A DNA stretch of 51,694 bases from Aurantiochytrium sp. KH105 (taxonomy: Eukaryota > Sar > Bigyra > Thraustochytrida > Thraustochytriidae): the NCBI GenBank assembly GCA_003116975.1, contig BGKB01000027.1, positions 494,636-546,329 on the forward strand, read 5' to 3'. Below the pieces are notes generated by a model, which saw only the letters and a program-made list of their open reading frames with translations, searched no databases and was not told the origin of the DNA. The translations under genes and the position numbers were made by a program. Below, piece after piece: positions 1 to 51,694 of this stretch. Each line of letters starts with the position of its first letter. Position 1 is the stretch's first letter.

Positions 1-351
1 GGTTGTCGGGCAACCAAGCCTTGGGATGAGTACTTGGTGCACACGAATGAGTCAACGACTCTTGTACAGTGCTGGTTTGCTAGCCTTGTCTGCAGCCAAG
101 ACAGCAATGAGCAATCAATGATCCTATTTGATCGCTTTCCAGCCACCGACGGCAGGCAGGCGCGCGCGTAGGCTCGTGGGCGTCCCCACGGCTCTACGCG
201 CGGCGCTGCCGCCGGTGCTCACGCGCCTTCGCTTAGGCTAGCGAGCACGCAGACGGACAATCAGAAGAGAGACGTGAAAGATGTCTTGTATTTTGAGTTA
301 GAGGTAAGGAATCAATCCAGACCAGCCATCTCGCGTGCGAGGCTGCAAAAT
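1..351. other. Gene-free left edge
   Basis: I see no coding region or RNA gene here. The short open frames have no recognisable domain and mostly run through the neighbouring tandem repeat. The stretch is GC-rich and contains a CGCGCG tract near position 160. Confidence 0.5.
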
Positions 352-436
352 GGGTTGCAGCAAGCTGGGTTGCGGCAAGCTGCGTTGCGGCAAGCTGGGT
401 TGCGGCAAACTGCGTTGCGGCAAACTGCGTTGCAGT
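352..436. repeat. 15-bp tandem repeat, about 5-6 units
   Basis: Imperfect head-to-tail copies of a 15-base unit of the type GGGTTGCGGCAAGCT, alternating GGGTTG and GCGTTG starts. Because 15 is a multiple of 3, both strands stay open across it and give false repetitive peptides (a Cys-Gly-Lys pattern on +, Ala-Ala-Thr-Gln on -). I treat those as artefacts. Confidence 0.85.
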
Positions 437-439
437 GTG

Positions 440-800
440 GCGCGGCATGACTCTGATAAAAGTCTCACTATTTTCATTATAGTATACTCTATTTTTATCA
501 CAAAATATATACTAACAAAGTCTTGTTTTCTTGTATTGCTCAAAATAAATCGAGAAACAAGCAAAAAAAGGTTTTTGTACCAATTTATAAATCATATTTT
601 TGTATATATTCAACATAATTTAATTTATTGACTTAATTTGTACTTTCAAAGAATTAATTTTGGCCATATTTTCAATTTATTTTTGAGAGAATGAAAACAA
701 CTCTCATGACTATTTAGAGAATTACGCCTTCAAAAATGATGTTGGAAAGATGTTTGTAGTATGAAAAGCTGAAATTTGGTGTCATAAATATAGAGGGGGA
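440..800. other. AT-rich block without genes
   Basis: About 360 bases dominated by A and T, in sharp contrast to the GC-rich surroundings. No convincing open frame or RNA gene is visible. It could be an organelle-derived insertion, an old mobile-element remnant or a structural region; the sequence does not decide between these. Confidence 0.5.
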
Positions 801-2155
801 GTTTTATTCAGATCTGACATCTATTTGACCGCTGATAAGCTTTGGGCGCGTGTGAGTCTGCTGCACGGGCGCTGCACGGGCGCTTCACGCGAAGTCGTCT
901 CAGAATCTGAATTTGACAGCTTGGAGTCTAAAAAATCAATGAACTTAACGATTCTGCAGCGCTCTTGAGTAGAGTCTCGAATAAGGCTGGTCTGCTTTTT
1001 ATTTGAGGTATTTGAGACCGAAAACCGCCTGGCGAAGTTTTGTATCAATTTCGATCGATTGCCTTTGATGATCTGGAGAAGAAGTCGACTGCAGGCACAC
1101 TTGTGCGTTTAAGAGAGCGTTTGTATATTGATGGGACACCTTAATTTCTCGCTAGACCTCATTCTTGATGCTATTCGACGTCTTTGGACTACTTTAAAGC
1201 TCGTTCGTAATGAATAATGAATGCATCGTTCCTTGCGACGAGGAGCGAAAGGAAGCAAGCAAGCATTACTCTTCTGGGAAACGGAGGGATCGTAAGCAAA
1301 CAGCAGCGCCAGACAAGTCGTGAGATCAATTTGGCAGTCATGGGTAGTTAGTCTCTTGTAGGCCCGGCGCGCCAACATCGTTTCTATCCAGAGAGCCACG
1401 GCTGGCTCATGCGACAATAAGGAAATTCGAAGAGCGCTCGCTGCGTGAAGTAGGCTTAGTATGGCCGAGAGATTGATGGTAATCGAGTTCTTCCCTTCGT
1501 CTTCTGGACGAAGCTTTTCAAAAAGGTGGCGAGAACATCGAACTCCATCAGCAAATCAGCTTTTGTCTTACCAGACCCGAAATTGCCCTTGCGATCTTAA
1601 TGTGTACGTAGTCCTTTCAATGAGCAATCCATTTGCCCTTCGCAATTTGAAAACACAATCAAACCGATGAAGTTCTTCATGGATCAGCCTATCCGTGCGT
1701 CATGCTTAGATGCGATTGTATTTCCAAGCAGATGTTCTCTGCAAGCTCGTGCTTTCATCAGAACAGCCGGGAGGATGGTGGTGCGATTGACAGTCCTCTA
1801 TCCACAAAATCATCGTAACAGCGTCTCATGCAAAGTTTCACGACAAACGTTACGTATCATGTTGCTACGAACAGCAAGATTCCCGCATGATTGGCTTCAA
1901 TAATGGAAGGAAAAGATCTTGTTTGTGGTGCTCTTAACAAAAATGGGACTTTTCTTTCTTCCATCCGAAAAAGATCTCTCGAACCATGTTCTTCAAGAAT
2001 GCATACACCTTCAACTAGCGCACATGTGAGAATGGAGAGAAAAAGTCGAATATTTGAGTAAGAAGAGAGTGTGTCCGTCTGTCTACAGTAATTCTTTGTA
2101 CTTCAAAGTTAAATGCTTCCTATCTTGTCAATCGCTGCTCTCTTCGTCAGCGTTT
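801..2155. other. Intergenic region, nothing recognised
   Basis: Several open frames of about 60-100 codons exist on both strands but none has a recognisable domain or a sensible composition. The right part is the 3' flank of the minus-strand YIF1 gene. Confidence 0.5.
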
Positions 2156-3175
2156 TCACACATCGGCTTCATCATCTGCATACTCATCATCTGCTCCAAA
2201 TGCAGGCATGGAAGGAAATCCAGGAAAAGTGGTTTCGCCAAGGTCGCGAGTGAAACCGAGAAAGAAGATTGTCAAGAATTGCAGCGCTGCGCAAGCCACG
2301 AGAAAGTAGAGACGGCGCTTGTGGCCTGTGTCCTCGTACGCTGGGGCAGGAACGGCTTGCTCCATGGTCCGGTACACAAAAAATGCCATGCAAAGACAGA
2401 GGTAGAACATGACGACGTTGTAGACAGTACGTCCCAGGGAAATGCCGATAAAGAGGTTGAGTGCCACGAGGACGTATTTGTACCCGGCAAAGGCGACCAT
2501 ATCAAGCAGTGCAGGCTTGACATCAGCGCCCCCTGGGAGCGAGTAAAGGCTTCCTTTCATGGCCCCAATCTCTACCATGAGCACTAGTGTGCACGTACTA
2601 AAGGTGTTTTGGAGCACGTCCGGATTGAAGGACTTGGTGGTGCCCTTGAGCAGGCCAATAAAGAGAATGTAGGTAATGGAGGCCATTGTCGGGAGGTAGA
2701 GGTCTGGTGCGTTGACGTCGCCGATGGGGGGCGCGAAATCAATCGTGCGTGGCGCAGAAGGATCGTTGTTCATGGATTCGTCGTTGAAGCGAATGCGGGC
2801 CCACTGGCGGTGACGCCAGGGAAAGATGAGCAGACCGAGTTTGCGAATGACGTAACGATTGTCTACGTGGAAGTAATACCGTAGCGAGTTCCAAAAGGAG
2901 CTCGCGCCGGGCATGTACTTGTTTGTGAGCTGGGCCTGCATCTGCAGAAAGTTCTCTTTGGCGACGGACTGCAGCATTGGGTTTTCGGCAAGGTTGGCCA
3001 TGTTCTGAAAGCCAGCCATGTTTGGCATGCCCGATTGCTGCTGCTGGCCATAGCCTCCGGCGTCGCCGCCGTGGCTGCTGCCTGGAGGAGGTGGGTACAT
3101 GGTGCTTCTCCTCTCCTCTTGCTGTTGCTGCTGCTGTTGCTGCAGGTGGTCGTTCGTGTTGTCTGGCTCCTTCAC
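2156..3175 (-). CDS. YIF1: YIF1-family ER/Golgi membrane trafficking protein
   Basis: A 339-residue protein. Family knowledge: YIF1 pairs with YIP1 in the early secretory pathway, in COPII vesicle and Golgi membranes, and acts with Rab GTPases. Seen here: a low-complexity cytosolic N-terminus with a Gln run (residues about 12-20) and Pro/Gly-rich stretch, a conserved block around residues 85-125 with YFHVDNRYVIRKLGLLIFPW, then five hydrophobic segments at about 159-178, 191-214, 223-248, 250-271 and 288-312. This is the YIF1 architecture and the length fits the family. The start at 3175 is the first Met; a second Met before a PPPP stretch (about residue 26) is an alternative. No intron is needed. 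The acidic C-terminal tail after the last membrane segment is unusual. Confidence 0.88.
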   Translation of the reverse strand: MKEPDNTNDHLQQQQQQQQEERRSTMYPPPPGSSHGGDAGGYGQQQQSGMPNMAGFQNMANLAENPMLQSVAKENFLQMQAQLTNKYMPGASSFWNSLRYYFHVDNRYVIRKLGLLIFPWRHRQWARIRFNDESMNNDPSAPRTIDFAPPIGDVNAPDLYLPTMASITYILFIGLLKGTTKSFNPDVLQNTFSTCTLVLMVEIGAMKGSLYSLPGGADVKPALLDMVAFAGYKYVLVALNLFIGISLGRTVYNVVMFYLCLCMAFFVYRTMEQAVPAPAYEDTGHKRRLYFLVACAALQFLTIFFLGFTRDLGETTFPGFPSMPAFGADDEYADDEADV

Positions 3176-4621
3176 GCCCGCACGCTGTAAAGGGGCGGAG
3201 GAGAAGTGACTTGCACGCTGCGGTGCGGTGCGGCGCGACGCTGTGTCTTACTTGCTGCGCGTCGTTGGGTCCGGCGCGCGGGGCGGGCGGGCAGGCGAGC
3301 AAGCACAGCCTGGCAGCACCGGCGGGATGCGAGCGACACTCACCACTGTCAAGCCAAGTCAGTCAGTCAGTCAGTCAGTCAGTTGTCGTAGCCAGCCCGA
3401 GCGCCGTCGTCGCTTCGTTCTTGGCGTACAACGCTGCGTCGCGGCGGCGCAGCTCTCTCGAGCAGCTTGCTCGAGTTGTTCTTTCTCTGCTGTCTCCCGG
3501 CTGATGATGCGCGTCGCGCGGCACAGCTAGCTCGACAAAAACTCGAGGCACCCAAAACGGTGCGCATTCTGGAGCCTCCAAAAAGGGTTGCCCTCGTTCC
3601 TCAGGTTCATACCCAGATCGATCGACAACTTCTGAGCGCCTGTCTCTCAGGCTGCCTGCTTGCTTGCCTGCCGGGCAGCCAGGGCGTGGCGCGCGGCGGA
3701 CGGACGGACGGACCGGTCACTGCCGGTGCGAGATGGGCTAGGCCTAAGAGCGAGGCGACGGGGCATGCCGGGCATCAGCAGCGATGGCATGCATGCATAC
3801 TCTGCTCTGCTCTGCTCTGCTGTGCTCGGCCAGCCGGGCGGGCTGCTATCCTAACTAGCCTACAGAGAAGGTGAGCTAGCCACGCTCGCCACGCCAGTCC
3901 GCCCGACCCAGACGGCTTGGCTTGGCTTGGCTTGGCTCGGCTGGCTTGCTTGCCTGCCTGCTTGCTTGCCTGCTCGCTTGCTTGCCGGGGCGCGAGGGAG
4001 GGGTCGAGGGAGGCGCGCAGCGGAGAGCGCGCTTGCTCGGCCCGCGCTGCGCTGCGCTGCGCTGCGCTGCGCTGCGCTGCGCTGCGCTGCGCTGCGCTGC
4101 GCATGCATCTAGCCCAGCTGCTGGTCCTCGAGTTCCTCCCTCGCCTCTCTCTCTCTGCCTAGCCTAGGTAGGCGAACGCACTCTTGTGACTCACGACAGC
4201 AGACCTGGAACTGCTAGACAGAGAGCAGCAGAGCAAGCAGAGTACGTCCAGGCGACCTCGCGCGCGGCAGCCGCAAGGGAGACCGCGAGGCGGGAAGGGG
4301 TGGCGCGCTGTCGGGACGAAGGAAGGAGCAGGGACACCCGTCGGCCGCCTGTTTGGGCCGAGGCGCTCGTGATGAGAGAGACCAAGTCCAATCGAAGGGT
4401 CGGGACGACCTGGTCTTGGCGGTATCGAATCAACACCGCTGTGCTCTTGTCCGTCAGATGACCGGCAGGATGCATGACAACGCGATATGTGCCGCGGCGC
4501 ACGCGCGCTTTCTCTCTCTCTCTCTCTCTCTCTCTGTGCGTCCCACCCGCGTAAGGCTTGACGACTGACGGACGCAATTCGATCTCGCAGGATTCGTTGA
4601 AAGAAAAAACAAGGAAAGACC
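3176..4621. other. Divergent intergenic region between YIF1 and SOD
   Basis: Holds the upstream regions of both flanking genes. It is filled with simple repeats: a GTCA run near 3355-3382, CTTGG and CTTGCCTG runs near 3655-3985, a pentamer array at 4044-4102 and a TC run at 4511-4534. The open frames in it are low-complexity shadows. No promoter motif could be assigned. Confidence 0.6.
4044..4102. repeat. Pentanucleotide microsatellite (GCGCT/GCTGC)n
   Basis: About 11 to 12 near-perfect copies of a five-base unit. It lies in the upstream region shared by two divergent genes. Confidence 0.9.
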
Positions 4622-5095
4622 ATGAGCGGTCGCGCCGTTTGCGTGCTTCGGAGCGGAGATGGCGTCGAGGGCACCGTCGAGTTCTCGAGCTCCGGGAGCG
4701 CGACCCGTGTGACTGGCACGATCAGCGGACTCAAGCCTGGCAATCACGGGTTCCACATCCATATGTGGGGCGACCTTTCGAACGGATGCGCCTCCACGGG
4801 CGGGCACTTCAACCCGCATGGAAAGACTCACGGCGGGCCGACGTCCGAGGTGCGTCACGCTGGTGACCTGGGCAACATCGTTGCTGACGAGAGCGGCAAG
4901 GCTGTGGTGGACATTACAGACAAGCAAATCCCGCTTGAAGGCCCGCAGTCCATTATTGGCCGTGCCGTGGTCGTCCATGCTGGCGAGGATGACCTCGGCC
5001 AGGGCAACAACGACGAGTCCCTCAAGACAGGCAACGCTGGTGGCCGTGTCGCATGTGGCGTTGTCGCCATGGCGCCGCAGCCAGCGTCCATGTAA
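4622..5095 (+). CDS. SOD1: Cu/Zn superoxide dismutase, cytosolic type
   Basis: A 157-residue enzyme converting superoxide to oxygen and hydrogen peroxide. All metal ligands are visible: copper His45 and His47 (GFHIH), bridging His62, zinc His70 and His79 with Asp82, and copper His119 in the [10 protein letters not shown] signature. Arg142, which guides the substrate, and the disulfide pair Cys56/Cys145 are present. The protein starts directly with the mature fold (MSGRAVCVL), with no signal peptide or organelle presequence, so a cytosolic location is inferred. Length is typical. No intron is visible. The usual acidic residue after the second copper His is replaced by Met-Trp, a small deviation outside the ligand set. 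Confidence 0.97.
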
Positions 5096-5519
5096 ACGCT
5101 GCGATGCAGTATCATTCTTATAGGTTTGAGGTGTTTGCACATTCGCATGCGAGGGGAAGGACGCGATGCGCAAATGCTTCAAAACCCGGCTTTTTGTAAA
5201 AGCAAGAAAACATCATTTTCACCCTCAGCAATTCATTATGGCAGTAGGTGGTAGTATACAGGAAAGCCGGCACATTCGGTTTGAAAATTCTGGGACGTCC
5301 CTTGATTTCTTTTATTATTTCCTCCAAACTTGTGTTCTTACGATGCAAGAAGAAAACAATTTGCGGCTTTTCTGCTTGCCGGAAAGGACGTGAACAAGGT
5401 TAGGAAGAGGGGAAAGGTAATGGAAAGCGAAAAGAGAAGAATCGTGATGATGCGTAAATGCCTCCTCTCCAACTTGAAGTGGGCGTAAAGAAGAATCGGG
5501 AAAAAAAGAAGGAAAAATG
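5096..5519. other. Intergenic region 3' of SOD
   Basis: No gene recognised. It contains the 3' flank of SOD and, at its right edge, the downstream side of the minus-strand tRNA-His pair. Confidence 0.55.
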
Positions 5520-5528
5520 AAAAAAAAA
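5520..5528 (-). terminator. RNA polymerase III terminator for tRNA-His pair
   Basis: Nine consecutive A on the plus strand give a T9 run on the minus strand, beginning 2 bases after the 3' end of the downstream tRNA-His gene. No run of four T is present between the two tRNA genes, so this may terminate both. Confidence 0.8.
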
Positions 5529-5530
5529 CT

Positions 5531-5601
5531 TGCCTCCGGGCGGAATCGAACCACCGTCGTCACGGCCACAACGTGACGTTCTACCATTGAACTACGGAAG
5601 C
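5531..5601 (-). tRNA. trnH(GTG): tRNA-His (anticodon GTG), copy 1
   Basis: A 71-nt cloverleaf on the minus strand. Acceptor GCTTCCG pairs with CGGAGGC, the D stem is GTTC/GAAC, the anticodon stem TCACG/CGTGA encloses loop TTGTGGC with anticodon GTG, and the T arm GGTGG-TTCGATT-CCGCC is intact. The discriminator base is A, as in eukaryotic cytosolic tRNA-His. No intron and no encoded CCA. It is identical in sequence to copy 2. Confidence 0.97.
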
Positions 5602-5634
5602 GAAAGCTTGAGAGAAAGAAAGAATGAGTCAACC

Positions 5635-5705
5635 TGCCTCCGGGCGGAATCGAACCACCGTCGTCACGGCCACAACGTGACGTTCTACCATTGAACTACG
5701 GAAGC
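5635..5705 (-). tRNA. trnH(GTG): tRNA-His (anticodon GTG), copy 2
   Basis: Identical to the copy at 5531-5601 and in the same orientation, 33 nt upstream of it. The spacer lacks a TTTT run on the transcribed strand, so a dicistronic precursor is plausible. No intron. Confidence 0.97.
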
Positions 5706-6326
5706 GGGGGAATTCGACTCATTCCTTGCTGAGCAAAGTCGGGGTTGCAGTCATTTATAAACTAAGATAGAAGGATTTAGCTGTCTTGTCTTGTTGCTCT
5801 GACTTCAAACTGGATATCGAAGCTGCGCTGCGCTGTGTCTGTGCTGCAAAGTGTTCTCAGCTCTTCAAAGTAGAACGCCTTTTCTTTCGCATGATATTAC
5901 TGCGAAAATAAATGGAAACATGGTGTTCCTGGATTGGCAATGAGTCCGTATTGCTTCGAGTGGTCGATTGCTCGGGGGGTTATTTCTTGAGGTATCGAAT
6001 CGGCCACCTCGAAAGCTAACGCAGAGCTTTGTGCAAAGTATGATTCGCGCTGCTTTCCTGTCCGTAATAGCAGAAGTGGTAACATCGAGACGTGCTCACT
6101 TTGTCAACAATCCCTCTCGCCATTCTCAAGTACAAGCGTGCATGTATCGATAATTCGTGTATCAGAGGGTGCGCGTCGTTCTCTGCAAACTCGGTTTCAT
6201 CGTTAACAACGTGGCAAGTGGCATGGACTGCCGAGATGCCCCCCCCCCCCTCCTTTTTCCGATCCCGAGACCCATTTTTTGTAAAAAGAAAATAAAGCAA
6301 GGCAACGACATCCAAGAATGTCTAAG
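5706..6326. other. Intergenic region, no gene recognised
   Basis: Short low-quality open frames only. A run of 12 C lies at 6239-6250. The right side borders copy A of the dispersed repeat. Confidence 0.5.
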
Positions 6327-6770
6327 ATTATTGATCCACAATAATGAAGTGGACATTCCCATAGACCTGATGCCAGGCGATTAACTGCTATAAGAGAGGT
6401 AGACACCCGACGACAAACGCCGGAAGGACACGACGCAAGAACAAGACGTCGCGCGTGCACAACACGCCGGGTGCATTCGGTGTGTACATCCAAAATAGAC
6501 ATAGACCTACATAGCAGAAATGGACCAGGGTCATGACCCTGGGACCACTGAGCCGAACAGACCTGGCAGCGACCAAACGTCGATGCCAGAAGCCGGCAGA
6601 ACCGAAACCCACCAGAATATTGAACTACACCAAAGCTTTCTCCGAGCAGCAGCGTGAGAAGCAATCAAACTACCTTTCGTGCAAGCCACGGAACGGAATT
6701 TTTTTTAAGTTTATTGAAATCAGCTTCTTCTTTCTAATCTTTCAGACCTCTGAGGAATCTCCGTCATCAA
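6327..6770. repeat. Dispersed repeat, copy A (about 440 bp)
   Basis: Closely matches 29335-29797 over its whole length with scattered substitutions and small indels. It begins near an inverted motif, ATTATTG-ATCCA-CAATAAT, contains a palindromic CCAGGGTCATGACCCTGG, and ends with a hairpin-forming segment TTCGTG...CACGGAA followed by a pyrimidine-rich stretch ending in TTTCAG. No recognisable coding domain; open frames in the two copies are not preserved end to end. Likely a non-autonomous mobile element or a piece of a larger one. Confidence 0.85.
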
Positions 6771-6818
6771 AAGATATATCTCTCTCTACTAGGGGTACCT
6801 ATACCTCATCTCGTTCGC

Positions 6819-9326
6819 CTAAAAATCATCAAAAGCGTGGGCGATCTCTGGAGTCTGGGGCTTGAAGAGTGTGTGGGGCTCGCGAGACTCCGTAAAAGCA
6901 TCCGTGTCAAAGTACGAAGTGTCGCTTGCTGACTTGACGTTGGGCTTCCAGGGCGGAGGAATGGTCTGCTGACGGAGATTTGTAAAGTCAATGTCCTGGA
7001 AAAAGAGACGTGCAGGGTCATCTCCATCCTTGAGATTGATGAGCGGTGCGCGGTCATGCGGGTTGGCCTCCCAGAGACGGAGCAAAGTAGTCCGCATAAA
7101 GTAAGCCTCATCCTGAGACTCGTTGGCAAAGGCGCGCTGCAACAGGCGCCAATCAACGCAATCGGGGCCATGAATGATGCGCTTAAAGACGACCATCTGG
7201 TTCGCCTCGCCCGAAGGGTCAGCAAAAGGCGAGAATTGCGTTAGCATTTCAAACATGAGGACACCCAGCGCCCAGCAGTCGACAGTGTGATTATGGCCCT
7301 TGCGCATGACCGCCTCTGGGGCAAGGTAGTCCGGGGTCCCGCAGAGCGTGTTAGACATGGTTCCGGGCTCGATCCGCTTCGCGAATCCAAAGTCGATGAT
7401 CTTGACATATCCTTCGCTGGAGATGATGAGATTCTCGAGCTTGAGGTCGCGGTAGGCGATGAATTTGCGATGCAAATACGAGAGACCCTCAAGGATGCAA
7501 GAAGCATAGAATTTGACGCTGCGGGGAGGAAGACCCCCCTTGCTATCGATGACTTGCGAAAAGAGCTCTCCACCTTGGACCAGCTCGAGAAGCATGTAGA
7601 TGTGGTTTGGTGTCTGAAAGGTTCGGATGAGCGACAGGATAAAGGGGTGCGAGGACTGCTGGAGGATGGACCGTTCGTTGTTGACATGCATGACCTGGTT
7701 GCGGTCTACAAGGTCCTGTTTATTCATGGTCTTGAGTGCAAAGGCCTGGGAATCAGTGCCCTTGATCGTGGCGACACGCACGACCGAGAAAGCTCCCTCG
7801 CCAATGACGTGCTGAACTTTGAGGCACGAGAGTGCATTCATTTTAGAAGCGAGGTCGTTGCGACTGCTGCGGCAAATTGCCTCGTGATTGTCTTGCTTTT
7901 TCATTTCAGCCTTGTGCGTCAAATCCTTGTAGACACGCGTCGTGCCACTGACAATTTGTACAAATGCGCTGCGCGTGAGGGTGAGACAGACAGTTCGTTC
8001 TGCTGCAATCACGGTGGCGGTGCGGGGCTCGTTGCTAATGAGAGCCATTTCGCCAAACCACTGCGCCTTGTGCATGGTCGTCACCTTTTTCTGCGTTGGG
8101 CCGGGGAGCGGCGGGGCTATCGGAAGAAGATCTTCAGAGTCTTCGGCGTCATCAGAACTGTTCTGTTCGTCATTCTCGTCTTCGTCCTCATGGTCATTGT
8201 TGCTGGACACAGAGCTGATGGACGGTCTCCGTCTCGTCTTGGACACCACCTCACTGACGAACTTGGCGCGATTGATGAGAGCGCCGACGTCGTTCGATGG
8301 AATGGGGCCATTGAGGGTCGGATCGATCTCCTTGAGCTCTTCGTCGACACGCACGGGGGCCTCGGCGGCGACGGTGACAAAGACGTCAGCCGACCCTTCA
8401 GCAATTACATAAAAGCTATCGTTGACACCTGTGATGAGACATTCTCCTTCGCTACAGATGGCAGTCCCGGCGTCGAAAATCTCCTCTTGCATGGTCGACG
8501 CGAGTCGGCGGACCTTGTCTTCCGGGAATTCTTTGAACTCGGGAATGGATCTGAGGATGTCGGCGCGCTTTTCGAGTTTTTCCTCCATGAATGTTCCTTC
8601 CATCTTGCGTAGGACCTCTCGTTTGAGGCACCAGATTCTCGTCCCGGGCAGGTGCGCGGTCACCGTGGCGGCGCGTGGCGAGTCATAGAGGACCGCGAGC
8701 TCGCCAAAGACGCGGCCGGGGCCGAGCCGGTCGACGGCGTCGGGGCCCGTGTTGGAGCTCTTCACGTGGAGCTCGCCTTGTTCGACCACATACATGCTGT
8801 CGCCGACATCGCCCTCGCGGACGATCACTTGGCCTGGCCTTGGCGTGACAAGCGTCATTTCCGCTGCGACGCGCCGGATCTTGCTCGCCTCCGTCCCTGC
8901 AAAGAGGAAGTGCTTGAGCAGGACGTTTTCGATCCCGGTCCACTCGGCTTGGCTGGGCGCGCCGCCAGGCTGCTCGACGGGCTTCCCGGGAGTCGCCTGC
9001 GGCGCTACATCGCGCCGGTCTCGCTCTCGATCTTGCTCTCGTTGCTTCTCTTGCTGCTCTTGCTGCTGCTGCTGCATCTGGCGTGCTTGCTCGCTCGAGG
9101 CGGGGCTCCTGGTCGCGGCCATGGCGGCTTTGCCTCCCCGTCTGCCGACCTCCTCGTCCTCGGGGTGCCTCTGCACCTTGGCCTCCTGCTCGTGCGCGGC
9201 GTCGGAGCCTCCGCGGGCGCGCCCGGGCACGCTCTTCGCCTTGGCGTTCGCCTGCTCGCCTGCTGCGCCGGCGGCGTGCGCGGGGCTTGGCGGATTGTAG
9301 CGCGCCTTGTACCGCGAGAACTGCAT
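6819..9326 (-). CDS. Cyclic-nucleotide-dependent protein kinase (PKG/PKA-like, fused)
   Basis: An 835-residue AGC-family serine/threonine kinase with its cyclic-nucleotide sensors on the same chain, as in PKG. A disordered Gln/Arg-rich N-terminus (1-130) is followed by cNMP-binding domain 1 (about 134-245; phosphate-binding cassette FGELAVLYDSPRAATV) and domain 2 (about 256-465; FGEMALISNEPRTATV). Domain 2 carries an insert of roughly 95 residues (about 320-415) with RRRPSI (365-370) and an acidic run. The kinase (about 502-778) has G-loop GEGAFSVV, Lys532, YRDLKLEN with Asp627, DFG 645-647 and APE 669-671, so it should be active. The last residues FDDF resemble the FxxF end of PKA catalytic subunits. 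Whether it prefers cGMP or cAMP cannot be read from the cassettes with certainty. The start is the first Met of the frame. Confidence 0.9.
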   Translation of the reverse strand: MQFSRYKARYNPPSPAHAAGAAGEQANAKAKSVPGRARGGSDAAHEQEAKVQRHPEDEEVGRRGGKAAMAATRSPASSEQARQMQQQQQEQQEKQREQDRERDRRDVAPQATPGKPVEQPGGAPSQAEWTGIENVLLKHFLFAGTEASKIRRVAAEMTLVTPRPGQVIVREGDVGDSMYVVEQGELHVKSSNTGPDAVDRLGPGRVFGELAVLYDSPRAATVTAHLPGTRIWCLKREVLRKMEGTFMEEKLEKRADILRSIPEFKEFPEDKVRRLASTMQEEIFDAGTAICSEGECLITGVNDSFYVIAEGSADVFVTVAAEAPVRVDEELKEIDPTLNGPIPSNDVGALINRAKFVSEVVSKTRRRPSISSVSSNNDHEDEDENDEQNSSDDAEDSEDLLPIAPPLPGPTQKKVTTMHKAQWFGEMALISNEPRTATVIAAERTVCLTLTRSAFVQIVSGTTRVYKDLTHKAEMKKQDNHEAICRSSRNDLASKMNALSCLKVQHVIGEGAFSVVRVATIKGTDSQAFALKTMNKQDLVDRNQVMHVNNERSILQQSSHPFILSLIRTFQTPNHIYMLLELVQGGELFSQVIDSKGGLPPRSVKFYASCILEGLSYLHRKFIAYRDLKLENLIISSEGYVKIIDFGFAKRIEPGTMSNTLCGTPDYLAPEAVMRKGHNHTVDCWALGVLMFEMLTQFSPFADPSGEANQMVVFKRIIHGPDCVDWRLLQRAFANESQDEAYFMRTTLLRLWEANPHDRAPLINLKDGDDPARLFFQDIDFTNLRQQTIPPPWKPNVKSASDTSYFDTDAFTESREPHTLFKPQTPEIAHAFDDF

Positions 9327-9991
9327 CCGCCTTCTCCTCTCCTTCTTCTTCTGTCTGCTCTTCGCTCTTGTCTCTCTCTCTCTCCGTCTAAAGCTCTGTC
9401 AGGCGGTCTGTCTGTCTGTCTGTCTGTCTGTGTCTGGGGCGGTCTGCCGGGGTCCTTCCTCCTCGTCTCGCGCAGCACGAGCAGGCGACCTCGCGCGCGC
9501 GGCAGCGGGCCTCGGGCCGGCGTCGACGCCGAGTGCCTGTCTGCGCGGCGGTCTGGGCGCGACCTGGACCGAGTCCGAGCTCCAGACCGAGTCCGCGTCC
9601 GCGTCCGGGTCCGCGACGTTTGCCTGAGTTGAGTCTGCCGCAGCCGCCTGCCTGCCTGCCTGCCTGCCTGCCTTGCCTTCTCTCTCCTCTCCTCGCTCGC
9701 TCGCCTGTTCGCTCGCGGCCGTGCGCGCCTCCGCGGCGGTCTGCGCAGACCGCTCCCGCCGCCTCGCGCTCGCTCGGGTCTGCTGCTGCTCCCCGCTCTC
9801 CTCGCCCGCCTCGCCGCCTCGCCGCCTCGCCGCGCTGCCGCACTGCGCGGAATGGATGCGCGCGATGCAGAGCGCGCGAGAGAGAGATGGACGGATGGAC
9901 GGAGTCCTTCCTCGTCGCGCCCGCGTGGCCTGGACGCGCCTGGCCTCTCTCTCTCTGCTGCTGCCTGCTGCTGCCTGCAGCTGCCTGCTTG

Positions 9992-10026
<35 letters not shown>

Positions 10027-12324
10027 TCCTTCCTGCCTGCTGCCGCGACGCGTCGCCACGCCGCGCCGCGCTCTCGACCGTCTCGACGCAGGCTGCGAGG
10101 ACTCGGAATTCCTGTTTTCCTCCTGTCTGTCTGTCTCCCTTGCTCCCGAGTCTCCTCTGGCTGTTCGTACGCGAGCGCGACACCAGCCAAGCAGCCAGAC
10201 AGGCAAGTGCAACCAAGAACAAGCAACTTTTCAGAGAGAGACTCCTTCTTCCGAGCTGTGGCGGCTGAGCGCGACAAGGTCGTCGGCCGGCCGACTGCAA
10301 CGACGTAGCCGAGGGATTGATCCCCCGCGCGCGACAGAGAGCAAGGGCAGAGGAGAGGAGACAGCGAAAGCGTCGCCAGCAGTGCAATGCCCTGCGACCA
10401 GCCACTGTGGCCAGCCACTGTGGCCATGGCCAGCCACCGTCTGCGCTGCTGCAGCTGCTGCTGCAGCTGCTGCTGCTGTTCAAGCGGAGAGGCCCGTTGG
10501 GAAAGAAACTCTGCAAGGACATGTTTTATTTATGATTAGCACTGTAGCACGAGGTGTGATGATGTGAGAGCACTGCGCTGCCTGCGCCGCACTGGCCGCA
10601 CGTCCACTTACAGCAGCTGCAGCAGCAGCGGCAGCAGCAGCAGCAAGTTGACAGTGAATACTGTCAACTTGCAGTGCACTTGGCCACGCAGCGCAGTCCA
10701 GAGCAGTATACAGTGGTCCAGCGCGGTGGTCCAGTGGCACACCACACCAGCGCAGGACAGCGCAGCACAGGGCAGGCGTACCTTTGCGCAATGCCGCGCC
10801 GCGCCGTGTGTTGGATTCGCTTCTCCCGCCGAGAAAAAAAAGCAAATGGGGATAACCTGGCGGCCGCGAGCTGGACTGCGACAACCGACGCCTGAGCCTG
10901 CTGCTGTTGTGCTGCTGTGCCACTACTGTCCAGTACCTGTCTGTCTGTGAGCGGCGCCTCTTCCTTCCTTGCTTCCTTCCTCCTTCCCAGCCCAGCTCGC
11001 TGCCTTGCTTCCGAGTCTTTGGAGCCTTGCGACGCTTCCCTCCTTCCTTCCTTCTTCTTTCGTCACTCCCTGACATCATGGCATCAGCATCAGCATCAGC
11101 ATGTTGCAAACAGCTCGAACGCACGATCCACCGCCGCGAACAGCTAGCTATAGCTATCAGCGTCCAGATTGCTGCAGCTGCTGCTCCTTCTGCTAGGTAC
11201 TGCCAGTCGCAGGGCAGGGGCCGCGGCGAAGGGAATCAGTAAATGTAAGCGACCACGAAAGGGATTCCGTTGCGGTCCGTTTCAGCTGCAACGAATGAAT
11301 GAATGATCCATGGCGGCCATAGGTATTGATGGCCGACCGGCAGGGCAGCTATATTCACTGTCAGTCAGCCGGTTGGTAGCCTAGCCACCCAGTCTTGCAA
11401 CCATGGTCCTTCGATCAATCGATACAATGCTCATCGCCAAGCGCCATGACGCCGTGCCACGACGCTCCGCAGCAGTGGTGCGCGCGCTGCCGGCGGCGGA
11501 TGTCATGGATCCGTTGCGCTCCAACCAGTGTGTGGCTGTGGTGGATGCCACTGCCGACTGACTGACTGACTGACTGACTGGCTTGCCAGCGGTATGAATG
11601 TAGCAGCAGGCTGCTCCGTCAGCAGGCTGGCAGAGAGGCAGACAGAAGAACAGACAAACAGAACGATGGACTGTGGATTCACAAAAAGGAAGGAAAAACC
11701 CTATTACTAAACAAATGAATGCTCGCTCCGCTCGACCGGAACGGATTTTTTGGCTAGGAAATCATCATCAACCTCAACTAGGCCAGTCTGGACCATTCTT
11801 GAGCCTTTGACCGAATGTATCAACACGCGATTGAGCCCAGTCAGCCTGCAGGGCTCTGTTTTACCTCCTTCGCGCGCACTTGGATGAACTCTAATCAACA
11901 TCGTTCAAGATTGAAGGATCCACGAATCTCGTCTCGTGTCGTGACGTGCCTTGCCTTGTCTCGCCTCGACCCCTACCAAGCTCTCCCCCCTTTGTGGCGG
12001 AGACACTTCGCTCTTGTGTAGCTATGGTATAACTAGCTAGTTATACAGGCACTTTCTTAGTTCTTGAGGGGGACGGTGCCGGTGGCCTTGTGAAAAAAGA
12101 AGTTCCCATCCAGTAGGAATCTCTCCAGCCAGCGCGTGCAAGACGACGCTCTTGCAAGCCACCTCTGATGCAATACGAGACTACCTACAGCGAATGCATA
12201 CAAAAAAACAAGCAATGGGCAAGGTGCAGCGCTCGTCAATGCCAATTCTTCAATGACAGAGAAATTCGCTCCTTCATCATTGTCTCTGGGCTTCACCAAA
12301 AAGGAAAAAAAGGAAAAGCCATGC
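9327..12324. other. Long low-complexity intergenic region
   Basis: About 3 kb without a supportable gene. Both strands give long open frames made of Arg, Ala, Ser, Leu and Cys runs, produced by simple repeats and high GC: TCTG near 9407-9431, CTGC near 9648-9673 and 9985-10030, CTG/CAG clusters near 10441-10475 and 10615-10645, GACT near 11556-11580. A perfect inverted repeat lies at 10643-10672. The left part is the upstream region of the kinase and the right end is the 3' flank of the mitochondrial carrier. Confidence 0.6.
10643..10672. repeat. Perfect 13-bp inverted repeat with 4-nt loop
   Basis: GCAAGTTGACAGT, loop GAAT, then its exact reverse complement. As RNA or cruciform DNA this is a stable hairpin; as duplex DNA it could be a dimeric protein-binding site. 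It lies within a CAG-rich tract, and nothing nearby identifies its role. Confidence 0.85.
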
Positions 12325-13239
12325 CTATGATTCAGAGGAGCTTCGCTCCTGCATGGCTCTCTTGGTGAGCTCGTAGGTACAGAAAGTAATCGCCGAGGAA
12401 GGCATGACCCGCAAGAGATTCGGAACCATTCCGCGATATAAACCAAAGACGCCCTGTGACTCTATAATGCGCGAAAAGGTGCCCAGAGTGCTCGTGTACG
12501 TGGATCGATGCTGCTGCATGCGGCTCTTGACCACCTGGTACGGATACGTGATGGTCGAAGCAACGGACTTGGACAGCGCCCCAAGCAACATATAGTCCAC
12601 TGCTGTAAGCGTCCGGTCTCCCAATGAGTGCTTGAGCTCCTCGTACACCATGAACTGAAAGCCACCATTCGAAACAAGAATGAGAGCCGGGACGATACCG
12701 CGATACAAGCCTGCGAGGCCCTCCTCGCGCAGAATCGTGGTAAAAGCGTGCGTGAAGCCGCGATAGGGCTCATTGCCTGGGGTCTGCAGTTCCAGGCGCG
12801 TCTTGACCAGCCACACAGGATTGGTGCATAGCGTGGTCATTGCACCGGCCGCCGCGCTCGTGCCCAAATACTGCCACGCAGACAAGCGCTCCCCATTCTC
12901 GAGCGATGCGCTCGCCGTGGACTTGAGCTTTTCGTACAGAAAAAAGTAAATTCCCCAGGACGCGCTCGAACCCACGACGGCCGGCACAAGCCCGCGGTAA
13001 AGTCCACGAAGGCCGCCCTCACGATGGATCTTGCGAGATGTCAGGATTGTGCTTTCGACAGCGCGGCTGGCGCCGTCCAGCCGCGCGCGAAAGCGGTCCA
13101 GCAGAGACCCATGCTTGATTGTGCCCTCGTCGACCTGGAACCGCGTTTTGATGAGATCCAGCGGATGCAGCGCCACGGTCGTCGTGAAGCCCGCAAAGAG
13201 TCCGCTCGCAAACGCGATGCCTCCGTCGTTCTTTGACAT
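12325..13239 (-). CDS. Mitochondrial carrier, folate/FAD transporter type
   Basis: A 304-residue mitochondrial carrier family (SLC25) protein made of three repeats of about 100 residues, expected in the inner membrane. Each repeat shows the Px[DE]xx[KR] signature or its variant: PLDLIKTRFQ in repeat 1, PVWLVKTRLELQ in repeat 2 and YPYQVVKSRMQQ in repeat 3, with GLYRG motifs after each. The non-canonical Trp in repeat 2 and the YPYQVV motif in repeat 3 are typical of the SLC25A32/Flx1 group, which carries folate or FAD into mitochondria. Substrate assignment is therefore by family likeness. Length is normal and the frame is intronless. Confidence 0.88.
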   Translation of the reverse strand: MSKNDGGIAFASGLFAGFTTTVALHPLDLIKTRFQVDEGTIKHGSLLDRFRARLDGASRAVESTILTSRKIHREGGLRGLYRGLVPAVVGSSASWGIYFFLYEKLKSTASASLENGERLSAWQYLGTSAAAGAMTTLCTNPVWLVKTRLELQTPGNEPYRGFTHAFTTILREEGLAGLYRGIVPALILVSNGGFQFMVYEELKHSLGDRTLTAVDYMLLGALSKSVASTITYPYQVVKSRMQQHRSTYTSTLGTFSRIIESQGVFGLYRGMVPNLLRVMPSSAITFCTYELTKRAMQERSSSES

Positions 13240-13368
13240 CCTGTGCGCGCCCCGCTACAGGGCTCTCTCGCGCTCTGCCCGCACGCAACTTGACTTCTGT
13301 GGCTCCCAGCGAGTCACCCTTCGTTCTCTGCGCCTCTTGCTTTCCTCCCTGGCCCGCGGCGAGTCAGG

Positions 13369-13475
13369 TCTGCTGCCGCTGCTGCCGCTGCTGCCGCTGC
13401 TGCCGCTGCTGCCGCTGCTGCCGCTGCTGCCGCTGCTGCCGCCGCCGCTGCTGCTGCTGCTGCTGCTGCTGCTCG
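13369..13475. repeat. 9-bp (GCTGCCGCT)n array grading into (CTG)n
   Basis: About nine copies of a 9-base unit GCTGCCGCT followed by a pure CTG run. It begins about 130 bp upstream of the mitochondrial carrier start. Confidence 0.9.
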
Positions 13476-13757
13476 CGCGCGCGTCTCGAGCCCCAATTTG
13501 CAATGCCGCTGCAGTGCCGCCGTCGCCGCCGCCGCCGCCTCGATGGCGCCGCGCTGCGCCTCGAGTTGCGCCCGTGCCGGCAGTGCGCCAGGCTGCCTCT
13601 GCGGCGTCTGGTCTCTCACTCTGCCTGTGCCGTCTGTGGCTCTCGGCTCTGCTTCGTCTGCCGGGCGCGTGCGGCGCCGTCGTCGTCTGCGTGGTGTTGA
13701 GTGGGTCCTCTTTCTTCTCCGCTTTCTCTGCCTCGCCATCCGCCGCAGAGGCCGTAG

Positions 13758-13853
<96 letters not shown>

Positions 13854-14368
13854 TGAGAGAGAGCGTCATCATCGTCACTCGCATGCTGTGATACGCGAGC
13901 TCTGTCTGACATGTGCCAGAGATCGATCGCGAGGGCGATGCTCGAAGAAAGGGCAAAGTTGAGGCCCAACGCCGCGTCGACAGCTCTGTCCCTGGAAACA
14001 GGACCGGTACCGGTCGGCCTCCTCGTCTATACTGGCAACATTTGTCGAACTTGAAGTGGGCGATGTCCGAAACTCCACTTGCGCTTGCTTGCCTTGCTTG
14101 CAACCAACTCGCCAAAATAACCGCGACTGACTGACTGACTGACTGACTGACTGACTGTTGCGCGCGTCTGCAGCTGTCTGCATTTGGTGTCTCCAAACGG
14201 CGTGCCTGCGACCCGGCAGACGCGGGCGGGCGGCAAGGGCTGCCGCGAGCGCGCGGGGCAGACAGAGCGCCGGGGCCCCGCCAGGGACGGCAGGGCAGGG
14301 ACCGTTGCCGTCGCCGTTGCCGTCGCCCCCCCCGCGCGCCTCGCGCCCTCCGCGGGAAAACGAGTCCC

Positions 14369-14685
14369 ATGCAGGCCTTCCTGGAGCGCGAGGGGGACGC
14401 GCTCGAGTCCCTCTTCGAGCAGTGCAGTTGCGGGTCCTGGGCGGCGACGGCCGGCGACGAGGACGACAACGAGAGCGAGGACGACGGAGACGGCGATGCA
14501 GAGAATCTCAACGGTAGCGCGGACCGGGGCACGGGGCCCGCAACAGGAATTGCACTAGAAGCCAAGGCCGAGGTCGACGCTCGCAAAACCAAGGCCGCCA
14601 CCACCGCTGTCACCTCCCAGAGCTGGTCCAAGGCCCGCGAACAAAGACTGCGCGAGGTCGGTGGGGGCCGCAAGGACCACCCACT

Positions 14686-14775
<90 letters not shown>

Positions 14776-17371
14776 CTTACACATCGAAACTGGGCGTCCG
14801 AGCTCCGCGTCGGGAGGAGAGCCTCGTGCGAGCTTTACCGGGACCTACGCGCATCTTTTGGCTTACAGCTTGCCCCGCACGCTCACCAAACGCCTCGTCC
14901 GCACAGCCTTTGGCGACAACGAGGAGCTCGCTTACTATGAATGGTGCCAGGCTCTGGGCACCATCGCCTCGCGCCTTTATCCGGCGTGCAAGTCCAAGGT
15001 CGCGAGCTTGCAGAGCCTGATCCGGATGGTCAAGTTTGCAACTCACTTGTGCCGTAATGCCGAAGACTTTGTGCATGCACTCAATTGTGTCGGTGTTCTC
15101 AATATATCCTTTTGCTATTGGGACGCCTACCGTCTTCATCGCAGCTACGCCTCGCGTGGCTTCCGCGGTCTTCTCCAGGCCCTGCGTTCCGCGGATGCCC
15201 TGGAAAAGTCCATCCCTGATGACCTCTTTGAATTTGCACAGCGTCTTCTCTACGTTGACAAGGCTAAAAAGGTACGACTCGACGCGGAGACGCTCGAGGC
15301 GCTCGACGCAAATTCGGCGGCGCTCATCGAGCTCTATCCAGATCTTGGACTAGGATGCACCTTTGTCGATTTTGTGGACCGTTGTATCGCGGACAACCTC
15401 ATCCCTGACCTCACAGAACGCCTCTCTCCGTCAAGGCATCCTCGAGCCGCGAACTCGGCTTCTACTTCTGCTTCTGCTTCATGGTCATCCAATACATCCC
15501 GCACCCCCCGATCCAGCTCGCGACTGCAGCAGCTCATGCTCTCCCCGCTCCGCCGCGCCTTTGTGGAAGGTCCCGATGCCCAAGCATGGCTCGACCGTAC
15601 GGGAGTCAGTCTTCCCCACGATCAAACGAGTATTGCATGGGCCGCAGCGCAAGGAAACTTTGACACTTTTATTTCACATGTCTGTCGAGAGCTCGACACT
15701 CACGCACGTGCGCGTTCGAGGCGTTCAGGCGAGCAGAGGGTGTTGGAGGAAAACAGGCTCCCCAGCAATAGCAACAATTTGAACATGACGGTCCGCACGA
15801 TGGTGGCTAGCGGGGAACATGGAAGCAACATTGATCTTGGGACCGAAACAGATTGCCATGGACATTTTCGACCAGCGCAAAGCGATGTCGAAAAGGGGGA
15901 CCAAGGTGAAGCGAATGACGACTTGGGAGGTCCGCTTCTGCGAGAACTTTTTATCGCGGGTTGTTCGGCGTTCAAGACAGGCTCCACCACCACCAACAAC
16001 AATGATAACGATCATCATCATCGACGTTACCGCCCGAGCTGGTCTCGCGCGGTGTGGTACGGTTTCATGCTACGCTATGCAGCCCCCCCGGTCCCTGCGC
16101 GCAGGCTCTTGCAGGCTTTGCGCGCACAAGGTCCACGCCTCGAAGCGCGCCCATTCCTAGAGGCCATGCGCTTCTTGGCACGAGATGGTATCGACTTGCA
16201 GCTCCCAACTTCAATGTCGGGTGAACTGCATGCAAACGACTTGGCTGAGATCCCCTTTGCGCACTTGGCCGTCGATCTCGATGTTATTCTTCGCATTTAT
16301 TGCCTTGGGGACGCCGATCTTCAGGAGCGCATCCTCGATGGTACATCGAGTGCAACAGAGAGCGAGGAGTTTCGTCAATTTGCGGCAGCGGCACACGAGA
16401 CGCGAAAACATCCTCTTCGTGTGACCCGCCTTCGAGATTACTTTGCACCACTTGACAACGCTGCGACGTGGATTGCTCTCGCAATGGCCTTGGCGCGCCC
16501 TTTTGGCCAGCTCGACCCAAGCATCTTAAGCGTCTCTTCCATGGCATTCATGTATGAACAATTCTCGCCTCAGGGCGCAGACTTGCTGACGCTTACGGAC
16601 TTGCTCGCTCTCTTCCTTTCAACTGTGCCCGGCATTGATGTTGCGAAACGACGTCAAATTCTTTCGGGCATCGGTCTTTCGAAGCTTCCTTGCGACGCTC
16701 CAGACCAGCTCGAGGCACTTCGTGACTTCACAACGAGTGTGGCGTCTATATCTGCAACGAGTCTTGAAACGTTTGAACAGCAGCTCGAGCCAGCGCCACA
16801 TGCTGCCGTGTTGGCGGCCGCGGACGCGGACGTGTGGACAGCGTATGAGCGCATCGTGGTAGGCACCGCATCGAGAACGGCGAAACTTTGCATTCCTGGA
16901 ATCTTGGTTTGCGCCAGCGCCTGGGCAGCAGAGCGCCGTGGGTCGGCAATTGCTGATGTCCTTGCGCGATTTGGCGCAGCGAGCGAGACTGGAGCGTTTG
17001 AGTTCATCTTTCAGCCAGGCGTCGTGCGTGCGCTGCAGAGCAGGCTTCACGGCCCTGCATTTGGCAACATTGCGCCGGCGGGAACTGCAACGCAGCGAGG
17101 ATTCCGCTCTCTTCTTGGGCAAGTCAATCTTGCAGTCGGCGTGCCTCAAGACCCGGAGACGCGGGCCCTTGTGCAAGTACTGCGGCGCCACGAAGTCATA
17201 GATCACATATTCGGTCTCGTTACCACCAAGGGTCGCATGACAATGCCACAATTTGAGGAGGCCCTCGCTCGCCTGGCGCTGCATGCTGAACGTGGTTCAT
17301 CTTGTTCTGCCCAGAGCATACTCGAGACGCTTTTGAGACTTCTCAGCGAGTCTGTAGGTTCTCGCGCGTGA
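14369..17371 (+). CDS. Large polyQ protein of unknown function
   Basis: A 1000-residue intronless frame. The first ~110 residues are acidic and polar, followed by an uninterrupted run of 28 Gln encoded only by CAG. From about residue 150 the composition becomes that of a folded, mostly helical protein, with a conserved-looking segment (about 155-330: Leu-rich helices with Cys and Trp) and a disordered linker around 340-380. A C-terminal segment, VTTKGRMTMPQFEEALARLA, is reminiscent of an EF-hand-like helix pair but lacks a clear calcium loop. I do not recognise the family. It is divergent from the mitochondrial carrier and convergent with the Wntless-like gene. The start chosen is the first Met of the continuous frame. 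Confidence 0.72.
14687..14770 (+). repeat. Pure (CAG)28 encoding Gln28
   Basis: Twenty-eight consecutive CAG codons with no CAA interruption, inside the polyQ protein. Uninterrupted CAG runs are prone to slippage, so length variation between strains is expected. Confidence 0.95.
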
Positions 17372-17775
17372 CAGACAATCTCAGGACGGTGAGTGAATGA
17401 ACGAGCCTTTGTCTTTCTTGTGCATGCGGTTAATTTTGAATTCTTTCTCTGAGCGAAACAGGACAAAGCGGAAAGAGAATGACGGTTTTCTCCTCTTGCA
17501 GTGTGGAGAAAAACAGATTTACAGATCTTTTCTTTGTCCATGGAAACAGAAAATTTGAGCAATCTTTCGGGCGATTGCAACGCAACAACGAAAGTACTGT
17601 AACGAGATAAAACTCGCGTTTGCAACTATACGGACCAGGGATTGTGTAGTTTTTGAATCTGCGAACCGCAAGCAGGAACACGCAATGTGCGGCGGCGCTT
17701 GAGACTCTTGATGGAATGGCAAAGCTGACAATAAGTTTTCACTTGATGATGATGATGATGATGGTTAGAATACTA
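17372..17775. other. Convergent 3' intergenic region
   Basis: Lies between the 3' ends of the polyQ gene (+) and the Wntless-like gene (-). Only short shadow frames and a small GAT/ATG microsatellite near 17744-17763 are visible. Confidence 0.6.
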
Positions 17776-19704
17776 TTATACCGGGTAACAGCGACGCATT
17801 GTCCAGGTCGGGCCTCCATCGGCCTCTGGATCGGCCGGCTCAATGTAGATGTGTTCGTGAATCTCTGCGACATGAGCCTCGTCGTCTTCATCGAGACTGT
17901 TCACTCTTGTGAAATAGGAGTTGGGCGCACTCTCTTCGCTGACTCGTCTCGTGTACAGTCGATCGACTTCGGATGTGGTACGAACAATTCGCACCGGCAC
18001 CGGGGATACGGGGCCAATCTTGTCAAGATCGTTGGCAGCGCCATCCGCACTCGCTAGATTGGCGCTCGCCACAGGTGGGGCGAAAAGGAGTGCAAGTAAC
18101 CAAATGTACGTGGATAGGAATCCATGAACAAAAACCATGTCTTGCCCACGATTCGGCTCGGCATCGTGAGCATGCAGCACCGTGCGAACGAGGAGAAAAA
18201 CAAGCAGCCCCACGTTGAGTGCGAGATGCGAGAGCTGGGAAGTTTGCATGGACTGAAAAAGAAGCGCGCCGTGCAAGATTGTGGCGAGGCCCCAGGCCAG
18301 AATTGACAGAAACATGCATGCCGTAGTGGCTTTCAGAAACCAATCTACGCTCACCGCTTGCGATGGGTTGACCAGCGGGTCCTGGTAGCGTTTCACGGCT
18401 TCGAGAGCCTTTGCGACGCTCACAGCGAGCCAGATCAAGGTGCAAACGAAAAGTTTGCTCCAATGGCGCTGCGTAAAGGTGAGCGAGGAGAAACCATCGG
18501 GAGGAGAGTCATGCGCTGGTGCCGGCGGGAGGCTCGTCTCCCAGTGCCCATCGGCGTACCGAGAGCGAGGAACTTTGTGCGTGGGCATCGAAAGTGCGGC
18601 GGCAGCGACGTTGAACACTTTGGCGTCGCGTCGGGCAGAAGGCCCACTTTTATTTTCGGCAAATTTAGCGCGAGCGTGCGCTCGCAAGGGGGCAAAAATC
18701 CAAAAGAGGCCCAACATGGACAGAAAGGACACCACACCTACGGCCTGCAAGCATGGAAAGAGAACGTTTCGCACGGCGTCGTCAAGAGCACAGAGCGGGT
18801 CGTTGAAGGAAATGACCTCCACACAAAGCATTGCGACCCACTTTTGGTCCAAGGAGATCGCTGTGGCCTTTCGCAGTAGAGACGCAAAGAGAGCTAAGAC
18901 GAGAATGCCAGCGAAAAAGAGCGCATACTTGAAGACGATCTCGAACGTGGCAAAGTCCTTGGAGATGTGCTCAAGAAAAAGTAGGGCAAAAACCTTAGGG
19001 TCTTGAGGGCCAGTTTCCTCGGAGGCAAAGTTCAAAATCCAATCATCTTCGAAAGTGATGAGAACACGGTACGCTGGATACCGTGCAAGGTTGAGCGAGA
19101 TCACGTGTGCGGGGACGCACGCGTGATCGGCCTCGGAGAGCTCCACTTCTGCCAGTAGTCCCGCTTTCTGCTCTCCTTGCTCGGCGGCACAATCGTATGC
19201 ACGAACGGCAACACTAGCATCGAGTTCAATGGTTTCTTGGTCGAATTTATCTTCTTTTGATGCCGTTGCAGGCATTTCGAGCAATGTCTCGTTTTCTTGA
19301 TTGCCTGGCATGCCATTTGGGATGCCCCAAATGGCCAGTCGAACGTTTCCTGCTACCCGGGAATCTTCTTTGGTGATGTTTCTGGGCTTGACAAGGGCCA
19401 GGCTCAGTTCAGCATAGTGATTGTCCTGTGCGTGTGTGCGGTCGACGAGGAGGTCAATCTTGGCATCGCTGCAGGCGAGATTAGAGTCCTCGGTGTTGTG
19501 CGTACTGCAGACGTGGACTTGTCGAGTGGTCGATATTTGGAGTGCGTGTGGTGCGCGAAGACCTGTAAAAATGATGGTGCTGCATAAAAGAAATGCTGTC
19601 AAGAAAGCTTTCGTCGTTGCCCAATGCTTCGCGCAGCTCTCGTTCTCTTGTCTGCGGTCGACTGTCACGATCACCGCTTCGGACAAGCTTGGTTTCGTCT
19701 TCAT
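17776..19704 (-). CDS. Wntless/TMEM181-like seven-helix membrane protein
   Basis: A 642-residue protein with an N-terminal signal-anchor (about 28-48), a large lumenal domain with paired cysteines (about 50-260), and a bundle of hydrophobic segments between about 265 and 560, ending in a polar acidic tail. The first membrane region, with FKYALFFAGILVLALFASLL and then QKWVAMLC...FNDPLCALDD, resembles the Wntless/TMEM181 (GOST) group, in which a Golgi-dynamics-like lumenal domain precedes seven helices and the protein acts in secretory-pathway cargo transport. Assignment rests on layout and this motif; the cargo in a protist is unknown. A long cytosolic insert (about 355-420) lies between helices. 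The start is the first Met and gives a sensible signal-anchor. Confidence 0.62.
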   Translation of the reverse strand: MKTKPSLSEAVIVTVDRRQENESCAKHWATTKAFLTAFLLCSTIIFTGLRAPHALQISTTRQVHVCSTHNTEDSNLACSDAKIDLLVDRTHAQDNHYAELSLALVKPRNITKEDSRVAGNVRLAIWGIPNGMPGNQENETLLEMPATASKEDKFDQETIELDASVAVRAYDCAAEQGEQKAGLLAEVELSEADHACVPAHVISLNLARYPAYRVLITFEDDWILNFASEETGPQDPKVFALLFLEHISKDFATFEIVFKYALFFAGILVLALFASLLRKATAISLDQKWVAMLCVEVISFNDPLCALDDAVRNVLFPCLQAVGVVSFLSMLGLFWIFAPLRAHARAKFAENKSGPSARRDAKVFNVAAAALSMPTHKVPRSRYADGHWETSLPPAPAHDSPPDGFSSLTFTQRHWSKLFVCTLIWLAVSVAKALEAVKRYQDPLVNPSQAVSVDWFLKATTACMFLSILAWGLATILHGALLFQSMQTSQLSHLALNVGLLVFLLVRTVLHAHDAEPNRGQDMVFVHGFLSTYIWLLALLFAPPVASANLASADGAANDLDKIGPVSPVPVRIVRTTSEVDRLYTRRVSEESAPNSYFTRVNSLDEDDEAHVAEIHEHIYIEPADPEADGGPTWTMRRCYPV

Positions 19705-20156
19705 CTCGGGTGCACTTGAATTTCCAGTTTGCTGGTCAAAGCTGCCCCTCTATCTATCTCCCTGCTCGTGAAATGAGGTGCGAAAGGTGAGGAGGCTCGG
19801 GCCGCCCACATATCCGTTCGCTGCGAGGCCAGGCGCGGCGCTCGTGCTGCACAGCTGAACTGGTGTCTAGGTCTGTCTGGTGATGATGCCCGCAATGCGG
19901 CTCGAGTTCCTGACAAGTTTCTACGCGCTGCGCTGCACGAGGCTGGTGGCGAAAGACCGGGAGAGAGAGAGAGAGAGAGAGAAGTTCTGAAAGAAGCGTG
20001 TGCGTTGCGTGCACCGCAGCTGGCCGGGAGATCTGAGGGGTGGGGCTGTCAAATTAGGGTCTTCGCAACGCACAATGTGAAAGGCAAAATGTAGTGCCCG
20101 TCCGATAGGTTAGAAAATAGTTTTGTTAACGTTAGCTTTGCAAACCTATTCACTAA
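19705..20156. other. Upstream region of the Wntless-like gene
   Basis: No gene recognised. A GA-dinucleotide run lies near 19960-19982. The right end carries the CTAA (20153-20156) that flanks the piggyBac-like element. Confidence 0.55.
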
Positions 20157-22199
20157 CCCTGGCTAGCGACACAAACTACCCGAAAAATTACCCGAAATTT
20201 TGATCTTGTGATTCGTCCTAGCACCTTCAAAATATTCCCGCGTGACTCAAAAATTTGTCCATGCAGGCTTCCCTCCAAGAGAATGGTTGTCCTAGAGTTT
20301 GAAATTTCGAGGATTAGTTTTGGTCGAGATTTGAGAGGGGATTGGTTTGGCGCTTGAAGCGAGGAAAGTGGTCTATTTGATCGAAATAGGTCTGGGTAGT
20401 GGCGCTACCCGAAATTGATTGGGAATTATATGGCTAAGACCCTCTTAGAGTATTTTTCGCTAATCAAAATAGAAATTGCGTTGCGCTCGGAGAATCTGTT
20501 TTGCCGTGTTCGAATTTTTGCAAGTGCGCCAGATCCCCCCGAAACATGCCATTGAGACCCGCCAAGCGCCACGACAGGCCGTGCAGAATCACATAAACAT
20601 CATGCGTCAGCGTGAGTTACATATCTATCGCCTTCCGCAGAGTGAAAACGCGCATGGCAGTACTTGAATATGGAAGCCTGGTATCCCGTGCACTTTTGCG
20701 TCTCGTGAGGCTCTCTAGCATGCTCGCTCGGGTCTTGGCCATGCTCGCACTTGACGCAGCGCACGATGAATTTGCGGCCTTTGGCAAGCAAGGTTTGCAT
20801 GTGTGCTCCTTCTGTGCGGTTCGCCATGATGCCTGGGAGGCGCTTGCTCCTGTCGTCCGATGACCACATATTTGGGACCTCCTCGCATGGTTCCCGGGCT
20901 TCCGCAGTTCCATCTTCCCGGCAGACGTCGCCTCCTTCTCCAAACAACGCACTCAGACTCTGAGCAGGACCACTCAAGTTGATGCGCAGAGCCACCAGGA
21001 AGTCCTCGAATGAGATTTGCTTCTTTAGCGACGCCCACGACTCCCAAGAGTTACATTGGCTCAATTTGTCTTGAAGGTTCGTTTGCTGGTACGCACGGAA
21101 GCAGTTGTACAAGATGTACGCAAGCCAGGCCAAGAACATGATCGCATTCAGGCTCAGGCGGGCGGTCCGCTGCGCGCGACCTGCGAGCGTTTTCCGTACG
21201 GTGTCCACTCCCCCCCATGGCATGGTTCCAGAACGAGCCCGCGACGGGGAGGATCCGTTCGGCCGGTGGAGGGGTTCCATTTGCGATGACGTCGTCGTTA
21301 TGCCAACGTCAGCGCTGCAGATACTGCTCCACGGTATGGTGATCTCGTGCAAAACCGAGGGGCTTGCTGTAGTCCTCGACGATGTGCGGAGCGGGCTCGC
21401 CAGTGCCGATGTAGATGAATTCCAGGTCCTCGTGACAAGCGCAGAGAATTAGCGCCTCCAGGCCCGGCGCTCCAATGCCGAGACTCTGACAACCACAATC
21501 TGCATGATCTAGAAAGGGTCCGCATACACCAAAAGGTGGCGAGGCACGTAGGGACTCGAAGATTCAAGAACCGTGCCCCGTCAGCTTGATTGTGGGATAT
21601 TCGTCGTTCTGGTACTCGCAATCATCCACGTCTTGCTCGTCACCAGAGCCCTCGTCAATCTCCTGTTCGCGCGTTCCAGCTCCTCCTCTGCGTCTGGTTT
21701 GTCGTTGACCTTCAGCGCTGCGAGGAGCTCGGCCTCCTCGTCATCGACCATCGCGCCATTTGCAACTTCGCGCTCCGGGCCACTGCGTGCTACGGGTTGC
21801 TGCACGAAGGACGAGAGCGCAGGAGCAGCCACGGCACGTCCGCAGGGCGCAGCTCGCGCCGACGCGCGACGAGGGCTCGCTTACTCGCTGCAGCGTCGCA
21901 GCTTGAACTAGGCTTGCGAGTCTAACGACCGTGGTTAGGTGCCAGCAGCCTGCGCGAGCAGCTGTAGCGCCACGACCACCGGAGGAATTTCCGTGCAACT
22001 TTGCAAGGAGGAGCGGGGGCAATGTGGAGACCACGTCGCCAAATCGCAAGAATAAAGGAGACCCCGAAGGTATTTAAAGTAGGTTTTGTTTGGTCAACCG
22101 GAAATTTCGGGTAGTGGGACTACCCGAACCTGCCGCCCATCGGAGAAAATGATTTGCCGAGAATTTCGGGTAGTGCCACTACCCGAAATTTAGCCAGGG
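20157..22199 (-). mobile_element. piggyBac-like DNA transposon, decayed
   Basis: A 2043-bp element with inverted ends CCCTGGCTA (20157-20165) and TAGCCAGGG (22191-22199). The same tetranucleotide, CTAA, flanks both sides (20153-20156 and 22200-22203), so it looks like a target-site duplication. Ends starting CCC and a 4-bp duplication fit the piggyBac superfamily, although the canonical site is TTAA. Subterminal copies of ACTACCCGAAA and of the palindrome CGGGTAGTGCCACTACCCG occur near both ends. The minus-strand coding remnant inside supports the class. Confidence 0.65.
20600..21832 (-). pseudogene. piggyBac-like transposase remnant
   Basis: No single frame covers the gene. Pieces on the minus strand are an acidic N-terminal piece (21581-21832), a middle piece in another frame ending at 21309, and a C-terminal piece (20600-21352). 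The C-terminal piece has a GGVDTVR motif followed by a basic and then hydrophobic stretch ending in WLAYILYNCF, like the end of the piggyBac catalytic domain. After it comes a Cys/His-rich tail (CVKCEHG...KCTGY...CHARFH) like the piggyBac C-terminal zinc-binding domain, with at least one expected Cys pair degraded. The catalytic core appears shortened. Introns could explain some frame changes, but the small size favours decay. No toxic or host function is implied. Confidence 0.48.
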
Positions 22200-22610
22200 C
22201 TAACGACGGTCGTTAGGTCGTTAGGGTAGGAACGAATATACTAATCAAACGATCATTGGTGAACAAAGCTATATATACAATAGGGTAAAGTGTCCGATTT
22301 ACAACATCAATGTTAGAAAAATCATTTTTCGATCAAAAATCAAACTTTGGTTGCAGGAGTCGTGTAGGGCGAGCGAACGAGCATGGAGAGCTCGCAGTTT
22401 GATCAGTTAACGAAATTAGTCGATCGGTGTTTCTTGAGATCAATTATAGATTTCAGATTTTCCCTCGGCGCGGAGGCACTGGCGTCCGATTTGCACACGC
22501 AAATCTTGCGTAATGCTTCTGATTCTGGTTTCAAAATTTGCATTTTTTTTTATTACTGTGCATTTTTACCGGAATTGGTCCAGTGTTGCTTTACCCCACA
22601 AGACACATCG

Positions 22611-23391
22611 TCACTGTCCTTTCGCTTGTGGCGACGATTCCAGTTGACATAGGCCAGGATTGGCGATATCAGGGAATGCTCGAAGAAACTCTACGGTCAT
22701 ACGAAATAGTTGTGCACGTTTGGCTTGCCAAGGAAAGTTTTTATTCCATTGCTTGACCTTGGTCAAGTAGCTCACCAAATGGCAACGTTTTAGCTTGCCG
22801 CCTGTGTACTCAGAGAGAGCAGAGCTTGCAAGAAGTGCCGCTTTCACGAGATCCTCCTCTTCCATTGTATTCGGAACGCTCTCCGACGTTCCAGTTGGGA
22901 CTTCATCAGCGTTCCGGGGAGGGTTTGGTTCGAGTGGTTCGAGTGATGAGCTCGCCTCTTCTGAGATATGTTCCTCTGAGCTTGCAGAGAGGGACCGTAC
23001 AAGCTCTAGCAGCTCTTGCCGAGACCGCTGAATCGGAACACGTTTCCCTGCGAGTTGTAGGACCTCCATGAGTTTTGTTCTTGTAATCTTGTCATCTCGC
23101 GCAAACTCGAACGAGGAATCCTCATTTGCTTTTCGGAGTAGGAAAGCGCGAACACTTGCTTCGTCAACGAATTGCTTGTCCTTCTTCTGTTGACGAGGGT
23201 GCATTAAATCCATCCTGCACCACTTTGTTGCTGCTCCCTTTTGGCCGACCTCGGCCTCGCTTTGCGGGCGGCTCGGCCAAGGCCAAAAGATCGCAAAACT
23301 TCGAAGCGACCTCGTCGCTTTGTCTCTCCCCCGAGCCATCGACAGCTTCCGGCGGCGACGCAAAGTAGCTCGTGATCATGCGCTGGCTCAT
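22611..23391 (-). pseudogene. Element-encoded protein with N-terminal PIP box and AT-hook, frame broken
   Basis: The first frame (23164-23391) opens with MSQRMITSYFASPP, an exact PCNA-interacting (PIP) box Qxx[ILM]xx[FY][FY] at the extreme N-terminus, as in MSH6, UNG2 and LIG1. Around residue 45 it has an AT-hook core, KRGRGRPKG. It stops at 23164. The protein seems to continue in another frame (about 23210 to 22611), with basic and helical segments and a C-terminal block rich in Lys, Trp and Phe (KVKQWNKNFPW...). The two frames are joined either by a one-base-type frameshift or by a very short intron; a 37-nt candidate exists but its donor is weak. No catalytic domain recognised. Whether it is still functional is unknown. 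Confidence 0.5.
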
Positions 23392-23568
23392 CTTTCGATC
23401 TTTCGTCGACGGAGCTGCCGACGCGCTGCGCTAGATTAGATCTCTGCTGCTCGAGCTCTGCAACCACCAGGCCTAACCACCAGGCCTAACCACCTCTTGG
23501 GTTCGCGCTGGCAGTCAAGCCACCGTCCGCCCATATAAAAGTACTAGCCGGCCTATTTAAAGGCCTAT

Positions 23569-23579
23569 TTTTATATAGC
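23569..23579 (-). promoter_or_regulatory. Candidate TATA box of the TIR element gene
   Basis: CTATATAAAAA on the minus strand about 180 bases before the ATG at 23391, in otherwise GC-balanced DNA. Judged by motif and position only. Confidence 0.3.
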
Positions 23580-23808
23580 ATTGATTTACAACATGGTCTT
23601 AGTGAGTAGTAGGTAACTCCTAATCGATTTCTCGGGCGCCGATTATGTAGCAAATCTGTGTGATTTGCAAATCGGACGCTTTACCCTATTAGCGCGGATT
23701 GTATTGATCCGAGTATTCCTTCTAGAAGCTCGGATCGTCTACGCTGTTTGGTGATCCAGCAAACCCGAAAGGTCGGGCAGCAAAACCGAAACGAGACCTC
23801 ACCCACGC

Positions 23809-24109
23809 ATGTCTGACGTGAGTGAGGGTCGGGCAGAACCCGTCTTCAGGTCCGGTAAATACTTCGTGGAACGTCTGGGTGTGTCGCAAGACTTTTTACG
23901 TAAAAGCGCCGACAGCAAACGTATCCGCTTGATTCGTCTCCCTGGTGGAAAGCGATGCTATTGCGTCTCTGATGTCTTCGAGCTCGTCGGGCTTCCGCGT
24001 GCCGACGCCGGAGACGGACAGTGCGTCATATACGCACGGGTCTCTTCCGCGAAGCAGCGTGGCGACCTCGAACGACAGGTCGCTGAGCTCAGTCGAGCAT
24101 ACCCCGATC
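23809..24109 (+). CDS. tnpA: IS607-family serine recombinase TnpA, 5' part (runs into gap)
   Basis: The first 100 residues are readable before the N gap. Residues about 14-62 form a MerR-like winged-helix DNA-binding domain (KYFVERLGVS...FLRK...LPGGKRCYCVSDV), the IS607 hallmark. It is followed by the N-terminal end of the serine-recombinase catalytic domain, VIYARVSSAKQRGDLERQV, in which a Ser of ARVSS is the expected nucleophile. Family knowledge: this enzyme excises and inserts the element through a circular intermediate with little target specificity. The ATG at 23809 gives a normal N-terminus. About half of a usual TnpA (roughly 200 residues) is missing in the gap. Downstream lies the nuclease gene fragment, same strand. 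Confidence 0.93.
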
Positions 24110-24696
24110 NNNNNNNNNNNNNNNNNNNNNNNNNNNNNNNNNNNNNNNNNNNNNNNNNNNNNNNNNNNNNNNNNNNNNNNNNNNNNNNNNNNNNNNNNNN
24201 NNNNNNNNNNNNNNNNNNNNNNNNNNNNNNNNNNNNNNNNNNNNNNNNNNNNNNNNNNNNNNNNNNNNNNNNNNNNNNNNNNNNNNNNNNNNNNNNNNNN
24301 NNNNNNNNNNNNNNNNNNNNNNNNNNNNNNNNNNNNNNNNNNNNNNNNNNNNNNNNNNNNNNNNNNNNNNNNNNNNNNNNNNNNNNNNNNNNNNNNNNNN
24401 NNNNNNNNNNNNNNNNNNNNNNNNNNNNNNNNNNNNNNNNNNNNNNNNNNNNNNNNNNNNNNNNNNNNNNNNNNNNNNNNNNNNNNNNNNNNNNNNNNNN
24501 NNNNNNNNNNNNNNNNNNNNNNNNNNNNNNNNNNNNNNNNNNNNNNNNNNNNNNNNNNNNNNNNNNNNNNNNNNNNNNNNNNNNNNNNNNNNNNNNNNNN
24601 NNNNNNNNNNNNNNNNNNNNNNNNNNNNNNNNNNNNNNNNNNNNNNNNNNNNNNNNNNNNNNNNNNNNNNNNNNNNNNNNNNNNNNNNNNNNNNNN
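24110..24696. other. Assembly gap (587 N)
   Basis: Undetermined bases. The gap replaces the end of TnpA and almost all of TnpB/Fanzor. A typical remainder of TnpA plus the missing part of a TnpB would need about 1.2-1.5 kb, so either the gap size is an underestimate or the nuclease is internally deleted. Open frames crossing the N are meaningless. Confidence 0.99.
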
Positions 24697-24845
24697 TCCA
24701 TACAGGCATTGGTCGTGACAAGACCTTTCGCTGCCCACACGCGAACTGTTCCTACGTCGCCGACCGCGATATTAATGGCGCGCGCAATATTCTTATCCGA
24801 TTCATGACTACCTACATGGGTCAGTATGCGGCCTCTGTCTTTTGA
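24697..24845 (+). CDS. TnpB/Fanzor RNA-guided nuclease, C-terminal fragment
   Basis: About 49 codons to a TGA at 24843-24845, entering from the gap. The visible end has KTFRCPHANC, the second half of the zinc ribbon, then ADRDINGARNILIR. The latter is the RuvC-III motif of TnpB, Fanzor and Cas12-like nucleases, including the catalytic Asp. TnpB and Fanzor proteins cut DNA at sites specified by an RNA transcribed from the 3' end of their own element. The C-x4-C spacing and the accompanying TnpA suggest the Fanzor2 class carried on IS607-like elements. The first half of the zinc ribbon, RuvC-I/II and the RNA-binding domains are in the gap, so activity cannot be judged. Confidence 0.87.
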
Positions 24846-24965
24846 CAAGCCTTTGCCTCTACGGCCTGTGATGGGCAAGCGTAGTCCTCTTACGATCCCA
24901 TCATTGCAGAAATCTATACCAAGGATGCTCCCAGTCTCCCAAGAGGAAAACGAGGTTTTCAGCTG
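24846..24965 (+). ncRNA. Candidate guide-RNA (omega/fRNA) scaffold region
   Basis: Placed by context only: in TnpB and Fanzor elements the guide RNA scaffold comes from the 3' end of the nuclease gene and its downstream flank up to the element end. The only structure I can read is a perfect 6-bp hairpin, GAAAAC-GAG-GTTTTC (24946-24960), followed by a T-rich stretch. Ends are guesses. Confidence 0.25.
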
Positions 24966-24980
24966 AGTTATAGGTTTTTT

Positions 24981-25312
24981 TTAAAATTAATTAAATAGTA
25001 GCGTGGGAAGGTTCTCATCAGGCTGGACCTTTGCGGAGGAGGCGCAGGGACTCGGGTTCCGACGGGCTGATCACTGATGTGAGAGAAGAAATCGAGAAGG
25101 TCGTCTTCGTGGCTCTCTGGACGCCGCGGCATCGATCGATCGATCGATCGATCGATCAATTACGATACGAACGGACGATACACGAAGGGCCGACCTCGAC
25201 AAAGAGCTCCGGCTTCGTGGAGAACGCCAAGCGACCGCGCAGCAGCAAGGAGAGGGCCTCGCTCGCTTTCGAACCCAAGACCGCACGTGGCCTCGGAGGA
25301 GGATTTGACTGG
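24981..25312. other. Upstream region of the next gene
   Basis: Contains a (CGAT)n microsatellite at about 25131-25157. The frame of the next gene is open upstream to 25031, but the repeat-derived Asp-Arg-Ser-Ile peptide argues against that early start. Confidence 0.5.
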
Positions 25313-26899
25313 ATGACCATGTTGCTGCGCAGGGTCGGCCAGGCAGCGGTCGCGGCCGGAAGCGCCGCCGTGGGCTTTGACGCCTCGCGGCAGGTACGTG
25401 AGGGCCCGCAAGAGTACGTGCGTTGGCGATATGCTGGCGAAGGCGGCGCGCCCGAAATGGCCAAGCGGCTCGCAGACGTGGACGAAACCCTTAGCGAAGC
25501 CCGGGGCGCCGTAGTCCAAGGCCTCGAACAGTTGCGTGCTCAGCCCACAGACTCGGAGCAGCAGGAGGCTGCCCGAGGTCGCGCTCTGGTTCTTTACGGC
25601 CCCTCGGGCGCGGGCAGAGAGGTTCTCACGGGGGACGTGGCGGACGCAGGCGCCAATTATTTGCGACTGGACGCGAGCGCGCCGCCAAGCCCATTCCAAG
25701 GGCTTGACGCCAATCCCGGGACACTTTTCTACAGACTCTACTTTGGCGCCCATTACGCGTCACGTGAGACGGACGCCGTGAGCGATGCATTGCGCGCGTC
25801 GCATGAAGATTGGGTTCTGCACGGCGTTCATCCGGAAGAGCATGTCGATGTGATTGAGGCTGCGGCACAGCGACCGGACGAAGGCAGCCTTACTGTTTTC
25901 AGCGTTGACGCTCCCGTCCTGGACGCCGTGCACTTGCCCGAGGGCGCCTTGGTGGCAGCGATTCGCGTTGGCGATCCGAGCAGCGAAGCGGCCAAGGTAT
26001 CGCGAGTGGAGGCCTTTCGGTCCGTTGTGCGCGCCTCGTCTGGCGACGTGGAAAAGGATGAGGATTCCAGTGATGACAAGGAAAGCGAGACGGAGGGCAA
26101 GAAGAAGGATAATGGCGAATTGGAACATTTAGTCAAGAGCAAATTGGGACTACGCTTGGCAGATTTAGCTGCCGCGGCAGCTGCTGCGACGCGGCAAGGC
26201 GTCGAGCTCGAGGCTGCGGCAGACGATGTGATCGAGACTCACGCGGCGGAGCTGCGCTCGATCTTTGTGGCAAACACCGGCATTGCGGGCAACGAGCAAG
26301 TGAAAGCGTGGCTTTGGGATGCCATGAAGCTCGTTTCCGGGTGCGAACTGGTCAGCCTGGTGGGGGCGTCACACCTTGCGACTGCCCACGAGGCGGGCGT
26401 GCCCCTGCATTCTTTGCCGGCATTCGAGTTTGTGGGTTCCGCGCCGCCGCGTTTGGCAGACCTGACGTCCGAGCTGGGGGACTTGCTGGAAGTCCGCGAG
26501 CCAACCGGTGCCTCGGGCATGCCGACGATGGTGAGCGTGCGCACGCCCGTAGGCGCCGCCTTTAAGCAGCTTTACGAGGACGATGACGATTTGTGCGCAT
26601 CCGTTTCGGAGCTCCAGAAACGAGTCCATCTCGCGCAGGACCTGCACAAGCTTGCGCAGGACCTGCAGGGGTTCTTTGTGAGACAGGGTATCTTTGACGA
26701 GCAGGTGGAGAACCTCTTGCAGCTCGTGCTGACGGCGGACGATCCAGATGACCCCGAGATTCTCAACGTGCGCATCAATCTAGAAGCCGAAAAGCTCGAC
26801 ATGCAAAAGTCGCGCGGCTTGTTGTTGCGTCGGCTGGCTGAACTGCGTGCAGCCTATGACGCGGCCTACGGCGCGTCGAGCGACCCCGAAGCGGCGTGA
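25313..26899 (+). CDS. Unknown protein, possibly mitochondrial, with P-loop-like motif
   Basis: 528 residues from the ATG at 25313 (a second ATG follows two codons later). The N-terminus MTMLLRRVGQAAVAAG is basic and amphipathic, like a mitochondrial presequence. A segment LVLYGPSGAGREVL (about residue 95) resembles a Walker A loop but has Arg-Glu where Lys-Ser/Thr is expected, so nucleotide binding is doubtful. The middle has an acidic, Lys-rich disordered stretch (about 250-275); the C-terminal third is helical with likely coiled-coil character (about 415-520). I do not recognise the family. The last 34 bases of its reading frame overlap, tail to tail, with the RRP46 gene on the other strand. 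Confidence 0.72.
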   Translation: MTMLLRRVGQAAVAAGSAAVGFDASRQVREGPQEYVRWRYAGEGGAPEMAKRLADVDETLSEARGAVVQGLEQLRAQPTDSEQQEAARGRALVLYGPSGAGREVLTGDVADAGANYLRLDASAPPSPFQGLDANPGTLFYRLYFGAHYASRETDAVSDALRASHEDWVLHGVHPEEHVDVIEAAAQRPDEGSLTVFSVDAPVLDAVHLPEGALVAAIRVGDPSSEAAKVSRVEAFRSVVRASSGDVEKDEDSSDDKESETEGKKKDNGELEHLVKSKLGLRLADLAAAAAAATRQGVELEAAADDVIETHAAELRSIFVANTGIAGNEQVKAWLWDAMKLVSGCELVSLVGASHLATAHEAGVPLHSLPAFEFVGSAPPRLADLTSELGDLLEVREPTGASGMPTMVSVRTPVGAAFKQLYEDDDDLCASVSELQKRVHLAQDLHKLAQDLQGFFVRQGIFDEQVENLLQLVLTADDPDDPEILNVRINLEAEKLDMQKSRGLLLRRLAELRAAYDAAYGASSDPEAA

Positions 26900-27648
26900 C
26901 GCTCGTTTGCGTTGGCGACAAAGGAGAGGCGAAGGAAGGTGCGAGCGGCGCGGGCGCCTCGTGCGCACGCGTCAATGGCTGCGCGCAGGGTTTCTCTATC
27001 GAGCGCGCCCGTGCTCATGAGGGCAGCGGCATCACCGTCGGGTCCATCGTCGAGGGTGCAGACAAAGACGTGGCCGGTGGTGCTTGCTGCAGCCTCCTCG
27101 TCCTGTGTTGGATCAAGAATGACAGAGGAACCGTTTTGCACGGCGCAGCTAGCAGCCGCTGGTACCGCGAGCATGTCGATGCCGGCGTCCAGGAGGGCGG
27201 CTGCGCAGGCAAGAACCGCGCACGTCATGACAGATCCGCCATCATTGACGACCTGCACGGTGACCTTGATGACCTTTCTCGGGAAAGCGCGCACCTGGAC
27301 GCATTGCTCGAGGATGCCGGTGAGGGTGGCTTCTGCTTCGCGCCGGCGGGCGCTGCCGGAGAGGCCGCCACTGGTTCCTTCGTCTGCTGTGGCGCTGGGC
27401 GCTGCTGCGTTTTCTTCGAGTTCGTCTGCGCGCAAACTCCAGTGCACCTCGACCTGGATACGAGCACGCTCTGCGAGTTCGAGTCGTGGCTGCTGTTCGG
27501 CCAGGGGGCCGTACACGCTCGCGAGGGCAGCACTGCCTCCGGCCTCGAGTCTGCACGACCCGTTCGCGCGCTTGAGCACGCCGCACGATGCGCTCAGCGG
27601 GCGCATCTCTGTTGCGGACCTCCCGTCTGCGCGGGTGGAGTTTGCCAT
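26866..27648 (-). CDS. RRP46: RNA exosome core subunit RRP46/EXOSC5 (RNase PH fold)
   Basis: A 260-residue RNase PH-family protein. The exosome ring processes and degrades RNA 3' to 5' in nucleus and cytoplasm; eukaryotic ring subunits are usually catalytically inert and act as scaffold. Seen here: the N-terminal RADGRS and EMRPL region, the GSCRLEAGGSAALASVYGP strand pair, VTVQVVNDGGSVMTCAVLA in the middle, and SVILDPTQDEE near the C-terminus. The short form, the NDGG core and the LDPT(x)EE motif match RRP46/EXOSC5 best; RRP41 is the main alternative. An insert of about 20 Ala/Gly-rich residues near 80-95 is unusual. Upstream DNA is shared with the divergent SWIB gene. Confidence 0.8.
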   Translation of the reverse strand: MANSTRADGRSATEMRPLSASCGVLKRANGSCRLEAGGSAALASVYGPLAEQQPRLELAERARIQVEVHWSLRADELEENAAAPSATADEGTSGGLSGSARRREAEATLTGILEQCVQVRAFPRKVIKVTVQVVNDGGSVMTCAVLACAAALLDAGIDMLAVPAAASCAVQNGSSVILDPTQDEEAAASTTGHVFVCTLDDGPDGDAAALMSTGALDRETLRAAIDACARGARAARTFLRLSFVANANERHAASGSLDAP

Positions 27649-28369
27649 TGTCGTCGGGCTCGCCGCTGCGCGCTGTTGTTAACAGGCCGCTTGTCACCTC
27701 GCGCGGGTCTGCGTCTGCGTCCTCGTTTGCGTTGGTCTTCTGCCTGCTGTGCCTAGCTGCCTAGCCTTCCTCCTGTCCTGTCTGCCTTGCTTGCCTCCAC
27801 CGCCAATCAAACCTTTTAGCTAGAAGAAAAGAAAACAAATTCACATTTCAAGTGAGCCCAACAAGAGAACGATCACCCACCATGCCCGCCAACCAGCCAG
27901 CAGCAGTTAGTCAGGTCGGCCATCTCGGCCATATTCGCCAAGACAAGTGGTCGCTGCTTGGAAGGGGGAAATGCCCATCGTCCTGCTGCAGCTGCTGCTG
28001 CTTCGGCAAGCTAGGCCGCAGTCGCCACGGGTCTCACCAGTGGGCAAAGTTTGCCACACCAGGAACTCACCATCTCATAATAAGAGAAGAACAAAGGAGG
28101 AAAAAGATCTGCCATGGCTTTGAGCAAAAAAAAAGAGAGAAAGGCAAGACGAGGCAAAATTGCAAGAAGGCAAGGCAAAAAAACCGCCGCAGCGCCTCTG
28201 TTGGATGCAGTCAGAAGCCCAAAACTTTCATCATCCAGAGCCATCGACTCAAGCATTGGCAGAGAGGGCGACGGGAGGCTCGCGCGCGCGACGGCCGCCA
28301 GTTCGAGGTAACGTTGGCCGTCGTCGAGGCTAGGCTAGGCTCGGCTCGGCTCGGCTCGCACAAAAAAGG
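27649..28369. other. Divergent intergenic region, RRP46 / SWIB gene
   Basis: Upstream DNA of both genes. It contains a GGCTC/GGCTA pentamer run at about 28327-28359 immediately before the SWIB gene. The frame at 27852-28514 overlaps the SWIB start in another frame and looks like a shadow. Confidence 0.55.
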
Positions 28370-28855
28370 ATGCTTCGGGCGGTCGCAAGTGCAAGGCTTG
28401 CGCCAGTTGCGCGCGAGAGTTCGCGCGCGGCGGCGGCTTCCGTGCAGTGGACACGAACGCTCAGCACGGAGGACAACGCCAAGACCAAGAGCAGACGGGG
28501 TGAAGCGTTGTTGAACACCAAGTACAAGCCTTCGGGAAATCTCCTCAAAGCTATCAAGACGGATAAGGTCACCCGACCCGAGGCCGTCAAGCTGCTGTAA
28601 GTTGCTGTACATTATCATGAAGAAGTGGATACTGGTCTGTCTGGATCACTGACTTTCCACATGCACTTGGATCCATGTGATTCGCTCAGGTGGCAATACA
28701 TCAAGGACAAGAAGCTCAAGTCCAGTGAAGTTGGATCCTTAATTCAGCTTGACGATGTTCTCAAGGCCCTTGCAAAGGGCAAGATTTCTAACGAGAAGGA
28801 GATCAAACACACGGACGTCATGAAGCTTCTCAAGTCAGAGCTCACGAAAATCTAA
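28370..28855 (+). CDS. SWIB/MDM2-domain protein with mitochondrial presequence (2 exons)
   Basis: Two exons, 28370-28596 and 28690-28855, encode 130 residues. The 93-nt intron starts GTAAGT and ends CTCAG; splicing restores LLWQYIKDKKL, the diagnostic start of the SWIB fold, so the junction is well supported. Residues 1-33 (MLRAVASARLAPVARESSRA...) are rich in Arg, Ala and Ser without acidic residues, a typical mitochondrial presequence. The SWIB domain spans about 52-130. SWIB domains occur in SWI/SNF chromatin complexes, but short stand-alone SWIB proteins with organelle presequences are known in plants, where they associate with organelle nucleoids. A mitochondrial nucleoid role is inferred. 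Without the intron, the frame would end just before the core helix. Confidence 0.87.
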
Positions 28856-29334
28856 ATTTTTTCAAGAATGACACATTGACTGACTGACGGCAGTCGGTGA
28901 GATTGCGCAAAGACGGATCACTCCGAAGCAAAATTAAGTACTTTGATAGCCCAGAAAAATTTATTGCTCTGAGCGAACCAACGATCTTGCTCCTTTTGTC
29001 CTTTTACTCCCTTTCCGGCCGGAAACAGATCGGCCAACAAATTCCTTTGCAAAGCAAATTTCATTATTATCTTTGTTTTTACAAAATCGGAGAATATCTT
29101 GGCGTCCCTCCCCATTCAATTTAGCTTTGAAAGAAAGAAAAGACACAAGGAAAGAAGATGGGGCAAATTGAAAGACAAGGAAAAGTATTGGAGTAAGTAG
29201 AGTCAAATGGATTGCTAGTATGCCCAAGTACGCTAGGAATGTTTGGGGAGTTTCGGTTCTGCTGAGACGAATTTGCCTGGTGGTGAAGATCGATGTTTCT
29301 CCCCACCTTAAATATCGTCTCGAAGATGTAGTGA
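28856..29334. other. Intergenic region 3' of the SWIB gene
   Basis: AT-richer than its neighbours. Only short frames without domains are seen. Confidence 0.5.
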
Positions 29335-29797
29335 AATATTGATCCACAATAATGAAGTGGACATTCCCAAAGACCTAATGCCAGGCGGGAAACTGCTATA
29401 AGAGAGGTATAGACACCCGACGACAAACGTCGGAAGGGCACGATGAAAGAGCATTACGCCTCGCGTGCACAACACGCCGGGTGCATTCAGAGTGTACACC
29501 CAAAAGAACCTTAGTACAGTCATAGACCTACATAGCAGAAATGTACCAGGGTCACAACCCTGGGACCACTGAGCCGAATAGACCTGGCAGCGACCAAACG
29601 TCGATGCCAGAAGCCGGCAGAACCGAAACCCACCAGAATATTGAACTACACCAAAGTTTTCTCCGAGCAGCAGCGTGAGAAGCAATCAAACTACTTTCCC
29701 GTTTCGTGCTAGCCACGGAACGGAATTTCTTTTACGTTTATTGAATCAATTTCTTCTTTCTATTCTTTCAGACCTCTGGGGAATATCCGTCAACAAT
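29335..29797. repeat. Dispersed repeat, copy B (about 460 bp)
   Basis: The same repeat as 6327-6770, in the same orientation, with a few extra bases in the middle. It keeps the starting AATATTG-ATCCA-CAATAAT, the GACCTGGCAGCGACC block, the CCGAGCAGCAGCGTGAG block and the TTCGTG...CCACGGAA hairpin with its pyrimidine-rich TTTCAG tail. No recognised coding function. Confidence 0.87.
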
Positions 29798-30171
29798 GAA
29801 GTGGCTGATGGTCACAAATCTTTGGCCGTGCTAGTTCGTGCTCTGAGCGATGTTAGACTTACCTTAATGTCGCGCGAACTAGTGGCTGCTGAGATTGGAT
29901 ATCCGTTGGCACGGCATGTCTACAATAGACTACCCATGGGTGCCAAGCGGACTTCACTACTTCTGTGGCGCTGCTGTCTGTTCTCGTCATTTCCATTTCC
30001 CGACAAAAAGAGAAGAGAAATGATTGTGATATCTTCTTTAACTTGTCTCATTTCTTCCTTTCTGAAGAGAGTTCTACGCGGACGATGTCCAAGATGCTCA
30101 AAAGATCAAGAGACGGAAATGCTTTGTGTGGTAGACGTAAGTTACTTCACGTATTGAGATGGACGGCGCTA
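29798..30171. other. Intergenic region, repeat flank to MOB1 3' end
   Basis: An open frame (29675-30157, +) begins inside the repeat and runs through here. It has no recognisable domain, so I do not call it a gene. It may be part of the mobile element. Confidence 0.45.
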
Positions 30172-31009
30172 TTAGGAATGCTCGGACTCCTCGTACTCGG
30201 CTTTGTAACGATCAAAAGGAGTTTTCAGGGCCAGAAGCTCCTTTTCTTCAGGAACAAGATGGTGTTCCAGCATGAAAAACACAAAGTGCTTGAAAGTAGT
30301 GTTGATGTGCGCCGCTGCATTGAGTGACTCGATGACCTCAAAGTGTTGGTGATAAATGATGGCAAAGATGCGGAACATCTTTTTGAAGATGTCCCGAACG
30401 TAGAATTCAATGAAATCTTCGGGGAAGTCTACCTCCTCGCTGACAGGGAAGATGTCCTCATTGTCGATCTGATCCTCGATCCAGGTCATGGCGTAGTCGA
30501 CGTACTCGGGCGACGAGACCTGAACTGTCTTGCCTGATCCGATCTGCCACCGGTACTCAAAGTTGGGAGGGAAGCCAGTACCAGGCGCGGAGAAGCGCCT
30601 CGCATCATCGGCCACGAGGCCGTAGAGGAGCGAGAGTTCGTTGTAGAAGTCGACCGTGTTAGCCGCGATCCACTCGTTGGTGTCCTCGCCTTCGGGAACT
30701 TCGACGGCAAGGCGCATGTTGCCGCTTCCGAGCGTACGGCGCGTGAGATCAGAAAGGGTCGACCTTTTTTGAGTTCCATGCGCCTTTTTAGTCTTTTCGT
30801 GGAAAGTCCCTTTCTTGGCGGCCGAACTTTGGTATAGAATTGGGTAGGGAGAGACCCATCTTTCATGTTAGTATAAAATGGCAAAAACACCTACACGAGA
30901 CGAAAGAGAGAAAGAAAGGGAGAAAGCAACGTCTTTTTTCTCTGCGCCACGCTCGTGCATTGTAACGCGTTCTTTCTTTCCTCTCTAAAACGTACCGCCT
31001 TTTGAACAT
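30172..31009 (-). CDS. MOB1-like kinase activator (2 exons, 14-nt first exon)
   Basis: Exon 1 is 30996-31009 (ATG plus 11 nt, donor GTACGT); exon 2 is 30172-30859. The 136-nt intron has a perfect TACTAAC branch motif shortly before its AAAG acceptor. Joined, they give 233 residues. The intronless frame has no Met until the middle of the conserved TLGSGN(M)R block, so an upstream exon is required. MOB proteins bind and activate NDR/LATS kinases in growth, polarity and cell-division control. Conserved here: TLGSGNMR, PEGEDTNEWIA, NTVDFYNE, PEYVDYAMTWIEDQ, IYHQHF and NTTFKHFVFF. The two His zinc ligands (IYHQHF region) are kept, but the FCTEASC segment that supplies both Cys ligands in MOB1 reads ARRFSAPG, with no Cys. 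It may be a divergent MOB class. Confidence 0.9.
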
Positions 31010-32606
31010 GATGGCTGCTGCTGCACAAGGGAAGCTCGTCCGCACGCTTTCGCGAATACGACTCTTTGAACTTCGCTCTGGCAGCGAGCGAGGGCGACGA
31101 AGACCTTGGTCGGGGCCTTCCTTGCGCGCGCGAGGGGAGGAGGGAGGGGGAGGCGAGAAGGGCTCGCTTCACGTTGCGCGGTCCTGCGTGGCGCCAGAAG
31201 CGGCCCGAGAGGCGGGCACTCTTTTCTTCGAAAATGCAGACTTGCGCACGAGGGACGACGGGTCCACCACACGCAAAGCGAAGCAGAGGCGAGAGCGGCG
31301 TACGCAGGCAGGCAGCCACGCAGGCAGGCCCTGCGTATCTCCCCTCCCTTGCGCGTGCGTGCGCACGCACGAGTGGCGAGTCTCCTCCGGTCGTGTCGAG
31401 GGCTACTTCCTCGCGCGAGCCTCGTCTGAGTGTGCCGAGCTCGTTTCCGGGTCTGCCCGCCCAGCGCGTGCCCCTCCTTGCTTATTATTTTGTTTGTTGC
31501 TCCCTCCTCTATTATCGACCTTGGCAATCTGGCTGCGCGAGTGCGGCTTGCCGAGCACGCTCGCAAGTGGACTTTACGGCCGGCGCACTGTGGCTGGCCA
31601 GAACTTGTCTACTGTAGCTCTGCCGGTGTGCACGCGCTCGCTCGCTCGCTCGCGAGTCGCAGTTGCACGCGCACGTACGCACACTCTGCCCATGATGCTG
31701 ATCATCGACACACACACACACACGCAGACTCGTGCGGCACAGAGGCTCTCTTGCCCACGCCGCTGCCGCTGCCGCCTGGCGTGTCTACACTGCTGGCGCC
31801 CCTCCCTTCACCCGAGGCCTCCGCCCGGCCCGGCGCAACAGCCCCCGACAGCCGGAGCAAAGCAAGCAAGCCAAAGGGGGCGGCCGCCAGCCGGCCGGCC
31901 GGAGACCCCCAGCCAGCCCCTCGCAGCGACCAGCGAGTGTATACTATACAGCCTGGGCCGCCACGGCCAGCCAGCTGCGTCCAGCCAGAAGGTATGGCTT
32001 ACTTTCATGTAGTAGACCGAGGGGAGGGAAGGAGAGGGGAGAAGCGGACGCGCGGCGGAGGGGAGTCGCACTGGCAGCAGCATCAGCAGCAGCAGCAGCG
32101 GCGGCGGCGGCGGCTGCAGGTACGGGCGCGTCCGTCGCTTCGCCTTGCAGGGGCCCGGCTGCTCAGCTGCAGCTGGCTGTGGCTGTTCGGACAGCTCGTA
32201 CATGCGCGGTGCACACGTCCTCACAAACATTCGCTCGCGCGCGAGCGAGCCGTAAGAGCTATCGCACAGACCATCACTAGCCGAGTCGAGTGCCGCAGCT
32301 GCAGACACCAGCCATGCCATGTGCTGGGGCCAATAAGCCTGCCAGCTGGCTCGCTGACCGCTTACTCATCTAAGTAACATGTGGATGATCAGGTTTTCGT
32401 AGCCGTGGCAGGCCTGGTTGGTTGGTTGGTTGTATAGGCCTATAGTTGCCTTAGCACCACAATGTTCTTGATGGTCAAGATTTTTCCCGCCACGGAATGG
32501 CGCGTGGAGGCACAGGAAGAGAAGGATCCCAGACGCAAAAAGGCGCCCGCCGCCGGGGACTCTTGCACGGCCGGCGCCAACAGTCGAGAAACCGAACCAC
32601 CATAGG
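31010..32606. other. Divergent intergenic region, MOB1 / GH18 gene
   Basis: About 1.6 kb of GC-rich DNA with many Arg/Ser/Pro shadow frames on both strands, a CA run near 31707-31725 and CAG/GCG clusters near 32080-32115. Nothing here can be supported as a gene. Confidence 0.55.
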
Positions 32607-33716
32607 ATGCGGCGGCGCGGCGCGACAGAGCGCGGCGGCGGCGCGGCGGCAGCGGCAGCCTCGGCAGCGGCCGCAGCCTCGCGCAGGAAAGGCGACGGCG
32701 GTCGCCGCGGCCCGTTGCTCGTGCTGCCTAGTAAGGTGTTGCTGGCCCTAGGCGCGGGTCTGCTCGTCCTTGTGATCCTCTTTGGGCGCGCTGGCGACCC
32801 GCAAGAGGAAGCAGCCCTCGTCGAAGAGTGGGACTCTCCGCAACAAAAAGAATCCTTTGTCGTGGCTGCGTACGTGCCGGACTACCGGCTTGACCATGTG
32901 TTGAAACACCTGAGCGCCGCGAAAACCGCGGGGTTGACGGACCTCATCCTCTTTTCCGCCACAGTGGATGGCGTCAAGCTTGATGTAAGCCTCTTGGGCA
33001 TGGCACGCGTACGCGAGGCCGTCTACCAGGCCCGCAAACATGGCATCGCACGCGTCATATTGACCGTCGGCGGAGCAGGCCGCTCGCAGGGCTTTGCCAC
33101 CTTGGCGGCCAATGCTGAGAATCGAATGAGATTTGCTCGAAACGCAGCAGACAAATTAGAGGTGCTTGGTCTTGATGGCCTTGACCTCGACTGGGAGGCT
33201 CCGTCGTCCCAGAATGAAGTGGAAGCGTATGTGGAACTCTTGCGCGACCTACAAATCGTCTTCGCCAAACACAAGCTCCTGTTGAGTGTGACGACGCATT
33301 TCTTTGACGCACTTGGACCACGAGGTTACGCGGCCGTGGACCGCGTCATGCTCATGGCATACGATTTGAATCGACGACACGCCGAGCAGGACGATGTGGA
33401 AAGGGCGGTAGCCACGCTCGTGCAGCGGGGACTCGAGCCGAAGGACAAGCTCGTCCTTGGCATTCCCGCATATGCGCGCCATGTCAATCGCCCGCAGGAT
33501 GTCAAGACCTATGCCGAAGTCTTGCGCGACTTTGGGCCTGACACCGTGGACAAAAATGAGCATGCCGGGTTCTCGTACACGGGACGTCGTGCGGCCGCTG
33601 AGAGGTCTGCTTGGGCTCGCTCTCAAGATTTTGCAGGAGTTTTTCTTTGGGAGCTCGGCCAGGACGAACTAGCTGAGCCGAGTCAATCTCTGCTGCGCGC
33701 CATAGGGAATGTATAG
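32607..33716 (+). CDS. Membrane-anchored GH18 (chitinase-family) protein
   Basis: 369 residues. A basic Ala/Gly/Arg-rich cytosolic tail (1-35) and one hydrophobic segment (about 36-60) make a type II signal-anchor, placing the rest in the secretory lumen or outside the cell. Residues about 83-365 are a TIM-barrel glycoside hydrolase family 18 domain: VAAYVPDY at the start, ILTVGG in strand 3, the catalytic signature DGLDLDWE (190-197) with acid/base Glu197, VMLMAYDLN for strand 6, and FLWELGQDE at the end. GH18 enzymes hydrolyse chitin or N-acetylglucosamine-containing glycans; the catalytic residues are complete, so activity is likely, but the substrate is not known. The domain is compact, without a chitin-insertion module. 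No intron. Confidence 0.86.
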   Translation: MRRRGATERGGGAAAAAASAAAAASRRKGDGGRRGPLLVLPSKVLLALGAGLLVLVILFGRAGDPQEEAALVEEWDSPQQKESFVVAAYVPDYRLDHVLKHLSAAKTAGLTDLILFSATVDGVKLDVSLLGMARVREAVYQARKHGIARVILTVGGAGRSQGFATLAANAENRMRFARNAADKLEVLGLDGLDLDWEAPSSQNEVEAYVELLRDLQIVFAKHKLLLSVTTHFFDALGPRGYAAVDRVMLMAYDLNRRHAEQDDVERAVATLVQRGLEPKDKLVLGIPAYARHVNRPQDVKTYAEVLRDFGPDTVDKNEHAGFSYTGRRAAAERSAWARSQDFAGVFLWELGQDELAEPSQSLLRAIGNV

Positions 33717-34309
33717 TATTCCTGGCCTCGGGCCGGCGGTCTGCCAAGATGTCAGTGAATGGAATCCTGCAGATACGGTCGCTTTTGATCTTTGGTGTTC
33801 GCGATGAGCGATGAGGATGCATTGAACGATTTTTTGGCTTCAAGGAGAAGAAGAAGAAGAAGAAGAAGACGAAGAAGAAGACTTGGATTTTGTTTCTTTT
33901 GTTCGACCACCTTTACTTTGTTGTTCATCACTAATGAGTCGTCTCGCACTCTTTTTCAGCTTGGCAGGGCATTTAACGATTACAGTACACCACCATCCAG
34001 CACTCTAACTTTTGGACAGATGGAAGAGAAAAATTCTCCCTTACGACGACGCATAAAGGCGATGCGTTTTCTCGCAGACAACGTGGATTTTTAGAAAAGA
34101 AAAGAAAAGAAAAGAATACTCGCAGAGCGCATTGCGATCTAGGCTACCTGGCGAAGTAGTATACGACTTCAAAGATGCGCCCAAACATCAGCGAAGTTCA
34201 GTGCCTTACATGATAGGTTAATTTTATTTATTTATTTATTTTTACGATTTTTTATCGACAAGAGAAGCAAGCATGTAGCGAGCGACAAACATCAAAGAAC
34301 GAGTCGTCT
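33717..34309. other. Intergenic region
   Basis: Contains a GAA/GAAGAA purine tract near 33841-33880, an AAAAG run near 34090-34115 and a TTTA run near 34220-34240. No gene recognised. Confidence 0.55.
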
Positions 34310-34331
34310 CGCGCGCGCGCGCGCGCGCGCG
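34310..34331. repeat. (CG)11 tract next to a start codon
   Basis: Twenty-two alternating C and G bases end 4 bases before the ATG at 34336. Alternating CG of this length can adopt Z-DNA. Confidence 0.95.
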
Positions 34332-34335
34332 AGCG

Positions 34336-36000
34336 ATGGTTAGGGGACTAACTTCAAGGAGGAGCGGGCCTGCGTCGTCGTCCTCTGGTGCAGGCAAACA
34401 GTCTCCAAGCCGTAACGCGATAGAGCATTTACTCACCGAAGACGAAAAACACCACGCACACGAGAGTGACGAGCACGAGGATAACTGCGCCAGCGGCGAC
34501 GACGGTAGTGGTGGCCGTAGCAGCGGCAAGGGAGCCTCGCACCAACAAAACCCGCGTAATGCCAACGAGGAAGCCGCGTCAGGAAACGATGATGTCGTGG
34601 ATCTGTGCGAAAATCTGTCTGACGTGGACGCTGACCAAAAGGGCAGACCGCCAACCACAAAAGAATCAAGGCCCAGCAGTTCTACGTCTCAGCAGCGGAA
34701 GAGAAATCGTGCTGAGACAATGAGAGGAGAACAGAATAGTCGAGAAGGTGCGGATGAGAGCGATTTTGAGGTTGACAAGCATCTCAACAACAACAAGAAG
34801 AAGAAAAGAAAAACTGATGACTGCAGCGATGCATCGAGTCAATCCTCGGAATCAACACCGAGGAAGCAAAAGAATGGCGGCAAGGCTACGAGACGATCTT
34901 CATCGATCTTAGGAGACGAAGAATCTAGGGAAAGAAAACCTTTATTGCACTCGTCAGCGTCTTCAACGACCTCTTCTGTGCGTTCCTCGGAGTCTTCGAA
35001 ACCAAAGAGGACTTCAAAGCAAAGAGGTACTCCCATATCTCGCAAAAGAAATGGACAAAAATTTCGACGCCGTGCAGAAAAACTCAACGAGAGGGATGGT
35101 CGAGATGGCGACCAAGACTTGCGGAAGGGCCTTGTCCACAATCAAAGTGAAAGAGAAGCACGCCTTCGAAATCGGGTCGACCGGAGAGCGTCCGACGATG
35201 CCTCTGACAGCGACGACGAGGACAAACCAACTGTCAAGGTTGCGGCTGGAACACCTGTCGATGACTCCGACTCTGAAGGATTCAAGGTCAAGTCACCTTC
35301 CACAGAGGAACGAGGTAGGGAGAACGAAGATGAGAAGAACGAGGATGACTATGAGAAGGAAGACGTAGCAACTGGGAGAGAGACAAGGAGCAAGAGGGGA
35401 CGTCGCGCTGCACCCGCTGTTGAAAACCAAGCCGCCAGCGGAGGTGCTCCAAGGAGTGCGGCACAAGGTCAAAAATTGAGATCGCGAGCAAGAACCTCTG
35501 GGCCTTTATCTCCTCGCGACGTCGATACAAGTTCTCGCGCTCAACCAAAGGGGTTTCTGATGGGTTCACACGCTATGGCTGAAAGTGAAAGTACAAGTGA
35601 TGGCCATAGGAACGATGCACATGATTCTCCAAGCGCCAACGTTCTCGCGAGTCCGACTCGAAGCGGCTCACCAAAGTTCCACGATACGTCTGGTCATGCG
35701 CCTTCGACGTCGCAGGACGACTCGTCCATGGACGGAGAGTCTGAGCCGTCAATACCACAAGTTCATATTGCCATGAAGGTAAAGTTCTACGGCATTTGTC
35801 GAAACGCAGATATGGGCAAGCATTCGGAGACGTGGGAAGAGTCTGGTATGAAAATTATCGGAGTCTATGCTGACAAATCGTCTGCTCAAACTGCAATCCA
35901 AAAAGATAAGGCGGGGCTCTTCAACTATCCGTACGACGCAGATGGCGTGCGTTGGGATTTTCTGTGTCTTGAAGCAAAACATTTTGGCGGCGCACAGTAA
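34336..36000 (+). CDS. Intrinsically disordered, probably nuclear protein
   Basis: 554 residues, intronless. Residues 1-475 are almost wholly low-complexity: Ser, Asp, Glu, Lys and Arg with several basic clusters that look like nuclear localisation signals (KKKKRK near 155, KRGRR near 355) and many Ser-Asp/Glu sites suited to casein kinase 2. The only folded-looking part is the C-terminal ~75 residues (VKFYGICRNADMGKH...YPYDADGVRWDFLCLEAKHF), with regular hydrophobic spacing and conserved-looking Trp, Tyr and Cys. I do not recognise this domain. A chromatin or RNA-linked role is a guess from composition. The frame is long and continuous, with no internal repeats that would explain it as a shadow. 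Confidence 0.72.
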   Translation: MVRGLTSRRSGPASSSSGAGKQSPSRNAIEHLLTEDEKHHAHESDEHEDNCASGDDGSGGRSSGKGASHQQNPRNANEEAASGNDDVVDLCENLSDVDADQKGRPPTTKESRPSSSTSQQRKRNRAETMRGEQNSREGADESDFEVDKHLNNNKKKKRKTDDCSDASSQSSESTPRKQKNGGKATRRSSSILGDEESRERKPLLHSSASSTTSSVRSSESSKPKRTSKQRGTPISRKRNGQKFRRRAEKLNERDGRDGDQDLRKGLVHNQSEREARLRNRVDRRASDDASDSDDEDKPTVKVAAGTPVDDSDSEGFKVKSPSTEERGRENEDEKNEDDYEKEDVATGRETRSKRGRRAAPAVENQAASGGAPRSAAQGQKLRSRARTSGPLSPRDVDTSSRAQPKGFLMGSHAMAESESTSDGHRNDAHDSPSANVLASPTRSGSPKFHDTSGHAPSTSQDDSSMDGESEPSIPQVHIAMKVKFYGICRNADMGKHSETWEESGMKIIGVYADKSSAQTAIQKDKAGLFNYPYDADGVRWDFLCLEAKHFGGAQ

Positions 36001-36524
36001 TCAGAAGTTTTCGCGAGGTGGGACACTTTTCATTCACGCGTGGTTTACTTGTTGGAGGTACATAATGTACGTTCTCCCGCATGACTTTTCTGTTGCAAAG
36101 TTTTTTGCTTCATTTGTAAAGAAAGAAAGCTTCTTCGCCCTCCCTGCGTTTGTCTCTTTGATGGCAATCCCATGCATTTCCTCTTCCCACTTTTCCTCCT
36201 CCTTTTAAAGAAAAAGACAAAGAGTTAGACCAAGAGAGACTCACGCGCTCCTGCGCAGATGTTCTAAAATAATTCTGAGTCTTTCATCACAAATCATTCG
36301 GCCGACGCCGATAAGCAAGAGAAAGACAGGTTGCTCGCACTTGCACGTCCATACAAGCACACAAGGAGGAAAAGGAGAGAAAAGAGACATTTGTCATCAC
36401 AGTCTTAAGTCTTGGATGCCTGTTACGCCTGCCTGACAGAGGGGGGGGGGGGGGGGAGAGAAAAAGAAAAGAGGAAAAGGTAAAAGGATCGATCACACAA
36501 GGAAGGAAATGCATAGGGCCTAGT
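36001..36524. other. Convergent 3' intergenic region
   Basis: Lies between the 3' ends of the disordered-protein gene (+) and the acyl-CoA synthetase (-). It includes a run of 16 G at 36441-36456. No gene seen. Confidence 0.6.
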
Positions 36525-38763
36525 CTAGCTCTCATTGTAGAGCTCCTTGAGCTCCTTGTCGTAATGGTTGACAAGGTTGCGGCGTTTGAGCTTGAGAGCA
36601 GCCGTGCAAAGGTCATTATCAGGGCCCCAGACGAGGTCGCGCTCGACGTAGATCTTTTGGGGAATCTCAAACTTTGCGCAGCCTGCACGCTTGAGGATGG
36701 ACGTGACGTCCTTGTGAATGCGCTCGTCATCAACGTCCTTGGATTCGGGCGCCACTTGGATGACGGCAACCGAATAGGACTTTTCAGAATCACAGTAGAC
36801 CATGGCGTTATCAACATGGTCCGAGTCGCGGATCATGGGCTCGAGCTTGCCAAAGGAAACGTATTCGCCGCCAGAAAGCTTGACAAGATCCTTTTTGCGG
36901 TCGACGATAGCAAAGGCGCCATCCGGGTAGACCTCGCCGATGTCGCCCGTGCGAAGCCAGCGCGTGCCGTTTTCGTCGGTAAAGTAGGCCTCTTCGGTCT
37001 TTTCCGGTTCCTCAAAGTAGCCCATGGTGATCTGGGGCCCGCCAAGAAGGAGCTCGCCGCGCGGGTGCGGGTGCTTGTTGTCCTCCGGAGCCCGAGCAGG
37101 GTCAGCGTAGTAGCCACCCTCTTCCCAGTCTTCGAGCTTGATTTGCATGGAGCAAATGGGGGCACCCACGCGGCCAGCGGTGCGGTCGTTGGGCCAGCAA
37201 ATGGTGGCGACGCCGACGGACTCGGTGAGACCCCATCCCTGGCCGACGGGGCAGCAAAAGACAACGTTCATGAAGTCCTGCGTTTCCTTGGAGAGTGGGC
37301 CGCCACCACTGAGCATGTAGCGGACGCGGCCGCCAAGGAGGCGCGCGCGAATGTTGTCAAAGAGGATCTTGTTCCAGAAGGGAGATTCGTTGCCTTCGGC
37401 AAGGGCAGCCTTTTTGCGGCTAAAGCCAAGCTCGAAGAGCTGCTTGGTGATACCGCCAGTGGAGTTGATCTTGTTCATGACACCGGCCCGGATCTTGTCC
37501 ATAATCATGGGCACGGCAGCCATGAGCGTGGGGCGGAGCTCGTTGGCGTCACCGACGCACTTGCCGGCCTCGATACACACGGATGCGTCGGTGATGGTCT
37601 TGGTGGAGCCGTAGCCGACGGCGACACCGCGAAAGTAGAGGGAGCTCTCGGCGATGAGCTCGAGAATGTGCGCGAGCGGGAGGTAGGCAAGGTAGACATC
37701 GTCGGTGCTCATGCCGCAAATGGCATCGGCGCAACCGGCAATGCCGGCAACAAGGTTGCGGTGGGAGATGATGACGCCCTTGGGGTTGCCAGTGGAGCCC
37801 GAGGTGTACATGATGACACCGGTGTCATCGGGGTTGACCGTAGGAAGGTCCTCCTTGGTAGCGCCCTCGCCGAGCTGCTCAACCTCTTCAAAGCTGTGTG
37901 CCTGGATGCCGCTGTGCGTGATCATGTCGCGCACCTTCTCGTCGGAGTTGTGGGCCGGGTGGTTCGCCGGGCGCTTGTCACGCGAGAAGACAACGTGCTT
38001 GACGTCGGGGCAGTCGCCGAGAACCTTGTTGAGCGTCGGGATAAGGTCGGCGTCGGTAAAGACAACCGAGCACTTGGTCTGCTTGAGGCCGTAGGCGACG
38101 GCCTCGGGACCAAGATTAGCGTAGCTGGTGGCCACGACGATGCCGCGCTCGAGGCAGCCCTGGCAGCCGAGCTGCCACTCGGCCTTTGTATCGGCAAAGA
38201 AGTTTACCATTTCGCCCTTTTTCACACCAAGGGCAGCGAGACCAGCGCCAAAGTTGCGCGCGCGGCGCTGAGCCTGGCGGTAGGTGATCCAGTTGTAGCC
38301 GCCAAGGACGTATTTTTCCTTGTTGCCGTCCTTGGTCATGCTGAGGATGTCACGCCAGCCCATGCAGTTGTTCTGGGCGTGTTTTTCGCAGGTATCGCGC
38401 CAGATGTCGCCCATGGTCTGAATGGACGGATCTGGTTGGGTAAAGAGCTCGTCCTTGACGCGAGCGTTGCGGTAGGTGTCGTTGCCCACGGGCACGGCCA
38501 TGCAGCCCTTCATGGAACCGCCCTCGAGTTCCTGGTTCATGACGAGACCCAGCAGGGCCTGCATGAGCGTGGTGCGCTTGAGACCGCTCTTGGATGCGGT
38601 CAGGGCATCATCCCTTGGCGTGGTTCGTTCGTTCATTCGTTTGTTTGTTAGTGCTGGGCGATTGCTCTCGGGGCGCACCTGTCGGCTTGCGCACTTACCA
38701 GTCTTTGTCCTCGAACTTGCGAGGGTGCTCGGCCGCCTCGGAGACGATGGGCTCGTACGACAT
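36525..38763 (-). CDS. Long-chain acyl-CoA synthetase (2 exons)
   Basis: Exon 1 is 38699-38763 and exon 2 is 36525-38613, giving 717 residues starting MSYEPIVSEAAEHPRKF. The 85-nt intron has donor GTAAGT, a CACTAAC branch-like motif and acceptor CCAAG; splicing makes DKDWDDAL in frame. An alternative intronless Met at 38678 gives a poor N-terminus. The enzyme activates fatty acids with ATP and CoA. Seen: the AMP-binding P-loop YTSGSTGNPKGV (about 290), YLPLAHILE, the SGGGPLS and GWGLTES motifs, TGDIGEV with the hinge Asp, and DRKKDLVKLSGGEYVS. These are long-chain (ACSL) type. No transmembrane anchor is obvious. In oil-rich protists it would feed lipid synthesis or beta-oxidation; this context is inferred. 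Confidence 0.94.
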
Positions 38764-39611
38764 GGTCTGTGATTATTGTAATTGTTTGTTTGATCGCGGC
38801 GTTGTAGTCTACATTAGCATGCGAGTTCTTCTCGTCCTCATCCCTTTCTCTCTCCCCGCTTCAGCTTGCACGCGTTCCTGAGAAGCAACGCGTGCAAGAG
38901 CGTGGCGTGGCAAGAAGAGGCGAGGAGACGCGGTGAGGCTTCGTGGAGGCAGGCGAAAGGTACTTACAGCTACAGCGGCGCGCTCGCGCTCGCGCTCGTG
39001 CTCGTGCTCGCGCTCGCGGTCCAAGTGTTCGTGCTCGCGATGGAGGTGGTCGCGTCCGCGCTCGCGCTTGTGTCCGTGCTGGTGCTCGAGCTCACTGCGG
39101 CGACGCGTCGAGGTGCAGCGGCGGGGGCGAAGCAGCGTTCGGGTCTGCTCGGGTTTCTTCTCTCTTGCTCTCCCACGTTGGCCAGTAGGTATACGTATAG
39201 TATGCCAGAACAAGATAACCGGGAGAAGCGGAGAGGGAGAGAGGGGGGGGGGGAGAGAGAGGGAGAGAGACAGAGAGAGTGAGAGAGTCTCAGGTGGCTC
39301 GCGTCGAAAGAAAGAAAGAAAAAAAGAAAGAAAGAAGAAGCCTGCAGCACTTGGTGTGTATAATAGTGTAGGCTATGACGGACAGGCACGCCTGGCTGAC
39401 GACTGACTGGACATGATGACAGACGCTGAGTCGAGTCCAGTTGGCGCAACAGCATAGCGCAGCCAGGTGCAGCCGACCAAGGCACTTCGAAGGCTGGGCA
39501 AGCAGCAAGTAGTAGCAAGGCAAGCAGCAAGGCAAGGCTGGGCGAAGATTGCAGACAGCCTGCCTGGCTTGGCTGGCCTGGCTGGCCCGGCTGGCCTCTG
39601 TAGTGCACTTC

Positions 39612-39717
39612 ATTGCATCGCATTGCGTTGCATTGCATTGCATTGTGTTGCATTGCATTGTGTTGCATTGCATTGTGTTGCATTGCATTGTGTTGCATTG
39701 CATTGTGTTGCATTGCA
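39612..39717. repeat. 15-bp array of the type TTGCATTGCATTGTG
   Basis: Pentamer-based tandem repeat (GCATT/GTGTT) organised as about five copies of a 15-base higher-order unit. Confidence 0.9.
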
Positions 39718-40443
39718 CTGGCCGGTGGCAGCTGCAGGCAAGGCGCACGCTCTGCTGCTCCCGTCCGACTCGATCGAGATCCATGCGCAGCAATCGCTGC
39801 GCTGCGCTGAGCAGCACCAGAGCAGAGCGGGGCAGGGCGGGATGCAGAAAGGGGGCCAGAGCGTGCTGCTGCACCGCGCGGCGAGGCGGCGAACCGGCCG
39901 ACCCGGCGATGAACCTGCAGCGATGAACCTGCAGCTGCAGAGGAGCGCTGACTGTGAGGCGAGGCGAGGCGAGGCTCAGGACCTCTCTCCCCCTCACCTC
40001 CCTCCCTCTGTCCCCTACTCTCTCTCGGACTCTCTCTCTCTCTCGCGCGCCCTCTGCGCCGCTTCTTCGCAACGAACCTCGCGCGGGGTCGTGCCGTGCG
40101 TGCTGCAGCTGCGTTGCCGCCTCGAGTTGGCAAGAGGAGCCTCTTCATTTTTAAAAATAAAAGCCTCTTGCCTCGCGTCGCGTCACGTCGCGCCATGGTC
40201 CAAGTGCAGCCATTGCTTGCAAGCGAGCGAGCAAGCAAGCAAACAAAGCAGGCACGTGGCCGTGGGCGATCGCGAGCCAACGTTCGCACAACGCTTTCGC
40301 GAGGGAGCGCACACTAGTTATACCACACCAACACGCGTCATCGAAGCGAGACAGGGACAAAGTGCTTCGTCTCGTTCGCGCCGGATTAGGGCACGGGACG
40401 AAGAGATGGAAGGAAAGCACCACTGGCAGATAGATAGATGCCT

Positions 40444-40555
<112 letters not shown>

Positions 40556-40871
40556 CAGCAGATCAGCAGCAGCAGCAGCAGCAGCATCTGCAGCCAGCAT
40601 CAGGTCCCCATCCAATGGAGCGCGAGCGTCTGTGGCCTTGGAGAAAAAGTATGTATACCATTACTTTTTAGGCCTGAGTGAGATCGGCCAGCTTGAAGGT
40701 TGATTCCGGCACCAACAAAAGATGCCACCGGCCAGGTGAGCAAACAGGCACCACTGACAGCCAGCCAGCCAGCCAGCCAGCCACTGCCAGCTGCAGGCAA
40801 GGGGGAGGCAAGGAGAATCGCGAGGAATGATGATGAGAACGAACTTATCAGTATTACGCTTGCTCGATACA

Positions 40872-43052
40872 CTAGGAGGAAATGGTGGCTGCGGCGTCTT
40901 CCGAAGACGAAGGAAAAGATGCAGAAACAGAGGACCCCGGTGAGCGCGGAAAGTCCGCATGCACGGTCTCTGTAGTGACGCAATAATAGTAGACGTTGCC
41001 TTGATCATCTTCCAGCTCCTCCCATTCTTGCTCACCGAGCTCGCCCGCGTCCTGGCCGCGCGTGCCCTGTCTGCCGCCCTTGGCAAAAGGTTTAATATGT
41101 ACATGGGAGCGGGGGTCCGCGTCACCGTCGCTGGCGCTCTCGGCGTCGTCATCTTCGAGGTCTGATTCAACGTCCGAAGTCTGTGCAATGCTGGCGCGCT
41201 GTGCGCGATAGATGTCGAGAATTCCTCGCAAGGCGTCGGGTGCAACCTTGAGTGCAAGATCCTCGGCGCTGCACCATTCCGTGCACACCATGGGAGCATC
41301 CCACTGCACGAGGTATTCGACGGTATCAGTGTAGGGCCGGTCTCCTTGGAGCCCACTGGTGCTGCTGCTACTTCCGACACGTGCGGCAGAGCGGTTGCCG
41401 ATAATTCTTTCAATCTTCCAGCGCGCCGCTGCGGCGGCCTGCGCCTCTTTGACTGCGATTGCAGGGGACGCAGAGCGCCCACGCTGCAGCTGCACGTGGC
41501 CCTGCAGCGGCTGCGAGACCCGCACGCCAACCCGCGAACGAGAGCGCCCCTCGCGCTCTTGGGACTGCGGGCCGTCGTCTTCAAGGCCGCGGCGCGCATT
41601 CGGCGTCTTCGAACGTCGCCTTCTACGCGCGAGGCCAACGCCGACGCCGACGCCGGCGCGAGCCGGACGGCAACGCACCGTCGAACTTCTCACGGGCGAA
41701 GAGGAAGACGAAGACAGCAATGAGTCCGAAGATGCAGCAGAAGAAGTTCTCGGACGTTGGCGCCGCCGCCGCCGCTGCGCAGAAAGACCAGCCCCTGGTG
41801 CGACGGCTCCCGCACGCAGTCCCATGCCACCTTCGGCGACAAGAACACCATCCTCGCCGACAGCGGTAGCAGAGCCAACGCCCGGAGCACGGCTGTCCTG
41901 CAGACAATACGAGGTCCCCAGACCCGTTGGTGAGCCAAGCCCCGTGGCCAGTGTGGAGCGGCCCGCTCGCTTGGGATCGAAGATCAACAGCGAGAACGCA
42001 ATGAGAAACTGGGAAATGACGCCAAGAGTCCCAGCAGACGCCATGATCCCCGTATCAGCAATCGTCTTGGCCTCGAATGTAATGGAGACGAGCTTGGCCA
42101 GGACGACGAGCCATACGCAGGAGAACATCATCCAAGCCACGCCCTGGACAAAAGCAAAGACGACGCCACCGCGGCCCGGCATGAAAATGTGGTACTTGTC
42201 CTCGCCATAGCGCCATTTGCCGCCCACTGCATTCGTGAGCGCCATCGCCACAGCGTAAAGCGAAATAAATACCATGAGCAAAAGACCCTGCACAGGCCCA
42301 TCCGCAATGGCCTCAGACTCGGACAAAAATGCAATAGCGCACGCATAGATGGACATGGACGACTGCAGACCGATAAAGACCCACCAAAACTTGCTGCTAC
42401 TTTGACCAAAGAGCATTTTAAAATTCCACCGACCCGTGTCAAAGTGCACGAGGTCCGTGCGCGAGAAGCGCCGCGCGTCGTTGGAGATCTTGTTGCTGTC
42501 AAAGGCCATGAGCGCAACGATGACCAAGCTTTCCGAAATCATACCCAGCGCCGCCGCGGCCACCAAGAGGCCACCAAAGCTGTCACGGTCCTCGGTCGAG
42601 GATTTGAGCCGACCCGTAATGTGCAAGACACCCACGCCCTGCAGCGAGAGCCAGGGAAGAATCAACGATAAGGAAAAGAGAATCCAAAGAGTGGCTTGCA
42701 GCAGCACAAAGCGAACACCGCCACGCAGAGGCTGGAAGGGTTTCCAGCCGCGCTTGTGGTAGAGGACCTTGCCCAAGCTATAGGTGCCAAGCACGGTAGT
42801 CGCTACAATTACGTTGATTATGACCGGGTAGACGAGCCAGCCATACTTTTTCAACGGCGGATGCCGCAAGATGACGATAGCCACATTGAGTAAACTTTCA
42901 GGGACCTTGCCTTGTAATGATTCTTGCAGCGACGCCGCAATGCGTTCTCCGAAACTAAGGTAGATGGAAAGGAAAAATCCGCCCACTGAAGCCACTACAC
43001 TCGCGCACAGAATGAGCGGGAAGAAAAACGCAACCACGATCATGCCGTCCAT
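40872..43052 (-). CDS. Membrane protein with duplicated 4-TM module, chromodomain-like and WW-like segments
   Basis: 726 residues, one open frame. Eight hydrophobic segments lie at about 5-30, 72-96, 112-140, 158-184, 221-243, 253-277, 296-325 and 332-358. Segments 2-4 and 6-8 look like an internal duplication: RGGVRFVLLQATLW...FSL against RGGVVFAFVQGVAW...FSC, and ALGMISESLVIVALMAFD against TLGVISQFLIAFSLLIFD. A basic, Ser/Arg-rich linker (about 365-540) follows. Residues 543-616 resemble a chromodomain (WKIERIIGNR...VEYLVQWD...EWCSAEDL...ILDIY). Residues 677-702 resemble a WW domain (WEELEDDQGNVYYYCVTTET) with the second Trp absent. I recognise no family for the membrane part. An undetected intron or fused gene prediction is possible, but the frame has no break. 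Confidence 0.7.
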   Translation of the reverse strand: MDGMIVVAFFFPLILCASVVASVGGFFLSIYLSFGERIAASLQESLQGKVPESLLNVAIVILRHPPLKKYGWLVYPVIINVIVATTVLGTYSLGKVLYHKRGWKPFQPLRGGVRFVLLQATLWILFSLSLILPWLSLQGVGVLHITGRLKSSTEDRDSFGGLLVAAAALGMISESLVIVALMAFDSNKISNDARRFSRTDLVHFDTGRWNFKMLFGQSSSKFWWVFIGLQSSMSIYACAIAFLSESEAIADGPVQGLLLMVFISLYAVAMALTNAVGGKWRYGEDKYHIFMPGRGGVVFAFVQGVAWMMFSCVWLVVLAKLVSITFEAKTIADTGIMASAGTLGVISQFLIAFSLLIFDPKRAGRSTLATGLGSPTGLGTSYCLQDSRAPGVGSATAVGEDGVLVAEGGMGLRAGAVAPGAGLSAQRRRRRQRPRTSSAASSDSLLSSSSSSPVRSSTVRCRPARAGVGVGVGLARRRRRSKTPNARRGLEDDGPQSQEREGRSRSRVGVRVSQPLQGHVQLQRGRSASPAIAVKEAQAAAAARWKIERIIGNRSAARVGSSSSTSGLQGDRPYTDTVEYLVQWDAPMVCTEWCSAEDLALKVAPDALRGILDIYRAQRASIAQTSDVESDLEDDDAESASDGDADPRSHVHIKPFAKGGRQGTRGQDAGELGEQEWEELEDDQGNVYYYCVTTETVHADFPRSPGSSVSASFPSSSEDAAATISS

Positions 43053-43655
43053 CTTGCTCGCCTCCTCGTGCGCCTGCTGCCGTAGGGTAGCGGCAAGATT
43101 TTGCGCTGTCCTTTGTCTGTTTGTCTGTCTTTATGTTTGTTTACGCGACGTACTTCGCGACGCGGAGCGCTCGAGCGCCGCTCGAACGCGCGGCTAGCGA
43201 AGCGAGCAGATCTGCTCCTTCTTTCTACGCCGGTTCTCCGGGACCCCGCCCTGCCGCCACGGTACCGCGTCGCGCCGCGCACCTGCGCCCACGCGCGTGT
43301 ATGCGTGCGAGGCGTGCGTGCCGCCGTTCAGGCGTGTGTTGAGGAAAAGACAGAAGGCAGTATCAATCAGGCGCAACGCGCGCAGCTGCAGGACTGACGG
43401 AGGCGCCGCGCGGCCACCTCGTCCCGCACGCCTGCCTTCGCGCCCGCGCCTCACCGACCGACCGACCGACCGACCGACCGGCCCTGGCCGACCGACTGAC
43501 TTGCGCACCTGCGCAGCAAAGGCGCCCTTCTCTCCGCCGCAAGAGCAACCAGACTGCCGACCTTGTTCGCGCGCCTGACACGATCTTGCTGCAGATCAAT
43601 ATATACGTCGCCCTCTGCTTCCCCATCAAGTCACCGAACATGGTGTCGAGCATCA
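43053..43655. other. Upstream region of the membrane protein gene
   Basis: GC-rich with a GACC run near 43457-43482. Shadow frames only. The right end is the 5' flank of tRNA-Leu. Confidence 0.55.
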
Positions 43656-43734
43656 GGCCTGATGACCGAGCGGTTAAGGTGCCACGTTAAGGCCGTGGTT
43701 CGAAAGAGCGTGGGTTCGAGTCCCACTCAGGTCA
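43656..43734 (+). tRNA. trnL(AAG): tRNA-Leu (anticodon AAG)
   Basis: A 79-nt class II tRNA. Acceptor GGCCTGA pairs with TCAGGTC (one G-U pair). The D arm has the class II GCGGTTAAGG loop. Anticodon stem CCACG/CGTGG encloses TTAAGGC with anticodon AAG, followed by a long variable arm and T arm GTGGG-TTCGAGT-CCCAC. The discriminator is A. No intron. Read by wobble (inosine), it serves CUN Leu codons. Confidence 0.95.
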
Positions 43735-43737
43735 ACA

Positions 43738-43745
43738 TTTTTTTT
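43738..43745 (+). terminator. RNA polymerase III terminator of tRNA-Leu
   Basis: A T8 run starting 4 bases after the tRNA 3' end. Confidence 0.9.
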
Positions 43746-43857
43746 CTTTTCCTCATCCCTCCCTTATGGAAAGGGCTTTTTTTTTCTTTTTTTTTTCCCC
43801 GCTTGTCTGGTAGCACTGCCTTTTTGGCCTCATTCTTGTTTCATCCAGTTCTATCAT

Positions 43858-43957
43858 CCCGTTTCGTGCTCGCCACGAAGTGCAATTTCTTTTACGTTTG
43901 GTGAAGTCAAGCTGTTCATTTCATTCTTCTGTTTTCTGAAGGAATTGCTGTCAACTT
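43858..43957. repeat. Dispersed repeat, partial copy C (tail only)
   Basis: About 100 bases resembling the tail of copies A and B: CCCGTTTCGTGCT, GCCACGAAG, AATTTCTTTTACGTTTG and a pyrimidine-rich stretch. Here the hairpin is perfect, TTCGTG-CTCGC-CACGAA (43863-43879). The upstream 300 bp of the repeat is absent, so the tail may be a separate module. Confidence 0.65.
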
Positions 43958-44207
43958 CCTTCGTCCGTCTGCATGGCTGTGTTGGAAAAACACATGTCCA
44001 AAAATGCCGCTTACATTGTTGGCAGAGGAGTATGCCTTCTTCACACATTTTCGAAAAGCAGATGGGCAAAAGACGAAATTTTGTTCAATGTTTTTGCCCG
44101 GAATTTGCAGAGATCGATTTCAACGGGTTCCATGTAATGGTTGTGGACGTGTCGGAAACAGCGCGAGTGCAACGAGCAAGCGAGAGAAAGGAGCCAGGTC
44201 ATCAAGC
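43958..44207. other. 3' flank of the TIR-NACHT-WD40 gene
   Basis: Short intergenic stretch between repeat copy C and the stop codon of the NLR-like gene. No gene recognised. Confidence 0.5.
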
Positions 44208-47200
44208 TCAGCTCACATTCACTCGCACCTGAGCATGCAAGATGTGAACCATTCCCATAACGTCACCGACAACGTAAACATTTCCCTGGCGAACTATACA
44301 ATTGATGTTATCGTCCGTCGTGAAGCCAACACCTCCGTCAAGCCTCACATGAGTTTCGTTTTCGATGTTTACGAATGTATTCGTTCGAGGTGTAGGCGAT
44401 GCCCCTGCCTCATTTGCGTCGCATTCCTCGCCCTTTCGAGCGTTCCAGTAACGAGTACCATCGAGAGAAAGTGAAATAATCGTATCGCCCTCAATCGCCA
44501 CGCTCCAGACCGGACCAGAGTGCCCCTTTAAAACGTACTGCACTTTTCCCGACGCAGCGTTCCAGGTGCGCACCGTCCTGTCGTTAGACGCAGAAACGAT
44601 AGTGCCGCCCCTAATCGCCACGCTCCTGACCCAATCAGAATGTCCCTTCAAAATGCATTGCTCCTCGCCCAACGTAGCGTTCCAGACGCGCACTGTGTTG
44701 TCATTGGATCCGGACACAACAATTTCGCCCTCAATCGCCACACTCCTGACCCATGTAGAGTGCCCCTTTAAAATGTGCTTTTCCTCGCCCGATGTGGCAT
44801 TCCAGATGCGCACCATCCCATCAGAAGATCCAGAAACGACCGTATCGCCCTTAATTGTCACGCTAGTGACACCAAAAGAGTGGCCTTTCAACACATGGCG
44901 CTCCTCGCCCGATGTGGCGTTCCAGATGCGCACCGTGCTATCCCAAGATCCGGAAACTATTACATCGCCTTCAATTGCCAAGCTCGTCACCGCATCATAG
45001 TGTCCATTCAACGCGTGGTGCTCCTCGCCCGACGTAGCGTTCAGAATGCGCACTGTGTGGTCCCAAGACCCAGAAACGATCGTATCTCCATCAATCCCCA
45101 CGCTCGTGATCTCGCCAGAGTGCCCTTTTGACACGTACGGTTTCTTGCCCAATGTGGTATCCCAGATGCACACCGTCCTGTCAACAGTCCCAAACACGAT
45201 CGTATTGCCTTCAATCGCCACGCTCGTCACTTTTGATGAGCCCTCCTTCAAAACGTGCCGCTCCTCGTCCGACGTAGTGTCCCAGATGCGGACCGTCCCG
45301 TCGGAGGACCCAGATACTATCGTATTGCCCTCGATTGCTACGCTCACGACCCAATCGGAGTGCCCCTCCAAGACGCTCTGCATTTCGCCCGACGTAGCGT
45401 TCCAGATACGAATTGTGTTATCATGGGACCCAGAAACAACCGCATCGCTACTAATCGCTACACTCGAGACGGCCTGAGAGTGCCCCTTCAGAACGTGCTG
45501 CTCCTTGACCGATGTAGCGCTCCAGATTCGTACCGTCTTGTCATCGGACCCGGACACGATTATATCGCCCTCAATCGCCACGCTCGTGACCGGCCAAGAG
45601 TGGCCTTTTAAAAGCCGCTGCTCGCCCGACGTAGCATCCCATATGCGCACCGTCTCGTCCGATGACCCAGACACGATCCTGTTGTCCCTAATCGCCACGC
45701 TCAAAACCGAATCAGAGTGGCCCCTGAAAACGTGCTGCTCCTCGCCCGACGTAGCGTTCCAGGTGCGCACCGTTCCGTCCTTGGACCCAGAAACGACCCT
45801 TTCGCCTTGAATCGCCACGCTCATGACCCAACGAGAGTGCCCCTTCAACACATGGAGTAAGGGGTCGCAGGGATGAGTAAGGGTGACGCGAGAAGGCTTC
45901 AGCCACGGCTGATCTGGTGCTTGCAGCGCCAAGGAGTCTTTCGGGTTAAAGCCAAGACGCGCCATGACTTGCGACGCAAGTTCGTTGGGATCGTAGCTGA
46001 GGGCATGCACTGCTTTGCTCAGAAAGCGAGGCGTATCACTTTCGGGCGCAATGTAGATGCCGACTTTGACGCAGTCGCTAATGAGGTTTCCGATTGTGAC
46101 GCGCCTTTGCGCTTCATCATCACCGACAGAAATGACCTTTCTTACCCAAGCAAAGTCATTTAGGAGATTGAAAGCTTCTGCTCGGTTTGTTTGGTTGCAA
46201 CTTTTGACGAGGTGGAAGATGGCGTGACGGAGCGAAAAGACATCGTCGCGCAACCTGCAATATTTGGCCAAGGCTTCATGACCGGCTTCAATGTCCACGC
46301 CAAGATCTCCGCTCAGGTCGTCGTCCAGCAGCCAGTCTGCCATCCGCTTGTGGATGAGCGCTAGGCGACCATCGCCGCCCTGGTATAAGAGATTGCGTGC
46401 GTTGTCAACAATCTTCTTGGTCTTCTTTTTGGTTAAGCCAAGAATCACGGTGAGTTGATCGACGCTCAGGGGCTCGCGTGCTGCCACTATGGGGGCTAGC
46501 AATAACTGGTAGGCTTCATCGCCGCCCATCTTAACTTTCAGTCGGTCAAAGTATCCCTTGAACATGCCGCCAAGCCCAGAAGGAATAACATCTTTCATGG
46601 AGATGTCGTGAATAGTCAGCAGCCCACACTTTTTCTCCTCGTGCATCCGCGCAAGCGTTTTGGGGAGGAAGCTTGTCCAGAGAAAGAGACCCCCGGATCG
46701 TTCGGAAAGAATCTTAGCGCAAGAAGCAACGTCCTTTTGCTCCGTGATCCCTTTCATGTCGCGAAGCAGGCGTCTGATGTGATTTTGGATGTCGCGAAAG
46801 TTATCTTCGGCCTTGAGCTGCAGCACTTTGGAATCAAGGCTGTTGTTGGTGATACCGCGCTGGATCTCGCCTTCGGGACGTGTGCTCACAACCAAGCTGA
46901 GCCATGCCGGCATCACATCCTTCCACATGCGAATGACTTTTTCCATGACATCGTCGCTCTTGCTGCATTCGTCCAAGGCGTCGAGCACGACCACTTGTCG
47001 CATCTGGTCTGACCTGAGCTTGTCTGCAGGATTGACGAGAATGAGCTGGAACACGTCGGCCAAGGGCTTGTCGCGAATATTGCTAAGTTTCACAGAGTTA
47101 AGCTTATTGGAAAAGCCGGGAACAGTCTGACAGAGCTGCCATGCAATGCTCACAATGGCCTCTTTTGGCGCAGCAGCCGTGGCTTGATCATGCCGAAAGA

Positions 47201-48620
47201 AATGGTAAGCCGCCACATGAATAGGCAACTGCTTTCTCTTGCTACGATGTGACGGGCCATGGCCATGTGACGAATTTCGGCGTGAATCGGTGCTTCCATC
47301 CGTCTCGCTCAATTCGGCATCTTCATCGATATGGAGAGCACCTCCGCAACGGCAAAGTTCGGCCATGACGACGCTTTTGCCGACGCCCCCATCGCCCACA
47401 AGAACGAATACGGCACTCTTAGCACAGTCGTACCAATCATAGAGCTCATCCAGGATCCAGTTCCGCGTGCCAATGGTAATCTTTTTGACCATACCCTTGG
47501 CCCATGCCTCTGAGCTCCAGGGGTTTAGGCGAATATAGATGTCGCGCATCAGAGGGGTGAGGTCAGATGAAGCTTCGGGGGTCGCGATGCGCATGCGAAT
47601 GGCATTGGCGAGGCGTTCGATCGCCTCGTCCGAAAAAGTGCCATTCGAACATTCGGAAAGATCCACCGGTGCTTGCCTTGTGAGCGCGAGCTGAAATCGC
47701 CCAGTCCACCCCGTTGCAGGCTTGGTCATGCACTCTTCCAGCGCGGCGACCACGATGCGGTCAGACCGTTTGTTGCCGGCGTATTGGAACTCCTTGAGAC
47801 AGTTGTCTGACCGATCACCTGTGTTAATCTTTTGCATGTACCCTTTGGTCGCGATGACGAGAAATACGGTGGACGAGTCGATGCCGTCAGCCATACTTCC
47901 GTGGATACTGCCAGACACTTGCTGAGCATCGAGCCAGACGTCAATGTCGTGGTCGCGGAGACGCAACGCGAGTTCGATGGCCATCTTGTGTACCCATTTG
48001 TCTTTGCCCCACTCGTGCGAGAGGAAGGCGTGAAAGCTCCGGCGTCCTGGCGCACCTACGGCACGGCCTTTGGCGGCAAGAGCTTCCCTCATCACGTCAT
48101 CAGCGGCGTCCTCTGTGGGCTTGCAAAAGTTGATGAACAAGTCGCCGGAGAAATACCAGGTAAGCACGCCCATCCAGTCCTTTGTATTAGCCATGACTTC
48201 GTCGATGAGGATGGGGACAAGTGAGTTGGGAAGGACCTTTGCCACTGCTTCGATGAGTTCCCAATTATCTTCGAGGTTTTTGCTCACGAGCAGTAGAGCG
48301 ACCTCGGCATCTTTGGCCTTCTGTTCGGCCTCTGCGACGAGGCTGCTGGTGCGCACGGGCACGCTGAGGCGGGGCTGGATCGCCTCGACCAGCTGCTCGG
48401 CCCCGGTCTCGTCTGCGGGATCGTGTACGATGAGGACGGCGACGTCGGCGAGCACCTCAGGGGGGTCGAGAAGCGCCTCCGCCTGTTCAGACGCGGCAGT
48501 ATGGAGCTCTGCCTCCGCCCGCGCGGCTTCGTTCACCTCGACCTCTGCGCGCGCTCCGCCGACGAGACATCCACTTAAGCACGCAATCAAGCTCTTCACA
48601 TTCCCCATGGTCGGTCCCAC
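44208..48620 (-). CDS. NLR-like receptor: TIR-NACHT-WD40
   Basis: 1470 residues, intronless. Domains in order: a TIR-like flavodoxin-type segment (about 56-165, uncertain); a clearer TIR domain (about 194-320: FHAFLSHEWG, VWLDAQQVSG, GIDSSTVFLVIATKGY, with NCLKEF giving Glu277 at the usual NADase position); a NACHT NTPase (about 400-600: Walker A GDGGVGKS 409-416, Walker B VVVLDALDE 543-551, then VVSTRPEGEI); a helical linker; and twelve WD40 repeats of 40 residues (about 923-1400). Such STAND proteins sense a ligand through the repeats and signal through the N-terminal effector, often in immunity or cell death. The Met at residue 5 (start 48608) gives MGNVKSLIACLSGC, a myristoylation motif with nearby cysteines, and may be the true start. 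Function in this organism is inferred. Confidence 0.93.
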   Translation of the reverse strand: MGPTMGNVKSLIACLSGCLVGGARAEVEVNEAARAEAELHTAASEQAEALLDPPEVLADVAVLIVHDPADETGAEQLVEAIQPRLSVPVRTSSLVAEAEQKAKDAEVALLLVSKNLEDNWELIEAVAKVLPNSLVPILIDEVMANTKDWMGVLTWYFSGDLFINFCKPTEDAADDVMREALAAKGRAVGAPGRRSFHAFLSHEWGKDKWVHKMAIELALRLRDHDIDVWLDAQQVSGSIHGSMADGIDSSTVFLVIATKGYMQKINTGDRSDNCLKEFQYAGNKRSDRIVVAALEECMTKPATGWTGRFQLALTRQAPVDLSECSNGTFSDEAIERLANAIRMRIATPEASSDLTPLMRDIYIRLNPWSSEAWAKGMVKKITIGTRNWILDELYDWYDCAKSAVFVLVGDGGVGKSVVMAELCRCGGALHIDEDAELSETDGSTDSRRNSSHGHGPSHRSKRKQLPIHVAAYHFFRHDQATAAAPKEAIVSIAWQLCQTVPGFSNKLNSVKLSNIRDKPLADVFQLILVNPADKLRSDQMRQVVVLDALDECSKSDDVMEKVIRMWKDVMPAWLSLVVSTRPEGEIQRGITNNSLDSKVLQLKAEDNFRDIQNHIRRLLRDMKGITEQKDVASCAKILSERSGGLFLWTSFLPKTLARMHEEKKCGLLTIHDISMKDVIPSGLGGMFKGYFDRLKVKMGGDEAYQLLLAPIVAAREPLSVDQLTVILGLTKKKTKKIVDNARNLLYQGGDGRLALIHKRMADWLLDDDLSGDLGVDIEAGHEALAKYCRLRDDVFSLRHAIFHLVKSCNQTNRAEAFNLLNDFAWVRKVISVGDDEAQRRVTIGNLISDCVKVGIYIAPESDTPRFLSKAVHALSYDPNELASQVMARLGFNPKDSLALQAPDQPWLKPSRVTLTHPCDPLLHVLKGHSRWVMSVAIQGERVVSGSKDGTVRTWNATSGEEQHVFRGHSDSVLSVAIRDNRIVSGSSDETVRIWDATSGEQRLLKGHSWPVTSVAIEGDIIVSGSDDKTVRIWSATSVKEQHVLKGHSQAVSSVAISSDAVVSGSHDNTIRIWNATSGEMQSVLEGHSDWVVSVAIEGNTIVSGSSDGTVRIWDTTSDEERHVLKEGSSKVTSVAIEGNTIVFGTVDRTVCIWDTTLGKKPYVSKGHSGEITSVGIDGDTIVSGSWDHTVRILNATSGEEHHALNGHYDAVTSLAIEGDVIVSGSWDSTVRIWNATSGEERHVLKGHSFGVTSVTIKGDTVVSGSSDGMVRIWNATSGEEKHILKGHSTWVRSVAIEGEIVVSGSNDNTVRVWNATLGEEQCILKGHSDWVRSVAIRGGTIVSASNDRTVRTWNAASGKVQYVLKGHSGPVWSVAIEGDTIISLSLDGTRYWNARKGEECDANEAGASPTPRTNTFVNIENETHVRLDGGVGFTTDDNINCIVRQGNVYVVGDVMGMVHILHAQVRVNVS
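44415..45854 (-). repeat. Twelve 120-bp tandem repeats encoding WD40 units
   Basis: Consecutive copies of HVLKGHSxxVxSVAIEGDxI followed by VSGSxDxTVRIWNATSGEEx. Most are exactly 120 bp; one lacks a codon and the sixth and twelfth are the most diverged. Differences concentrate at unit positions 8, 9, 25 and 27. Confidence 0.93.
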
Positions 48621-51600
48621 GGAGACAGGGTCGGGTCAGAACTCGGCCCTTCCGGTCGCCGCGAGTTCCCTTTTCTTGCGCGGCTGATCCCGTCTCCTCC
48701 TCTCGCGCGCGCGCCCTCTCCCTCGGCGGCGGCGGCGGCAGCGTGTTCGCGACCGCTCTCTCTCGCCCTCGGTCGCCTATCTTTGCTGCGCGTTGGCCTA
48801 CCTCCGGGCGTCCGCGCGGCGAAGAAAAGGGCTCGGCACTAACCCCCTTGCGCGCTAGTGATGTAGCGACTATCCCCGGAGGAAGGGGTTAGATGAGGAT
48901 CGTGCGCGCTGCACGTGCCGCTGCCGCTCGGACAAATTGTGTGTGCAAGCATGTGTAGCAGAGGCCGTGGTGCGGATGTCACTACAGCAGCATAGCTTGG
49001 CTGGCATGAGGGCTGGCGGCCATTCCCCGGCACGTGAGGGCGCTTTGGGTGATTGCGAGCGAGCACAGCGAGACCGCGACGATGCGCGCGGACGCGCCCG
49101 GTATTGGCATGGCCCTGATCTCAGGTGAGCGGCAGATGGATCTTTTTGCTCTGTGCTGCTCGCGGCAGCGGCGCCTTGCGAAGAGGACTGGCAGCGCAGC
49201 CAACACAGCTGCAGTGCCGGCCGTCGTGTAGCCGAAAAGAATGGCGGGCGGTCCGCTTTGACCCCGGAAAGTCAGGTCTCGTTTGAGAGATGATGACGAG
49301 AGAGGAGAGCAGGGAGCTCATTATCGCACCAGCCAGGTGCGTGGCGTGGCAGGAGGGTGGCCCAGAGTGACGGGGTGCAGCAGCAGCAGAGGTTAACCAA
49401 CCAAGGCGAACAGCCAGCTAGACAGCCAGATGGTTTTGAGCCGGCACGTCCTGGTGCAGCGCACGAAGAGACTGCTGCTATTCCAAAATGCGTGGGACTG
49501 ACTTCCGCTCAGCGCGGTGGGCCTAGGAACTGCACGAGATGGGCAAAAAGTGACCCTGACCAGCTGGCTGTTGCTGATCGTGCATTGCGTCGGGAGAGAG
49601 ATCACACGTCGCAGTCGTCGTTGCTGCTTTTGCTGATGTGGCTGGTGCGATTGCGAAAGTGTCTCGTTTGTCGACGGACTTGCGTTTCTGCCGCTACCCT
49701 GGCCATGCCGCCTTGCGTGCACGGCCCCAACGCTGAGGGCTGACGTCTGTCCTGCGACCGCTCTCCAGCTATGTGGCTCGCGCGCGGGCGCCTGTGCGTG
49801 CGCAAGACAGCCAACGGGTGCTGCTGGCGGATGCGGTTAGCTCAAGGCCATCGGTTCGCCGGCGCCATTCGTGCGCTAGCGCCCATACTGGGCCATTCGC
49901 AGCTCGCTGGCCGGCGCCCGAAGATCCTGCGCGCATGGCGAAGATGATTATGCTCGAGAGATGAAGAGAGCGAGTATACGGAAAAGAAAAAGGAAAGTGG
50001 TTCTGTAAGGGCAAGTCGCGTGAGAACCAAGTTGTGGTTAGATAGAAGAGCGAAGACGGCGAGATAGTCATCATCTCCTTTTTTTCTTTCGATCGGCGAA
50101 GTGTCGCAGTGGGCGGCTGCCTTTGAGGTGACTGCGACTGCGGCAACGGAGAGTCTTTTGTGATAGCATTGGATGAGACTGGGATGAGATCAGAGGTGGG
50201 TGGTTGTTGAGCGTACGCACTTTGTTTTTTCCTTGCAAAGGATCAACATGGTGACGGCTGCGGTGATGATGAGCACGTCTCTTCGAGCACTGGCAAGCAT
50301 GCAGCCGTTTTTTTTGTTTTTTTAAGCCAAGCAGGCCAGGCCAGGCTGCCTCGTGAGCGACGCGTCTGACTTGGGCATCGGTGGCTAGCTTGCCGCGCAG
50401 CGCGCTCGTTTTTAAAAATGTGTCCATGTCCACATCTGCCAAGTGTTTTATCCGCGCGTTGCAAAGTGGATCATTGGTCCTTGCAAATGAACAAACAGCC
50501 AGGCATAATCGGCGAAAACGAAGACTCGGCCAGTCTCGACCTCTCTGTCTCATCGTCGAAGACAAAACGACGAAGCCGGGCGCCGCGGAGAGGCGAGGGG
50601 CGCACCCAGGCAGCGCGCGGGCCCGCCAGGTGGTGTTGAGAGCCCGACGTGCGTTGGCGGGCGCGCGCTCGTGGCAGGTCCCGCCGCAGCGCTTTGGCGC
50701 ACGGAGCGGCTTAGAGTTGGATTGATCCAACGCATACGACGGGCGAAGGCGCGAAGGCGACGTCTCCAGCCGCGGGTGCCGGCAGCGCGAGCGAGCGAGC
50801 CAAAAGATAAGCGGGGAGGCTGAGTATGGTGAGCTGCAGTGGAGGCATGCGAGTCATAAAGACCGTCTTGCGCTGCCCGGCGTCTCGGCCTCTTGCGCAG
50901 CAACGAGGAAGGCGAAGAAAAGGCTGCCGCAGCGTCCAGGTGCCCTCGCGGGCGCTTGTGATCAAAGAAGACTTGAATGGCGCAGCGTGCATGTAATTTA
51001 CAATGGGCTACTCGTGCGCGTGGCGGTCTTGCATTGAGCTCACGTTCAAGTTGACTACAGCAAAGTCGATTGTTTTTAAGAATCGCGGCTGCTAGCGCCA
51101 ATCGCTTTTTCGATGCTGCCTTGAGGGCCAACGCGGGGCATCGATCCCCAAGTTTATGCGGCCATGGTCGCTAGCATCAGAGGCTAGACTGTAGGCGCCA
51201 TGTCGTCAAAGTCGTTGCTTGCTGCTGTGCCTCGTGCTCGCGAAAGAATCTCGACCAGTGGAAAAGACATGGTTCGGCGAAACGGGCTGTGCTGTTGCTG
51301 TTTCAGGTGACGAGCAAGAGGCCGAAGGGCATCGAAGTCCTGCGAGGAGACTTGGCTGGGGTGTGTGCTTGGACCATGTGTCGTTGCCAATGGCTCACTG
51401 GCTCACGAACGTGGACACCGAGCGCTCCAAGCGTGCTGCGGCCGGCGTTGTGAAAGCCACTTGGTTGCCAGTTGTCTTGATCGTTCCATCCGGGCGTTCT
51501 TTAGCTGAGCAGGCCAGAGACACCTTTGGAAAGTCTCTCTGCGGGTCTGCAAGACAATCTCGCGTGTGGAGCGGACATCGTCGTCGATTTGAGACACGGT

Positions 51601-51694
51601 CGCCATGAGCCTTGCCAAAAACTTGAATTTTCTTGACCTGAATATGTATGTGCGTACGCATGCGCGAGTTTGGGTCTTGCCGGCCGGCCGGCGT
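48621..51694. other. Right edge, no supportable gene
   Basis: About 3 kb. Immediately upstream of the NLR-like gene is GC-rich DNA; the remainder has Arg/Ser-rich shadow frames. One weak possibility is the 3' part of a spliced minus-strand gene entering from the right: a frame ending around 51438 (PDGTIKTTGNQVAFTTP...) could splice from GTGAGC to a CGCAG acceptor and continue as DFDALRPLARHLK to a stop at 51184. Without homology I do not call it. The window ends in GGCCGGCCGGC. Confidence 0.4.

Follow-up and report, generated by a model that had tools for sequence, protein, structure and literature searches.

A serine recombinase interrupted by a run of 587 N and a TnpB/Fanzor-like C-terminus behind that run raise the question of whether the two belong to a single mobile element and, if so, where the reading frame of the nuclease begins. 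The locus lies in a 51,694-nucleotide stretch of Aurantiochytrium sp. KH105 (contig C27, positions 494636-546329, in a 76.0-Mb genome of 367 contigs), referred to here as the window. An initial annotation regarded 23689-24980 of the window as an IS607-like element in a eukaryotic chromosome, with a Fanzor nuclease downstream of the recombinase. Both protein ends were found where it had placed them. The element itself was confirmed but not its extent, as the body spans 23687-25003 and a separate fragment lies at 22200-22282. The features are as follows.

22200..22282, plus strand: left-end fragment of the IS607-type element, of which 67 bp are 100% identical to the copy on contig C242
22283..23686, no strand assigned: nested 1,404-bp transposon foreign to the element, with inverted repeats; the site is uninterrupted in C165/C266
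23687..25003, plus strand: element body with the right end ..AATAGTAGCG, 98-100% identical to three complete copies
23809..24109, plus strand: N-terminal part of the serine recombinase (TnpA), comprising a MerR-like DNA-binding part and the start of the catalytic domain (YARVSS)
23972..24109, plus strand: proposed start and first codons of the Fanzor N-terminal extension (ATG, MSSSSSG..), in the +1 frame and overlapping the recombinase gene
24110..24696, no strand assigned: assembly gap of 587 N; complete copies have approximately 1.6 kb at the same place
24697..24845, plus strand: C-terminal part of the Fanzor2-type nuclease, with zinc ribbon and RuvC-III
24846..25003, plus strand: 3' region, putative guide-RNA scaffold, with a hairpin (GGCCTG..TGCAG) at 24863-24909

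The window element is a damaged IS607-type copy with a truncated left end, a nested transposon, and a run of N in its middle. The 83-bp left-end fragment lacks the outermost ~50 bp of the complete left ends and terminates in one of the two TA copies duplicated by the nested transposon (22281-22282 and 23687-23688). The latter has terminal inverted repeats of ~20 bp (GGGTAAAG..CTTTACCC), and at least 26 sequences related to its terminal stretch are scattered over the genome. A minus-strand ORF of 254 aa in this transposon (22614-23375) yielded no match in Pfam. The recombinase begins with the ATG at 23809 and can be followed through CVIYARVSS (from 24022) until it is cut by the run of N, which is either ~1 kb too short for the missing DNA or marks an internal deletion of the window copy. 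The end of the nuclease comprises FRCPHANC (24726-24749), ADRDINGARN (24759-24788), and the stop codon at 24843-24845, and ~15 extra bp are found close to the right end when compared with the complete copies. The element had been called "possibly recent or active": the family has been mobile recently (see below), but we rejected an active window copy on its lost left end, the nested transposon, and the extra bases near the right end.

The pairing of the two ends is not a matter of chance, as 23687-24109 and 24697-24978 recur in the same order on three other contigs with 98-100% identity. Complete copies elsewhere in the genome, which the initial annotation had anticipated, were recovered by searching with both segments flanking the gap: three elements of 2,452-2,455 bp on contigs C242, C165, and C266, with unrelated flanks and differing from one another by 0.45-0.74%. 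The recombinase and Fanzor frames are open in each of them. These elements start with GA(T/G)AGGTTAG and finish with AATAGTAGCG, and neither inverted repeats nor a target duplication was seen at their ends or flanks. As near-identical copies reside at unrelated sites, the family moved recently and does not represent contamination. In all three insertions, GCC is found immediately left of the element, possibly a target or motif preference. The Pfam search of the 76-Mb genome detected at least 25 nuclease and at least 17 recombinase matches, including subfamilies A1 (the window, C242, C165, and C266) and A2 (C200 and C201). Family B, represented by C21 and others in the same genome, is more distant from A. 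The family B copies, on contigs C21, C132, C168, C73, C90, C9, and others (L003-L018, L061, L062), are 92-99% identical, and both frames are open in C21.

In the complete C242 copy, Pfam detected Resolvase (E 5.6e-14), Cas12f1-like_TNB (E 1.7e-13), and HTH_OrfB_IS605 (E 8e-13), while OrfB_IS605 scored 29.4 bits, slightly under the cut-off of 30.5; the A1 protein thus comprises the TnpB helix-turn-helix and zinc ribbon. In the recombinase, a MerR-like DNA-binding part precedes the serine-recombinase catalytic domain, with order and motifs aligned with those of 11 relatives (the DNA-binding part rests on this alignment, as Pfam gives Resolvase only). The available portion of PMC10711439 gives DPG in RuvC-I and a displaced RuvC-II glutamate as the hallmarks of Fanzors and pro-Fanzors. 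The corresponding motifs are AMDPGVRCF and GEAYTTKTC in A1, and ATLDPGARDF and VPEEYTSKTC in family B. Across 16 aligned rows, D224-P225-G226 and E365 are invariant, and so are the C4 zinc ribbon (C372, C375, C390, and C395) and the following R401-D402. The full copies therefore retain the RuvC acidic residues, the loss of which had been named as grounds for withdrawing the nuclease assignment. The best solved relative of the A1 nuclease, by sequence and by structure, is mimivirus Fanzor2 (L79, PDB 9b0l). A quick tree of 56 rows, built without bootstrap or named Fanzor1 rows, separated 9 ordinary TnpB rows from 47 others including A1, A2, and B (SH-aLRT 100); the labels "giantvirus" and "viralcontig" in it are our own, given to IMG/VR loci with presumed hosts. 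The tree called for by the initial annotation set Fanzor2/pro-Fanzor apart from ordinary TnpB. Fanzor1 is usually found in inverted-repeat transposons; the present element has no inverted repeats. Altogether, the element is of the IS607 type, based on the Resolvase domain and the ends of the complete copies, and its nuclease is of the Fanzor2 class, based on DPG, the displaced glutamate, the zinc ribbon, and the tree placement. A and B sit on different branches of the 56-row tree and represent two unrelated Fanzor lineages in one genome. Among the best 80 of 366 matches in named genomes, the closest relatives are mostly cyanobacterial, with one Riflebacteria bin in the top five.

On one point the initial annotation has to be revised: the nuclease does not simply lie downstream of the recombinase, as its frame reaches back across the recombinase gene. 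The predicted relatives have a nuclease that starts far upstream of the core, and the extra part is the +1 translation of the recombinase gene. The +1 frame is continuous with the Fanzor core in the complete copies on C242, C165, and C266. We regard it as highly probable that Fanzor2 and pro-Fanzor nucleases carry an N-terminal extension dual-coded in the recombinase gene, because the frame is open, its product is constrained as a protein, it survives where the recombinase is broken, and a solved Fanzor2 aligns to it. The extension is common to cyanobacterial pro-Fanzors and to the elements of phages, of viral contigs, and of this eukaryote; the ordinary IS607 elements examined did not show it.

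Among 44 aligned recombinases, no +1 stop was found in 5,014 codons of columns 101-222, as opposed to 67 in 3,464 codons of columns 1-100, and the stops are thus located in the DNA-binding part of the recombinase. These were chosen rows (30 + 14), each read up to its first in-frame stop, and their sorting was partly made after the stop counts were known (L277 and L296). A second test repeated the sorting by the downstream nuclease alone, in 73 distinct loci among the best 80 of 180 relatives retrieved from viral contigs with a recombinase-only query. The number of +1 stops per recombinase was 0-8 in 37 Fanzor-type loci, 10-26 in 13 ordinary ones, and 11-23 in 23 without a detected nuclease, so that each of the 36 recombinases not preceding a Fanzor-type nuclease had 10-26. 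That some Fanzor-type recombinases lack a nuclease and have relaxed +1 frames was considered and rejected, since a TnpB match was present in 43 of the 43 loci listed. When the expectation was drawn from the codon usage of the nuclease core, 12 Fanzor-type loci had 0-3 +1 stops against 7-18 expected (P<=0.001 for each; row A2_C200 was left out of this test), while two ordinary IS607 loci, near-copies of each other, had 16 against 12. The stricter in-gene synonymous shuffle, with means of 2.7-5.0 +1 stops across the 12 loci, gave P<=0.05 in 8 of them. Two family B copies had no stop (P 0.0075 and 0.0025 by the synonymous shuffle); family A, with 2 stops, gave a weak signal (P 0.23 by the synonymous shuffle and 0.03 by core usage).

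The +1 relation was also found in cyanobacteria, in which 18 of 388 genomes hold a relative at E 1e-80. Thirty loci were fetched, of which 27 had a recombinase match (none was detected at L320, L323, and L337), and the nuclease was in the +1 frame in 25 of the 27, the exceptions being L325 (same frame) and L329. At nine ordinary IS607 loci measured, the nuclease frame enters the recombinase match by 40 nt at most.

The +1 translations are more alike than the recombinase requires, with z of 28 for identity and 39 for BLOSUM (30 sequences, 427 pairs) over a null of synonymous-shuffled versions of the same genes; the same test on ordinary IS607 gave 3.8 and 3.2 (25 sequences). For 286 pairs less than 45% identical, the BLOSUM z of the +1 frame was 28.9 in columns 101-222 versus 2.2 in columns 1-100. 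In both tests, the +2 frame was also above the null in the overlap, columns 101-222 (z ~14, about half the +1 signal), which we read as an effect of fixed third positions and kinship; part of the +1 signal is therefore due to shared synonymous sites or kinship. Synonymous codon identity, calculated for 40 of the 44 recombinase rows, was 1.12-1.83 times the expectation in columns 101-220 and 0.89-1.02 before. In the nuclease of the 40 loci, it was mostly near 1 in the core, with blocks at 1.29 and 1.16, and reached 2.02 in the last 20 columns, perhaps because the guide RNA overlaps the coding end. Between A1 (C242) and A2 (C200), synonymous differences amounted to 45% in the overlap, 61% in the 5' part of the recombinase, and 82% in the nuclease core. 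At columns 163-164, the overprinted S and W are 95% conserved, and the recombinase residues there are I (50%) and V (70%); some positions of the overprinted protein are thus more constant than their counterparts in the recombinase. The S-W pair is invariant in an alignment of 35 proteins.

The frame persists in loci with a broken recombinase. Of 87 loci entered, 84 had a match and 72 were distinct Fanzor-type loci, 10 of which bear a stop in the recombinase frame. In nine of the 10, the last 110 overlapping +1 codons are open, and the tenth has one stop at the edge. Stops in this stretch were found in five of the 72 loci, lying among the first 11 codons in four cases and deeper in one (L325). 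Among named records, the recombinase frame is broken by a stop in plasmid A of Trichormus variabilis (NC_007410.1) and in Vibrio phage F100 (OZ195714.1); in both, the +1 frame has one stop upstream of the extension and is open from there on. The Vibrio phage records, 20 in number, probably represent one case. In Microcoleus phage My-WqHQDG (OR578706.1), both frames are intact, and only the nuclease frame is annotated. The Vibrio phage F100 locus (101172-105026) has its Fanzor-type nuclease flanked by thymidylate synthase on one side and an HNH endonuclease gene on the other; the start given in the annotation, at locus position 1357, falls inside the extension, which matches from 1201. In the Microcoleus proteins P0144, P0204, and P0225, the zinc-ribbon cysteines after TSKT are gone (TSKTVSWTG) and the extension is kept, in P0225 behind an unrelated N-terminus.

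If translated, the extension would precede the known TnpB core with two elements of secondary structure, a helix (KPFWN..EISS) and a strand (SWFS). Mimivirus Fanzor2 (9b0l) aligns to part of it, including SW, in an alignment known by its end points only; residues before 155 are barely tested by the structural alignment, 9b0l excepted. Used alone as a sequence query, the extension gave a weak match (E 0.24), and its prediction is mostly at pLDDT <50. Its motif was found in the predicted sequences of 44 among 120 listed relatives of the A1 nuclease. A database search with the extension, with 120 of 129 matches listed, covered proteins of 0.55-1.75 times the whole query length only, a range in which a stand-alone extension cannot be found.

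Bao and Jurka (2013, PMC3627910) described Fanzor2 IS607-like elements in eukaryotes and large DNA viruses, which the present element resembles in its serine recombinase, Fanzor2 nuclease, and zinc ribbon, and in the absence of inverted repeats and target duplication. The accessible text of that paper has no mention of gene overlap, whereas the nuclease frame crosses the recombinase gene here; a further difference is that two unrelated Fanzor lineages, A and B, are found together in this genome. The pro-Fanzors, cyanobacterial IS607 TnpBs of PMC10711439, share the RuvC signatures and, in our analysis, the +1 overlap. A recombinase-coded extension is not mentioned in the available portion of that paper, and "overlap", "N-terminal", and "reading frame" are absent from its main text. 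Ordinary IS607 elements have the same gene order and transposase type, but at each of 13 distinct loci their recombinase carries 10-26 +1 stops. From the sections available, IS607 coding sequences often overlap (PMC6188088), and the genes partly overlap in some bacteria (PMC9956272). Mimivirus Fanzor2 (L79, 9b0l), compared as a protein only, shares part of the extension with SW. An overprinted nuclease extension was not found in the titles, abstract openings, and text portions of the literature searched, including PMC10711439, PMC3627910, PMC9956272, PMC6188088, and PMC4058570. The element is a new member of a kind already known, to which its dual coding adds a new feature.

As in the known family, transposition by the recombinase would involve double-stranded DNA and produce no target duplication, and the nuclease, guided by an RNA from the 3' region, would be expected to cut matching DNA, for instance the empty site. 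The nuclease would begin within the recombinase catalytic domain, in the +1 frame, and not after the recombinase gene, with ~120 codons serving two proteins. Its translation in eukaryotes would probably rely on leaky scanning or on re-initiation at the AUG that follows. The first AUG after that of the recombinase is the +1 AUG in family B (C21), at a distance of 7 nt. In A1, this distance is 163 nt; in C165 and C266, only one AUG, in the +2 frame at 146, comes earlier, and the UGA closing its short frame overlaps the +1 AUG (UGAUG), while C242 has one further in-frame AUG at 141. Both layouts appear to suit leaky scanning or re-initiation. A broader proposal, which we hold about equally probable to be right or wrong, is that a domain born by overprinting distinguishes the nuclease lineage from which the Fanzors arose. 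This domain would have been created within the catalytic domain of the IS607 recombinase, in the +1 frame, while the lineage was still bacterial and before its transfer to eukaryotes; it would be read from a second start codon, and the nuclease would require it. Overprinting would bind nuclease and transposase in one sequence, with neither exchangeable or freely changeable, which would help explain their co-inheritance, and the loss of the recombinase would leave the extension in place, as at the loci where the recombinase is broken.

Several alternatives were weighed against dual coding. Frames joined by programmed frameshifting or splicing into a recombinase-nuclease fusion, instead of separate starts, would suit the fixed +1 overlap, which 25 of the 27 recombinase-matching cyanobacterial loci show. 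We consider such a fusion unlikely, as a shift near the recombinase end would need no open +1 frame across the whole catalytic domain, and +1 AUGs are available 7 nt (B) or 163 nt (A1) behind that of the recombinase. An ordinary Fanzor2 IS607 element with an untranslated +1 frame, left open as a by-product of codon usage or composition, appears quite improbable. The in-gene synonymous shuffles already yield few +1 stops at the 12 loci and give no significance for family A taken by itself, but core codon usage predicts 7-18 stops, and the +1 frame of these genes is open only over columns 101-222. In those columns, unlike in the preceding ones, conservation of the +1 product exceeds the null, and the frame is open in nine of 10 broken recombinases. 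A composition accident was thus rejected against the stop, synonymous-site, and alternative-frame tests, with ordinary IS607 and columns 1-100 as controls.

It is very unlikely that the overlap is constrained as DNA or RNA (a binding site, or a regulatory or structured RNA) and not as a second protein. The conserved synonymous sites agree with such a constraint, as does the similar rise (2.02) over the last 20 nuclease columns, which may reflect the guide RNA; left unexplained are 5,014 codons without a stop in one frame, the continuity of that frame with the nuclease core, the invariant S-W pair, and the alignment to folded residues of Fanzor2. Bacterial or viral contamination of the assembly, named at the outset as a finding that would overturn the eukaryotic assignment, is extremely improbable. 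Cyanobacteria supply most of the closest cellular relatives in named genomes (best 80 of 366); nevertheless, nuclease and recombinase matches occur across the 76-Mb genome, the window copy is split by a dispersed transposon of the same genome, and the window encodes a mitochondrial carrier and a cyclic-nucleotide-binding kinase and is therefore part of a eukaryotic chromosome, as initially annotated.

Fanzors, as programmable nucleases, are of interest for genome editing. Should the transposase gene contain the N-terminus of the nuclease, any gene model or construct starting at the TnpB core would be without a conserved part of the enzyme. Likewise, if dual coding is true, annotation can drop one of the two genes, as in Microcoleus phage OR578706.1, and the physical tie between nuclease and transposase gains a simple explanation. 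The protist family with its recent, near-identical copies also offers an opportunity to follow how an IS607 element transposes in a eukaryote.

A1 and A2 have a predicted fold of the 3' region in common, in which 6 of 41 pairs are changed on both sides and 9 of 41 are broken or gapped in some row; this comparison rests on two sequence types only. The fold suits a putative guide-RNA scaffold, and Rfam gave no match for the region. Elsewhere in the window, a 1,475-aa frame on the minus strand (44211-48635) combines TIR, a NACHT-like domain (NPHP3_N), and WD40 repeats, an arrangement reminiscent of immune-type receptors.
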